Shown: positions 1-36,865 of the stretch, in pieces | Layout of the letters: each line of letters starts with the position of its first letter | Position numbering within the stretch: position 1 is the first letter of the stretch | Virus record (IMG/VR): IMGVR_UViG_3300049846_000562 | Span: 1 to 36,865 of that record | Direction: 5' to 3' (one strand) | Length of the DNA: 36,865 nucleotides | Source: a virus | Notes under the pieces: model-generated | Databases searched by the model: none | What the model saw: only the letters and a program-made list of their open reading frames with translations | Told to the model about the DNA's origin: nothing | Made by a program: the position numbers and the translations under genes

Positions 1-102
1 GTATATTCAGGAAAAAGATTTATCAAACATGAAGATAAAATGTTAGATTTGAACGAATATTTAAAAGTTAAGATTAATGAATATAAACAAATAGTAAAAT
101 AA
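1..102 (+). CDS. C-terminal fragment of an unknown protein
   Basis: An open frame enters from the left edge and ends with TAA at 100-102, one base before the start of the nuclease gene. The visible 33 residues (VYSGKRFIKHE... to ...YKQIVK) are charged and probably helical. No family is recognised. Tight coupling to the next gene supports it being real. If the genome is circular the start could lie near the right edge, but the partial ATG at 36853 would not be in frame across a simple join. Confidence 0.5.
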   Translation, partial: VYSGKRFIKHEDKMLDLNEYLKVKINEYKQIVK

Positions 103-103
103 A

Positions 104-478
104 ATGAAAGAATCCGAAATACAATTATTGATTTGCGATTGGATTAAAATTCAGCATCCTAATATCTTATTCACATGTGATTTAGCTTCCGGTATGAAAC
201 TAACAATAGGTCAAGCAGTAAAAGCAAAGAGAATGAGGTCGTCTAGGGGTTTCCCTGATATAATGATATTTGAGCCAAGAGTTAAATATAAAGGTTTATT
301 TTTGGAACTCAAAAAAGACGATAAGAATATATTTAAAAAAAACGGTGAGCCATACAACGAACACATAAAAGAACAAATAAGAATACTTTCGATTTTAAAA
401 TGCAAGGGTTATTATGCTGACTTTGCGTATGGTTTTGAAGATGCTTTAGGAATTATATCTACTTATTTATCTCTATGA
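104..478 (+). CDS. VRR-NUC domain nuclease
   Basis: Small stand-alone nuclease of the VRR-NUC branch of the PD-(D/E)xK superfamily, 124 residues, the usual size of phage versions. The visible core is an N-terminal ESEIQ helix, then RGFPDIMI around residues 48-55 (Asp52) and GLFLELK around 64-70 (Glu68, Lys70), which supply the metal-binding and catalytic residues. A C-terminal GYYADFAYGFEDAL segment matches the usual end of the family. Phage members are thought to act as structure-specific endonucleases in replication or recombination intermediates, or before packaging. That role is inferred from the family and from the position just ahead of the terminase genes. The stop overlaps the next start by 4 nt (ATGA). 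Confidence 0.85.
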   Translation: MKESEIQLLICDWIKIQHPNILFTCDLASGMKLTIGQAVKAKRMRSSRGFPDIMIFEPRVKYKGLFLELKKDDKNIFKKNGEPYNEHIKEQIRILSILKCKGYYADFAYGFEDALGIISTYLSL

Positions 479-726
479 ATAATAAACTAACAATAATATA
501 CTTTTACGCCTTTAACAGATTTCTTGCTAAAAATATAATATCTGACCACTTCATCATGAAACACGAAGCTATTAATATAACAAAAGAAATATGTCTTACA
601 TCAACATTGAACAAAATAGAACATTACGATATAAAATTATATCATTCAGAATCAATTAATTACAAAGAATTTGAACACGAACAATTACCAACTATTATAA
701 ATCATAATAATGTATTACCCTTCTGA
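475..726 (+). CDS. Hypothetical protein, 83 aa
   Basis: The start ATG overlaps the nuclease stop (ATGA at 475-478), a translational-coupling arrangement used throughout this genome. The product is rich in Ile, Asn and His and has no obvious membrane segment. No domain is recognised. Its position between a nuclease and the terminase suggests an accessory phage protein, but function cannot be read from the sequence. Confidence 0.55.
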   Translation: MNNKLTIIYFYAFNRFLAKNIISDHFIMKHEAINITKEICLTSTLNKIEHYDIKLYHSESINYKEFEHEQLPTIINHNNVLPF

Positions 727-820
727 ACTATACGAACCTAAAGACCCAAGAAGATTTTTATTAATTTTCTTTATTTGTATTTCTTTTTGGATTATCATAA
801 TGTATTTTATATTTAAATAA
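710..820 (+). CDS. Tiny single-pass membrane protein, 36 aa
   Basis: A short frame starts with ATG at 710, inside the end of the previous gene, and stops with TAA at 818-820. It begins MYYPSELYEPKDPRR, followed by about 20 hydrophobic residues (FLLIFFICISFWIIIMYFIF) and a final Lys. This is a clear membrane helix preceded by positive charge. Acidic and proline-rich residues precede the helix. Translation is not proven. The overlap-style start and the clean helix make it plausible. Function is unknown. Confidence 0.45.
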   Translation: MYYPSELYEPKDPRRFLLIFFICISFWIIIMYFIFK

Positions 821-826
821 ATTGTT

Positions 827-834
827 TACTTTTG
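827..834 (+). promoter_or_regulatory. Candidate Bacteroidota -7 box before the terminase genes
   Basis: TACTTTTG matches the Bacteroidota -7 consensus TAnnTTTG and lies 28 nt before the small terminase start. No TTG or TTTG -33 element is seen at the expected 17-23 nt spacing, so support is moderate. In such AT-rich DNA this 8-mer also occurs by chance. Confidence 0.4.
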
Positions 835-862
835 TATTTGGATAACCAATTTTTTTCATTAA

Positions 863-1195
863 ATGGCTAATCGAGGTGGAGCAAGACCTAATTCAGGGCG
901 AAAGCCAAAAGCAGATGAATTAAAGTTAATAGAATCACTATCGGCATACGATGAATTAGCTAAAAATGCTTTATTAAAAGGTGTAGAAGAAGGACAATTT
1001 AACTATATAAAATTATTTCTTGAATATAGATATGGAAAACCTAAACAACAAGTAGATATTACTTCAATGGATGAATCAATACAAAGATTATTAATTGTAC
1101 CGGAAAATATTGCTACAAAATTAATATCAGACATAAAAGAAGATGATTTGGACGAAAGCAGCGAGAAGGATAGCGGATTTAAGAAGCAGGATTAG
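863..1195 (+). CDS. terS: Terminase small subunit
   Basis: This 110-residue protein begins MANRGGARPNSGRKPKADEL. The glycine and arginine-rich GGARPNSGRKPK opening is a hallmark of many phage small terminases and related packaging DNA-binding proteins. The rest is helical (residues 20-75) with an acidic tail. Small terminases bind the packaging site and recruit the large subunit. Assignment rests on the N-terminal motif, the length and the immediate downstream large terminase, whose start lies 53 nt inside this gene. The ATG at 863 puts the motif at residue 4, as expected. Confidence 0.8.
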   Translation: MANRGGARPNSGRKPKADELKLIESLSAYDELAKNALLKGVEEGQFNYIKLFLEYRYGKPKQQVDITSMDESIQRLLIVPENIATKLISDIKEDDLDESSEKDSGFKKQD

Positions 1196-2264
1196 GATAG
1201 TACAAGGCGGTACATCGGCAGGGAAAACATACGCTATATTGCAATGCCTTATCTTCTATGCACTAAAGCACCCATTTCATATTTCAATCGTTTCTGAAAG
1301 CATACCACACCTTCGTAGAGGGGTTTTAAAAGACTTTATTAAGATAATGACTGAAACAAACTTATTGATTTATCCTAACTTCAATAAATCAACATTAACA
1401 TATACATTTGAAAATGGTTCAGTATTAGAATTTTTTTCAGCTGACCAACCCGATAAACTAAGAGGCGCAAGAAGGGATATATTATTCATAAATGAGTGTA
1501 ATAATATTGAATATGAAGCATTTACACAATTAGAAGTAAGAACAAACAACTTTGTTTATTTAGACTTTAATCCTACGCATGAATTTTGGGTACATGAAAA
1601 CTTATTGAAAAAAGAAGTAGAGCATGATTTCATTAAACTAACATACAAAGATAATGAGGCACTAAGCAAAGAAATTATTAAATCAATAGAGAGTAAAAAG
1701 GGAAATGAATATTGGTGGAAAGTTTACGGACTAGGTGAGGTTGGAAGGCTAGAAGGTGCTATTTATAAAAATTGGGAAGAAGGGGAATTTGATGAAACTT
1801 TGTTTTGTACCTATGGTTTAGACTTCGGATGGAATCCTGACCCGACAGCACTTGTTAAAGTGGCTATTGATGAAACTAAGAAATGTATTTATGTTAAAGA
1901 ACTATGTTACTCAAATAACCTATCACAGGAGCAAATAGTAGAAGTTCTTAAAATAAACACTAAACAAAATGATATAATAGTAGCGGATAGTTCAGACCAG
2001 AGATTAATAGATTCAATGTATCAAAAGGGGTTTAACATATTCAAAGCAGAAAAAGGAGCGGGTTCAGTACGTGAAGGAATAATGTTTATTCAGGATTACA
2101 AAATAATAGTTACATCAGACAGTTATAATTACAAAAAAGAAATACAGAATTATTGTTGGAACGATAAAAGAGCAGGAATACCAATTGATAAATACAATCA
2201 TTTGCAAGATGCAACACGATACGCATTAGAGAAATTACGCCTACCTAATTTTTATTTCGGATAA
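1143..2264 (+). CDS. terL: Terminase large subunit (ATPase-nuclease)
   Basis: The DNA-packaging motor, 373 residues. The N-terminal ATPase domain shows Walker A at residues 22-29 (GGTSAGKT) and a hydrophobic Walker B stretch near 110-118 (ILFINECN). The C-terminal RNase H-like nuclease begins at YGLDFGWNPDPTALVKV, continues with IIVADSSDQRLID and ends with the late acidic motif YNHLQDATRYAL. This order and length fit the Terminase_3/PBSX-type family. It cuts concatemeric DNA and drives it through the portal. The first 53 nt overlap the small-subunit gene in another frame. An earlier non-ATG start cannot be excluded, but all motifs are included from this ATG. Confidence 0.95.
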   Translation: MIWTKAARRIADLRSRIRIVQGGTSAGKTYAILQCLIFYALKHPFHISIVSESIPHLRRGVLKDFIKIMTETNLLIYPNFNKSTLTYTFENGSVLEFFSADQPDKLRGARRDILFINECNNIEYEAFTQLEVRTNNFVYLDFNPTHEFWVHENLLKKEVEHDFIKLTYKDNEALSKEIIKSIESKKGNEYWWKVYGLGEVGRLEGAIYKNWEEGEFDETLFCTYGLDFGWNPDPTALVKVAIDETKKCIYVKELCYSNNLSQEQIVEVLKINTKQNDIIVADSSDQRLIDSMYQKGFNIFKAEKGAGSVREGIMFIQDYKIIVTSDSYNYKKEIQNYCWNDKRAGIPIDKYNHLQDATRYALEKLRLPNFYFG

Positions 2265-2272
2265 AAAATAAT

Positions 2273-2299
2273 TTTGTATTTATTAAATATTTATATTTG
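2273..2299 (+). promoter_or_regulatory. Candidate promoter for portal, protease and capsid genes
   Basis: TATATTTG at 2292-2299 matches the Bacteroidota -7 consensus, and TTTG at 2273-2276 could be the -33 element, though the 15-nt gap is shorter than usual. It lies in a 75-nt gap, one of the few in the structural block, leaving a leader of about 40 nt. It would drive the highly expressed head genes. Confidence 0.5.
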
Positions 2300-2339
2300 T
2301 AAATTATTGTGCGATAACTACGCACCTAATATTTTATAA

Positions 2340-3749
2340 ATGGGATTAATAAATAGTTTTAGAGATTGGATTTTTCCACTAAAATATAACGATAGAGAAC
2401 AAATATGGAAAGCATTTGGTTCGTTTCAATCGAATCAATTTGCGATGAGTGGAAATAATTTAATCAAAAACTCATACGAAAAAAATGTTGATGTATTCGC
2501 GGTAATAAAAAAGATAGTTGATATTTCTAAGTCATTAGATTGGATAGTAGAAGAAAAAAAAGGCAACGAATGGGTATTACTTGAAAATACTTCATTACAT
2601 GAGTTAATATACTCACCAAACAAGACAAAAGGATATACATGGAATGATATTGAAGAACAGTTATTGGTTTATCTTTTAACTTCCGGAAATTCTTATTTAG
2701 TAGGCAACACTCAATTAAATAGTTCATTAATCGAGGAGGTAGATGTTATTCCGAGTAATTCCGTATGTATTGAAGTTTTAAATAAAGATTATTTTCTACC
2801 AATAATTAACTATGAATTTTATTTTGATAATAAAGAGTATAACTTTTCAAAAGAACAATTAGCGCACATAAAGTTTTTTAATCCTTCCTATACTACACTT
2901 CAAGAATCTTTATACGGACTATCTCCTATACAAGTAGCTGCAAAAGTAGTTCAGACTGGAAATGACAGATGGGATGCAGATGCTAACCTTTTACAGAATA
3001 GAGGTGCAATAGGAATGATTACAGATAAAAGTAATCGTCCTATGTTGCCAGACGAAGCAGCAAAGGTTCAATCTGATTTCGACAAACAAACCGCAGGTAC
3101 AAGAAACTTTGGAAAGATTAAAGTAACTAACAAGGATTTAGCATATATACAAATGGCAATGTCTTCTGTAGATTTACAATTGATTGAAAAGGGCGTTGTA
3201 AATCTTAGAGCCATTTGCAACGTATTTGGTTTAGACAGTTCTTTGTTTAATGACCCTGAAAATAAAACATATAATAGTAGGCGTGAAGCAGAAAAATCTA
3301 TGTACACAAATACTATAATGCCGTTAAGCGATAAGTTAAGCGAAGCATTAACACTATTTCTTTGCCTTAATCATTTTCCGAATCGTAATGTAAGGATGAG
3401 ACAGGACTTCTCAAAAATAGAAGTATTACAAGAGAATTTCAAAGAGAAAGCAGAGGTTTATAATATGTTAAAGAATAGTGGTATTGTATCGGCAAATACA
3501 GCAGCAAAAGCATTGAGACAACCATTAAGTGAAGACGATAATGCAAATGAACTTACAATTGCTAATTCAAACGTATTACTTGAAACACTCGGAGGCAAGA
3601 AAGATAATGAGAGTTTACAACTTGAAATATTACGTGGCATGTCACCATTAGTAGCTAATAAAATAATTGAATCACTTGACACTAATGAGATAAGAAGTTT
3701 ATTAGGATTAGCACCAAAAACAACAACAAATGAAACAACAAATATCTAA
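2340..3749 (+). CDS. Portal protein (HK97 type)
   Basis: A 469-residue portal, the dodecameric ring through which DNA enters and leaves the head. Family features include an early VDVFAVIKKIVDISKSLDW stretch (entry domain), LHELIYSPNKTKGYTW, a GNSYLVGN turn, LYGLSPIQVAAKV about mid-protein, and NYxSRREAEKS-like YNSRREAEKSMYTNTIMP near residue 325. Length and order match HK97-type portals (Phage_portal). The gene directly precedes an HK97-type prohead protease, with a 20-nt overlap, and follows terminase. That is the canonical order. The C-terminal 70 residues are low in hydrophobics and probably flexible. Confidence 0.93.
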   Translation: MGLINSFRDWIFPLKYNDREQIWKAFGSFQSNQFAMSGNNLIKNSYEKNVDVFAVIKKIVDISKSLDWIVEEKKGNEWVLLENTSLHELIYSPNKTKGYTWNDIEEQLLVYLLTSGNSYLVGNTQLNSSLIEEVDVIPSNSVCIEVLNKDYFLPIINYEFYFDNKEYNFSKEQLAHIKFFNPSYTTLQESLYGLSPIQVAAKVVQTGNDRWDADANLLQNRGAIGMITDKSNRPMLPDEAAKVQSDFDKQTAGTRNFGKIKVTNKDLAYIQMAMSSVDLQLIEKGVVNLRAICNVFGLDSSLFNDPENKTYNSRREAEKSMYTNTIMPLSDKLSEALTLFLCLNHFPNRNVRMRQDFSKIEVLQENFKEKAEVYNMLKNSGIVSANTAAKALRQPLSEDDNANELTIANSNVLLETLGGKKDNESLQLEILRGMSPLVANKIIESLDTNEIRSLLGLAPKTTTNETTNI

Positions 3750-4518
3750 GCAGTTTAAATCATACGAGGTCAAGAACTTATCACTTGAAGTTAAAGACAT
3801 TGATACCGTAGGACGTAGAGTTAAAATTGCTTTATCAGCTTTTAACAATATTGATAGTGATAGAGATGTAATACGTAAAGGCGCATTTGCAAAATCTATT
3901 CAAGAAAGAGGAGCATCATCTACCTCAAATAGAAAGATAGCACATTTAAGATACCATGACTGGGAACATCAAATAGGAAAATTCATATCACTAGAAGAAA
4001 CAGATACACATTTGATAGGCGTTTCAGACTTAGGTCGTTCAACAAAGGGCAATGATGCATTCCTAGATTATCAGGACGGAATAATACGAGAACATTCAAT
4101 AGGATTCAATTATATACCTGATAAGATGCAATTGATAGGTGAAGGAGATACAGCGTACTTTGAAATAAAAGAGTTAATTCTTTGGGAAGGTAGCGCAGTT
4201 ACTTTCGGAGCTAATAGCTTAACACCAACACTTGACGTTTCTAAGGGATTGACACATGAAGCTAAGGAAGAAATGCTAAAGAAGATTAACGAAGATATGA
4301 CAGCATTTATAACAGCATTAAAGAATGGTAAAGGAACAGACGAAAGACTATATTGTATTGAAATGGGTCTAAAAGTTTGTCAACAAAAATATAATTCACT
4401 AATAAATTTCGTGCCGGTTGTTAAGACCACCGAAATTGAACAGCCGAATCAAAGTGTTAAAGCAGAGGACACTAAAATAACCGAAGCGCAAAAATTCTAT
4501 TTATCACTATTAAAGTAA
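3730..4518 (+). CDS. Prohead maturation protease (HK97/S78 family)
   Basis: Serine protease of 262 residues that cleaves the capsid scaffold domain during head maturation. The fold-defining segments are VDKIDxxxRRV-like KDIDTVGRRVKIALSAF with DSDRDVIRKGAF near residues 43-53, the catalytic His in LRYHDWEHQIG (His76) and the catalytic Ser in EHSIGFN (Ser123), followed by WEGSAVTFGANSLTP. About 85 extra C-terminal residues after the protease domain are helical and charged and could carry a scaffold function. The start lies inside the portal gene, in the expected portal-protease-capsid order. Confidence 0.93.
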   Translation: MKQQISKQFKSYEVKNLSLEVKDIDTVGRRVKIALSAFNNIDSDRDVIRKGAFAKSIQERGASSTSNRKIAHLRYHDWEHQIGKFISLEETDTHLIGVSDLGRSTKGNDAFLDYQDGIIREHSIGFNYIPDKMQLIGEGDTAYFEIKELILWEGSAVTFGANSLTPTLDVSKGLTHEAKEEMLKKINEDMTAFITALKNGKGTDERLYCIEMGLKVCQQKYNSLINFVPVVKTTEIEQPNQSVKAEDTKITEAQKFYLSLLK

Positions 4519-4523
4519 AAAAC

Positions 4524-5816
4524 ATGAAAGAAAAATTTAATCTATTCCTAACGTCTAAAGGCATTACAGCTGAAGCGTTTGGAAAAAAGACTGCCGAAGA
4601 AATGGCAGGTCTTTACAACGAGTTTAATGAAACTCAAAACGCAGAACTAACTAAACTTATTGAAGCAAAAGTTAGTAAAGAAGAAGTTGAAACATTGAAA
4701 GCATCTATTTCAGCTGCACAAGTTGAGCAGATGAAGTCTTTGAATGAAACTCTAAAACAGCATGGTCTAGCTATCAAAAAACTTTCAGAAGCAGAAAAAG
4801 CAGAAAAGAAAGAAACAGTTTCTTCTATCCGTAAAGGACTAGAGGCAAACGTAGCTAAGATTAAAGCTATGGCTGGAGCAGACAAAGAAGGTGTAAAATC
4901 TAATGAGTTCAGCTTCAAAGCAGTAGGTGATATGACTATCACAGCAAACGTATCAGGTGGTAATGTGCCAGTTGAACAGCGTTTATCAGGAGTTAACGCA
5001 GTTGCATCACGAAGAGTACGTTTAATGGATATTGTTTCTCGTGGAGTTGCTTCATCAAATATTATTTCTTGGGTTTACCAAGCTAATAAAGACGGTGCAG
5101 CAGGTGGAACATCAGAAGGAGCATCTAAAAATCAGATTGACTTTGATTTAGTTGTTACTTCAACATCTGTTAAAAAACGTACAGCATACATCAAAACATC
5201 TCTTGAAATGATTGGAGATATTGATTTCATGGAAAGTGAAATTAAAAATGAATTGATGCGTGAATTATTGAAAGACGTAGAAAACCAAGTGTTTCAAGGT
5301 GATAACACAGGAAACAATTTGAATGGTATCTACACAACTGCAACAGCGTTTACAGCAGGTTCTTTTGCAGGAACAGTTGATAATGCAAATAATGCAGACG
5401 TATTGACAGTTGCTATGAATCAAATTTTGATTGCAAATCAGGAAGCACCAAATTACATTTTGATGCACCCTTCTGATGTTACTGCATTGAAATTGATTAA
5501 AGCATCTACAACTGACAGACGTTATGTTGATAGACTTGTAATGGTTGGAGGTGATTTAACTCTTGATGGAGTTCCTATCGTACCTACTACCCTTGTAACA
5601 ATAGACAAGTATTTGATTGGAAACTTCCAATTAGCTACTGTTTATGACAAAGGAGAAGTATCTATTTCAGTAGGTCTTGATGGAAACGATTTCACCAAGA
5701 ACATGATTACTACTATTGCAGAATGGAGAGGTGCAGTTATTGTTAAAAACAATGACCGCACAGCGTTTGTTAAAGGAGATTTCTCTGATGACAAAGAAGC
5801 ACTTGAAACTCCTTAA
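4524..5816 (+). CDS. Major capsid protein (HK97 fold)
   Basis: Main head protein of 430 residues. Residues 1-120 are a charged coiled coil (delta or scaffold domain) rich in Glu and Lys, followed by a probable protease processing region around residues 120-145, then the conserved shell domain: VSRGVASSNIISWV, a long SVKKRTAYIKTSLEMIGDID helix-strand region, NQVFQGDNTGNNLNGIY, APNYILMHPSDVTALKLIK, DRRYVDRLVMVGG and WRGAVIVKNNDRTAFVKG. These match the Phage_capsid family. Codon use is more biased than that of its neighbours and a strong terminator follows, both consistent with very high expression. Confidence 0.95.
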   Translation: MKEKFNLFLTSKGITAEAFGKKTAEEMAGLYNEFNETQNAELTKLIEAKVSKEEVETLKASISAAQVEQMKSLNETLKQHGLAIKKLSEAEKAEKKETVSSIRKGLEANVAKIKAMAGADKEGVKSNEFSFKAVGDMTITANVSGGNVPVEQRLSGVNAVASRRVRLMDIVSRGVASSNIISWVYQANKDGAAGGTSEGASKNQIDFDLVVTSTSVKKRTAYIKTSLEMIGDIDFMESEIKNELMRELLKDVENQVFQGDNTGNNLNGIYTTATAFTAGSFAGTVDNANNADVLTVAMNQILIANQEAPNYILMHPSDVTALKLIKASTTDRRYVDRLVMVGGDLTLDGVPIVPTTLVTIDKYLIGNFQLATVYDKGEVSISVGLDGNDFTKNMITTIAEWRGAVIVKNNDRTAFVKGDFSDDKEALETP

Positions 5817-5831
5817 TTGGTAGTTTAAATT

Positions 5832-5862
5832 GGTAGGGGTGTAAAAACCCCTACCTTTTTTT
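5832..5862 (+). terminator. Rho-independent terminator after the capsid gene
   Basis: A perfect 9-bp stem (GGTAGGGGT at 5832-5840 pairing with ACCCCTACC at 5847-5855) with a 6-nt loop is followed by seven T. It ends the capsid transcript 16-46 nt after the stop codon. Confidence 0.93.
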
Positions 5863-5919
5863 ATATGCAAAAGATTAAATTAGATAACACCTCTGAAAAG
5901 AGAAAGTTAAATACAAAAA

Positions 5920-6435
5920 ATGGCAATACTACAAACAAGCGACTTCGTAGGGGAGTACAAAATAAGCACGTCAAGGTTCTCGGAACTGGACAAGTACATA
6001 GAGAAGTACGAGAAATACTACCTACTAAGGTTGATGGGAAAAGATTTGTATGATTTATTCATTGCAGATTTAACCGGAACAACCCCACAAGTACCACAGA
6101 CAACAAGATTTATAAACATATTTGAGCCATTTGATATTATACCAAACCTTAGTAATGGTTTAGTAATATCAGAAGGCATAAAAGTAATGTTAATTCAGTT
6201 TATTTACTTTCAATACATAATAAATACAAACGACTTTAACACAATATCGGGACAAGTACAAAGTTCAAATGAGAATAGTACAAACAATTCTTACAAAGGA
6301 AATATTATAGAGGTTTATAATAAAGCAATAGATAATTATAGAAACATTCAAGAATATATTGAAAGTGATTCATTAACATATCCTGAAATAGAGAGTTCAT
6401 ATTATGAATTTCTACAATATGCAAGTGGAATATGA
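5920..6435 (+). CDS. Probable head-tail connector protein
   Basis: A 171-residue mostly helical protein. The opening TSDFVGEYKISTSRFSELD followed by YIEKYEKYYLLRLMGKDLYD is a pattern I associate with connector-like proteins that sit just after the capsid gene in Bacteroidota phages. A C-terminal YPEIESSYYEFLQYASGI helix completes it. It would bind under the portal and prepare the head for tail joining. This role comes mainly from position after the capsid gene. An overlapping frame from 5865 is less likely: it is basic, lacks structure and stops inside this gene. The stop overlaps the next start (ATGA). Confidence 0.6.
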   Translation: MAILQTSDFVGEYKISTSRFSELDKYIEKYEKYYLLRLMGKDLYDLFIADLTGTTPQVPQTTRFINIFEPFDIIPNLSNGLVISEGIKVMLIQFIYFQYIINTNDFNTISGQVQSSNENSTNNSYKGNIIEVYNKAIDNYRNIQEYIESDSLTYPEIESSYYEFLQYASGI

Positions 6436-6776
6436 GAACATATACATTATTTAATAATATTCCGGCTAATACGCCTATCACGTACAACGTACCAATGATA
6501 GACGAAAAGAACCCACAGGATTTGAGATTTTTAATTCAAGCAACAAAAACAGGAACAGACGGAAACCCAAGAATAATAATTGAGGAAAGTATTGATGGTA
6601 CAGTATGGACAGCATTAGAAGATACAGAAACATGGAATCCATATACAGAGATTACCGATATAATGGGAATAAAAGATAATTATTTCATGGGTAAATACAT
6701 GAGGGTAAGGTTAGAACCAAACGGAACAACAACAGGAACAGTATGGGCAATAATCGGTTATAAAACAAAGGTATAA
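6432..6776 (+). CDS. Small virion protein, beta-rich, function unknown
   Basis: A 114-residue protein dominated by beta-strand patterns: ANTPITYNVPMID, RIIIEESIDGTVWTALED, then FMGKYMRVRLEPNGTTTGTVW. This resembles a compact beta sandwich such as neck, decoration or fibre-base proteins. It is coupled to both neighbours (ATGA before, ATAATG-type overlap after). Placement between the connector and the fibre-like proteins suggests a head or neck component. No family is assigned. Confidence 0.6.
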   Translation: MRTYTLFNNIPANTPITYNVPMIDEKNPQDLRFLIQATKTGTDGNPRIIIEESIDGTVWTALEDTETWNPYTEITDIMGIKDNYFMGKYMRVRLEPNGTTTGTVWAIIGYKTKV

Positions 6777-7765
6777 TGTCAGACGAAAGAGATTTAAGAA
6801 AACAAAGAAAAGTAAAAGCAGAGGTAACTATTGATACTGCTGGACTTGCTACAGAAGCAAAACAAGATACACAAATAACTTTAGCTACACTATTAAACAC
6901 ATACGTAGATGGACTTGAAACACTTTTAACATCATTAAACACAAAAGACTATTCAACAGAGGCAACTTTAATACAGGTAAGAGATTATTTAGATACAGTA
7001 GAAACTAAATTAGCATCTATAATTACTAATACAGCAGGGTTATCACAGGAGGCAACACAGTTATTAATTGCAGGATATGTAGATGGAATAGAGGCATTAT
7101 TAACTACTCTTAATGCTAAAGATTATTCAACAGAAACAACATTATTAACTAGACTTAGCAAAGCAGATTTTGAGGCGAGAATAAATACATTAGGTCAAAA
7201 GACTAAAGCATTAAGCACACCTGTTGTTTTACCTTCAGACCAAACTTTAACTGTTTCGTCTACTGATTTAGATATACGTAATTTATCAGAGGCGCAAGAT
7301 TCTATATTAATATATGGTAAACAAGATGGAGGTACAGCAAATATTCCAATAGCTACAAGTATAAATGGCTATGTTCAAGTAGAAATGAATCAAACAAATG
7401 TAACTGTAACTAATGGAAGTTTATCTGATGCAGTAAATATACAGGACGGGGGTAATAGTATTACAGTAGATGGTGAAGTTACTATTGGAAATAATTATTC
7501 AACAACACAAACAACAACAACAATATCAGCTTCAACGTCATCGGTATTACTAAAAACATCCAATAGTAATAGAAAGCAAATAACTATTACTAATACATCT
7601 ACCAAAACTTTATGGATTTGTTTATTCACACCAGCGACATCTTTAACTCCGTTTTATTTAGGTAAAGACGAAACATGGATATTTGATAAGTGGATAGGTG
7701 TGATATATGGAATTTGGGATACAGGAGCAACAGGGAGTGCACATATAACAGAAGAAACACTTTAA
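6776..7765 (+). CDS. Fibre-like virion protein with internal repeats
   Basis: A 329-residue protein with a charged start (MSDERDLRKQRKVKAEV), then two related helical repeats at about residues 22-62 and 67-110. They share YVDGLETLLTSLN or YVDGIEALLTTLN and KDYSTEATL or KDYSTETTL. A beta-rich, Ser/Thr/Asn-rich C-terminal half from about residue 150 ends in SNRKQITITNTSTKTLWICL, typical of small beta-sandwich tips. The AGLATEAKQDTQI-type opening is common in phage fibres. Its location in the head-neck region rather than after the tail hub suggests a head fibre or neck appendage. That is inference. The stop overlaps the next start by 1 nt (TAATG). Confidence 0.6.
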   Translation: MSDERDLRKQRKVKAEVTIDTAGLATEAKQDTQITLATLLNTYVDGLETLLTSLNTKDYSTEATLIQVRDYLDTVETKLASIITNTAGLSQEATQLLIAGYVDGIEALLTTLNAKDYSTETTLLTRLSKADFEARINTLGQKTKALSTPVVLPSDQTLTVSSTDLDIRNLSEAQDSILIYGKQDGGTANIPIATSINGYVQVEMNQTNVTVTNGSLSDAVNIQDGGNSITVDGEVTIGNNYSTTQTTTTISASTSSVLLKTSNSNRKQITITNTSTKTLWICLFTPATSLTPFYLGKDETWIFDKWIGVIYGIWDTGATGSAHITEETL

Positions 7766-8832
7766 TGAATACTAAGGTAATAAAATATAATGGAATAAGA
7801 ATATTTGGGCTATGGAATGCCTTAACAAATACTCCTACATTAGCTTCAGGCGTAGGTAGTGAAGGCGAGGCATATAAGGTTTCCGTAACTGGCTCAACTA
7901 CATTGGATGGAATAAGTACATGGATAGCTACTGATGTAGTTTATTTTACGCAGGGTGTTTGGTCGAGAATACCATGCTCAAATACATCTTCATCGGCAGT
8001 TGGGGCTAAAGGCGATGTGCAATTTAGGGGTAATCCCGGTCAATTTGCTGCATCTAGTTTATTTAATTATACTATCATTGGTGGTGGTGGATTAGGGAAT
8101 GAATATCTTACATTAGGTCCGTCTGGAACGAATTTATCTAATAATCCATTTTCTGTTAATGGTAATGTAAATGATTTCCAACAATCAAATACACAAAACA
8201 TAAATAATGGTGGGTCAGCATCTAGTGACATGGTTTGTACTGCAGATAATGGAAATGATAATAATAATTATATAGATGTTGGAATTAATTCAAGTGGATA
8301 TAATGACCCATTGTATTCTATTGGTCAAGCTAATGATGGATATATATATGTTGCTGGTGGAGATATTTCAATGGGGACTGCAACTTCTAATAAAGTTATT
8401 ATATTTCATACGGGAGGAACATTGTCATCGAATGAGAGGGTAAGGATAACAAATACTCAATTACTAGCTAAAGGTCAGATAGTATCTAGTGGAGGAGGAG
8501 TTGGGTATACAACAGGGGCGGGTGGTACAGTAACTCAACTAACAAGCAGAACAACAACTGTAACTTTAAATAAGTTATGTGGTGTTATAACAATGTTTAG
8601 TGCAGTGCAAAATAATACTAATCTTGTTTCATTTACACTTAATAACACTTTTTTATCTTCGGGAGATTTTTTATTAATGCAAAGTCAAAATAATACTAAT
8701 CAAGCATCATGGAATTTTAGCGCAGTAGTAAACAATGGGAATGCGATTATTAGTGTAAGAAACGTATCTGGCAGTAGTATTACAGAAGCAACCCAAATAA
8801 AGTTCGTAATTATAAAATCAGTTCAAATATAA
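7765..8832 (+). CDS. Fibre or receptor-contact virion protein
   Basis: A 355-residue protein rich in Gly, Asn, Ser and Thr. The ATG at 7765 overlaps the previous stop by one base and gives the N terminus MNTKVIKYNGIRIFGLWNAL. An in-frame upstream ATG at 7690 would run 25 codons into the preceding gene and is not favoured. Around residue 85 is GAKGDVQFRGNPGQFAAS, a motif I associate with fibre-type proteins. The rest alternates glycine-rich turns with short strands, as in trimeric fibres. It probably works with the preceding protein as a surface appendage. No enzymatic motif is seen. Confidence 0.6.
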   Translation: MNTKVIKYNGIRIFGLWNALTNTPTLASGVGSEGEAYKVSVTGSTTLDGISTWIATDVVYFTQGVWSRIPCSNTSSSAVGAKGDVQFRGNPGQFAASSLFNYTIIGGGGLGNEYLTLGPSGTNLSNNPFSVNGNVNDFQQSNTQNINNGGSASSDMVCTADNGNDNNNYIDVGINSSGYNDPLYSIGQANDGYIYVAGGDISMGTATSNKVIIFHTGGTLSSNERVRITNTQLLAKGQIVSSGGGVGYTTGAGGTVTQLTSRTTTVTLNKLCGVITMFSAVQNNTNLVSFTLNNTFLSSGDFLLMQSQNNTNQASWNFSAVVNNGNAIISVRNVSGSSITEATQIKFVIIKSVQI

Positions 8833-8836
8833 TACC

Positions 8837-9286
8837 ATGCCAATAATAAATGAAATAAATAAGGGGTCATACGAAAAATATAATGGTATGACTATGTTTA
8901 GAAAATATGATTCATCGGAAGGTTTTACTCCTGTATTTTTAATCAATGAGGAGGAGGATGAATTAGATGAAAGAAATTTTATAAAGATTCCGTATATAGA
9001 GTATTTTAAGAATGAAAGCGGAGAGATTATAAATGAATTGACAAGAAATAAGCATTATTTGGTCGTTAATTATATAGCTACATATTATGAGGATGGAGAT
9101 GAAATACCCGAAGGAAAGCAAGTAGGTGATGTAAAAACGCCAGAAAACATGATGGCTAATAATTGGTTTATTAGTTTAGCTAGAACTCCAATACAAAACA
9201 CATTAGGGATAATGGATTCAATAGAGAGTACACTAGCTATACTACCACAGGAAATACCTAATGGATATAAATTAACATCGCAATAA
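8837..9286 (+). CDS. Hypothetical virion-region protein, 149 aa
   Basis: An acidic protein (INEEEDELDER near residue 37) with alternating strands and a helical C terminus (FISLARTPIQNTLGIMDSIESTLA). It shares the opening pattern KYNGM...FRKYD with the preceding protein's KYNGIRIFG, so it may be a small partner or chaperone of the appendage genes. That link is weak. No family is recognised. Confidence 0.5.
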   Translation: MPIINEINKGSYEKYNGMTMFRKYDSSEGFTPVFLINEEEDELDERNFIKIPYIEYFKNESGEIINELTRNKHYLVVNYIATYYEDGDEIPEGKQVGDVKTPENMMANNWFISLARTPIQNTLGIMDSIESTLAILPQEIPNGYKLTSQ

Positions 9287-9289
9287 TAG

Positions 9290-9736
9290 ATGAAAAAAGA
9301 AATAACACCATTAGTTTTACTAATATCAGCAGTAATAGTATTTGGATTGGTTTCTTTTTTAGGAGTTTTATATAATCTATGGAAGTCTATTCACGATATA
9401 TGGAAATTAAAACCTATTAAAGCCATTAAGAGGTTTATAATATATTGGCTAAAGTTTATATACCAAATATGGAACGTATGCAAATATTACATGGAACACA
9501 CAGCAATAGCGATTGATTTATTTGGGAATGTAGCAGCAGGTGAAATGATTGAAGACTGTGTAACAAGACAGGAACAGACATTATATGGTTTAGGGAATTG
9601 GACAGTATCAGCAGCAACAGGAAGGGAAGAATATTATAATAAATTAACTAAGACCGGTAAATGGTTTAGTAAGGTATTATCTAAAGTATTAGGAGCAAAT
9701 CATTGTATTAACGCATATTATAGTGAAACAAAATGA
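9290..9736 (+). CDS. Membrane protein in the head-tail gene block
   Basis: A 148-residue protein with a strong hydrophobic helix at about residues 7-28 (LVLLISAVIVFGLVSFLGVL), followed by an aromatic and basic amphipathic stretch (about 29-68) rich in Trp, Lys and Ile, then a soluble C-terminal half. A membrane protein among virion genes is unusual. It could act at the host membrane, for example in superinfection exclusion or DNA entry, or be a minor virion protein. The stop overlaps the next start by 4 nt. No family is recognised. Confidence 0.55.
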   Translation: MKKEITPLVLLISAVIVFGLVSFLGVLYNLWKSIHDIWKLKPIKAIKRFIIYWLKFIYQIWNVCKYYMEHTAIAIDLFGNVAAGEMIEDCVTRQEQTLYGLGNWTVSAATGREEYYNKLTKTGKWFSKVLSKVLGANHCINAYYSETK

Positions 9737-10431
9737 AACCAACTGTTGATATTATAGAAGATTTAGTAAATGGGTTTAATCCTTACTCAACAATAAATAA
9801 TATAGTTGATAATATGGATGGTACGTTTACTATTACAGTATGCAATACCTTGAATATACGTGAGAAATCACCATTCAAAATTAATGTTACCGAATTTATA
9901 GCTATATCGGTGGACACTAAGATGAAGAAAATAACATACACTTCGGGTATTGCGCCAAATTTAACAGACAAAATATACGGAAGTACCCCATTATATTTTC
10001 ATGGAACACCAATGGCAACAGGAAATGAGATAACAAGAATATTAAATTCATCTAATAAGTTGCCCATGATTTATTTATTAGAGATTATAACAGATGAATT
10101 TGATAGAAACCCCGAATCATCAATAGAAAGAACAAGCACGTTAGCTTTATTCTTTTTGGATGAAGCCAATTATGTAGATTGGGAAACAGACGAACACTAT
10201 TCAGAGGCAATAGTACCAATGTTTAACTATGCTAATTTGTTCTTAGATTACTTAGATTCAAAAGATGGAATAGGAGTTATAGATAATGCAACACTAACCT
10301 ATCACGCTAAGTTTGGATTAAACATTAGGAACAATTCAGGACATATACAGAATTTATTTCCTGATAATCTTTCGGGTGTTCAAATGAGAATTACACTACC
10401 AATTTTAAAAAATCTTTCTTGTAGTTGTTAA
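9733..10431 (+). CDS. Probable neck or tail-completion protein
   Basis: A 232-residue mixed alpha/beta protein directly upstream of the probable tail tube gene. The DGTFTITVCNTLNIREKSPFKI opening suggests a beta domain. The middle has an acidic YVDWETDEHYSEAIVPMF stretch, and the C terminus is a predicted strand ending in Ser-Cys-Ser-Cys. Position just before the tube protein is typical of tail-completion proteins, but I see no diagnostic motif. No gene follows until a 61-nt gap containing a promoter, so this ends the connector operon. Confidence 0.45.
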   Translation: MKPTVDIIEDLVNGFNPYSTINNIVDNMDGTFTITVCNTLNIREKSPFKINVTEFIAISVDTKMKKITYTSGIAPNLTDKIYGSTPLYFHGTPMATGNEITRILNSSNKLPMIYLLEIITDEFDRNPESSIERTSTLALFFLDEANYVDWETDEHYSEAIVPMFNYANLFLDYLDSKDGIGVIDNATLTYHAKFGLNIRNNSGHIQNLFPDNLSGVQMRITLPILKNLSCSC

Positions 10432-10457
10432 TTGTATTTGAATATATATTAAATTTG
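10432..10457 (+). promoter_or_regulatory. Promoter for the tail tube gene
   Basis: TAAATTTG at 10450-10457 matches the Bacteroidota -7 box. TTG triplets at 10432-10434 (15-nt gap) and 10425-10427 (22-nt gap) are possible -33 elements. It lies in a clean 61-nt gap and leaves an AC-rich leader of about 35 nt before ATG 10493. Together with the terminator at 11419 it makes this gene a separate transcription unit. Confidence 0.6.
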
Positions 10458-10492
10458 TAAAAATAAACATAAACTAAAAAACAAAAAACAAA

Positions 10493-11407
10493 ATGAGTTG
10501 CAGTTGCGATGTATCACTAAGCAATACAGGAACACCAAATTGTGTACCTATTGCTTCCGTTATCAAAAAACTTGTACTTGTATCTTTAGTTGCCGATGAC
10601 GGAACGAGCAACTTTATAGATACAACAGATACGCTTGATGAGGCGTATTTCCTTGCAAAAATTAATCACGCTGACCCATCTAAGCGTTGGTATGTTACAC
10701 CTGAAATCAAGAACGTAACGTCTGAAAAAGCAGATTCAGTATTTGAAGAGTTTGATGATGCTTCAAAGATTTTCATTCGTCAAGGCAAACGCTCCTTCAC
10801 AGGAATAATGCCAAAACAAACACCTACACTTTTAGGTCAGCTAGAGAATTGGAGATGTGCAGAGTTCGGAGTTTATGCTATCGACAAAGACGGTAATTTG
10901 ATTGGAGTTCAATCAGTAGCAGATACCCTTTATCCTATTACTATTGATGCACCTAGTTGGAATCCTACTTTGCTTTTTGGTACAGATTCAGTTGTACAGA
11001 AAATTCAATTGACATTTGATTTCTCATTGAATGTAAATGATTCTACTTTGCAAATGATAACAGCTTCGGAAGTTGCCCCTGTTAATCTTATATCTTTAGA
11101 GGGATTACTTGATGTAAATTCAACATATAGTTCAATCAGCACAACATCATTTAAAGCTGCTCTATCTATTCTTTATGGAACAGCAATCACTAAACAACCT
11201 GTTAAAGGATTGGTTGCCGGTGATTTCGCTCTATACAACGTAGATGATGCTGCTTCTGTTACAATTCTAACAGCAGTAGAAAGCCCATCAGGTACATATA
11301 CATTTACCTATGCAGCGCAAGGTAGCGGTGAGAATTTGAGATTAACACCTACGAAGAACGGTTACGACTTTTCTAACGTGGTTGCATCTTTGATTTCTAT
11401 TCCTTAA
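10493..11407 (+). CDS. Probable major tail tube protein with C-terminal Ig-like domain
   Basis: A 304-residue protein with its own promoter and terminator and a biased codon use similar to the capsid gene, both signs of an abundant virion protein. The N-terminal about 210 residues contain alternating strands and helices (KRWYVTPEIKNVTSEKADSVFEEF, RQGKRSFTGIMP). The C-terminal about 80 residues (TAITKQPVKGLVAGDFALYN ... LTPTKNGYDFSNVVASL) look like an Ig-like or bacterial surface domain often fused to tail tube proteins. It starts MSCSCD, echoing the SCSC end of the preceding protein. Tube identity is inferred from position, expression signals and domain layout. Confidence 0.65.
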   Translation: MSCSCDVSLSNTGTPNCVPIASVIKKLVLVSLVADDGTSNFIDTTDTLDEAYFLAKINHADPSKRWYVTPEIKNVTSEKADSVFEEFDDASKIFIRQGKRSFTGIMPKQTPTLLGQLENWRCAEFGVYAIDKDGNLIGVQSVADTLYPITIDAPSWNPTLLFGTDSVVQKIQLTFDFSLNVNDSTLQMITASEVAPVNLISLEGLLDVNSTYSSISTTSFKAALSILYGTAITKQPVKGLVAGDFALYNVDDAASVTILTAVESPSGTYTFTYAAQGSGENLRLTPTKNGYDFSNVVASLISIP

Positions 11408-11418
11408 TTGAATATCTA

Positions 11419-11459
11419 AATACTCCCATCAATAAAAGGTGGGAGTATTATTATTTTAT
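11419..11459 (+). terminator. Rho-independent terminator after the tail tube gene
   Basis: A perfect 10-bp stem (AATACTCCCA at 11419-11428 with TGGGAGTATT at 11440-11449), an 11-nt loop and a downstream T/A-rich run ending in TTTT. It begins 12 nt after the stop codon. Confidence 0.85.
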
Positions 11460-11479
11460 GTTACTTAATTCAAATCATT

Positions 11480-11917
11480 GTGTTTCAAAAGTTAAGCAAA
11501 CAGATAGAAAAAATAAAACGCTTATCAGAAGATGATTTGATGAAGCATTTATCTAAGAATGTTTCACTAAAAGAGAATATCGTAAACCTAAATACACAAG
11601 ACCAGCTATATAATAAAGGGATAGATTCTAATAATATTACAATTGGTGAGTATTCAAACTTCACTAAGGATATTAAACAGCGCAATGGTCAAAGGTTCGA
11701 CCATATTACATTAAACGATACAGGAGCATTTTACGATTCTTTCAAGGTATATTTAACACCTGATAATGATTTTCTTATTTATTCAGACCCAATAAAGGAT
11801 GATACTAATTTAATAGAAGAATACGGAGAGGATATTATAGGATTAACAGAAGATAATTTAGACAAGATTAGAAATAATGTCAGGATATTAACTGTTAACT
11901 ATATTAAAAACTTATGA
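11480..11917 (+). CDS. Tail-region protein, 145 aa, possible tail completion or assembly
   Basis: Starts with GTG at 11480. The next in-frame Met (about codon 21) would remove a plausible N-terminal helix, so GTG is preferred. The N-terminal third is helical and basic. The central HITLNDTGAFYDSFKVYL and C-terminal LIEEYGEDIIGLTEDNLDKI segments are strand-turn-helix patterns I associate with small tail proteins next to tube and tape-measure genes. No diagnostic domain is visible. The stop overlaps the next start by 4 nt. Confidence 0.55.
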   Translation: MFQKLSKQIEKIKRLSEDDLMKHLSKNVSLKENIVNLNTQDQLYNKGIDSNNITIGEYSNFTKDIKQRNGQRFDHITLNDTGAFYDSFKVYLTPDNDFLIYSDPIKDDTNLIEEYGEDIIGLTEDNLDKIRNNVRILTVNYIKNL

Positions 11918-12417
11918 TTCTAATTAAATTATTTACAAGAAAGTTAGAACATTATACAGGGATAGAAGATTTACCTATATGGAATTGGTTTAAGATAAAC
12001 GAAACAAATGATTTAACATACTTATTACACAAAAGACGATTAGTAACAGTAAATGAAAAAGAGTACTTAACAAAATTGTTTTCTAATATATATGAGGACT
12101 TTACGAATACATTTGGAATAAATGAAACATTGCAGAAGGTAATGTCATTGAAAAGAGATATAGCTGTATTACAACTTGACATTAGCATTAATGGTGATAC
12201 TTCACGACAAACATTTATAGATATTAAGATTCAGGAATTGAATGACATAATTAAAAATAGCGAGAACGAAAAGAATACAACAGTTAAAGCATACTTAGAT
12301 AAATACATGGGATTCTTTATAGACGAAAAAAAGATAAGCGTAAAAGATTACTATTCATATTTAGAACTATTAAAACAAGAGGCGAAAGCTACTGAAAAGC
12401 ATGGCAGACAAAATTAA
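11914..12417 (+). CDS. Probable pre-tape-measure (tail assembly chaperone-like) protein
   Basis: A 167-residue helical protein directly before the tape measure gene, with a 17-nt overlap. It starts MILIKLFTRKLEHYTGIEDLPIWNW, where the ...DLPIWNWFKI segment is a recognisable pattern in Bacteroidota siphoviruses, and continues as long charged helices. Genes in this slot usually encode tail assembly chaperones that coat the tape measure. No slippery heptamer indicating the classical frameshifted chaperone pair was noticed at its end, so the role is positional inference. Confidence 0.5.
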   Translation: MILIKLFTRKLEHYTGIEDLPIWNWFKINETNDLTYLLHKRRLVTVNEKEYLTKLFSNIYEDFTNTFGINETLQKVMSLKRDIAVLQLDISINGDTSRQTFIDIKIQELNDIIKNSENEKNTTVKAYLDKYMGFFIDEKKISVKDYYSYLELLKQEAKATEKHGRQN

Positions 12418-14890
12418 AAAGTCGGATTTATTTGAAGAAGGTTTATTTGATGATGCGGTCAAAGGTGGAGAGCGTTTGTCTAAAACTATTGATGATTTAC
12501 AGAAAGGAATAGTTGCATTAATGGTTACGACTAAGAATAAGATTAACGTAATCAATCCTGAAACGTATAAAGATATAGAGGAACTAAATAAACAGATTCA
12601 AAATAGCGTTGTATTAATAGACCAAAACAATAAAGTAAAAAAAGAAGCATTAGAATTACAAATAAAGAGGGAAAAAGCAGCGCAAGAAGAATTAAAGACA
12701 GAAAAATTAATACGAAAAGAATACGAACAAGAATCAAAAGCAAGAGAAAAAGCAGCGCAAGAAGAATTAAAGACAGAAAAATTAATACGAAAAGAATACG
12801 AACAAGAATCAAAAGCAAGAGAAAAAGCAGCACAACAAGCACAGAAACAAGCAAAAGCAAACCAAGATTTAAACTCTGAATATAAGAAAGGAGTAAAGCA
12901 ATTATCTGAATTAAAGCAACAATTAAAGGAATTAGAGTTTACAGGACGTACAAATGGAAAACTATATAAAGCATTAGGACAAGAATTTCAGGTTCTAAAC
13001 GGTAAGGTAAGGGATGCGGAGGAGGGAGTAGGGGAGTTTCAGAGAAACGTAGGTAACTATCCGAAACAACTTAGAGATGTAACAAAGGCATTACAAGGTT
13101 TAACACCGGGTACAGCAGAATTTGAAAGACTATCTAAAAAGGCAGGAGAGTTAAAAGATAAAATAGGCGATACCAAAGATGCAATCAAAGCATTTGCAAA
13201 TGAAAGTAAACTAACAACAGCAAAGACATTATTCGGTCAGATAGGTAGAGATTTACTTGATTTAGACTTCAAAGGCGCAGCGGATAAAGCGAAAATATTC
13301 TCATCAGTAGTACGGTCAATAACATTTACAGAGGTTATAAGCGGTATAAAGAACTTCGGCTCTGCACTATTAAATTTAGCTAAGGCGATTTTGTTAAACC
13401 CTTTTACATTACTAATAACAGCAGTTGTAGGTTTAGGAGTAGCATTATTTGCATTAAAGGATAAAATAAAAATCATAGGTGATACATTTAGATTCTTTGA
13501 GGGAATAGTAACGGGTTCAATAGATAAACTAAAAGAGTTTTCAGATTGGTTAGGCATAACTTCTTTTAAAGCAGATGAACTACATAAAAAGACAGTAGAT
13601 AACGCTTTAAAACAATCTAAAGCATTACAGGATAGATATGATAGAGAAATAAGATATGCGAAAGCTGCAGGTAAAGAAACAGTTAGTATTGAATTAAAAA
13701 AGCAACAGGCAATATTAGAAACACTTAAAATACAAGCGAGTGAGATATATCTAAATGCAATAAAGCAACGTAGAAAATTAAATGAAGAAGAATTAAAACA
13801 AATTGAAGAAATAAAACAAAAGGCAATTGAAGTATATACTGAAATAAACCTTCTTAAAATAGAAGAAGTAACTAAAACAAAAGAAGAAAATAAGAAGATA
13901 ATTGAATCTAATTTAGAAAGACAAAAAAAAGATAAAGAGGCATTATTAGAATGGCAAAAAGAAAGAAATGAAATAAATATAGAGGCGCATGAAGAAACTC
14001 TGAAATTACAAGAAGAATTATGGAAAGAGGCAATGGCAGAAGCGGATAGACTTAGCCAAATAGAACAAGATAGAATAGATAGAGATAAAATAAGAGCGGA
14101 AGAAGCACGTAAAAAAGAACAGGAAGAATTAAAAGACTTTCAAGATAAAACTTTTGATTTAGTAAAGGATTCTGTATCTAAGCAGTCAGAACTAAAACAA
14201 CAAGCACTAGATAGAGATATTACAGCAACACAAAAGAATATAGATAGACAAAGAGAATTGTCCGATAAAGGACTTGCAAACACATTAGCATTTGAGGAAG
14301 CTAAAAATGCACAGTTAGAATTAAGAAAAGAACAAGAAAAACAAAAGGAAGTTAAACGACAAAAGGCACTAGCATTTCTTAAATTAGTTTCAGGGTATGC
14401 AGAGAAAGACCCTAATAACGCAATACCTAAAGCCATTGCAGACATAGCCATAGCGGATTTAATTTCTGGTTCGTTTGCAACAGGAGTAGAAGCATTACAA
14501 GGTGAGGGAACTGAAACAAGTGATAGTATTCTTGCTCGTTTGTCAAAGAACGAATCAGTAATAACAGCGAAAGCAACTAAGGAAAACGCTGGACTACCAA
14601 CAGCGATGAACGAGGGTAAAGTAGATGAATACTTTATGAATAAGTATCTGCCTAAAGTAGCCATTGAATCAGGATTAACACAAAGAGATACAGCATCAAA
14701 TATAAATTCATCATTGATGTTAAATCAATTAATGGGTGTTAATAACAGACTTGAACGGCTTGAAAAAGCAATCGTAAACAAGAAAGAGCAGAATGTTGAA
14801 TGGGATAAGCATGGGAATCTTGTTATAGGGGAGGTTGAGCAAGGTATCAAAAGGACAATTAAATACATGAAAAGCAAACCTAAATTATAA
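12401..14890 (+). CDS. Tape measure protein
   Basis: A long 829-residue protein that sets tail length. Residues 1-170 and 390-640 are nearly continuous charged coiled coil (Lys, Glu, Gln-rich). A strongly hydrophobic segment at about residues 321-355 (LLNLAKAILLNPFTLLITAV and following) is the membrane-active helix usual in tape measures. Residues 690-760 are Gly/Ala-rich with IADIAIADLISGSFATGVE. It contains a duplicated 25-residue block near residues 90-140. By the usual rule of about 0.15 nm per residue, 829 residues would suggest a tail near 120 nm. This is a rough inference. Confidence 0.92.
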   Translation: MADKIKKSDLFEEGLFDDAVKGGERLSKTIDDLQKGIVALMVTTKNKINVINPETYKDIEELNKQIQNSVVLIDQNNKVKKEALELQIKREKAAQEELKTEKLIRKEYEQESKAREKAAQEELKTEKLIRKEYEQESKAREKAAQQAQKQAKANQDLNSEYKKGVKQLSELKQQLKELEFTGRTNGKLYKALGQEFQVLNGKVRDAEEGVGEFQRNVGNYPKQLRDVTKALQGLTPGTAEFERLSKKAGELKDKIGDTKDAIKAFANESKLTTAKTLFGQIGRDLLDLDFKGAADKAKIFSSVVRSITFTEVISGIKNFGSALLNLAKAILLNPFTLLITAVVGLGVALFALKDKIKIIGDTFRFFEGIVTGSIDKLKEFSDWLGITSFKADELHKKTVDNALKQSKALQDRYDREIRYAKAAGKETVSIELKKQQAILETLKIQASEIYLNAIKQRRKLNEEELKQIEEIKQKAIEVYTEINLLKIEEVTKTKEENKKIIESNLERQKKDKEALLEWQKERNEINIEAHEETLKLQEELWKEAMAEADRLSQIEQDRIDRDKIRAEEARKKEQEELKDFQDKTFDLVKDSVSKQSELKQQALDRDITATQKNIDRQRELSDKGLANTLAFEEAKNAQLELRKEQEKQKEVKRQKALAFLKLVSGYAEKDPNNAIPKAIADIAIADLISGSFATGVEALQGEGTETSDSILARLSKNESVITAKATKENAGLPTAMNEGKVDEYFMNKYLPKVAIESGLTQRDTASNINSSLMLNQLMGVNNRLERLEKAIVNKKEQNVEWDKHGNLVIGEVEQGIKRTIKYMKSKPKL
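12668..12832 (+). repeat. 75-bp in-frame tandem repeat in the tape measure gene
   Basis: Two copies of a 75-bp unit (12671-12745 and 12746-12820) are identical at the DNA level, with a short partial third copy (to about 12832). Each encodes 25 residues starting EKAAQEELKTEK and ending ESKAR. Perfect nucleotide identity points to a recent duplication that lengthens the coiled coil without breaking frame. Confidence 0.95.
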
Positions 14891-16764
14891 TGTCAGCTAA
14901 AACTAATTTTTATTTAAATGGTAATTTAGTAAACCCTCCACAAAATTGGAAAGAATTATCTATTGAATTAAATTTTGATAGGGAGAAATTTGAAGCAACT
15001 AAAAGCGTATCTATTAATGAGTGGGATTTTGTACGTGAGAATGCCGATACAGTTAACAAATGGGTCGAAGATGGAACGACAGGAGGAGTAGGTATATTTG
15101 AAGCTATACCTTTAAAAATAGAAATAGACAGAAACGGAGTTATAGAAAAACCTTTTGATGGATATTTAGAACTACCCGATGGTAATTATTCTTGTAATAA
15201 GACATCAATACCTTCAAAAGAAAGACAGCAAATAGATTGGTTAAATGATGTAGCTGACAGTTTTACGTTTGAATATCTGTTTAGAGAAGCAGGAACAATA
15301 ACAAAAGATGACTTTATATTTCAACCGTATGTTATTTCAGCAGTACCAGACTATAAAGAAAGTGCAATAGCGTTATTATCTGCATTCATATTAAAGACAG
15401 AAATTGAGAGAGCCATAGATAAAATAAAGGAGTTATCAGCAGAAATGAGCAACCCTTTTGAAGCAACTGCAATAATTAGAGCGATACTATACATAGCATA
15501 CTTAACCACGCTAATACTAGCACTAATAAAATTAATAAAGGATGTTATAACATTTATCATACAACCTGTAAAATACCATGCTTGTATGAAGGTTAAAATA
15601 CAACTTGAAAAAGGTTGTGAGCATTTAGGGTTGACTTTCGCCTCACCTATATTTGATGACCCTAATTTTAAAGACATGGTTATAATGCCGGAAAAGTTTT
15701 ATAATCCAGTTAATAGTGCGGACAAGCGGATATTAGGATATACAATACACGATAAAGACAAACAAGAGGGTTTTTTCAAGGGTACTTTTGGTGATTTGTT
15801 ACGACTTGTAAAATCAATGTTTAACGCAAAGATTATTATTGATAATGGTGTTTTGACATTGATACGTAGGGATGAGGCAACAGCACCACCACTATATCAA
15901 TTACCCGACTTATACCAACCATATCACAGGTATAATGCCAACGAGATGAAAAGTAATTATTACATTACTTTTCAGACCGATTTAAGTGATGCAAATACAA
16001 TACAACAGTATCAAGGAACATCATATCAGGTAACAGTAAGACCAAGTACGATAATTAATTCAGATTTGGTATTAACAAAAAATCTAAAAGAAGTAAGAAT
16101 ACCATTAGCACTTGCAAAAAGAAAAGAAGAATTAACAATACCAGAACAAATAATAAAAGAAATATTAGATGTATTCTCTGCATTATTAGGTGTAGTTGTA
16201 TTAGTAATAAATGCACTTATAGCTGTAGCAAACGTAGTTATTAAAACACTAAACAAAATAATTAAGGCGTTAAATGTTGTAGGTATTAAAGTTAGTTGGC
16301 AGATACAGACAATCACACCACTAGCACCTATTTCATTAGGTTCATTGATAGATAATAGAATAGGCATGATGCTATTACAGACAGACTTTTTTAATAATCC
16401 AAAAGTGTTTATCATATCAGAAGGAAGTAAAACAAAATTCAATAAACTACATATTTTAAATAGTCAAATAGTATCTGCAAAATATTTATATGATAATTAC
16501 CATTTTATAGAATCATTCGTTCCTAGCACAGATAGACCTAACGGAAATCAATATATAATAAAAGAATATGAGAAAGTACCTTTTTGTTTTGAGGATTACC
16601 AAAATGTAAAACAAAATAATAGTATTTTTGTAGGTAGCGAAAAAGGCGAGATTGAGAATTTAAAATGGAATCCTTATCAACAACATGCAGACATGAGAGT
16701 TCGAATAAGTAAATTATATACAACAAATCTAATAGAAACATTCAATGAGCCAACAGGAATTTAA
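14890..16764 (+). CDS. Distal tail / tail tip protein with hydrophobic helices
   Basis: A 624-residue protein directly after the tape measure (1-nt overlap), the slot of distal tail proteins. The start NFYLNGNLVNPPQNWKEL and the following strand-rich region fit a tail-tip fold. The middle KGTFGDLLRLVKSMFNAKII is typical of baseplate-like proteins. Two hydrophobic stretches are unexpected: about residues 192-228 (IIRAILYIAYLTTLILALIK) and 420-460 (LLGVVVLVINALIAVANVVI). They may become membrane-inserted during DNA injection. Specific function is inferred from position. Confidence 0.6.
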   Translation: MSAKTNFYLNGNLVNPPQNWKELSIELNFDREKFEATKSVSINEWDFVRENADTVNKWVEDGTTGGVGIFEAIPLKIEIDRNGVIEKPFDGYLELPDGNYSCNKTSIPSKERQQIDWLNDVADSFTFEYLFREAGTITKDDFIFQPYVISAVPDYKESAIALLSAFILKTEIERAIDKIKELSAEMSNPFEATAIIRAILYIAYLTTLILALIKLIKDVITFIIQPVKYHACMKVKIQLEKGCEHLGLTFASPIFDDPNFKDMVIMPEKFYNPVNSADKRILGYTIHDKDKQEGFFKGTFGDLLRLVKSMFNAKIIIDNGVLTLIRRDEATAPPLYQLPDLYQPYHRYNANEMKSNYYITFQTDLSDANTIQQYQGTSYQVTVRPSTIINSDLVLTKNLKEVRIPLALAKRKEELTIPEQIIKEILDVFSALLGVVVLVINALIAVANVVIKTLNKIIKALNVVGIKVSWQIQTITPLAPISLGSLIDNRIGMMLLQTDFFNNPKVFIISEGSKTKFNKLHILNSQIVSAKYLYDNYHFIESFVPSTDRPNGNQYIIKEYEKVPFCFEDYQNVKQNNSIFVGSEKGEIENLKWNPYQQHADMRVRISKLYTTNLIETFNEPTGI

Positions 16765-16972
16765 CAAAGATGCTTTAAAAGGTATAGAGAAAATAGGACA
16801 GGGAGCAGTTGAAATGATTTCATCTTTAGAATCATTAATAAAGCAAAGCTATTCATCATTAGGTAAGGATGAAGCTATTAAATTAGCAGAGATGATGAAC
16901 AAGACACGACTAGATAAGAAAGTAAAGCAGTTTGAAAAAGAAATAAAAGATTTATCTAAACAATTTATATAA
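16745..16972 (+). CDS. Small coiled-coil protein, 75 aa
   Basis: It starts 20 nt inside the previous gene and ends overlapping the next start by 1 nt. Entirely helical and charged, ending LDKKVKQFEKEIKDLSKQF, a predicted coiled coil. It could be a small tail assembly factor or tip component. No family is recognised. Confidence 0.55.
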   Translation: MSQQEFNKDALKGIEKIGQGAVEMISSLESLIKQSYSSLGKDEAIKLAEMMNKTRLDKKVKQFEKEIKDLSKQFI

Positions 16973-19434
16973 TGCCTGTAAACATTACATCAGTAAAGGT
17001 TAAGAATGAATTTCGAACTGAAAGCGTAGACTGGTTACTTGCTAATATAGGAGATAAAATAACAATTGAATTAGAATTAGATGTAAATACATACGTTATT
17101 GCTTCGACTGATAATCCTTTTATATTAAACAATACAGACGGTTTACTACCAACAGCTGGAACGCAATGGATAACAGATGAAGCAGCTAGGTTTACGGATT
17201 TTAAAGTAGGTGATAATATAATACTATTTAACTATGCTACCACTACTCTAATAGGCACATTTCCAATAGTAGAAAAGTTAGATGATGCGAATATAAGGAT
17301 TACAGGGTCAACAGGATTTGCCCCTGATACAGTTGGACCGGATGGTTTAATAAGTATTACTACTCCTATAACATCTATATATTACAAATGGAATTTTATA
17401 GAAAATTCAGAATCAACTTCCTTTGCTTCTAAAATAGATGGTAGTGAACAAGTATTATATCAAAAAGATTTAGATGCTTCTGTTGTTACACCTGTGAGTA
17501 TGATGTTTACAGGAAATAAATCATATCAAATAGGAAGCGCAACTATACAGGGCGCAGGAATAGATAATGGATTAACTGATGGTGTATATAATAGTAAGTT
17601 TAAGATAATACACAATACATTTATAACACCGTTTTTTCTTTCTTCACAATTAGATGGCCTATTAAATTTTACAGCACCTACATACTATTTTAACGAAAAA
17701 TGTTTAAAAGGAATATTTGATATTGAAGCACTTTATAATTATAACGACCCCAATAGAATACAAACAATAGAATTAACAGAGGTAAAAGGGAATACAGGAT
17801 GGTTTAATGAGAACTTTAATACAGGAATAACAAACTATTCATTAGGTAGTGTTATATATAAAAATAATTTAGCTGTTACAATACCATCAATAGAACTTTC
17901 AACAGATGAAACATCAATAGAAATAATAATTAATAATACTACTGATACACCTTTTTCCAATAACAATACAAAGTTTACATTAAACTTTATCAGATTACCT
18001 GACGAAGAAGCAGATTATCAATTGAATGGTAATGATATAATTGACAATTTTACGTTTGACAGAGCATTGCAAACAGTAGGAAGCGCACCTGTAAATGGTG
18101 ATAACTATGGAGGAGATGACCAAGTATTAAAGGACATTGAGGGGGTATTTATATCATCATCTCAAATACAGATTAATGCAAAGATTGAAATGTCATCTGA
18201 TGTTTATAATTTGCTTAATAATTCAAATGAAGCAAGGTATTTATTATGGGTAGCGATTCAGAATCATACATTAGAAACAAAAGAAGCCGATAAGGTAGCT
18301 TTATATGTTGACACACAGGAGTTCTACGAAGATGAAACAGACGATGGAATGATAACTATAACCCATAAATTTTTACGTCATCCTTTCACAGACGTAGATT
18401 TAGATGGTGTTAGTACATTATCAATGTTTCCAAATGATGAAGTAGTGGGATATAGTAGGTTTTCAGTAGATAAAACAGGTAGATTAATCGATGACATAGA
18501 TTTAGTTTCAGCGGAGATAAAAATAAAGGCATTTAATACTGTAACGCTGGATGAATTTACATTAGAAAGTTTCAAATTAGATTTATCTTCATTACCTTTT
18601 ATAAATACAAATCAGTATATAGATTTTGAACTATCACGTCAATTTCATATTCCAAGTACAGAAATAAGAAAGAAAATAAAAATAAAAAGGCGCACAGATT
18701 TAGATACAGGAACTATATACTATTACGATATTATATACCCATATTTACATAGATGGGAATACTGGGAAAAGTTAGCAGGTGTTAATGGTGATTTCTTTGA
18801 TGTTGGAGAGCCAAACACAGGATTTAACAACTTTTGGCATAGATATACTACATTAACAAATTGGAAGTTTACCTATGAAACAAAGATAAAAGCAACTAAA
18901 AATGGAGTTCATCTAACTTATAAAACAGATACATATTTAGATTCTAACGATTATGATACAAATTCAGATTGGAATCCAAATACAATAAAATCATATAAAG
19001 ATTCAGATAATACTTATCTAAATAATGGCGGTATAAATTATATACTAGGTGATGAAAGTACACGAATAGAGGCGGAATTTACTAAAGTTTCAGGTACTCC
19101 AAATCTATCTAATATATCTATGGTTATATGGATAGAAGTTTTTGAAGAAGGTGGAATAAATGGTAGTAGGCGAATTAGTTCGGTTTATGAATATGATTCA
19201 GATACATGGTTTAAGTCAACAGATGCAAGTAAAAAAATAGTATTATCATTATTAGGAAATACTGTAAAGGGCGTATGTTTAATAGACTACAATCAAATTC
19301 CATTAGACAAAAAGAAGTTTAAAATAACTTCACGTATTTACGAAATTACCCCTGACACAGATAGCAAATGGTTTCAAGATGGGAACGAATTTATATTCCA
19401 AGATGCAAATACTTATACATTCCAAGACCAATAA
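16972..19434 (+). CDS. Large tail hub or baseplate protein
   Basis: The 820-residue product is almost entirely beta-strand and loop, rich in Asn, Thr, Asp and Ile. It has no enzymatic motif that I recognise. Segments such as YYYDIIYPYLHRWEYWEKLAG and TFITPFFLSSQLDGLL are suggestive of the large tail proteins that follow the tip gene in Bacteroidota siphoviruses. The C terminus has two similar short strands (WFQDGNEFIFQD, ANTYTFQDQ). It likely forms the platform to which the downstream fibre attaches. Confidence 0.6.
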   Translation: MPVNITSVKVKNEFRTESVDWLLANIGDKITIELELDVNTYVIASTDNPFILNNTDGLLPTAGTQWITDEAARFTDFKVGDNIILFNYATTTLIGTFPIVEKLDDANIRITGSTGFAPDTVGPDGLISITTPITSIYYKWNFIENSESTSFASKIDGSEQVLYQKDLDASVVTPVSMMFTGNKSYQIGSATIQGAGIDNGLTDGVYNSKFKIIHNTFITPFFLSSQLDGLLNFTAPTYYFNEKCLKGIFDIEALYNYNDPNRIQTIELTEVKGNTGWFNENFNTGITNYSLGSVIYKNNLAVTIPSIELSTDETSIEIIINNTTDTPFSNNNTKFTLNFIRLPDEEADYQLNGNDIIDNFTFDRALQTVGSAPVNGDNYGGDDQVLKDIEGVFISSSQIQINAKIEMSSDVYNLLNNSNEARYLLWVAIQNHTLETKEADKVALYVDTQEFYEDETDDGMITITHKFLRHPFTDVDLDGVSTLSMFPNDEVVGYSRFSVDKTGRLIDDIDLVSAEIKIKAFNTVTLDEFTLESFKLDLSSLPFINTNQYIDFELSRQFHIPSTEIRKKIKIKRRTDLDTGTIYYYDIIYPYLHRWEYWEKLAGVNGDFFDVGEPNTGFNNFWHRYTTLTNWKFTYETKIKATKNGVHLTYKTDTYLDSNDYDTNSDWNPNTIKSYKDSDNTYLNNGGINYILGDESTRIEAEFTKVSGTPNLSNISMVIWIEVFEEGGINGSRRISSVYEYDSDTWFKSTDASKKIVLSLLGNTVKGVCLIDYNQIPLDKKKFKITSRIYEITPDTDSKWFQDGNEFIFQDANTYTFQDQ

Positions 19435-19446
19435 CAAATAAATTAT

Positions 19447-19454
19447 TAATTTTG
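19447..19454 (+). promoter_or_regulatory. Candidate -7 box directly before the tail fibre gene
   Basis: TAATTTTG matches TAnnTTTG and ends only 6 nt before ATG 19461. If used, transcription would start at or next to the start codon, giving an almost leaderless message. No clear -33 element is seen at 17-23 nt. The gene could also be read from the upstream operon. Confidence 0.4.
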
Positions 19455-19460
19455 TAAACA

Positions 19461-20759
19461 ATGGCAAATCAAAAATTAACGGATAGAGCACTTTATGCAT
19501 CTACATTAGTTGATGCAGATTTAATTCATGTTGTAGATGTAAGCGATACAGTACAAGATGCAGCAGGTAGTTCATATAAATTACAATTATCTCAATTAAA
19601 AACATATCTATCACCTTCATTTTGGAGTGTATTAGGTAATTCTGGAACAAATCCTTCTACAAATTTTATAGGAACAACTGATTCACAAGATTTTGTTATA
19701 AGGACAAATAATACAGAGAAAGTAAGAATAACATCAGGTGGTTTTGTAGGAATAAATGGAACTCCAGATTCCGGAATACATTTACGAGGAAATACTTCAT
19801 CTTATGCTAAAATAAAAGTAAATCAATCATTATCATCATCACAATCTACTTTAGAATTAAATAATAATAATGAAGACTATTTAAGAGCTATTGTATATGG
19901 TACAACTGTAACATTAGATGCAAATCATAATTTTATTGATGCACAAAACGGGACAGTAGGAGCATCTAAGGGATTATATTTATATTCATTAGGTAGTACA
20001 GTATCAAAGGGTATATTTTTCTTTACAGGTTCAACATCTTCTTCTTCACAAAGAATGGAAATAAATCATAATGGGTTTATTGGAATGAATGTATCATCTG
20101 TAAATAATCAATTACTTACAATAAATGGCACATCTACAAGTTCATCTCATTATTCTCTTGTCGTTCATAATTCAACTGGTTCAAATAATTCACTTATTGT
20201 TAGAAATGATGGATTAATTGGGATAGGTACAGATACTCCAAATAAAAAACTTCACATTTTAGGTTCAACAAATACAAATGCGTATTTAAGAGTAGAGCAA
20301 ACAACAGATACAAATGAAGCAACAATAGAGGGAAGAAGCGATAATGGAAATACAACATCTATAAGACAAATGGGTAGTAATGTTTCTACATTTGTGGGAT
20401 TGCCTTGGCTCATACCTAATGCTAGTGTATTAGGTTCAAATAGTAACGCAGGTTTATGGTTTTATAATTCAGGAAATGAAGGAATACATTTTTCAGTTGG
20501 AAATGGAAGTTCTACGCCTGAATTTATGACAATTAAACCGGGCGGTGCAGTTGGCATAGGTACTTCAACACCTTCATCTAATTCTCTTTTAGAATTATCA
20601 AGTACAAATAGAGCATTTATTATTATGCGAATGACAGCTACTCAAGCATCAGCAATTACCGCAGAAAATGGAATGATGCTTTATGTAAGTGATACAAATG
20701 GTACATTTACTAGTATTGGAGTATGGGCTTATGAAAATGGAACATGGAATAAACTATAA
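19461..20759 (+). CDS. Tail fibre / receptor-binding protein
   Basis: A 432-residue fibre. The N-terminal about 60 residues (MANQKLTDRALYASTLVDAD ... QLSQLKTYL) look like an anchor that docks on the tail. The shaft carries repeated motifs FVGINGTPDSGIHLRG, LIGIGTDTPNKKLHILG and AVGIGTSTPSSNSLLEL, each a turn plus strand, as in trimeric beta-helical fibres of Bacteroidota phages and surface proteins. The C-terminal tip RAFIIMRMTATQASAI ... WAYENGTWNKL is a widespread end domain of such fibres. It probably decides host range. Position after the hub gene agrees. Confidence 0.82.
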   Translation: MANQKLTDRALYASTLVDADLIHVVDVSDTVQDAAGSSYKLQLSQLKTYLSPSFWSVLGNSGTNPSTNFIGTTDSQDFVIRTNNTEKVRITSGGFVGINGTPDSGIHLRGNTSSYAKIKVNQSLSSSQSTLELNNNNEDYLRAIVYGTTVTLDANHNFIDAQNGTVGASKGLYLYSLGSTVSKGIFFFTGSTSSSSQRMEINHNGFIGMNVSSVNNQLLTINGTSTSSSHYSLVVHNSTGSNNSLIVRNDGLIGIGTDTPNKKLHILGSTNTNAYLRVEQTTDTNEATIEGRSDNGNTTSIRQMGSNVSTFVGLPWLIPNASVLGSNSNAGLWFYNSGNEGIHFSVGNGSSTPEFMTIKPGGAVGIGTSTPSSNSLLELSSTNRAFIIMRMTATQASAITAENGMMLYVSDTNGTFTSIGVWAYENGTWNKL

Positions 20760-20770
20760 AAAATATAAAA

Positions 20771-21007
20771 ATGAATTACGAATTAAAAGATACAAATCCT
20801 GCAACAGTTAAACTTAATCAGGATGGAACAGCAAAAATAAATATAGGATTTACAACTGGAGTAGTTGGTTGCCCATACCCTATGGTAGTAGGTGATAGTA
20901 TAGAGGTGATAGTAGAAAATTATACTTCTAAAACTGTTGTACAATCAAATATAGAGGTTATGGAAGCAATTAACTCATATATACAAAACAAATACCCTAA
21001 TACATAA
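20771..21007 (+). CDS. Small protein after the tail fibre, 78 aa
   Basis: A compact beta-rich protein (KLNQDGTAKINIGFTTGVVG, VVGDSIEVIVENYTSKTVV) with a helical C terminus. It follows the fibre by 11 nt and overlaps the next gene by one base, so it may be a fibre chaperone or a small virion component. No domain is recognised. Confidence 0.55.
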   Translation: MNYELKDTNPATVKLNQDGTAKINIGFTTGVVGCPYPMVVGDSIEVIVENYTSKTVVQSNIEVMEAINSYIQNKYPNT

Positions 21008-21291
21008 TGAAAATATCATTAAATTTTTTGATTAAAGACTTAGATGGTAAACCTATTGAAGATGTAAATGCAGGTAAATTAGTTGCACAATTATTAGCTA
21101 CATCTACAGAAAATGATGCTATTAAATTGATGGCATGGGCATTATCATTTCACTCTGGAAATGATGTTGAATTAGATAAATCAGACTTCTCTAAATTAAA
21201 AGAAATAATTACCTCTTCCAAATCATTAACTAATTTAGTTAAAGCGCAAATTTTGGAAGTATTAATAGAGTATAAACAATATGGCATTTGA
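21007..21291 (+). CDS. Small conserved-type phage protein, 94 aa
   Basis: It starts MKISLNFLIKDLDGKPIED and continues with KLVAQLLATSTENDAIKLM and a FSKLKEIITSSKSLTNLVKAQIL helix. I recognise this as a common small protein of phage structural regions without an agreed function. Its size and helical content resemble tail assembly chaperones, but its position after the fibre does not fit the classical slot. Coupled to both neighbours. Confidence 0.55.
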   Translation: MKISLNFLIKDLDGKPIEDVNAGKLVAQLLATSTENDAIKLMAWALSFHSGNDVELDKSDFSKLKEIITSSKSLTNLVKAQILEVLIEYKQYGI

Positions 21292-22225
21292 TGGGGAATG
21301 TATAACAGAGGTATTTACACTTGTAGCAGAAAATCCGCTAAGAGAAATACCTGAATTAGATATTCCAAAGAGTAATATCAGGGATTGTTGTGATGCTTTT
21401 TCAATTAAAGCCCTTGCAGATGCATCAACCATCGATGAATTTAAAAATGATAAAGCTGGTTTTCTGTGGTGGTTTGATTCATTTATTATTTCTTCAAATT
21501 TAATACTTCAAAAATTTAATAATACTACTAAGGTATTTGAAGATTTAATTGCATTAACAGATGATACTTATGGTACAAATTATAACTATGGGTTCTTTGA
21601 AAACGATAACGAGGAAAAATTTATAGGGTATAAAATGGAATGGAGAAACGTTTTAATGATACACGGAGCAGGAGGTTATAGGGTTAAATGTACTGCTACA
21701 ACAGCAATAGCAGACACACTAGACATATATTCAGCTAATTATTGCCTAAAGCAGTACACACCCGAAAGAGCAGATATAACAGTAAGAATAGAATATTATT
21801 TGAATAATATTACAGGTATAAGCGATAACGATAAAAAGATAAAAGATTTTGGCAATTTAGACTGGTATAATTCTTTCAGATTAAATGGGTTCTTTGGATT
21901 TCCTTCATCAACATATCAATCAGAGTATGTTGAATATAATAACGGACAGAGGCAATGGGTAGAAGATGAGCAAGAAGTTGAATACACGTTGAAGTTGAAA
22001 CAAACGCCATCTTTTATACATGAGACAATGCGTACTGATGTATTACAAGCTGATAGAATATTTATTACAGATTATAATAGCAATAACCCATTAAAGTTTG
22101 TTAAAAAGCAAGTTATTAAAAACGGTGAATATTCACCTGATTGGAAAAGATTGCAAACTAAACTAGCTGGTGTAGAAGTTAAATTTAAACAAGAATACAA
22201 TAACCTTAAAAAATTAAGATGCTAA
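21281..22225 (+). CDS. Hypothetical tail-region protein, 314 aa
   Basis: A mixed alpha/beta protein with many aromatic residues (WWFDSFIIS near residue 64, LDWYNSFRLNGFFGFPSS near 190). The DITVRIEYYLNNITGISD and VEYTLKLKQTPSFIHETM segments suggest strands. It is the last gene before the lysis block, so it may be a tail-tip component. I do not recognise a family. Confidence 0.5.
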   Translation: MAFDGECITEVFTLVAENPLREIPELDIPKSNIRDCCDAFSIKALADASTIDEFKNDKAGFLWWFDSFIISSNLILQKFNNTTKVFEDLIALTDDTYGTNYNYGFFENDNEEKFIGYKMEWRNVLMIHGAGGYRVKCTATTAIADTLDIYSANYCLKQYTPERADITVRIEYYLNNITGISDNDKKIKDFGNLDWYNSFRLNGFFGFPSSTYQSEYVEYNNGQRQWVEDEQEVEYTLKLKQTPSFIHETMRTDVLQADRIFITDYNSNNPLKFVKKQVIKNGEYSPDWKRLQTKLAGVEVKFKQEYNNLKKLRC

Positions 22226-22226
22226 T

Positions 22227-22430
22227 ATGACAAATACAGAAGTTAGTTTTCTTCTATGGGGATGCGGTGCTTTATTGGGTATATTATCTTTTATAGGAGC
22301 ATTAGCAGTTAAACAATTAATGCACATGGCAACTGATATAAACGAGATTAAAATTACTATCGCAAAAGTTGATACCCAACATATTGAGTTAGAAAAACGA
22401 GTACATAGACTAGAAAGAAGAAATCAATGA
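22227..22430 (+). CDS. Small membrane protein with coiled-coil tail (lysis accessory-like)
   Basis: A 67-residue protein. A hydrophobic helix at about residues 7-28 (LLWGCGALLGILSFIGALAV) is followed by a coiled coil (DINEIKITIAKVDTQHIELE...). This layout resembles small holin-accessory proteins such as the XhlA type. It directly precedes the M15 peptidase and overlaps it by 4 nt, which supports a role in lysis. Confidence 0.6.
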   Translation: MTNTEVSFLLWGCGALLGILSFIGALAVKQLMHMATDINEIKITIAKVDTQHIELEKRVHRLERRNQ

Positions 22431-22903
22431 AAATATCAGCACACATCACACTAAAAGAAGCCACTAAATCTCAAGAGGCGATAAGATTAGGCATTGACAA
22501 TACACCCAATGAGCAAGAGTTGGAAAACATGAAACTACTTGCTGATAGAGTATTTGAACCACTACGCACGTATATATCAATGAAGCGAGGCAAAGATACA
22601 CCTATAATGATAAACTCTTTCTTTAGGTCGAAACTTGTTAACGAAAAGATAGGCGGTAGTATGACCTCACAACATTGTTTAGGTCAAGCAATGGATATAG
22701 AAACTAATTATGATGACTTTACAAATAAAGATTTATTCTTGTCAATAAAAGACAAGTCAGCATTTGACCAATTAATTTGGGAGTTTGGTGATGACAAAGA
22801 ACCTGCTTGGGTTCATGTATCTTATAAGAAGGAAGGCAATAGAAAGCAAATTTTAATGGCAATAAGTGAAAACGGAACGACAAAATATATACCATTTACA
22901 TGA
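22427..22903 (+). CDS. Endolysin, M15-family peptidase
   Basis: A 158-residue zinc peptidase of the M15 type (Peptidase_M15_3-like), which cuts peptide bridges in peptidoglycan. The zinc ligands are visible: His83 in SQHCLGQAMDIE, Asp90 in the same motif, and His130 in WVHVSY. Arg67 in SFFRS corresponds to the conserved substrate-binding arginine. The N-terminal ISAHITLKEATKSQEAIRLG matches the usual opening. No signal peptide is present, so a holin is needed, and membrane proteins flank the gene on both sides. Overlaps of 4 nt join it to both neighbours. Confidence 0.93.
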   Translation: MKISAHITLKEATKSQEAIRLGIDNTPNEQELENMKLLADRVFEPLRTYISMKRGKDTPIMINSFFRSKLVNEKIGGSMTSQHCLGQAMDIETNYDDFTNKDLFLSIKDKSAFDQLIWEFGDDKEPAWVHVSYKKEGNRKQILMAISENGTTKYIPFT

Positions 22904-23124
22904 TTGAATTATACAAGAAATACGAAGGGCATATAAAGGTTATTATGTTTATGACACCTTTAATATTTGCTATATGGAAATACGTAGGCACATATATAGA
23001 TATGCCTGAAAAAATATCGGCACTTGAAAAGACTATTCATGTTCAGGATAGCTTATTAAAAGTGCATACAGACTTTCTTGCACAGGATTATATAATTCTT
23101 AAAAATGCAGGATTAATAAAATGA
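22900..23124 (+). CDS. Small membrane protein of the lysis block
   Basis: A 74-residue protein with one hydrophobic helix at about residues 12-32 (VIMFMTPLIFAIWKYVGTYI) and a helical, charged C-terminal half. Sandwiched between the endolysin and the holin with 4-nt overlaps. It could be a second holin-like component or a spanin-like factor. No lipobox is seen. Confidence 0.55.
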   Translation: MIELYKKYEGHIKVIMFMTPLIFAIWKYVGTYIDMPEKISALEKTIHVQDSLLKVHTDFLAQDYIILKNAGLIK

Positions 23125-23600
23125 GTATCATATCTAAAATATTTTCAGGCGGTGCAGATAAATTAGTAGGAACTATTGGTGGAATAGTTGATGACTTAAC
23201 TTTATCGAAAGAAGAAAAAGAAAAGTTAAAACTAGATACATTAAATGCTATTAATGCACATGAAGAAAAGATACAAGAACAAGCACAGGCAGAACTTGAA
23301 AGCTATTTAAAAGATACACAAAGCGCAAGAGATTCAAACGTAAAGATTCAGGAAAGCGACAAAGCAAGTTGGTTAGCAAAGAATGTAGGATATTGTATAG
23401 ACATATTTTTGATATTAGTATTCTCTTTAATGTTATTTGTTATAATTTATAAGTCAGTACCTGCCGATAACAAAGAACTATTCTATACATCATTCGGAAT
23501 GTTAGGAATGTATGTAGGACAATGTATATCATTTCATAGAGGTACATCCAAAGGAAGTCAAGATAAAGGAAAGCAATTAGATAAACTAATTGGAAAATAA
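23121..23600 (+). CDS. Holin (GTA/3TM-type)
   Basis: A 159-residue protein. The N terminus has an amphipathic SIISKIFSGGADKLVGTIGG stretch, then a charged helix (LSKEEKEKLKLDTLNAINAH ... AELESYLKDTQSARDSNV), then hydrophobic segments at about residues 93-115 (GYCIDIFLILVFSLMLFVII) and 125-140 (FYTSFGMLGMYVGQC). This order is typical of the holin family found next to M15 peptidases in Bacteroidota phages. It would form the membrane lesion that releases the endolysin. Confidence 0.75.
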   Translation: MSIISKIFSGGADKLVGTIGGIVDDLTLSKEEKEKLKLDTLNAINAHEEKIQEQAQAELESYLKDTQSARDSNVKIQESDKASWLAKNVGYCIDIFLILVFSLMLFVIIYKSVPADNKELFYTSFGMLGMYVGQCISFHRGTSKGSQDKGKQLDKLIGK

Positions 23601-24613
23601 TGGCTAATTATGGTAATAGAATAAAATATGATATAGTAAAAAAATACTTATCTAAATATCCTAAGTTATCTAAAAAAGCAATTTCGAGATTGCTAGTAAA
23701 ACAAGAGCCATTAATATTTAAAAACCAAGAAACTGCAAGGTCTATAATAAGATATTATACAAGAAGTTTAGGAAATATAAGTAGAAATTTAAATATTGAT
23801 GATAAAATAAATCATAATACAGACTATTCAAAAGATAATCCATACGGAATACCAAAATCATACTACGAAGAAAGAAATCCATTTATCCTTCCTAAGAGCG
23901 AAAACAATATACTAATAATTTCAGATTTACATATACCTTACCATGACTTTGATTCAATTAAATGCGCTTTAGATTACGGAAAGAAAGCGAAAGTAAACAC
24001 GATATTCATCAATGGTGATTTATTAGATTTTCACGTGTTAAGTAGGTTTTTAAAAGACCCAAGAAAAAGAAATGTCAAAGAAGAAATGGATGCAGCATTT
24101 GATTTCTTGACAGGATTAAGAAAATCATTTAAAAATTGCGCTATTTATTTTCATTTTGGTAATCACGATATGAGGTATCAAATCTGGTTAATGTCGCATC
24201 CTGAAATATTTGGTGACCCATACTATGAACTTGAAAATAGATTACAATTAGGAAAATTAAAAATAAAAGTAATTGACGATAGAACTATTACAAAGGCAGG
24301 TAAATTATCTATCCATCATGGTCATTATATATTTAGAGGTCAGACATCACCTGTAAGTCCAGCACGAACAATGTTACTAAAAGCTAAACAAAGTATGATA
24401 TGCGGACATACACATAAGATAAGCGAAGCAACAGCAATTAATTTAGATGGTGAGATATATTCTTGTTGGAGTACCGGCTCATTATGTGAATTAACTCCTG
24501 AATATTCTCCTATGTGTAATGATTATGCACATGGGTTTGCTCATGCTAGGATTAATGATGATGGGCATTTTACTTTAAGAAATATAAGAGTGCATAATGG
24601 TAAAATACTATGA
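23600..24613 (+). CDS. Calcineurin-like metallophosphoesterase with N-terminal HTH-like region
   Basis: A 337-residue enzyme. The two-metal phosphoesterase motifs are in order: ISDLHIPYHD (D-x-H), FINGDLLDFH (GD), FGNHDMR (GNHD), HHGHYIF and CGHTH. Residues 1-60 (YPKLSKKAISRLLVKQ ... NQETARSIIRYYTRSLG) resemble a DNA-binding helical region found before this domain in phage proteins. The substrate is unknown. Nucleic-acid phosphodiester bonds or cyclic nucleotides are possible, and degradation of a cyclic-nucleotide defence signal is a speculative option. Overlaps neighbours by 1 and 4 nt. Confidence 0.88.
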   Translation: MANYGNRIKYDIVKKYLSKYPKLSKKAISRLLVKQEPLIFKNQETARSIIRYYTRSLGNISRNLNIDDKINHNTDYSKDNPYGIPKSYYEERNPFILPKSENNILIISDLHIPYHDFDSIKCALDYGKKAKVNTIFINGDLLDFHVLSRFLKDPRKRNVKEEMDAAFDFLTGLRKSFKNCAIYFHFGNHDMRYQIWLMSHPEIFGDPYYELENRLQLGKLKIKVIDDRTITKAGKLSIHHGHYIFRGQTSPVSPARTMLLKAKQSMICGHTHKISEATAINLDGEIYSCWSTGSLCELTPEYSPMCNDYAHGFAHARINDDGHFTLRNIRVHNGKIL

Positions 24614-24846
24614 ATTTTGATATTACATTATGCAAGGGTAATAGCTGTATAATTAAACAAAGTTGCCATAGATTTACTTTATACCATAATCATTGTAAGG
24701 ATAAGAAAAAGGTATATGAATCGTATTTTGTAAAGCCACCCTATAAAATAGATAAAGGAAAATTTACCTGCGATATGTTTTGGGGAGATAATAGTATATA
24801 TTTATTAGAACAATTAAAGTCTATATTTACAAGTGGATTAAAATAA
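24610..24846 (+). CDS. Cysteine-containing small protein, 78 aa
   Basis: The cysteine pattern CKGNSCIIKQSCHRF with later Cys and His residues (NHCKDKKK, FTCDMFW) could bind a metal. The VKPPYK stretch is typical of a small protein I associate with Bacteroidota phages. Coupled by 4 nt to the phosphoesterase gene, so it may work with it. Function unknown. Confidence 0.6.
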   Translation: MNFDITLCKGNSCIIKQSCHRFTLYHNHCKDKKKVYESYFVKPPYKIDKGKFTCDMFWGDNSIYLLEQLKSIFTSGLK

Positions 24847-24853
24847 TTTGCAA

Positions 24854-25039
24854 ATGGCAAAAGAAAAAAAACTAAAACCAAATATCTATAAAATAATAAG
24901 TGATTGTGTTGAAAGAGGGATTGATTTTGGTTGGAATAGAGCGCATAAATATACAGATATTCCTGATGAATCTTTAATAAAACAGGAAGTAGAAAAATAT
25001 ATTATGCTTGAAATATGTGAGAACTTCAAATTTGATTAG
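24854..25039 (+). CDS. Small phage protein, 61 aa
   Basis: The ATG at 24854 is chosen over the TTG two codons upstream. The sequence KLKPNIYKIISDCVERGIDF followed by GWNRAHKYTDIPDE and MLEICENF matches a frequent short helical protein of Bacteroidota phages with no known role. Its stop overlaps the stop of the minus-strand gene tail to tail by 3 nt, with no terminator hairpin between them. Confidence 0.65.
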   Translation: MAKEKKLKPNIYKIISDCVERGIDFGWNRAHKYTDIPDESLIKQEVEKYIMLEICENFKFD

Positions 25040-25410
25040 ATAGTTTCTTTCTTATAATATTCAGTCCTCAATTCATCCTTTAAATCATATATCATTTTAG
25101 CGTTTGGGTATAGTGATATAAGGTATTCCATACTCCCACAATCATATAGCGTATGAATTTCCGGCAGTACAAGAAGAATATTTTTAGGGTTTAATCTATA
25201 ACGTGGATATCCTCCTTTAGAAAGAATATGCATAAAGCATATAGGAGAAAGCGGTAGTTGTTCTCCGGTTATCCGACACTTACCTAATCTATCAATATAT
25301 ATTTCTTCAAATAATTTAGCTTCACCTGTTTTTTTTCTTTTTGATTTTAACGCCTTTTTTGGTTTTATCTTTTTTATTGGTTTCGGATCCGGTAGAAAGT
25401 ATGTTTTCAT
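25036..25410 (-). CDS. HNH-like nuclease, the only minus-strand gene
   Basis: A 124-residue protein read leftward. The basic N terminus (KPIKKIKPKKALKSKRKKTG) precedes a likely HNH-type core: GKCRITGEQL, CFMHILSKGGYPRYRL (His plus conserved Gly-Tyr-Pro), NPKNILLVLPEIHTLYD (Asn and His). Only single cysteines are present, so a structural zinc is uncertain. Similar proteins in Bacteroidota phages are annotated as HNH or NinG-like endonucleases. It is divergent from the small HTH gene at 25532 and shares a 121-nt intergenic region with it. Confidence 0.6.
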   Translation of the reverse strand: MKTYFLPDPKPIKKIKPKKALKSKRKKTGEAKLFEEIYIDRLGKCRITGEQLPLSPICFMHILSKGGYPRYRLNPKNILLVLPEIHTLYDCGSMEYLISLYPNAKMIYDLKDELRTEYYKKETI

Positions 25411-25480
25411 TTTTAATATTTTGCCATTTTAAAAGGCGTACATTCCAATATTTAGTTTTCGATTTATTTAAAAGCACATA

Positions 25481-25527
25481 CAAAAATAAATATTTTAATA
25501 ATATATTAAATAATAATTTTATATTTG
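25481..25527. promoter_or_regulatory. Divergent promoter region with palindromic candidate operator
   Basis: Minus-strand -7 box TATTTTTG (plus-strand CAAAAATA, 25481-25488) and plus-strand -7 box TATATTTG (25520-25527) face away from each other. Between them, 25494-25510 is a 17-nt palindrome, TTTAATA-ATA-TATTAAA. The plus-strand box ends 4 nt before ATG 25532, implying a leaderless transcript. The layout fits a small regulatory switch, but A/T palindromes are common by chance here. Confidence 0.45.
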
Positions 25528-25531
25528 CAAT

Positions 25532-25741
25532 ATGGAAAACAATAATCTAATCAGCGTAGCAGATTACGCATATTTATGCAAAACAACGCCACAGGCGATA
25601 TATCAGCGCATTTATAGAGGTTCTATCATTCCTGAAACAAAACAATGGCGTGGGCATCCTATTGCGCTAATAGACAAGGAAAAATATAAACCTGTGATAC
25701 ATAAGCGCGGAAGGAAACCATACAAATCAGAATTAGCTTAA
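25532..25741 (+). CDS. Small helix-turn-helix protein (MerR/excisionase-like)
   Basis: A 69-residue protein. LISVADYAYLCKTTPQAIYQ then RIYRGSIIPETKQWRGHPIA and LIDKEKY follow the plan of winged-helix DNA-binding proteins of the MerR/Xis type: helix, turn, recognition helix, wing. The basic tail (HKRGRKPYKS) would also contact DNA. It stands first after a divergent promoter, so it could autoregulate and control the HNH gene or the early genes. No integrase is visible that would make it an excisionase. Confidence 0.7.
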   Translation: MENNNLISVADYAYLCKTTPQAIYQRIYRGSIIPETKQWRGHPIALIDKEKYKPVIHKRGRKPYKSELA

Positions 25742-25796
25742 AATTTCAATAATTTTGCATATTGTTAAAAACTATGTTAATAATATATTTATTTAA

Positions 25797-25828
25797 TTGT
25801 TTAAATATTATTTTAATGACTATATTTG
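25797..25828 (+). promoter_or_regulatory. Best-formed Bacteroidota promoter in the window
   Basis: TTG at 25797-25799 and TATATTTG at 25821-25828 are separated by 21 nt, within the known 17-23 range. The next ATG (25848) is 20 nt further. It lies inside a longer in-frame reading frame opened by a TTG at 25797, which argues that the gene starts at 25848. Another -7-like match (TAATTTTG, 25750-25757) is just upstream. Confidence 0.7.
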
Positions 25829-25847
25829 CTTTATAATTAAAAACACC

Positions 25848-26117
25848 ATGAACACACAACACACAATCTGCTCACCTCTTTTATCTGTATTTGGTAATCT
25901 ACCGGCCGGATTAAAAGAAACTGACTTATTAATTAAAGATGTTGAATTTAAATTATGTCCTTCATGTGAAGGGCAAAAATACTTTAAAGATGATGATGGT
26001 ATTGACTACTCATGCGATACTTGTTTAGGAGCAGGAGAGGTAGAAAAAGAGCATGAAGACTATGTTAATGATCAAATAGAAAAAGAAGAAAAACAATCAG
26101 GAATATATAATCAATAA
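25848..26117 (+). CDS. DnaJ-type zinc-ribbon protein, 89 aa
   Basis: Start chosen at ATG 25848 because the promoter overlaps any longer version. The centre holds LCPSCEGQKYFKDDDG and CDTCLGAGEVEKEH, two CxxCxG motifs as in the DnaJ zinc domain and in small phage zinc-ribbon proteins. It would bind one zinc ion. The C terminus is very acidic. Such small proteins often occur in early regions of phages, possibly as host-takeover factors, but the target is unknown. Confidence 0.65.
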   Translation: MNTQHTICSPLLSVFGNLPAGLKETDLLIKDVEFKLCPSCEGQKYFKDDDGIDYSCDTCLGAGEVEKEHEDYVNDQIEKEEKQSGIYNQ

Positions 26118-26118
26118 T

Positions 26119-26283
26119 ATGGTAACAGTAATAAAAAACAACAAGATAGTAATCGCCCCTAATATCATAGAGGTAAATACATCTATGTATGAGTTTCTTA
26201 TGAGAAATAAAATGATTTCCGAAACAGGAAAGGATATGGTAACAGTAGGCGATGTAATAATAGAAAAACCAAACAAAAAATAA
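26119..26283 (+). CDS. Hypothetical protein, 54 aa
   Basis: A short frame from ATG 26119 to TAA 26281-26283, starting 1 nt after the previous stop and ending 1 nt before the next ATG. It reads MVTVIKNNKIVIAPNIIEVN ... VTVGDVIIEKPNKK and is predicted beta-helix-beta. The spacing supports that it is translated. Long antisense frames here are shadows. Function unknown. Confidence 0.6.
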   Translation: MVTVIKNNKIVIAPNIIEVNTSMYEFLMRNKMISETGKDMVTVGDVIIEKPNKK

Positions 26284-26284
26284 A

Positions 26285-26506
26285 ATGACACAAACCAAAC
26301 ATTATCTTTGCCCAAATGGAATTACTCGTAGTATTATTCCTACATTAAAGCCATCATTCAACGAATGGCAATCACACATAAGAACAGAGCGTTCTAAAAT
26401 GATTCACGATTCAAGTAATTACTTTGACAGAGAAGAAGATTCTATGGAAAGTATTTATCACCAATTAAAAAACCCCATGAATGTTACAGCATTACACAGG
26501 GCTTAA
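26285..26506 (+). CDS. Hypothetical early protein, 73 aa
   Basis: Follows the previous gene by one base. The charged, helix-prone sequence (FNEWQSHIRTERSKMIHDSS, DREEDSMESIYHQLK) shows no known domain. It is the last backbone gene before the first cassette array. The same frame stays open beyond the stop for 44 more codons into the array's left border, which includes a Cys-rich stretch. This may be coincidence. Confidence 0.55.
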   Translation: MTQTKHYLCPNGITRSIIPTLKPSFNEWQSHIRTERSKMIHDSSNYFDREEDSMESIYHQLKNPMNVTALHRA

Positions 26507-26542
26507 ACGGAAACAACAACCAAAAATAAACATAAAATTGAA

Positions 26543-26625
26543 TTTAACGGCTTGCACCCTTGCGCCCGTTGCCGCTCAAATGACAAGGCAACCAAATTGC
26601 GCAAGTGTGATTTTACAGGCTGGTG
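26543..26625 (+). repeat. Left-border hairpin of array 1 (degenerate attC-like)
   Basis: AACGGCTTG at 26546 starts a G+C-rich imperfect hairpin. CACCCTTGCGC (26555-26565) pairs with GCGCAAGTGTG (26599-26609), and GTTGCC (26568-26573) with GGCAAC (26587-26592). The near-repeated flanks CATAAAATTGAATTTAA and CATAAAATGAATTTTAA bracket it. It resembles the other joints but lacks a clear GTT end. One frame across it encodes a Cys-rich peptide, so the hairpin may be part of a decayed gene. Confidence 0.45.
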
Positions 26626-26658
26626 GCGCATAAAATGAATTTTAAAAACGAAATATAA

Positions 26659-27024
26659 ATGGAAGAAGAAAAACAAATTACAAGAGAAGAAAACCCCGCA
26701 TTTTTTAAGTTGTGGGATTTAAAATGTGTTCAGCGTTGGAAAGCCGAACAGAAACATTTAAAGGATTGGTATGCGTATGAGATTTACGCAAAGACCACTA
26801 AAGACTTAATAATGAATGTTTGGAATGGACAACACCCAGTTGAAAGCAATTGCAAGGAACACACTTGCAAAGCAGGAACAAGAGTAAGAGTGTGGATGGT
26901 TTCAAGATTTGGAGATGTGGGAGTTACCGACAACTTAAAAAATCCAAAAGGATATGATGTAAGGGGTTTAGATGCCGATGCTGATTTGACCGATTATGAA
27001 TTTATTGAGTTAAATCGTGCGTAG
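26659..27024 (+). CDS. Cassette gene, hypothetical 121-aa protein
   Basis: First gene of array 1. The helical start MEEEKQITREENPAFFKLWD is followed by an aromatic-rich segment (WKAEQKHLKDWYAYEIYAK), then CKEHTCKAGTRVRVWMVSRF, where CxxxxC with nearby His could bind metal, and a DVRGLDADADLTDYEFIELN end that looks like a strand pair. G+C is higher than in the phage genes. No family is recognised. The stop TAG at 27022-27024 is followed at once by the next junction, as is usual for cassette genes. Confidence 0.6.
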   Translation: MEEEKQITREENPAFFKLWDLKCVQRWKAEQKHLKDWYAYEIYAKTTKDLIMNVWNGQHPVESNCKEHTCKAGTRVRVWMVSRFGDVGVTDNLKNPKGYDVRGLDADADLTDYEFIELNRA

Positions 27025-27040
27025 GCAAACTATTACTGGC

Positions 27041-27068
27041 AACTATCGCTTACTTGCTGTTAGGTGCA
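27041..27068 (+). repeat. Short cassette junction between units 1 and 2
   Basis: AAC at 27041-27043 and GTTAGGT at 27059-27065 (a full match to GTTRRRY) flank only 15 nt. No strong stem is seen between them. The sequence TGCTGTTAGGTGCAGTGCTT (27055-27074) closely resembles the left border of array 2 (32010-32029), supporting a shared recombination end. Confidence 0.5.
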
Positions 27069-27140
27069 GTGCTTCTCACAAAATTTAAAAGATGGAAAAA
27101 TTCGGGGCTGTTAAAAACAAAATATTAAAAACAAAACACT

Positions 27141-27626
27141 ATGAAAACAATTAAAATATTTAAAGACAGTAATGAAAATTTATATGTTGAAACTGGCAAA
27201 GCCGAAGGGTTTATGGTAAGAATTTCCGATGGAACAAACCACGATGGAACAACTATTGGAAATTTTCATTTGGTTAAAGAAGTGAAATTATATAATACAG
27301 AAGTAATTCAAAACGAAAAAGAACAAGATAGATTAGAAGAAGCATTTTCCGCTGTGTGTAATCTCTTTTTTGCGACTGAAAAGGATAATTTTTCTCGATG
27401 TGGGTCATTCCACATTAAACCGTTCAATACTCATTGGGATAAAAAGACGGTGAAAGAAGTAATGTATCACGTAAAATTATACTTGGGAAGTTGGGTGATT
27501 CATCCAATGGAAGAAGCATTAAAAAAGGATAGGAATAAAATTAAAAGCTATGAGCAAAAAAGACACCGAGAGGCACAAAAAAGGAAAAAGGAATGGGAAG
27601 CAAGTTTGAAACGGAAAGCCAAATAG
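27141..27626 (+). CDS. Cassette gene, hypothetical 161-aa protein
   Basis: Sole gene of unit 2 in array 1. The N-terminal half is beta-rich (KTIKIFKDSNENLYVETGKA, EGFMVRISDGTNHDG), the middle has CNLFFATEKDNFSRCGSFHI, and the C terminus is a long basic helix (KRHREAQKRKKEWEASLKRK) suggesting nucleic-acid or membrane-surface binding. No family is recognised. An A-rich leader of about 80 nt separates it from the unit start. A 20-codon frame (27092-27154) overlaps its start and might be a leader peptide. It is only 12 nt from the unit end. Confidence 0.65.
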   Translation: MKTIKIFKDSNENLYVETGKAEGFMVRISDGTNHDGTTIGNFHLVKEVKLYNTEVIQNEKEQDRLEEAFSAVCNLFFATEKDNFSRCGSFHIKPFNTHWDKKTVKEVMYHVKLYLGSWVIHPMEEALKKDRNKIKSYEQKRHREAQKRKKEWEASLKRKAK

Positions 27627-27640
27627 CCCTTTTTAATTGC

Positions 27641-27736
27641 ACTTAACGTATCGGGGCTTTGCGTAGTAGCCCTTAGTAGAAACTTAAAATTAACCACGAC
27701 ACTTGATAGGGCTATTACGCAAAACCCTTGTTATGT
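27641..27736 (+). repeat. attC-like site between units 2 and 3 of array 1
   Basis: ACTTAAC (27641-27647, fits RYYYAAC) and GTTATGT (27730-27736) are the outer ends. Inside, 27654-27673 pairs with 27708-27727: 18 of 20 positions complementary plus a G-T wobble, with the core GGGCTTTGCGTAG. The AAC-side spacer is 6 nt and the GTT-side spacer 2 nt. The loop is 34 nt. This size and asymmetry match the other joints in array 2. Confidence 0.8.
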
Positions 27737-27754
27737 GCCGTTTTTATTCAGATT

Positions 27755-28231
27755 ATGACAGAAAAAAAAGTATTAGACGTTTGTTGTGGGCCAAAAGGAA
27801 TGTGGTTTGACAAACAAGACAAAAGAGCATTATTCCTTGACAAAAGGAGAGAAACGCACATTGACACATATCCTTGTGGAACAAAAACAAACATTATAGA
27901 CCCTGATATTATTGGAGATTTTACCGACATAAAACAGCCTGACAATTCATTTTGGCACGTTGTTTTTGACCCACCACATATTGAACAAATGAACGATAGC
28001 CAAATCACAAAGAAATATGGTTCTTTACAAGGTGATTGGCGTGAAATGATACGCAAAGGTTTTGAAGAATGTTTTAGAGTATTAAAACCTAACGGAACTC
28101 TTATTTTTAAATGGAATGAAGTAAAGTTTCCAGTAAAAGAAATTCTAAAACTTACAGATAAAAAACCTTTGTATGGTCATAAAAGCGGTATCAAAATGCA
28201 AACACATTGGATATGTTTTATAAAGGATTAG
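27755..28231 (+). CDS. Cassette methyltransferase, class I SAM fold
   Basis: Start chosen at ATG 27755 (158 aa). A TTG at 27728 in frame would lie across the cassette border. VLDVCCGPKGMWF (residues 6-18) is a SAM-binding motif I, and FDPPH (71-75) is a D-P-P-[YFHW] catalytic motif as in amino-methyltransferases acting on adenine or cytosine in nucleic acid. Then FRVLKPNGTLIFKWNEVK is the typical strand after the catalytic loop. The order motif I then DPPH, and the absence of a target-recognition domain, suggest a small DNA or RNA amino-methyltransferase. It is the anchor-proximal unit of array 1. Confidence 0.7.
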   Translation: MTEKKVLDVCCGPKGMWFDKQDKRALFLDKRRETHIDTYPCGTKTNIIDPDIIGDFTDIKQPDNSFWHVVFDPPHIEQMNDSQITKKYGSLQGDWREMIRKGFEECFRVLKPNGTLIFKWNEVKFPVKEILKLTDKKPLYGHKSGIKMQTHWICFIKD

Positions 28232-28251
28232 TGTCTGTCCTAAAATGGCAC

Positions 28252-28320
28252 ATAACATCTGAATATACGAAAGTTTATTACTCTTAAATAACTAATAATG
28301 AATACAATAGAAGTAAAATC
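28252..28320 (+). repeat. 69-bp direct repeat, copy 1 (array anchor)
   Basis: Identical over all 69 bases to 35935-36003. It begins ATAACATCTGAATATACG and runs through an ATG and seven further codons (MNTIEVKS). In both places the bases to the left are the end of a cassette array and those to the right are different phage sequences. It therefore marks a fixed array boundary. Confidence 0.97.
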
Positions 28321-28369
28321 TACGGAATTAAAAAGCTACGAGCCAATGCAGTTAAGACAACTAAAGTAA
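28298..28369 (+). CDS. 23-aa frame opened by the repeat, possible gene remnant
   Basis: ATG 28298 lies in the 69-bp repeat, and the first eight codons (MNTIEVKS) equal those of the 79-aa gene at 35981. The frame then reads TELKSYEPMQLRQLK and stops. It may be a truncated or chimeric copy, or a real micro-protein. The shared leader could also simply be a duplicated expression signal. Confidence 0.35.
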   Translation: MNTIEVKSTELKSYEPMQLRQLK

Positions 28370-28428
28370 TTAATCAATGTCATTTTTAATTGTTAAAAAA
28401 TTTTATTAGTATATTAAATAAATTATTA

Positions 28429-28436
28429 TACATTTG
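28429..28436 (+). promoter_or_regulatory. Candidate promoter of the replication operon
   Basis: TACATTTG matches TAnnTTTG in a 104-nt A/T-rich gap. A leader of about 37 nt with two AACAATTAAA-type repeats precedes ATG 28474. No clear -33 TTG is present at normal spacing. Confidence 0.5.
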
Positions 28437-28473
28437 CGTAAACAATTAAACAATTAAACAAAAACAAACAACT

Positions 28474-29001
28474 ATGACAAACACATTCCTACCGGAAAAC
28501 TACGAAGCCCCAAAAACAAATTCAAACTACATGAAATTTGAAAAAGGAGAAAACAGATTTAGGATTTTATCTCGTCCTATCATAGGATGGGAAGATTGGA
28601 CTGATGATAAAAAACCTGTACGATTCTTGCCAAATCAAAAGCCGGATAAACCAATTAACGCAAATAGACCTATTAAGTTCTTTTGGGCGATGGTAGTATT
28701 TAATTGGTTTAAAAATGATATTCAGATACTACAAATAACACAACGATCTATACAAGATTCAATAGAGAAGTTAGCTAAAGATTCCGATTGGGGTAATCCT
28801 TTCTTTTATGATATAAAGGTATCTCGTTCAGGAGATGGAATGGAAACTGAGTATACAGTTAATCCAGCCCCTAAAAAAGACTTACCAATAGAAGTTTATG
28901 CTTTATTTAAAGCAAAGCCAATTTACTTACCTGCACTATATCAGGGAGCAGACCCTTTTATTAATCATGGCGAGATAACACCTTTAAACGATATTTTCTA
29001 A
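28474..29001 (+). CDS. Probable single-stranded DNA-binding protein
   Basis: A 175-residue protein. The start NYMKFEKGENRFRILSRPII then GWEDWTDDKKPVRF is the opening seen in phage ssDNA-binding proteins of the gp2.5/gp32-like type in Bacteroidota phages. IKFFWAMVVFNW and QILQITQRSIQDSIEKLAKD, then SDWGNPFFYDIKVSRSGDGM and ETEYTVNPAPKKDLP, complete an OB-fold-like core. It is the first gene of the replication operon with its own promoter. The call rests on pattern memory and context rather than on catalytic residues. Confidence 0.6.
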   Translation: MTNTFLPENYEAPKTNSNYMKFEKGENRFRILSRPIIGWEDWTDDKKPVRFLPNQKPDKPINANRPIKFFWAMVVFNWFKNDIQILQITQRSIQDSIEKLAKDSDWGNPFFYDIKVSRSGDGMETEYTVNPAPKKDLPIEVYALFKAKPIYLPALYQGADPFINHGEITPLNDIF

Positions 29002-29096
29002 ACATTAACCGGAATCACAAATAATTTAAGACTGGAATAAATTATTAAAAGGGGGTAGAACTGACACTACTCCCTGATTCCACAAAACAAAAATTT

Positions 29097-29555
29097 ATGC
29101 ACCCTGAAACATTTGAACAAAGAATGGCAGAGGAATCAGTTGAAAGAGATTTACCTATTTTGCCTATACGACTAACAAAAGAATCTATTAATAATAATGC
29201 TCAACTATTATCGGAAAAATGGGATGAACCATTAGAGGCATATATAAGATTGAAAGCTATGAGAGACACCATTGATTTAGCTATGGATAAAATAAAAGGA
29301 CAAGCGAAAGAAGAAGCAATGAAATATCAAGGCGAGAATGATAAATGCGGTGCTAAGTTTAAATATCAGGAAGGCGCACGTACATTTGATTATTCATCAG
29401 ATGTTGTTTGGCAAAAACTAAAAGACCAAATAAAAGAAAGAGAAGATTTTTTGAAAGGATTGAAAAAAGAAATGGCAGATACCGAAACAGGAGAGATAGT
29501 ACAACCACCTATTGTTAAATACAAATCAGATTCAATCTTAATTACATTCAAATGA
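29097..29555 (+). CDS. Replication-region phage protein, 152 aa
   Basis: A helical, highly charged protein. The EAYIRLKAMRDTIDLAMDKI helix, then GAKFKYQEGARTFDYSSDVV and a coiled KDQIKEREDFLKGLKKEM segment, end in PPIVKYKSDSILITFK. This order recurs in phage early regions without an agreed role. It overlaps the next start by 4 nt. A 95-nt gap separates it from the SSB-like gene; I see no hairpin in it. Confidence 0.6.
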   Translation: MHPETFEQRMAEESVERDLPILPIRLTKESINNNAQLLSEKWDEPLEAYIRLKAMRDTIDLAMDKIKGQAKEEAMKYQGENDKCGAKFKYQEGARTFDYSSDVVWQKLKDQIKEREDFLKGLKKEMADTETGEIVQPPIVKYKSDSILITFK

Positions 29556-29728
29556 CTGAAAGAAAAAAACTAAAAAAAGAACTTGCAAGGTTAAAACGAT
29601 ACCGCAGTAATCTTCCACGCCTAATTTCTTGCAGTTTAGTTTACGGAGATAAAACATATACAAACGAAGATTTAATAATGATAGATAGATTTATTGAAGG
29701 GCTAAAAAGAAAAATAAACACCTTATGA
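29552..29728 (+). CDS. Hypothetical protein, 58 aa
   Basis: A short frame with ATGA overlaps at both ends (29552-29555 and 29725-29728), which strongly suggests translation. It reads MTERKKLKKELARLKRYRSN, then LPRLISCSLVYGDKTYTNED and a basic helical end. It is basic and probably binds nucleic acid or a partner of the replication complex. Unknown family. Confidence 0.7.
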   Translation: MTERKKLKKELARLKRYRSNLPRLISCSLVYGDKTYTNEDLIMIDRFIEGLKRKINTL

Positions 29729-30108
29729 CACGCGAAGAACTAAACAAAAATCTAAACAAGATTAAAGAAAGTTTAGACACAGAAATACCGGCCGGAGATA
29801 TAGATGGTATTGAGGGAAAAATGTTATCTCTATGCTCTTTAATGGGTTTAAGTGCTGAATGTTACAAGCAGGCGCAGTATTTAGTTTTAATGGAGCAAGG
29901 AAAAGCAATTAAGCGTATAAAAAGGTATGAGCCAAACATACAGCCATCTACTTTAAAGCTACAATTAGAGGCAGAATTAGCAGAGGAAAAAATGACATTC
30001 GACTATGCAGACCGGCTAAACTCAGCTATAACACATTGCGTTGATGGTTTAAGGACTTCTATATCAAAATATAAAGAAGAACTATCAAATTCAATTTTAC
30101 AAAAATAA
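29725..30108 (+). CDS. Hypothetical helical protein, 127 aa
   Basis: All-helical and charged: EELNKNLNKIKESLDTEI, MLSLCSLMGLSAECYKQAQY, then EAELAEEKMTFDYADRLNSA and a C-terminal helix. It is translationally coupled to the previous gene and 2 nt from the next. It could be an accessory protein of replication or recombination. No motif identifies it. Confidence 0.6.
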   Translation: MTREELNKNLNKIKESLDTEIPAGDIDGIEGKMLSLCSLMGLSAECYKQAQYLVLMEQGKAIKRIKRYEPNIQPSTLKLQLEAELAEEKMTFDYADRLNSAITHCVDGLRTSISKYKEELSNSILQK

Positions 30109-30110
30109 GT

Positions 30111-30461
30111 ATGCAATTAACATTTTTTGAAAACATTGACTGTTTAGTTAAAGATATGGTAAATAATTTAACTATCCGACATAATGCAAACGGCAACCAA
30201 AAGCAATTAGATGACAATAGACTGCATTTTACACAGCAAGCGCAATGGGTATTAGAACAACTATTAAAAGGAAGGGATATAAGCGGATTAACAGCATGGA
30301 AAGAGTTTAATATTCAAGATACAAGGGCGCGTATATTCTCACTTAGGAAAGCCGGATTATTAATATCTGAGCGAAGAATAGAAGGCGCACATGGATCGAA
30401 GGAATGGTATATGGATAAACAGCAAATAGAAATAAATAAAAAATTGTTAGGTATGTTATAA
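30111..30461 (+). CDS. Winged-helix DNA-binding protein
   Basis: A 116-residue protein. From residue 40, FTQQAQWVLEQLLKGRDISG then LTAWKEFNIQDTRARIFSLR and KAGLLISERRIEGAHGSKEW form a helix, helix, recognition helix and beta wing, as in phage replication-region winged-helix proteins. The N-terminal 35 residues are a linker. It sits directly before the structured leader and the DUF4373 gene and so could bind the inverted repeat at 30481. That is a testable inference. Confidence 0.72.
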   Translation: MQLTFFENIDCLVKDMVNNLTIRHNANGNQKQLDDNRLHFTQQAQWVLEQLLKGRDISGLTAWKEFNIQDTRARIFSLRKAGLLISERRIEGAHGSKEWYMDKQQIEINKKLLGML

Positions 30462-30476
30462 TTATTTATATATTTG
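30444..30476 (+). promoter_or_regulatory. Promoter of the DUF4373-DnaC operon
   Basis: TTG at 30444-30446 and TATATTTG at 30469-30476 are 22 nt apart, within the normal range. Transcription would start about 30481-30484, at the first base of the leader stem. The -33 element lies in the end of the winged-helix gene. Confidence 0.65.
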
Positions 30477-30480
30477 TAAT

Positions 30481-30582
30481 GCAGTACCGAAATATGAAAT
30501 TAAAATTTTGCCCGAAAGAAATATGTCCTTTGTTCTTCCTGAACATCGGTACTGCCATATTTTTAGTAGGGCAACTTTTTTT
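30481..30582 (+). promoter_or_regulatory. Structured 5' leader with possible pseudoknot
   Basis: GCAGTACCGA (30481-30490) and TCGGTACTGC (30546-30555) are perfect 10-bp complements enclosing a 55-nt loop. In the loop TTGCCC (30508-30513) can pair with GGGCAA (30569-30574), which lies 8 nt before ATG 30583. Both pairings together form a pseudoknot that would cover the initiation region. The stem begins at the predicted transcript start. It could be a translational switch, a binding site for the winged-helix protein, or an origin element. Confidence 0.55.
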
Positions 30583-31326
30583 ATGAAAAAAGATTCCTAT
30601 TATTTCTCCCATGATGCAAGTGCTCAGGATGATCCTAAATGTATTTTATTGATTGAACAATTAGGAATGGAGGGATATGGTATTTATTGGGCTTTAGTTG
30701 AATTATTAAGGCAGGAAAAGGATTATAAATTACCATTAATAATATTACCGGGACTTGCAAGAAGGTGGAACACAGCACACGAGAAGGTAAAAGTAGTAAT
30801 TTCTTCATTTGATTTATTCTGCATTGAAGATGATAAATTCTTTTCGTTGCGTCTAATTAGGTCAATGGAAGAATATAATAATCAAAGACTTAGATTAAGT
30901 CAAGCAGGGCTTAAGGGTGGCTTAAGGTCTGCTGAAGCAAGGCTCAAGCAACCCTCAAGCATTAAAGGAAAGGAAAGTAAAATAAAGGAAAGTAAAGGAA
31001 ATATTATAAATAAAGAAAATTCAGAAAATGAAAAAAATCCTTTTTTTTATTTGGGAGGTTTAAAAGTTTCATCTAAGCCATCTGAAGTTTATGAAAAAAG
31101 CCATAAGTTGCGCCTTGATAATTTATTGATGACACAGTTGCGCGGAATAGATAAACAAAAGCTATTTGAAGAATTTGATTCTAAATATCAATATACAGAA
31201 TTTGTTGATGAGAAACACTTTCATAACGCAATACTATCAACAGGAAAACAAATACTAAAACAAAATTTTAATGCAAACAATAGAGGAAGGGATAAAGTCG
31301 CCACCGATTTCTCCGGTAATTTCTAA
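30583..31326 (+). CDS. DUF4373-type replication protein (Lin1244/Lin1753-like N terminus)
   Basis: Start placed at ATG 30583, giving MKKDSYYFSHDASAQDDPKC, the family's usual opening. In-frame TTG 30508 and ATG 30523 would translate the structured leader and are not favoured. QLGMEGYGIYWALVELLRQE is the other signature. Residues 110-145 carry SQAGLKGGLRSAEARLKQ, typical of these proteins. A Lys/Asn-rich linker and a helical C terminus follow. The family is common beside DnaC-like loaders in phages of Bacteroidota and Firmicutes and is thought to act like replication initiators (DnaD-like). Overlaps the next gene by 56 nt. Confidence 0.82.
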   Translation: MKKDSYYFSHDASAQDDPKCILLIEQLGMEGYGIYWALVELLRQEKDYKLPLIILPGLARRWNTAHEKVKVVISSFDLFCIEDDKFFSLRLIRSMEEYNNQRLRLSQAGLKGGLRSAEARLKQPSSIKGKESKIKESKGNIINKENSENEKNPFFYLGGLKVSSKPSEVYEKSHKLRLDNLLMTQLRGIDKQKLFEEFDSKYQYTEFVDEKHFHNAILSTGKQILKQNFNANNRGRDKVATDFSGNF

Positions 31327-31921
31327 AAAAATACTTGAAAGGATAACTGAAGAAGGTAAAAAAACAGTTTCAAATTTCAGTATAAAACCTTTACAGGAGG
31401 AATATTATATAAATCTATATATATATTTTTCGGGTAGCGATAAAAGTAAATACGACTTAAACAAAGGGATTATGATATTAGGAGATGTAGGCACCGGAAA
31501 AACACTATCCATGCAGATCATGCAACGCCTATTCAGAAACTTTGGTATTGTAAATACAAGGTACATTATACGTGATTTTTTGAATGAACAAAGGTCAGGA
31601 ACTATAATAGACTTATATGGCCGTGAATCATTCAAAAGAAGAATAGGAAATTCATTAGATAGAAACAAACCTATTAATTGGTGCTTTGATGATTTAGGAT
31701 TGGAAAATGTAGAAGCAAAGAACTACGGAAACAACATAGCAGTAATGGAGGAGATATTACTTGACAGATATGAGATGTATTGTGCTTATGGAATGAAAAC
31801 ATACGGAACTACAAATTTAAATGTAGACATGATAGAAAAAAGTTATGGTAAAAGAGTAAGAGATAGATTCAGGCAAATGATGAACATGGTAATATTATCG
31901 GGTGAATCTAATAGAAAATAG
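31271..31921 (+). CDS. DnaC-like helicase loader ATPase
   Basis: A 216-residue AAA+ protein. It has Walker A GDVGTGKT (residues 71-78), Walker B WCFDDLG, sensor I YGTTNLN and the arginine finger region KRVRDRFRQMMN. This is the DnaC/IstB family, which loads replicative helicase. The protein is shorter than E. coli DnaC but complete in motifs. Paired with the DUF4373 initiator-like protein it forms the replication start module. No replicative helicase is in the window, so it may use the host's. Array 2 begins about 90 nt after its stop. Confidence 0.88.
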   Translation: MQTIEEGIKSPPISPVISKKILERITEEGKKTVSNFSIKPLQEEYYINLYIYFSGSDKSKYDLNKGIMILGDVGTGKTLSMQIMQRLFRNFGIVNTRYIIRDFLNEQRSGTIIDLYGRESFKRRIGNSLDRNKPINWCFDDLGLENVEAKNYGNNIAVMEEILLDRYEMYCAYGMKTYGTTNLNVDMIEKSYGKRVRDRFRQMMNMVILSGESNRK

Positions 31922-31958
31922 TGGCTATCATTCTTCACAAAATAAAAATAAAGTAAAT

Positions 31959-32177
31959 ATGGAACACGAAAATTTGAATACAGATGAAACCGCCAATAGC
32001 GATTTAGGTGCTGTTAGGCGTAGTGCTTTTACTTGGTGGAACTCAATGACATTTGAGGAACAATTTTATAAAACAATAGCTTGGTTAAAGAGCCAAAACC
32101 GAAATACAACCGAAAGGCATCTACACCATTTAACTGGTAGGGAAATTCAGCAGATTTATGAACTGCATTACGCCTAA
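31959..32177 (+). CDS. Cassette-border gene, 72-aa protein, frame crosses the border
   Basis: Chosen start is ATG 31959. An earlier in-frame ATG at 31902 lies inside the loader gene. The frame runs through the left cassette border at 32013 (GTTAGGCGTAGTGC), so the first 18 residues are encoded outside the unit and the rest (VRRSAFTWWNSMTFEEQFYK and HHLTGREIQQIYELH) within it. The WWNS...LTGREI pattern looks like a conserved small protein. The stop TAA (32175-32177) is part of the unit's AAC end. Native starts inside the unit could be ATG 32046. Function unknown. Confidence 0.6.
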   Translation: MEHENLNTDETANSDLGAVRRSAFTWWNSMTFEEQFYKTIAWLKSQNRNTTERHLHHLTGREIQQIYELHYA

Positions 32178-32280
32178 CGAAAAGGGCTTGGCGATAGTTT
32201 TAAAAGGGCTTGCAGGAATGTTCGGGTTAAGCACAAAGCTAATTAGCCCTTTTAAAATTTCGCTAAGCTGGTATTATAGG
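32172..32280 (+). repeat. attC-like site, units 1/2 of array 2
   Basis: GCCTAAC (32172-32178) fits RYYYAAC. Arms 32185-32210 and 32245-32269 pair strongly, including a perfect TTTTAAAAGGGCT block and a GGCTTGGCGA / TCGCTAAGCT end. The AAC-side spacer is 6 nt; the other is 3 nt plus a bulge. The crossover base is A (32273) instead of G, so the site reads ATTATAG and may be less active. Confidence 0.8.
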
Positions 32281-32329
32281 AATGTAAATTTTTCTATCAT
32301 TTTTTTTCTCTGTGTCTTAAATTATTAAT

Positions 32330-33205
32330 ATGAAGTTAGTAGAATTATTTTCAGGTATAGGTGGATTTGCAAAAGGGCTTTCTGATGCAGGTATTGAAAT
32401 TACAGACCACCAATTTAGTGAGGTTAATAAACACGCAATCGCAAACTATAAATACAATTATGAAAATGCAAAATACATTGGAGCAGTTGAAGATGTTTCC
32501 AGAATCAACGGAGCAGACATTATCACTTTCGGAAGTCCGTGCCAAAATTTTAGTTTACTTGGAAACCAACAAGGACTTGAAGGAAGTAAAAGCGTTCTTA
32601 TCGGGGAAGCAATTAGGATTATTGATGAAAGCAGACCACGCATTTTTATTTGGGAAAATGTTAAAGGAGCTTTCTCCACAAATGATAGCACAGATTTTTG
32701 GGCAGTCGTTCAAAGGTTTGCCAACATTGGGGGATATAGATTGCAATGGCAACTGTGTAATTCAAATTGGTTTTTACCCCAAAACAGAGAACGAATATTC
32801 CTTGTCGGAATATGTGAGGCAATCGGAGGAGAATGTTTCCCTATCACGGGAGAAAGCAGAAAAGATAAAATCAATGCTTCAATTAGAGCCATTAGTTACA
32901 CAAGAGATGCAAAAGGGAAGTTATTAGGATATAACTACCGAAAACATTTTAATACAATACATACTTCAACGGGTAGCGGTGGGAACACTGACCAATACCT
33001 AAATAGTTATGGAGAGATTAGAAGATTAGGAATAAGAGAATGTGAAGCTTTGCAGGGGTTTGATAGAGATTGGACAAGAAAAGGAAATTACGATGGTGAA
33101 ATAAAAATTATTCCATTAACAGAAAGGCGAAAGCTCGTAGGTAATGCAGTAACAACAAATGTAGTAAAAGCAATAGGAACTAAAATTTTAGAAATATGGA
33201 ACTGA
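32330..33205 (+). CDS. DNA (cytosine-5) methyltransferase
   Basis: A 291-residue m5C methylase with all main motifs: I LFSGIGGFAKGL (6-17), IV GSPCQNFSLLGNQQGLEG with catalytic Cys71, VI WENVKG (108-113), VIII QNRERIFLVG, IX RECEALQGFDRDW and X LVGNAVTTNVV. The target-recognition region is short. No cognate restriction gene is adjacent, so it is a solitary methylase, probably protecting phage DNA from host restriction. It is the main gene of unit 2. A 188-codon overlapping frame from 32361 is a shadow. Confidence 0.95.
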   Translation: MKLVELFSGIGGFAKGLSDAGIEITDHQFSEVNKHAIANYKYNYENAKYIGAVEDVSRINGADIITFGSPCQNFSLLGNQQGLEGSKSVLIGEAIRIIDESRPRIFIWENVKGAFSTNDSTDFWAVVQRFANIGGYRLQWQLCNSNWFLPQNRERIFLVGICEAIGGECFPITGESRKDKINASIRAISYTRDAKGKLLGYNYRKHFNTIHTSTGSGGNTDQYLNSYGEIRRLGIRECEALQGFDRDWTRKGNYDGEIKIIPLTERRKLVGNAVTTNVVKAIGTKILEIWN

Positions 33206-33405
33206 AATACAAAGTATCAATTAAAATAGGTAAAGACACCTATAAAACAACTGTGGTTACATCAACGGACTATCCTGATGCAGCGGATTTAAATGATGAA
33301 ATTGATGACCAAATTTTAGAATACTTGCATACAGAAATAAGTTATGCAATAAGAGAGGATATTAAAAAGAAGCAGGAACTCTCTGTGCCCTCTTTAAAAA
33401 AATGA
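33196..33405 (+). CDS. Small partner protein of the m5C methylase unit, 69 aa
   Basis: It starts 10 nt inside the methylase gene and belongs to the same cassette. It reads MELKYKVSIKIGKDTYKTTV, then an acidic DAADLNDEIDDQILEYLHTE helix and a Lys-rich end: beta strands followed by a helix. An accessory role to the methylase is possible but unsupported by motifs. It is followed 23 nt later by the unit end. Confidence 0.6.
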   Translation: MELKYKVSIKIGKDTYKTTVVTSTDYPDAADLNDEIDDQILEYLHTEISYAIREDIKKKQELSVPSLKK

Positions 33406-33421
33406 TGGAAAAATTTATTTC

Positions 33422-33523
33422 CTATAACGGATTAGGGCTTTGCGAAGAAGCCAATAAAAAAATAAGAAGATGAAAAATTTACTCGATGAAACAAAAGGCT
33501 TTTTTGCAAAGCCATTGTTAACG
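33422..33523 (+). repeat. attC-like site, units 2/3 of array 2
   Basis: Outer ends CTATAAC (33422-33428) and GTTAACG (33517-33523). GGCTTTGCGAAGAAGCC (33436-33452) pairs with GGCTTTTTTGCAAAGCC (33497-33513), 15 of 17 plus wobble. Spacers are 7 and 3 nt. The loop contains the ATG of the next gene. Confidence 0.82.
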
Positions 33524-33724
33524 GCTGGTGTTATCGAATGTTCTCATACTAAAGTTAGTGATATTTGGTACACCGATAATCTGCCTTTTATTACAGGTGA
33601 TAGCAGTAGATTTTATACTGGATATTGTGAACATTGTGAGAAAATGGTATATGGAAGAACTGGCAGAATTAGAATAAGGTGGAATTATGATAGAAACAAA
33701 ACATTCGATGACACTTGCCGTTAA
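33470..33724 (+). CDS. Cassette gene with start codon inside the attC-like loop
   Basis: An 84-residue frame. The first 16 residues are encoded by the loop and right arm of the hairpin. The unit itself begins at residue 17 (LTAGVIECSHTKVSD). The C-x-H and later CEHCEKMV cysteines form a likely zinc ribbon, followed by RTGRIRIRWNYDR. No ATG lies between the unit start and the conserved cysteines, so translation probably relies on the ATG supplied by the joint, or on a non-ATG start. The stop TAA lies in the unit's AAC end (33722-33724). Confidence 0.55.
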   Translation: MKNLLDETKGFFAKPLLTAGVIECSHTKVSDIWYTDNLPFITGDSSRFYTGYCEHCEKMVYGRTGRIRIRWNYDRNKTFDDTCR

Positions 33725-33850
33725 CGTTCAGGACTTACCGAAGGCGGGGGATTTTAACCACTAAACTAAATACGAAGAGATGATTTTCAAACAAGCACAA
33801 ATGTTCATACGAGGCAGAGAACCCCCGCTTTTGGTAAGCTATTGTTGTAG
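33719..33850 (+). repeat. attC-like site, units 3/4 of array 2
   Basis: Ends CGTTAAC (33719-33725) and GTTGTAG (33844-33850). Arms CTTACCGAAGGCGGGGG (33734-33750) and CCCCCGCTTTTGGTAAG (33822-33838) pair along their length with two G-T wobbles. Spacers are 8 and 5 nt; the loop is about 70 nt, the longest of the set. Confidence 0.82.
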
Positions 33851-33886
33851 GTAGTAGGGATTTCACGCACCTAACTTTCTACGAAG

Positions 33887-34962
33887 CACGAAAGAAAAAA
33901 TTTAAGAAAAACGAATCATGGGCAAATCATTAAATCATTTAAACATGAAGTATTACCTATTAGCAATCGTGGCAATCGCAATCTTAGTTGGTTGCTTTTG
34001 GCTATTCAACCACGTAAACGCTTGGATAGGCATAATTGCATTTTTGCTTAGTGCAGGCGGTATAGTTCAATTCATTATTAACGAAGTAAAAAAAACAAAC
34101 AACAAAATGAAAAAAGTAACCTACATTTTATTTGGAGCAGTAATGCTCCTGACACTCGCAAGCTGCGAAAGAGTTGCACCTAACTATTATGGTGTGCTTA
34201 TGGAAAACTACGGTAAAAGCGGGAAAGGCGATTACTCAAAACAACAAGGGAGAGTTAACATAATGGCTCCCGGCACAGAGTTGTTTCAAGTGCCAGCATT
34301 TGAGCAAAGAGCCGAATTTACAAACGAGGACGGCACTAAAAGAGTGCTACAATTAAAAGCGGCAGACAATACGGCTTTTACAGCCAACCCGCTTTACAGC
34401 TACAAAGCACAGGAGGGAAAAGTAGTTGATTTAGTTTTCCAAAACGCCCGACTTGGGAGTGGTGATGACTTTATGAGAAACTTGGAGAACAACATACTTG
34501 AACCGCACATTTACGATTTAATAAAAGAGGAAAGCCGTAAATACACAACCGATACACTAATGGCAAGCGGTGGGTCGCTAAAGTTTGAAGAAAGGGTGCA
34601 AGAACTTGTAAAGAAATCATTTGATGAAAAAGGACTTGACCTGATTACATTCTCTGCGAACCTTGACTTTAGCGATAAAGTGAAAGCGAAGATTGACAGC
34701 CGAAACGAAGTGAACACAAACATTAGTGTTTTAGACCAACAAATAGCTGAACAGAAAAAGCGGAACGAGTTAGCCGAACTGAAAGCACAAGAGAACCTGA
34801 TACTTTCAAAAGGAATTACACAGCAACTTTTGCAACAGCAATTTATTGAAAAATGGAATGGAGCAACACCGCTTTATGGCAATATGCCTGTAACCTTAAT
34901 GAAGAAAGAATAATCATTAAATCATTAGCGGGTGGGGTTTTTCTTAAATTTTTTCTCTCACG
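33887..34962. repeat. Nested repeats flanking the SPFH-like gene in unit 4
   Basis: GAAAAAATTTAAGAAAAA (33894-33911) is repeated inverted and perfectly at 34938-34955. AATCATTAAATCATT (33925-33939) is repeated directly at 34912-34926. TCTACGAAGCAC (33878-33889) is repeated directly at 34969-34980. These lie inside the complementary cassette ends, so the gene is wrapped by several layers of repeats, perhaps from an older insertion. Confidence 0.8.
33918..34913 (+). CDS. Band 7/SPFH-like lipoprotein, possibly two joined genes
   Basis: A 331-residue frame. Residues 10-54 hold two hydrophobic segments (MKYYLLAIVAIAILVGC and WIGIIAFLLSAGGIVQFII). At Met64 (34107) a second signal begins: MKKVTYILFGAVMLLTLASC, a lipobox with Cys83. 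Then comes VAPNYYGVLMENYGKSG and a domain with VNIMAPGTELFQVPAFEQRA, LKFEERVQELVKKSFDEKGL and a long coiled tail (AEQKKRNELAELKAQENLIL), the layout of prohibitin/SPFH proteins. Translation may start at 34107, leaving 33918-34106 as a separate small membrane protein fused in frame. Codon use is richer in G+C than in the backbone. The role may be a membrane scaffold or defence-related factor. Confidence 0.65.
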   Translation: MGKSLNHLNMKYYLLAIVAIAILVGCFWLFNHVNAWIGIIAFLLSAGGIVQFIINEVKKTNNKMKKVTYILFGAVMLLTLASCERVAPNYYGVLMENYGKSGKGDYSKQQGRVNIMAPGTELFQVPAFEQRAEFTNEDGTKRVLQLKAADNTAFTANPLYSYKAQEGKVVDLVFQNARLGSGDDFMRNLENNILEPHIYDLIKEESRKYTTDTLMASGGSLKFEERVQELVKKSFDEKGLDLITFSANLDFSDKVKAKIDSRNEVNTNISVLDQQIAEQKKRNELAELKAQENLILSKGITQQLLQQQFIEKWNGATPLYGNMPVTLMKKE

Positions 34963-34994
34963 AAACTATCTACGAAGCACCTCACCCCTATTGC

Positions 34995-35087
34995 CTACAA
35001 CGGTATCGGGCTTGGCGAAGGTGGGCTTGTAGGATGCTCAAAGTTAGCAGGATGTGTCTGCCCACTTTTGCCAAACCCGTGTTATAT
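34995..35087 (+). repeat. attC-like site, units 4/5 of array 2
   Basis: Ends CTACAAC (34995-35001) and GTTATAT (35081-35087). CGGGCTTGGCGAAGGTGGGC (35007-35026) pairs with GCCCACTTTTGCCAAACCCG (35060-35079), 17 of 20 plus wobbles. Spacers are 5 and 1 nt, the loop 33 nt. This is the best-formed example. Confidence 0.85.
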
Positions 35088-35155
35088 GAAGTGCCGACTT
35101 ATTTACGATAAAGCCCAATTGGAACACTAAACAGAAAAACAAAAAGAAAAAAAGC

Positions 35156-35860
35156 GTGGGAAATAAAATACATAAACAAGATTGCCTTGAATTTTTAAGA
35201 GCAACACCTGATGAAACTTTTGATTTGATAGTTACATCACCGCCTTACAACTATGGTGGATTTAGTAGAAATGGCAGAGTAAAAAGCTATGATACCTATT
35301 CAGATGATATGCCTATTGAAGATTATCAAGATTGGATTGGTGATATACTGAAAGAATGTGCAAGGACTTTAAAACAAGGCGGTGCAATGTATTGGAATCA
35401 TAAAGGCAAATTTGAAGATTTTAGGTTTAAACATTGCTTTTGGATAATAGACAAATGTCCACTTTATTTTGCACAGCATATTGTTTGGAAATATCCTGCA
35501 TCGCCTGATGTTGCTAAAATAAAGTGGTATCCGAGAAAGGAAGATGTGTTCTATTTTACAAAAGGAAAGCCAAAATACTTTAATGAAGATATGGCAAGGA
35601 TAACAGATATATGGGAAATAAACCATCAAGAAGGCAACGAACACCCTGCACCATTTCCAATATCATTTGCTGAAAGGTGTATTTTGGCATCAAGTGAAAA
35701 AGGCGATTTGGTTTATGACCCTTTTATGGGAAGCGGAACTACTGCTGTTGCTTGTGTTAAAAATGATAGGCAATACATTGGAACTGAAATAAGCGAAAAG
35801 TATATTACAATGGCTAATAAAAAAATTGAAGGATATGCAAACCAAATTAGAATGTTTTAA
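35156..35860 (+). CDS. DNA methyltransferase, beta class (N4-cytosine / N6-adenine)
   Basis: A 234-residue enzyme starting at GTG 35156 (MGNKIHKQDCLEFLRATPDE is the usual family opening). Motif IV VTSPPYNYGG (residues 26-35) precedes motif I DPFMGSGTT (about 188-196), the order of the beta class. GAMYWNHKGKFEDF and WKYPASPDVAKIKWYPRKED make up the middle. Family members methylate N4 of cytosine or N6 of adenine. No restriction partner is visible, which suggests self-protection against host restriction. It is the anchor-proximal unit of array 2, as another methylase is in array 1. Confidence 0.92.
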   Translation: MGNKIHKQDCLEFLRATPDETFDLIVTSPPYNYGGFSRNGRVKSYDTYSDDMPIEDYQDWIGDILKECARTLKQGGAMYWNHKGKFEDFRFKHCFWIIDKCPLYFAQHIVWKYPASPDVAKIKWYPRKEDVFYFTKGKPKYFNEDMARITDIWEINHQEGNEHPAPFPISFAERCILASSEKGDLVYDPFMGSGTTAVACVKNDRQYIGTEISEKYITMANKKIEGYANQIRMF

Positions 35861-35934
35861 AAGTGCGGTGGCTTTTTTCTTTTTGTTTTTCCTTCACGGA
35901 ACTTCAATTGAAAACGGTCAGCAAGGCATTTCAT

Positions 35935-36003
35935 ATAACATCTGAATATACGAAAGTTTATTACTCTTAAATAACTAATAATGAATACAATAGAAGTAAA
36001 ATC
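35935..36003 (+). repeat. 69-bp direct repeat, copy 2 (array anchor)
   Basis: Identical to 28252-28320. On its left the cassette end GGCATTTCATATAAC runs into it, and on its right it continues into the 79-aa gene at 35981. This copy looks like the intact original because the gene that it starts is longer. Confidence 0.97.
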
Positions 36004-36220
36004 AAAGTGGTGGAGTGATAAATATAATATCGGAATAACTGAAAATAAAAATGTTTATAGGATTAATTCTGATAATTCTATTTCTGAATTAAATAGAGAA
36101 TATTCATGCAATAGATTAGTATGGAGAGTAAAAGGAGAAAATAATAGAATCGGTGAGAAAAGTTTAATGAAGTCTTTGATATTAAAAGAAAAAATAATAC
36201 AACAATATTTACCATTCTAA
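35981..36220 (+). CDS. Hypothetical protein, 79 aa
   Basis: The start and first codons (MNTIEVKS) lie in the 69-bp repeat. The protein continues KWWSDKYNIGITENKNVYRI and ends with a helix and QYLPF. A similar plan (YR strand, hydrophilic middle, charged helix, PF end) is seen in the 70-aa protein at 36639, so the two may be distant paralogues. No function is recognised. Confidence 0.6.
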   Translation: MNTIEVKSKWWSDKYNIGITENKNVYRINSDNSISELNREYSCNRLVWRVKGENNRIGEKSLMKSLILKEKIIQQYLPF

Positions 36221-36222
36221 CA

Positions 36223-36384
36223 ATGAAAATTAATATACAAGAAATATTAAAACAATTTGATAAACTTTATTTTTCAAAAGAAAATGAGAAATATAAGAAC
36301 AAAAGTATTAGGGTTATTGAGATAGAAGGAAAACTATATACACAGGAAGATTATATAAAATATGAATTAAATAAAAGAATATGA
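36223..36384 (+). CDS. Hypothetical protein, 53 aa
   Basis: A short frame starts with ATG 36223, 2 nt after the previous stop, and ends TGA 36382-36384, overlapping the next ATG by 4 nt. It reads MKINIQEILKQFDKLYFSKE ... EIEGKLYTQEDYIKYELNKR. Helical ends flank a strand. The junctions support translation. Confidence 0.6.
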   Translation: MKINIQEILKQFDKLYFSKENEKYKNKSIRVIEIEGKLYTQEDYIKYELNKRI

Positions 36385-36617
36385 CAACGAATAATACTAA
36401 AAAATACTACCGGAACAGTATGTATTTTCAAGACGAACTTAAAATAAAACAAATAGAAGATGATTTTTTTAACAACCAATTAACACCAAAACAAATATCT
36501 GAAAACTATAAGATAAATTATCATTTTTGGCGAGAAGGCAAATGTTGGCACATTCTCTGTCTTAAATTACCGCTAACATCTGTATTGTCGAAAGTTTTGT
36601 TATACTTAACTAATTGA
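36381..36617 (+). CDS. Hypothetical protein, 78 aa, possible HTH
   Basis: Coupled to the previous gene (ATGA). The segment IKQIEDDFFNNQLTPKQISE followed by NYKINYHFWREGKCW resembles the helix-turn-helix of small phage DNA-binding proteins: a turn around LTPKQISENY and a helix after it. The C terminus is hydrophobic. The family is not recognised. Confidence 0.5.
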   Translation: MTTNNTKKYYRNSMYFQDELKIKQIEDDFFNNQLTPKQISENYKINYHFWREGKCWHILCLKLPLTSVLSKVLLYLTN

Positions 36618-36638
36618 TATTTAATAATTAAACTATAA

Positions 36639-36851
36639 ATGAATATTGAAATTTATAAATTCAAACATACTGATGAAATATATTCCGACATGAAAGGAGT
36701 ATTTTATAGATTCAAAGATGATAAACCTATACCTATATGTTATCAAAATGGCAGAATCGCGATACGAGATAGAAATAAATTCTATGGAATAAAACGACTA
36801 AGAAAAAACGCATATAAAACAACAAAAGAACTAATAGATATACCATTTTAA
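36639..36851 (+). CDS. Hypothetical protein, 70 aa
   Basis: A basic protein, MNIEIYKFKHTDEIYSDMKG then VFYRFKDDKPIPICYQNGRI and YGIKRLRKNAYKTTKELIDI, ending in PF. Strands followed by a basic helix suggest a small nucleic-acid-binding fold. It resembles the 79-aa gene at 35981 in plan. Unknown function. Confidence 0.55.
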   Translation: MNIEIYKFKHTDEIYSDMKGVFYRFKDDKPIPICYQNGRIAIRDRNKFYGIKRLRKNAYKTTKELIDIPF

Positions 36852-36852
36852 T

Positions 36853-36865
36853 ATGAAAATAAATA
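36853..36865 (+). CDS. Start of a gene cut by the right edge
   Basis: ATG 36853 lies 1 nt after the previous stop and opens MKIN before the window ends. The same four residues start the gene at 36223, and the spacing is that of a real gene. It may be a paralogue or simply share the common Lys-Ile-Asn start. Confidence 0.4.

Follow-up and report, generated by a model that had tools for sequence, protein, structure and literature searches.

Several described systems resemble the locus analyzed here. The closest are integron-like cassettes with methyltransferases in virulent phages, notably Polaribacter phage P12002L, that were reported as CALINs (Qi et al., 2023; PMC9892861). In the sections of that paper drawn on here, the bottom strand of a P12002L attC recombined with attI1 under IntI1, and reports of attI were confined to temperate or inactive prophages. 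"Divergent directions" were noted in P12002L, and those sections describe neither a systematic gene inversion nor a recombinase without the I2 domain. Sedentary chromosomal integrons are also similar, with attI, attC, and a long array from which the recombinase gene diverges, as seen here in Chryseobacterium sp. Leaf394 and a Chitinophagaceae MAG. The present system differs from them in a recombinase without I2, an attI of the form AAC-N10-ACGCAA, and inverted phage cassette genes. CTXphi and IMEX, which use host XerCD at phage-borne dif-like sites, are likewise recombinase-less elements with a target for a host recombinase. However, the site in the phage studied here takes in gene cassettes, and there is no sign of the phage integrating.

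The window is the whole stretch of DNA analyzed, 36,865 nucleotides of IMG/VR record IMGVR_UViG_3300049846_000562. Like the phage CALINs in the cited sections (PMC9892861), it holds integrase-less cassettes, including DNA methyltransferases, in a phage. Since such cassettes had already been published, the finding in its original wording has a precedent. Within the literature searched, the new elements are the attI-like array ends, the gene inversion, the I2-less recombinases, and the richness of cassettes in viral contigs in DNA-modification genes, with CBASS and DRT genes in bacterial arrays. It is quite likely that this is a Bacteroidota-type phage with two integrase-less cassette arrays docked at attI-like sites and that the recombinase is IntI-related and lacks I2.

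Phage Context

Genes for a terminase, portal, capsid, SSB, and a DnaC-like protein are present in the window, in agreement with the phage genome proposed by the first-pass annotation. The host group is probably Bacteroidota. A profile search for PF00589 found no recombinase in the whole 36.9 kb of this linear and possibly incomplete record. The window thus has the absent integrase of a CALIN, and no intI with I2 lies next to attI as in a complete integron. Relatives found through the capsid protein have only structural genes in common with the window, so a clean empty site for the arrays is not readable from them. The helicase-loader protein returned no relatives as a query, and neither did the methyltransferase in genome_contigs.

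Cassette Units

Seven units with TT...AAC boundaries were identified in two arrays, whose outer left ends read as degenerate. All are on the plus strand.

26659 to 27024, plus strand: 121-aa ORF without a Pfam match, in a degenerate first unit
27060 to 27647, plus strand: unit A, gene 27141-27626, function unassigned; left half of hairpin missing
27731 to 28256, plus strand: unit B, DNA methyltransferase gene 27728-28231 (PHROG 954)
32014 to 32178, plus strand: unit C, gene starting at 31960 or 31902, ahead of the unit; hairpin without its left half
32274 to 33428, plus strand: unit D, C5-cytosine methyltransferase 32330-33205 (PF00145) and small ORF 33196-33405; inverted ends of about 34 nt
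33518 to 33725, plus strand: unit E, ORF 33470-33724, function unassigned; inverted ends of about 26 nt
33845 to 35001, plus strand: unit F, SPFH/band-7-like lipoprotein gene 33918-34913 (PHROG 200)
35082 to 35939, plus strand: unit G, N6/N4 DNA methyltransferase 35156-35860 (PF01555)

The unit-specific inverted ends described earlier were recovered for all seven units. Over 14 nt, each unit matches its own other end at 9-13 positions (mean 11.7), and matches across units average 6.8 with a maximum of 10. Only the true assignment among 5040 reaches the observed total, which indicates that R'' pairs with its own R'. Past the first 10 nt, D, E, F, and G each have significant further inverted sequence (0 of 300 shuffles), unlike A, B, and C. 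Such long inner ends could suggest small transposons or MITE-like elements with terminal inverted repeats instead of cassettes. This is hardly credible, as the ends are specific to each unit (1 of 5040 permutations) and the units have a common hairpin family and attI-like termini. Transposon ends shared between units were looked for, and the ends differ from unit to unit. Long inner inverted ends were also dropped as a general feature, the median own-end match across the family being only 14 nt.

attC Hairpins

A covariance model of the hairpin family, R1, was built from 34 training sequences that include window sites AB, DE, and FG. Its stem shows covariation across the family. Fold z-scores compare each hairpin, as single-stranded DNA, with shuffles.

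26543 to 26625, plus strand: degenerate attC hairpin at the left (distal) end of array 1, read from the sequence; fold z -0.66
27639 to 27738, plus strand: attC hairpin AB, of unit B; R1 78.6 bits (training sequence); fold z -3.1
32170 to 32281, plus strand: attC hairpin CD, of unit D; R1 31.5 bits, E=1e-4 (non-training); fold z -3.5
33420 to 33525, plus strand: attC hairpin DE, of unit E (training sequence); fold z -1.4, weak
33717 to 33852, plus strand: attC hairpin EF, of unit F; R1 34.3 bits, E=3e-5 (non-training); fold z +0.35
34993 to 35089, plus strand: attC hairpin FG, of unit G; R1 73.6 bits (training sequence); fold z -2.9

The imperfect hairpins that were seen to join the units are, by sequence, of attC type. 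R1 recovers all five, including CD and EF from outside the training set, and they possess the R''-L''-loop-L'-R' layout of which an integron array or CALIN needs at least two. The folding that had been proposed as a check gives a mixed result. As single-stranded DNA, AB, CD, and FG outperform shuffles and DE does so weakly, but EF is no better than shuffles. In the degenerate hairpin, L'' is AACGGCTTGCACCCTTGCGC and L' is GCGCAAGTGTGA; the R' box is poor, and a start-like box, TTACAGGCTGG, follows. The R1 search did not detect this hairpin. An Rfam search gave no attC family match.

Sites of the R1 family occur in Bacteroidota integron arrays and in many viral contigs. R1 found 134 sites in 56 genome loci and 132 sites in 79 phage-recombinase loci, the latter without exception on the strand of the recombinase and, apart from one, upstream of it. 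A unit of this type is present in P12002L at 30952-31119 (167 nt), with inverted ends, on the gene strand. R1 gave only weak matches on that phage (E about 1).

Polarity and Gene Inversion

Among hairpins more than 90% alike, the downstream 9 nt are common (identity 0.81, background 0.50) and the upstream 9 nt differ (identity 0.47, background 0.45). In relatives, hairpin AB is tied to the downstream start box. Therefore, the crossover is placed at AA/C on the top strand (G/TT on the bottom), and by sequence the hairpin belongs to the downstream unit. The first-pass annotation had put G/TT on the top strand, with the hairpin going to the upstream unit, and was wrong on this point. It follows from AA/C that all the genes are in inverted orientation with respect to their attC sites.

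The attC lies at the 5' end of the gene in all seven window units and not at the 3' end as in canonical cassettes. Inverted cassettes outnumber canonical ones by 126 to 2 in viral contigs and by 73 to 4 beside phage-encoded recombinases, with a few near-duplicates in the phage counts. Bacterial arrays, from few genomes, have 54 canonical cassettes and 1 inverted (Fisher 5e-31 against the 73 to 4 of the phage arrays). The back-to-front rule extends to more than 100 other viral sequences. The start codon is inside attC in about one third of viral cassettes; for example, hairpin DE holds that of unit E's ORF (33470).

Inverted insertion occurs at a low rate in class 1 integrons. The phage pool could then consist of canonical host cassettes inserted backwards through top-strand recombination, since the genes face attI in all window units. 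Top-strand activity is also reported in the cited sections of PMC9892861. Backward insertion is nevertheless very improbable and largely refuted, because the relative polarity of attC, attI, and recombinase is alike in phages and bacteria. The gene alone is flipped inside the cassette.

attI-Like Sites

The motif AAC-N10-ACG[CA]A recurs three times in the window and is found in none of the shuffles. A looser form gives 4 matches against 1.1 expected in the window, which is no strong enrichment alone.

28253 to 28276, plus strand: attI-like site 1, right end of array 1 (TAACATCTGAATATACGAAAGTTT)
35936 to 35959, plus strand: attI-like site 2, closing array 2 on the right, within the 5' leader of phage ORF 35981-36220
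36574 to 36597, plus strand: attI-like site 3, without an array, in the 5' leader of ORF 36639-36851

By sequence, all three qualify as attI-like. The R''-like ATTACCGCTAAC precedes site 3 and is perhaps a relic. The repeat at 28253, 35936, and 36574 was absent from the first-pass annotation.

AAC-N10-ACG adjoins the recombinase in four Bacteroidota genomes (L296-L299), and by this homology the window possesses an attI-like site, as a complete integron would. AACG does not follow the array end in 71 cases; CG[CA]A lies at offset 14 in 32 of these, and no other offset from 3 to 39 has it in more than 2. By a loose pattern, 40 of 42 phage loci have a further conserved site, AACTATnATATATA, ahead of the recombinase. 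In type, the window sites (ACG[CA]A) resemble the bacterial ones and not those of phages (ATATATA), and a search of viral_contigs with the exact attI pattern gave no matches.

The window also has a 72-nt direct repeat. The possibility that it is only a phage promoter or 5' leader was dropped; it is also within the leader, but attI is the better reading because it matches sites adjoining recombinases.

Qi et al. put forward, for phage CALINs, a passive origin in the sections cited (PMC9892861). The arrays would be inert fragments that illegitimate or homologous recombination had brought in, and no site dedicated to docking would exist. The absent recombinase, the 72-nt repeat, and the degenerate left ends fit such an origin, which is still quite unlikely for the window. 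Each of the two arrays stops exactly at an attI-like site that matches the recombinase-adjacent sites of the four bacteria. The layout of attI with a small ORF recurs in other phages; in phage G002 and contigs L145 and L193, a homologous small ORF lies 45-57 nt downstream of attI. Cassettes also switch neighbors, as the proposed search for other cassette orders made clear. Viral contig L105 encodes a protein 96% identical to that of unit B, next to another neighbor and another flank, as would be seen for a CALIN cassette. With unit-specific ends, a hairpin family, exchange, and no PF00589, the earlier view of integron-type cassettes in a phage without integrase is upheld.

Array-Associated Recombinases

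The search suggested earlier for IntI-type recombinases in hosts and related phages was productive. Arrays adjoin a recombinase in Chryseobacterium sp. Leaf394 and in the Chitinophagaceae MAG, whose array spans about 95 kb with more than 30 sites. I2-less recombinases are also encoded by at least 182 other viral stretches, in many cases next to arrays. In bacteria and phages alike the enzymes are related to IntI but lack I2, which is a gap in the alignment to a true IntI. Matches to TIGR02249 are two-piece, with 145-208 bits against a cut-off of 265, so the enzymes fall outside IntI by both score and I2 region. In the tree, which includes one true IntI, they form a clade with 96% support next to IntI, with XerC/D and IntI outside. 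They share the tyrosine recombinase catalytic region with IntI, XerA, XerC, and XerD, and the nearest solved structures are an XerC-like protein (4a8e), XerA (5hxy), and IntI4 (2a3v). Unlike Xer, these recombinases sit with cassette arrays. The I2-less family was not part of the first-pass annotation. An element in L291 beside a hairpin, with a six-copy tyrosine recombinase and, by inspection, an IS91-like partner, looks like an unrelated insertion.

The attC family, attI-like sites, polarity, gene inversion, recombinase clade, and I2 absence are established from sequence comparison. Gene neighborhood suggests that the I2-less clade catalyzes recombination of these cassettes. I2 is regarded as enabling IntI to use single-stranded hairpins (PMC7790495), so an I2-less enzyme acting on attC would be unexpected.

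The recombinase may instead come from a part of the phage's own genome that is missing from the contig, since the record is linear and possibly incomplete and many of the viral recombinases lie beside arrays. This is rather unlikely. None was found in 13 related contigs, some of 31-37 kb, and the window attI is of the bacterial and not the phage type. With no recombinase gene in the window, the cassettes are probably moved by an enzyme of the host or a co-infecting phage. A host-encoded enzyme, as proposed earlier, would fit, and large phages encode such enzymes too.

In the proposed mechanism, the 5' leader of a small phage ORF would provide each array with its attI-like docking site, and a third site would remain without an array. 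Viewed on the minus strand, attI (...CGTATATTCAGATG/TT) would be followed by cassettes that each close with an attC hairpin, as in a bacterial integron. The mover would be a tyrosine recombinase of the Bacteroidota clade related to IntI and without I2, and the host or a co-infecting phage is its most likely source. Because the genes are inverted within their cassettes, they are co-directional with the flanking phage genes.

Cassette Content and Meaning

DNA-modification enzymes account for 39 of 70 viral cassette proteins. They may hide the virus from host defenses such as restriction, and the main use proposed for the arrays would be a changeable DNA-modification gene set against host restriction. 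In the group with phage-encoded recombinases, only 2 of 56 cassettes are of this kind, so the role may cover part of the pool only. Bacterial arrays carry CBASS and DRT genes. It is slightly more likely than not that Bacteroidota and their phages share an integron system run by IntI-related recombinases without I2, in which phages keep a cassette pool of their own, marked by flipped genes. Some large phages would possess a full integron, and smaller ones attI only with a borrowed enzyme. Bacterial arrays would hold anti-phage defenses, and part of the phage pool DNA-modification counter-defenses.

If this is true, integrons would be a regular and widespread phage device for exchanging DNA-modification genes, not occasional passengers. 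Gene inversion provides a simple sequence mark that tells phage from bacterial cassettes. The absence of I2 might explain why few complete Bacteroidota integrons are reported by tools that seek IntI. If an I2-less enzyme works on attC hairpins, the accepted view of the evolution of single-strand recombination by integron integrases would have to change. The isolated flavobacterial phages Freya, Ingeline, and P12002L put the system within experimental reach.

Cassette units and attC hairpins

The 36,865-base IMG/VR virus contig carries terminase, portal, major capsid, tail and replication genes. At the positions reported in the first-pass annotation lie seven units, each with inverted ends of its own, and the core idea of that annotation, integron-type cassettes in a phage, stands. 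Units A and B form the first array and C to G the second. Pairing each unit with its own end is the sole assignment among 5040 that attains the observed sum. Past the first 10 nt, further inverted sequence is above chance in D, E, F and G, and none above chance was found in A, B and C. Unit-specific inverted sequence in D to G (32274-35939) extends far past the R boxes, up to ~70 nt, and the inverted ends of F include an internally flipped segment. Left ends are degenerate in both arrays. Cassette F (33918-34913) codes for an SPFH/band-7-like lipoprotein, which is 52-61% identical to proteins of Bacteroides LoVEphage and related phages.

The hairpin joints previously described between units are present. 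All five match R1, a covariance model of this hairpin family; compared with shuffles, three fold better, one weakly so and one does not. A search pattern derived from three of these hairpins has three matches in the window versus none in shuffles. It also matches at least 119 viral stretches and 56 genome_contigs stretches, nearly all from Bacteroidota, Chlorobi or Ignavibacteria genomes or MAGs. R1 was built from 34 sites among the pattern matches, and its stem shows compensatory changes. It recovers all five window sites, two of them outside its training set, and 134 sites across the 56 genome_contigs loci. R1 also finds long bacterial arrays, with at least nine sites in Chryseobacterium sp. 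Leaf394 (contig C15) and more than 30 spread over ~95 kb in a Chitinophagaceae MAG. The window hairpin thus appears to be a Bacteroidota attC. Because the relatives of its attC sites are in that group, the host of the phage would be a member of Bacteroidota.

Crossover polarity and gene orientation

In a comparison of 174 hairpins, pairs with more than 90% likeness also agree in the downstream 9 nt (identity 0.81 versus 0.50 in unlike pairs) but not in the upstream 9 nt (0.47 versus 0.45), so the hairpin moves with the downstream unit. The crossover is therefore AA/C on the given strand, which is G/TT on the opposite strand. This reverses the polarity first assigned, with G/TT on the given strand.

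Bacterial arrays from about five genomes contain 54 canonical cassettes (attC 3' of the gene) versus one reverse. Viral contigs retrieved by the attC pattern contain 126 inverted cassettes (attC at the 5' end) versus two canonical, and arrays adjoining phage-encoded recombinases contain 73 versus four. Fisher's test on these counts, which include a few near-identical loci (e.g., L304/L370 and L332/L333), gave 5e-31 (bacterial versus phage-recombinase arrays) and 8e-43. Other genome_contigs loci hold 14 more canonical cassettes. There are also 18 inverted cassettes in genome_contigs, all on contigs of ~44 kb or shorter. One contig, JAHEYD010000008.1 (L263/L267), is assigned to an archaeal MAG, Candidatus Nitrosotalea, and is probably misbinned. 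It has phage cassettes of the Bacteroidota type as well as a phage DNA polymerase. Since the contigs are short and one bears this polymerase, the inverted cassettes likely represent misbinned phage contigs. The ORF's ATG start codon falls within attC in 47 of 150 viral cassettes (at 33470 in the window), so attC may act as a 5' leader.

attI-like sites

In four bacterial genomes, the arrays stop at R''-AAC-N10-ACG adjoining a tyrosine recombinase gene. The motif CG[CA]A occurs at offset 14 in 32 of the 71 array ends that lack an AACG continuation; no other offset between 3 and 39 has it more than twice.

Array-end sites in bacterial genomes and in the window
L296: AACACCCAAATATACGCAAT
L297: AACTCACAAATATACGCAAC
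L298: AACACTGTTATTTACGGCAC
L299: AACACTTAAATATACGCAAT
Window, array ends at 28254 and 35937, third copy (with no array) at 36575: AACATCTGAATATACGAAAG

An attI-like site lies 45-143 nt upstream of a homologue of the window small ORFs 35981/36639 in G002, a related phage, and in contigs L193, L145 and L187, so the landing site is a conserved part of phage architecture.

Two isolated phages, Polaribacter phage Freya_10 (L406 3560-4160) and Cellulophaga phage Ingeline_1 (L407 5820-6030), have R''-AACACCC sites, read by eye and not detected by R1, immediately before the gene of a related integrase. Freya_10 looks to have one inverted cassette.

Recombinases

The first-pass annotation had suggested looking for an IntI-type recombinase in hosts or related phages. 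IntI-like enzymes were found beside bacterial and phage arrays, but they do not possess the I2 insertion, and PF00589 recombinases are absent from the window and likewise from 13 related contigs. TIGR02249 exceeds its cut-off in only two of 49 genomes; most others give a two-piece match omitting approximately positions 181-238. I2 is missing in the array-adjoining recombinases of L297, L298 and L299 and in that of L136, a large phage contig, and is present in the true IntI of L272. The I2 helix has been described as IntI-specific and tied to single-strand recombination (PMC7790495). The array-associated enzymes score best with NF040815 (NCBIfam, site-specific tyrosine recombinase/integron integrase) and fall under the TIGR02249 cut-off. 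In a tree they form a 96%-supported clade without IntI and XerC/D, within which the phage enzymes are a 100%-supported subclade. The phage-group recombinase is encoded in at least 182 viral stretches, some with T4-like genes. Across 79 phage-recombinase loci, all 132 attC matches share the strand of the recombinase, and only one does not lie upstream of it. A separate element (L291), which bears a tyrosine recombinase, is located at the GTT within an attC hairpin; one Chitinophagales genome has six copies of the recombinase.

Cassette contents

DNA-modification families are matched by 39 of 70 viral cassette proteins (non-redundant, longest of the set), a sum that assumes a single family each. 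Window units B, D and G encode DNA methyltransferases.

DNA-modification families in viral cassettes
N6_N4_Mtase: 22
MT-A70: 7
Mom: 4
C5 MTase: 3
Also present: Dam, D12, TET-associated glycosyltransferase

Among the 53 bacterial cassette proteins, a diverse group, one is an N6_N4 MTase. Where a phage encodes its own recombinase, most cassettes are small and of no known function, so the DNA-modification bias is not general to all phage groups. In two Bacteroidota integrons, the cassettes closest to attI encode anti-phage systems. In L299 (2172-3665) this is a CBASS cyclase together with a 2TM effector, and in L297 (7069-10104) a DRT (RT_UG39) reverse transcriptase together with a PrimPol-like (primase-like) partner.

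Relation to known systems

Phages carrying integron-like cassettes, methyltransferases among them, were already described in 2023 (Qi et al., PMC9892861). That study reports, in Polaribacter phage P12002L, recombination of attC2, on the bottom strand only, and none of attC1. Like the window, P12002L contains a unit with inverted ends of this kind; the R1 match there is weak. IntegronFinder 2.0 reported few complete integrons in Bacteroidetes (PMC9024848). Inverted phage cassettes and an I2-less integron recombinase were not described in the literature searched, with subscription papers and preprints outside the search. The wider family of the window and its relatives is a more unusual one than the first-pass annotation had claimed.
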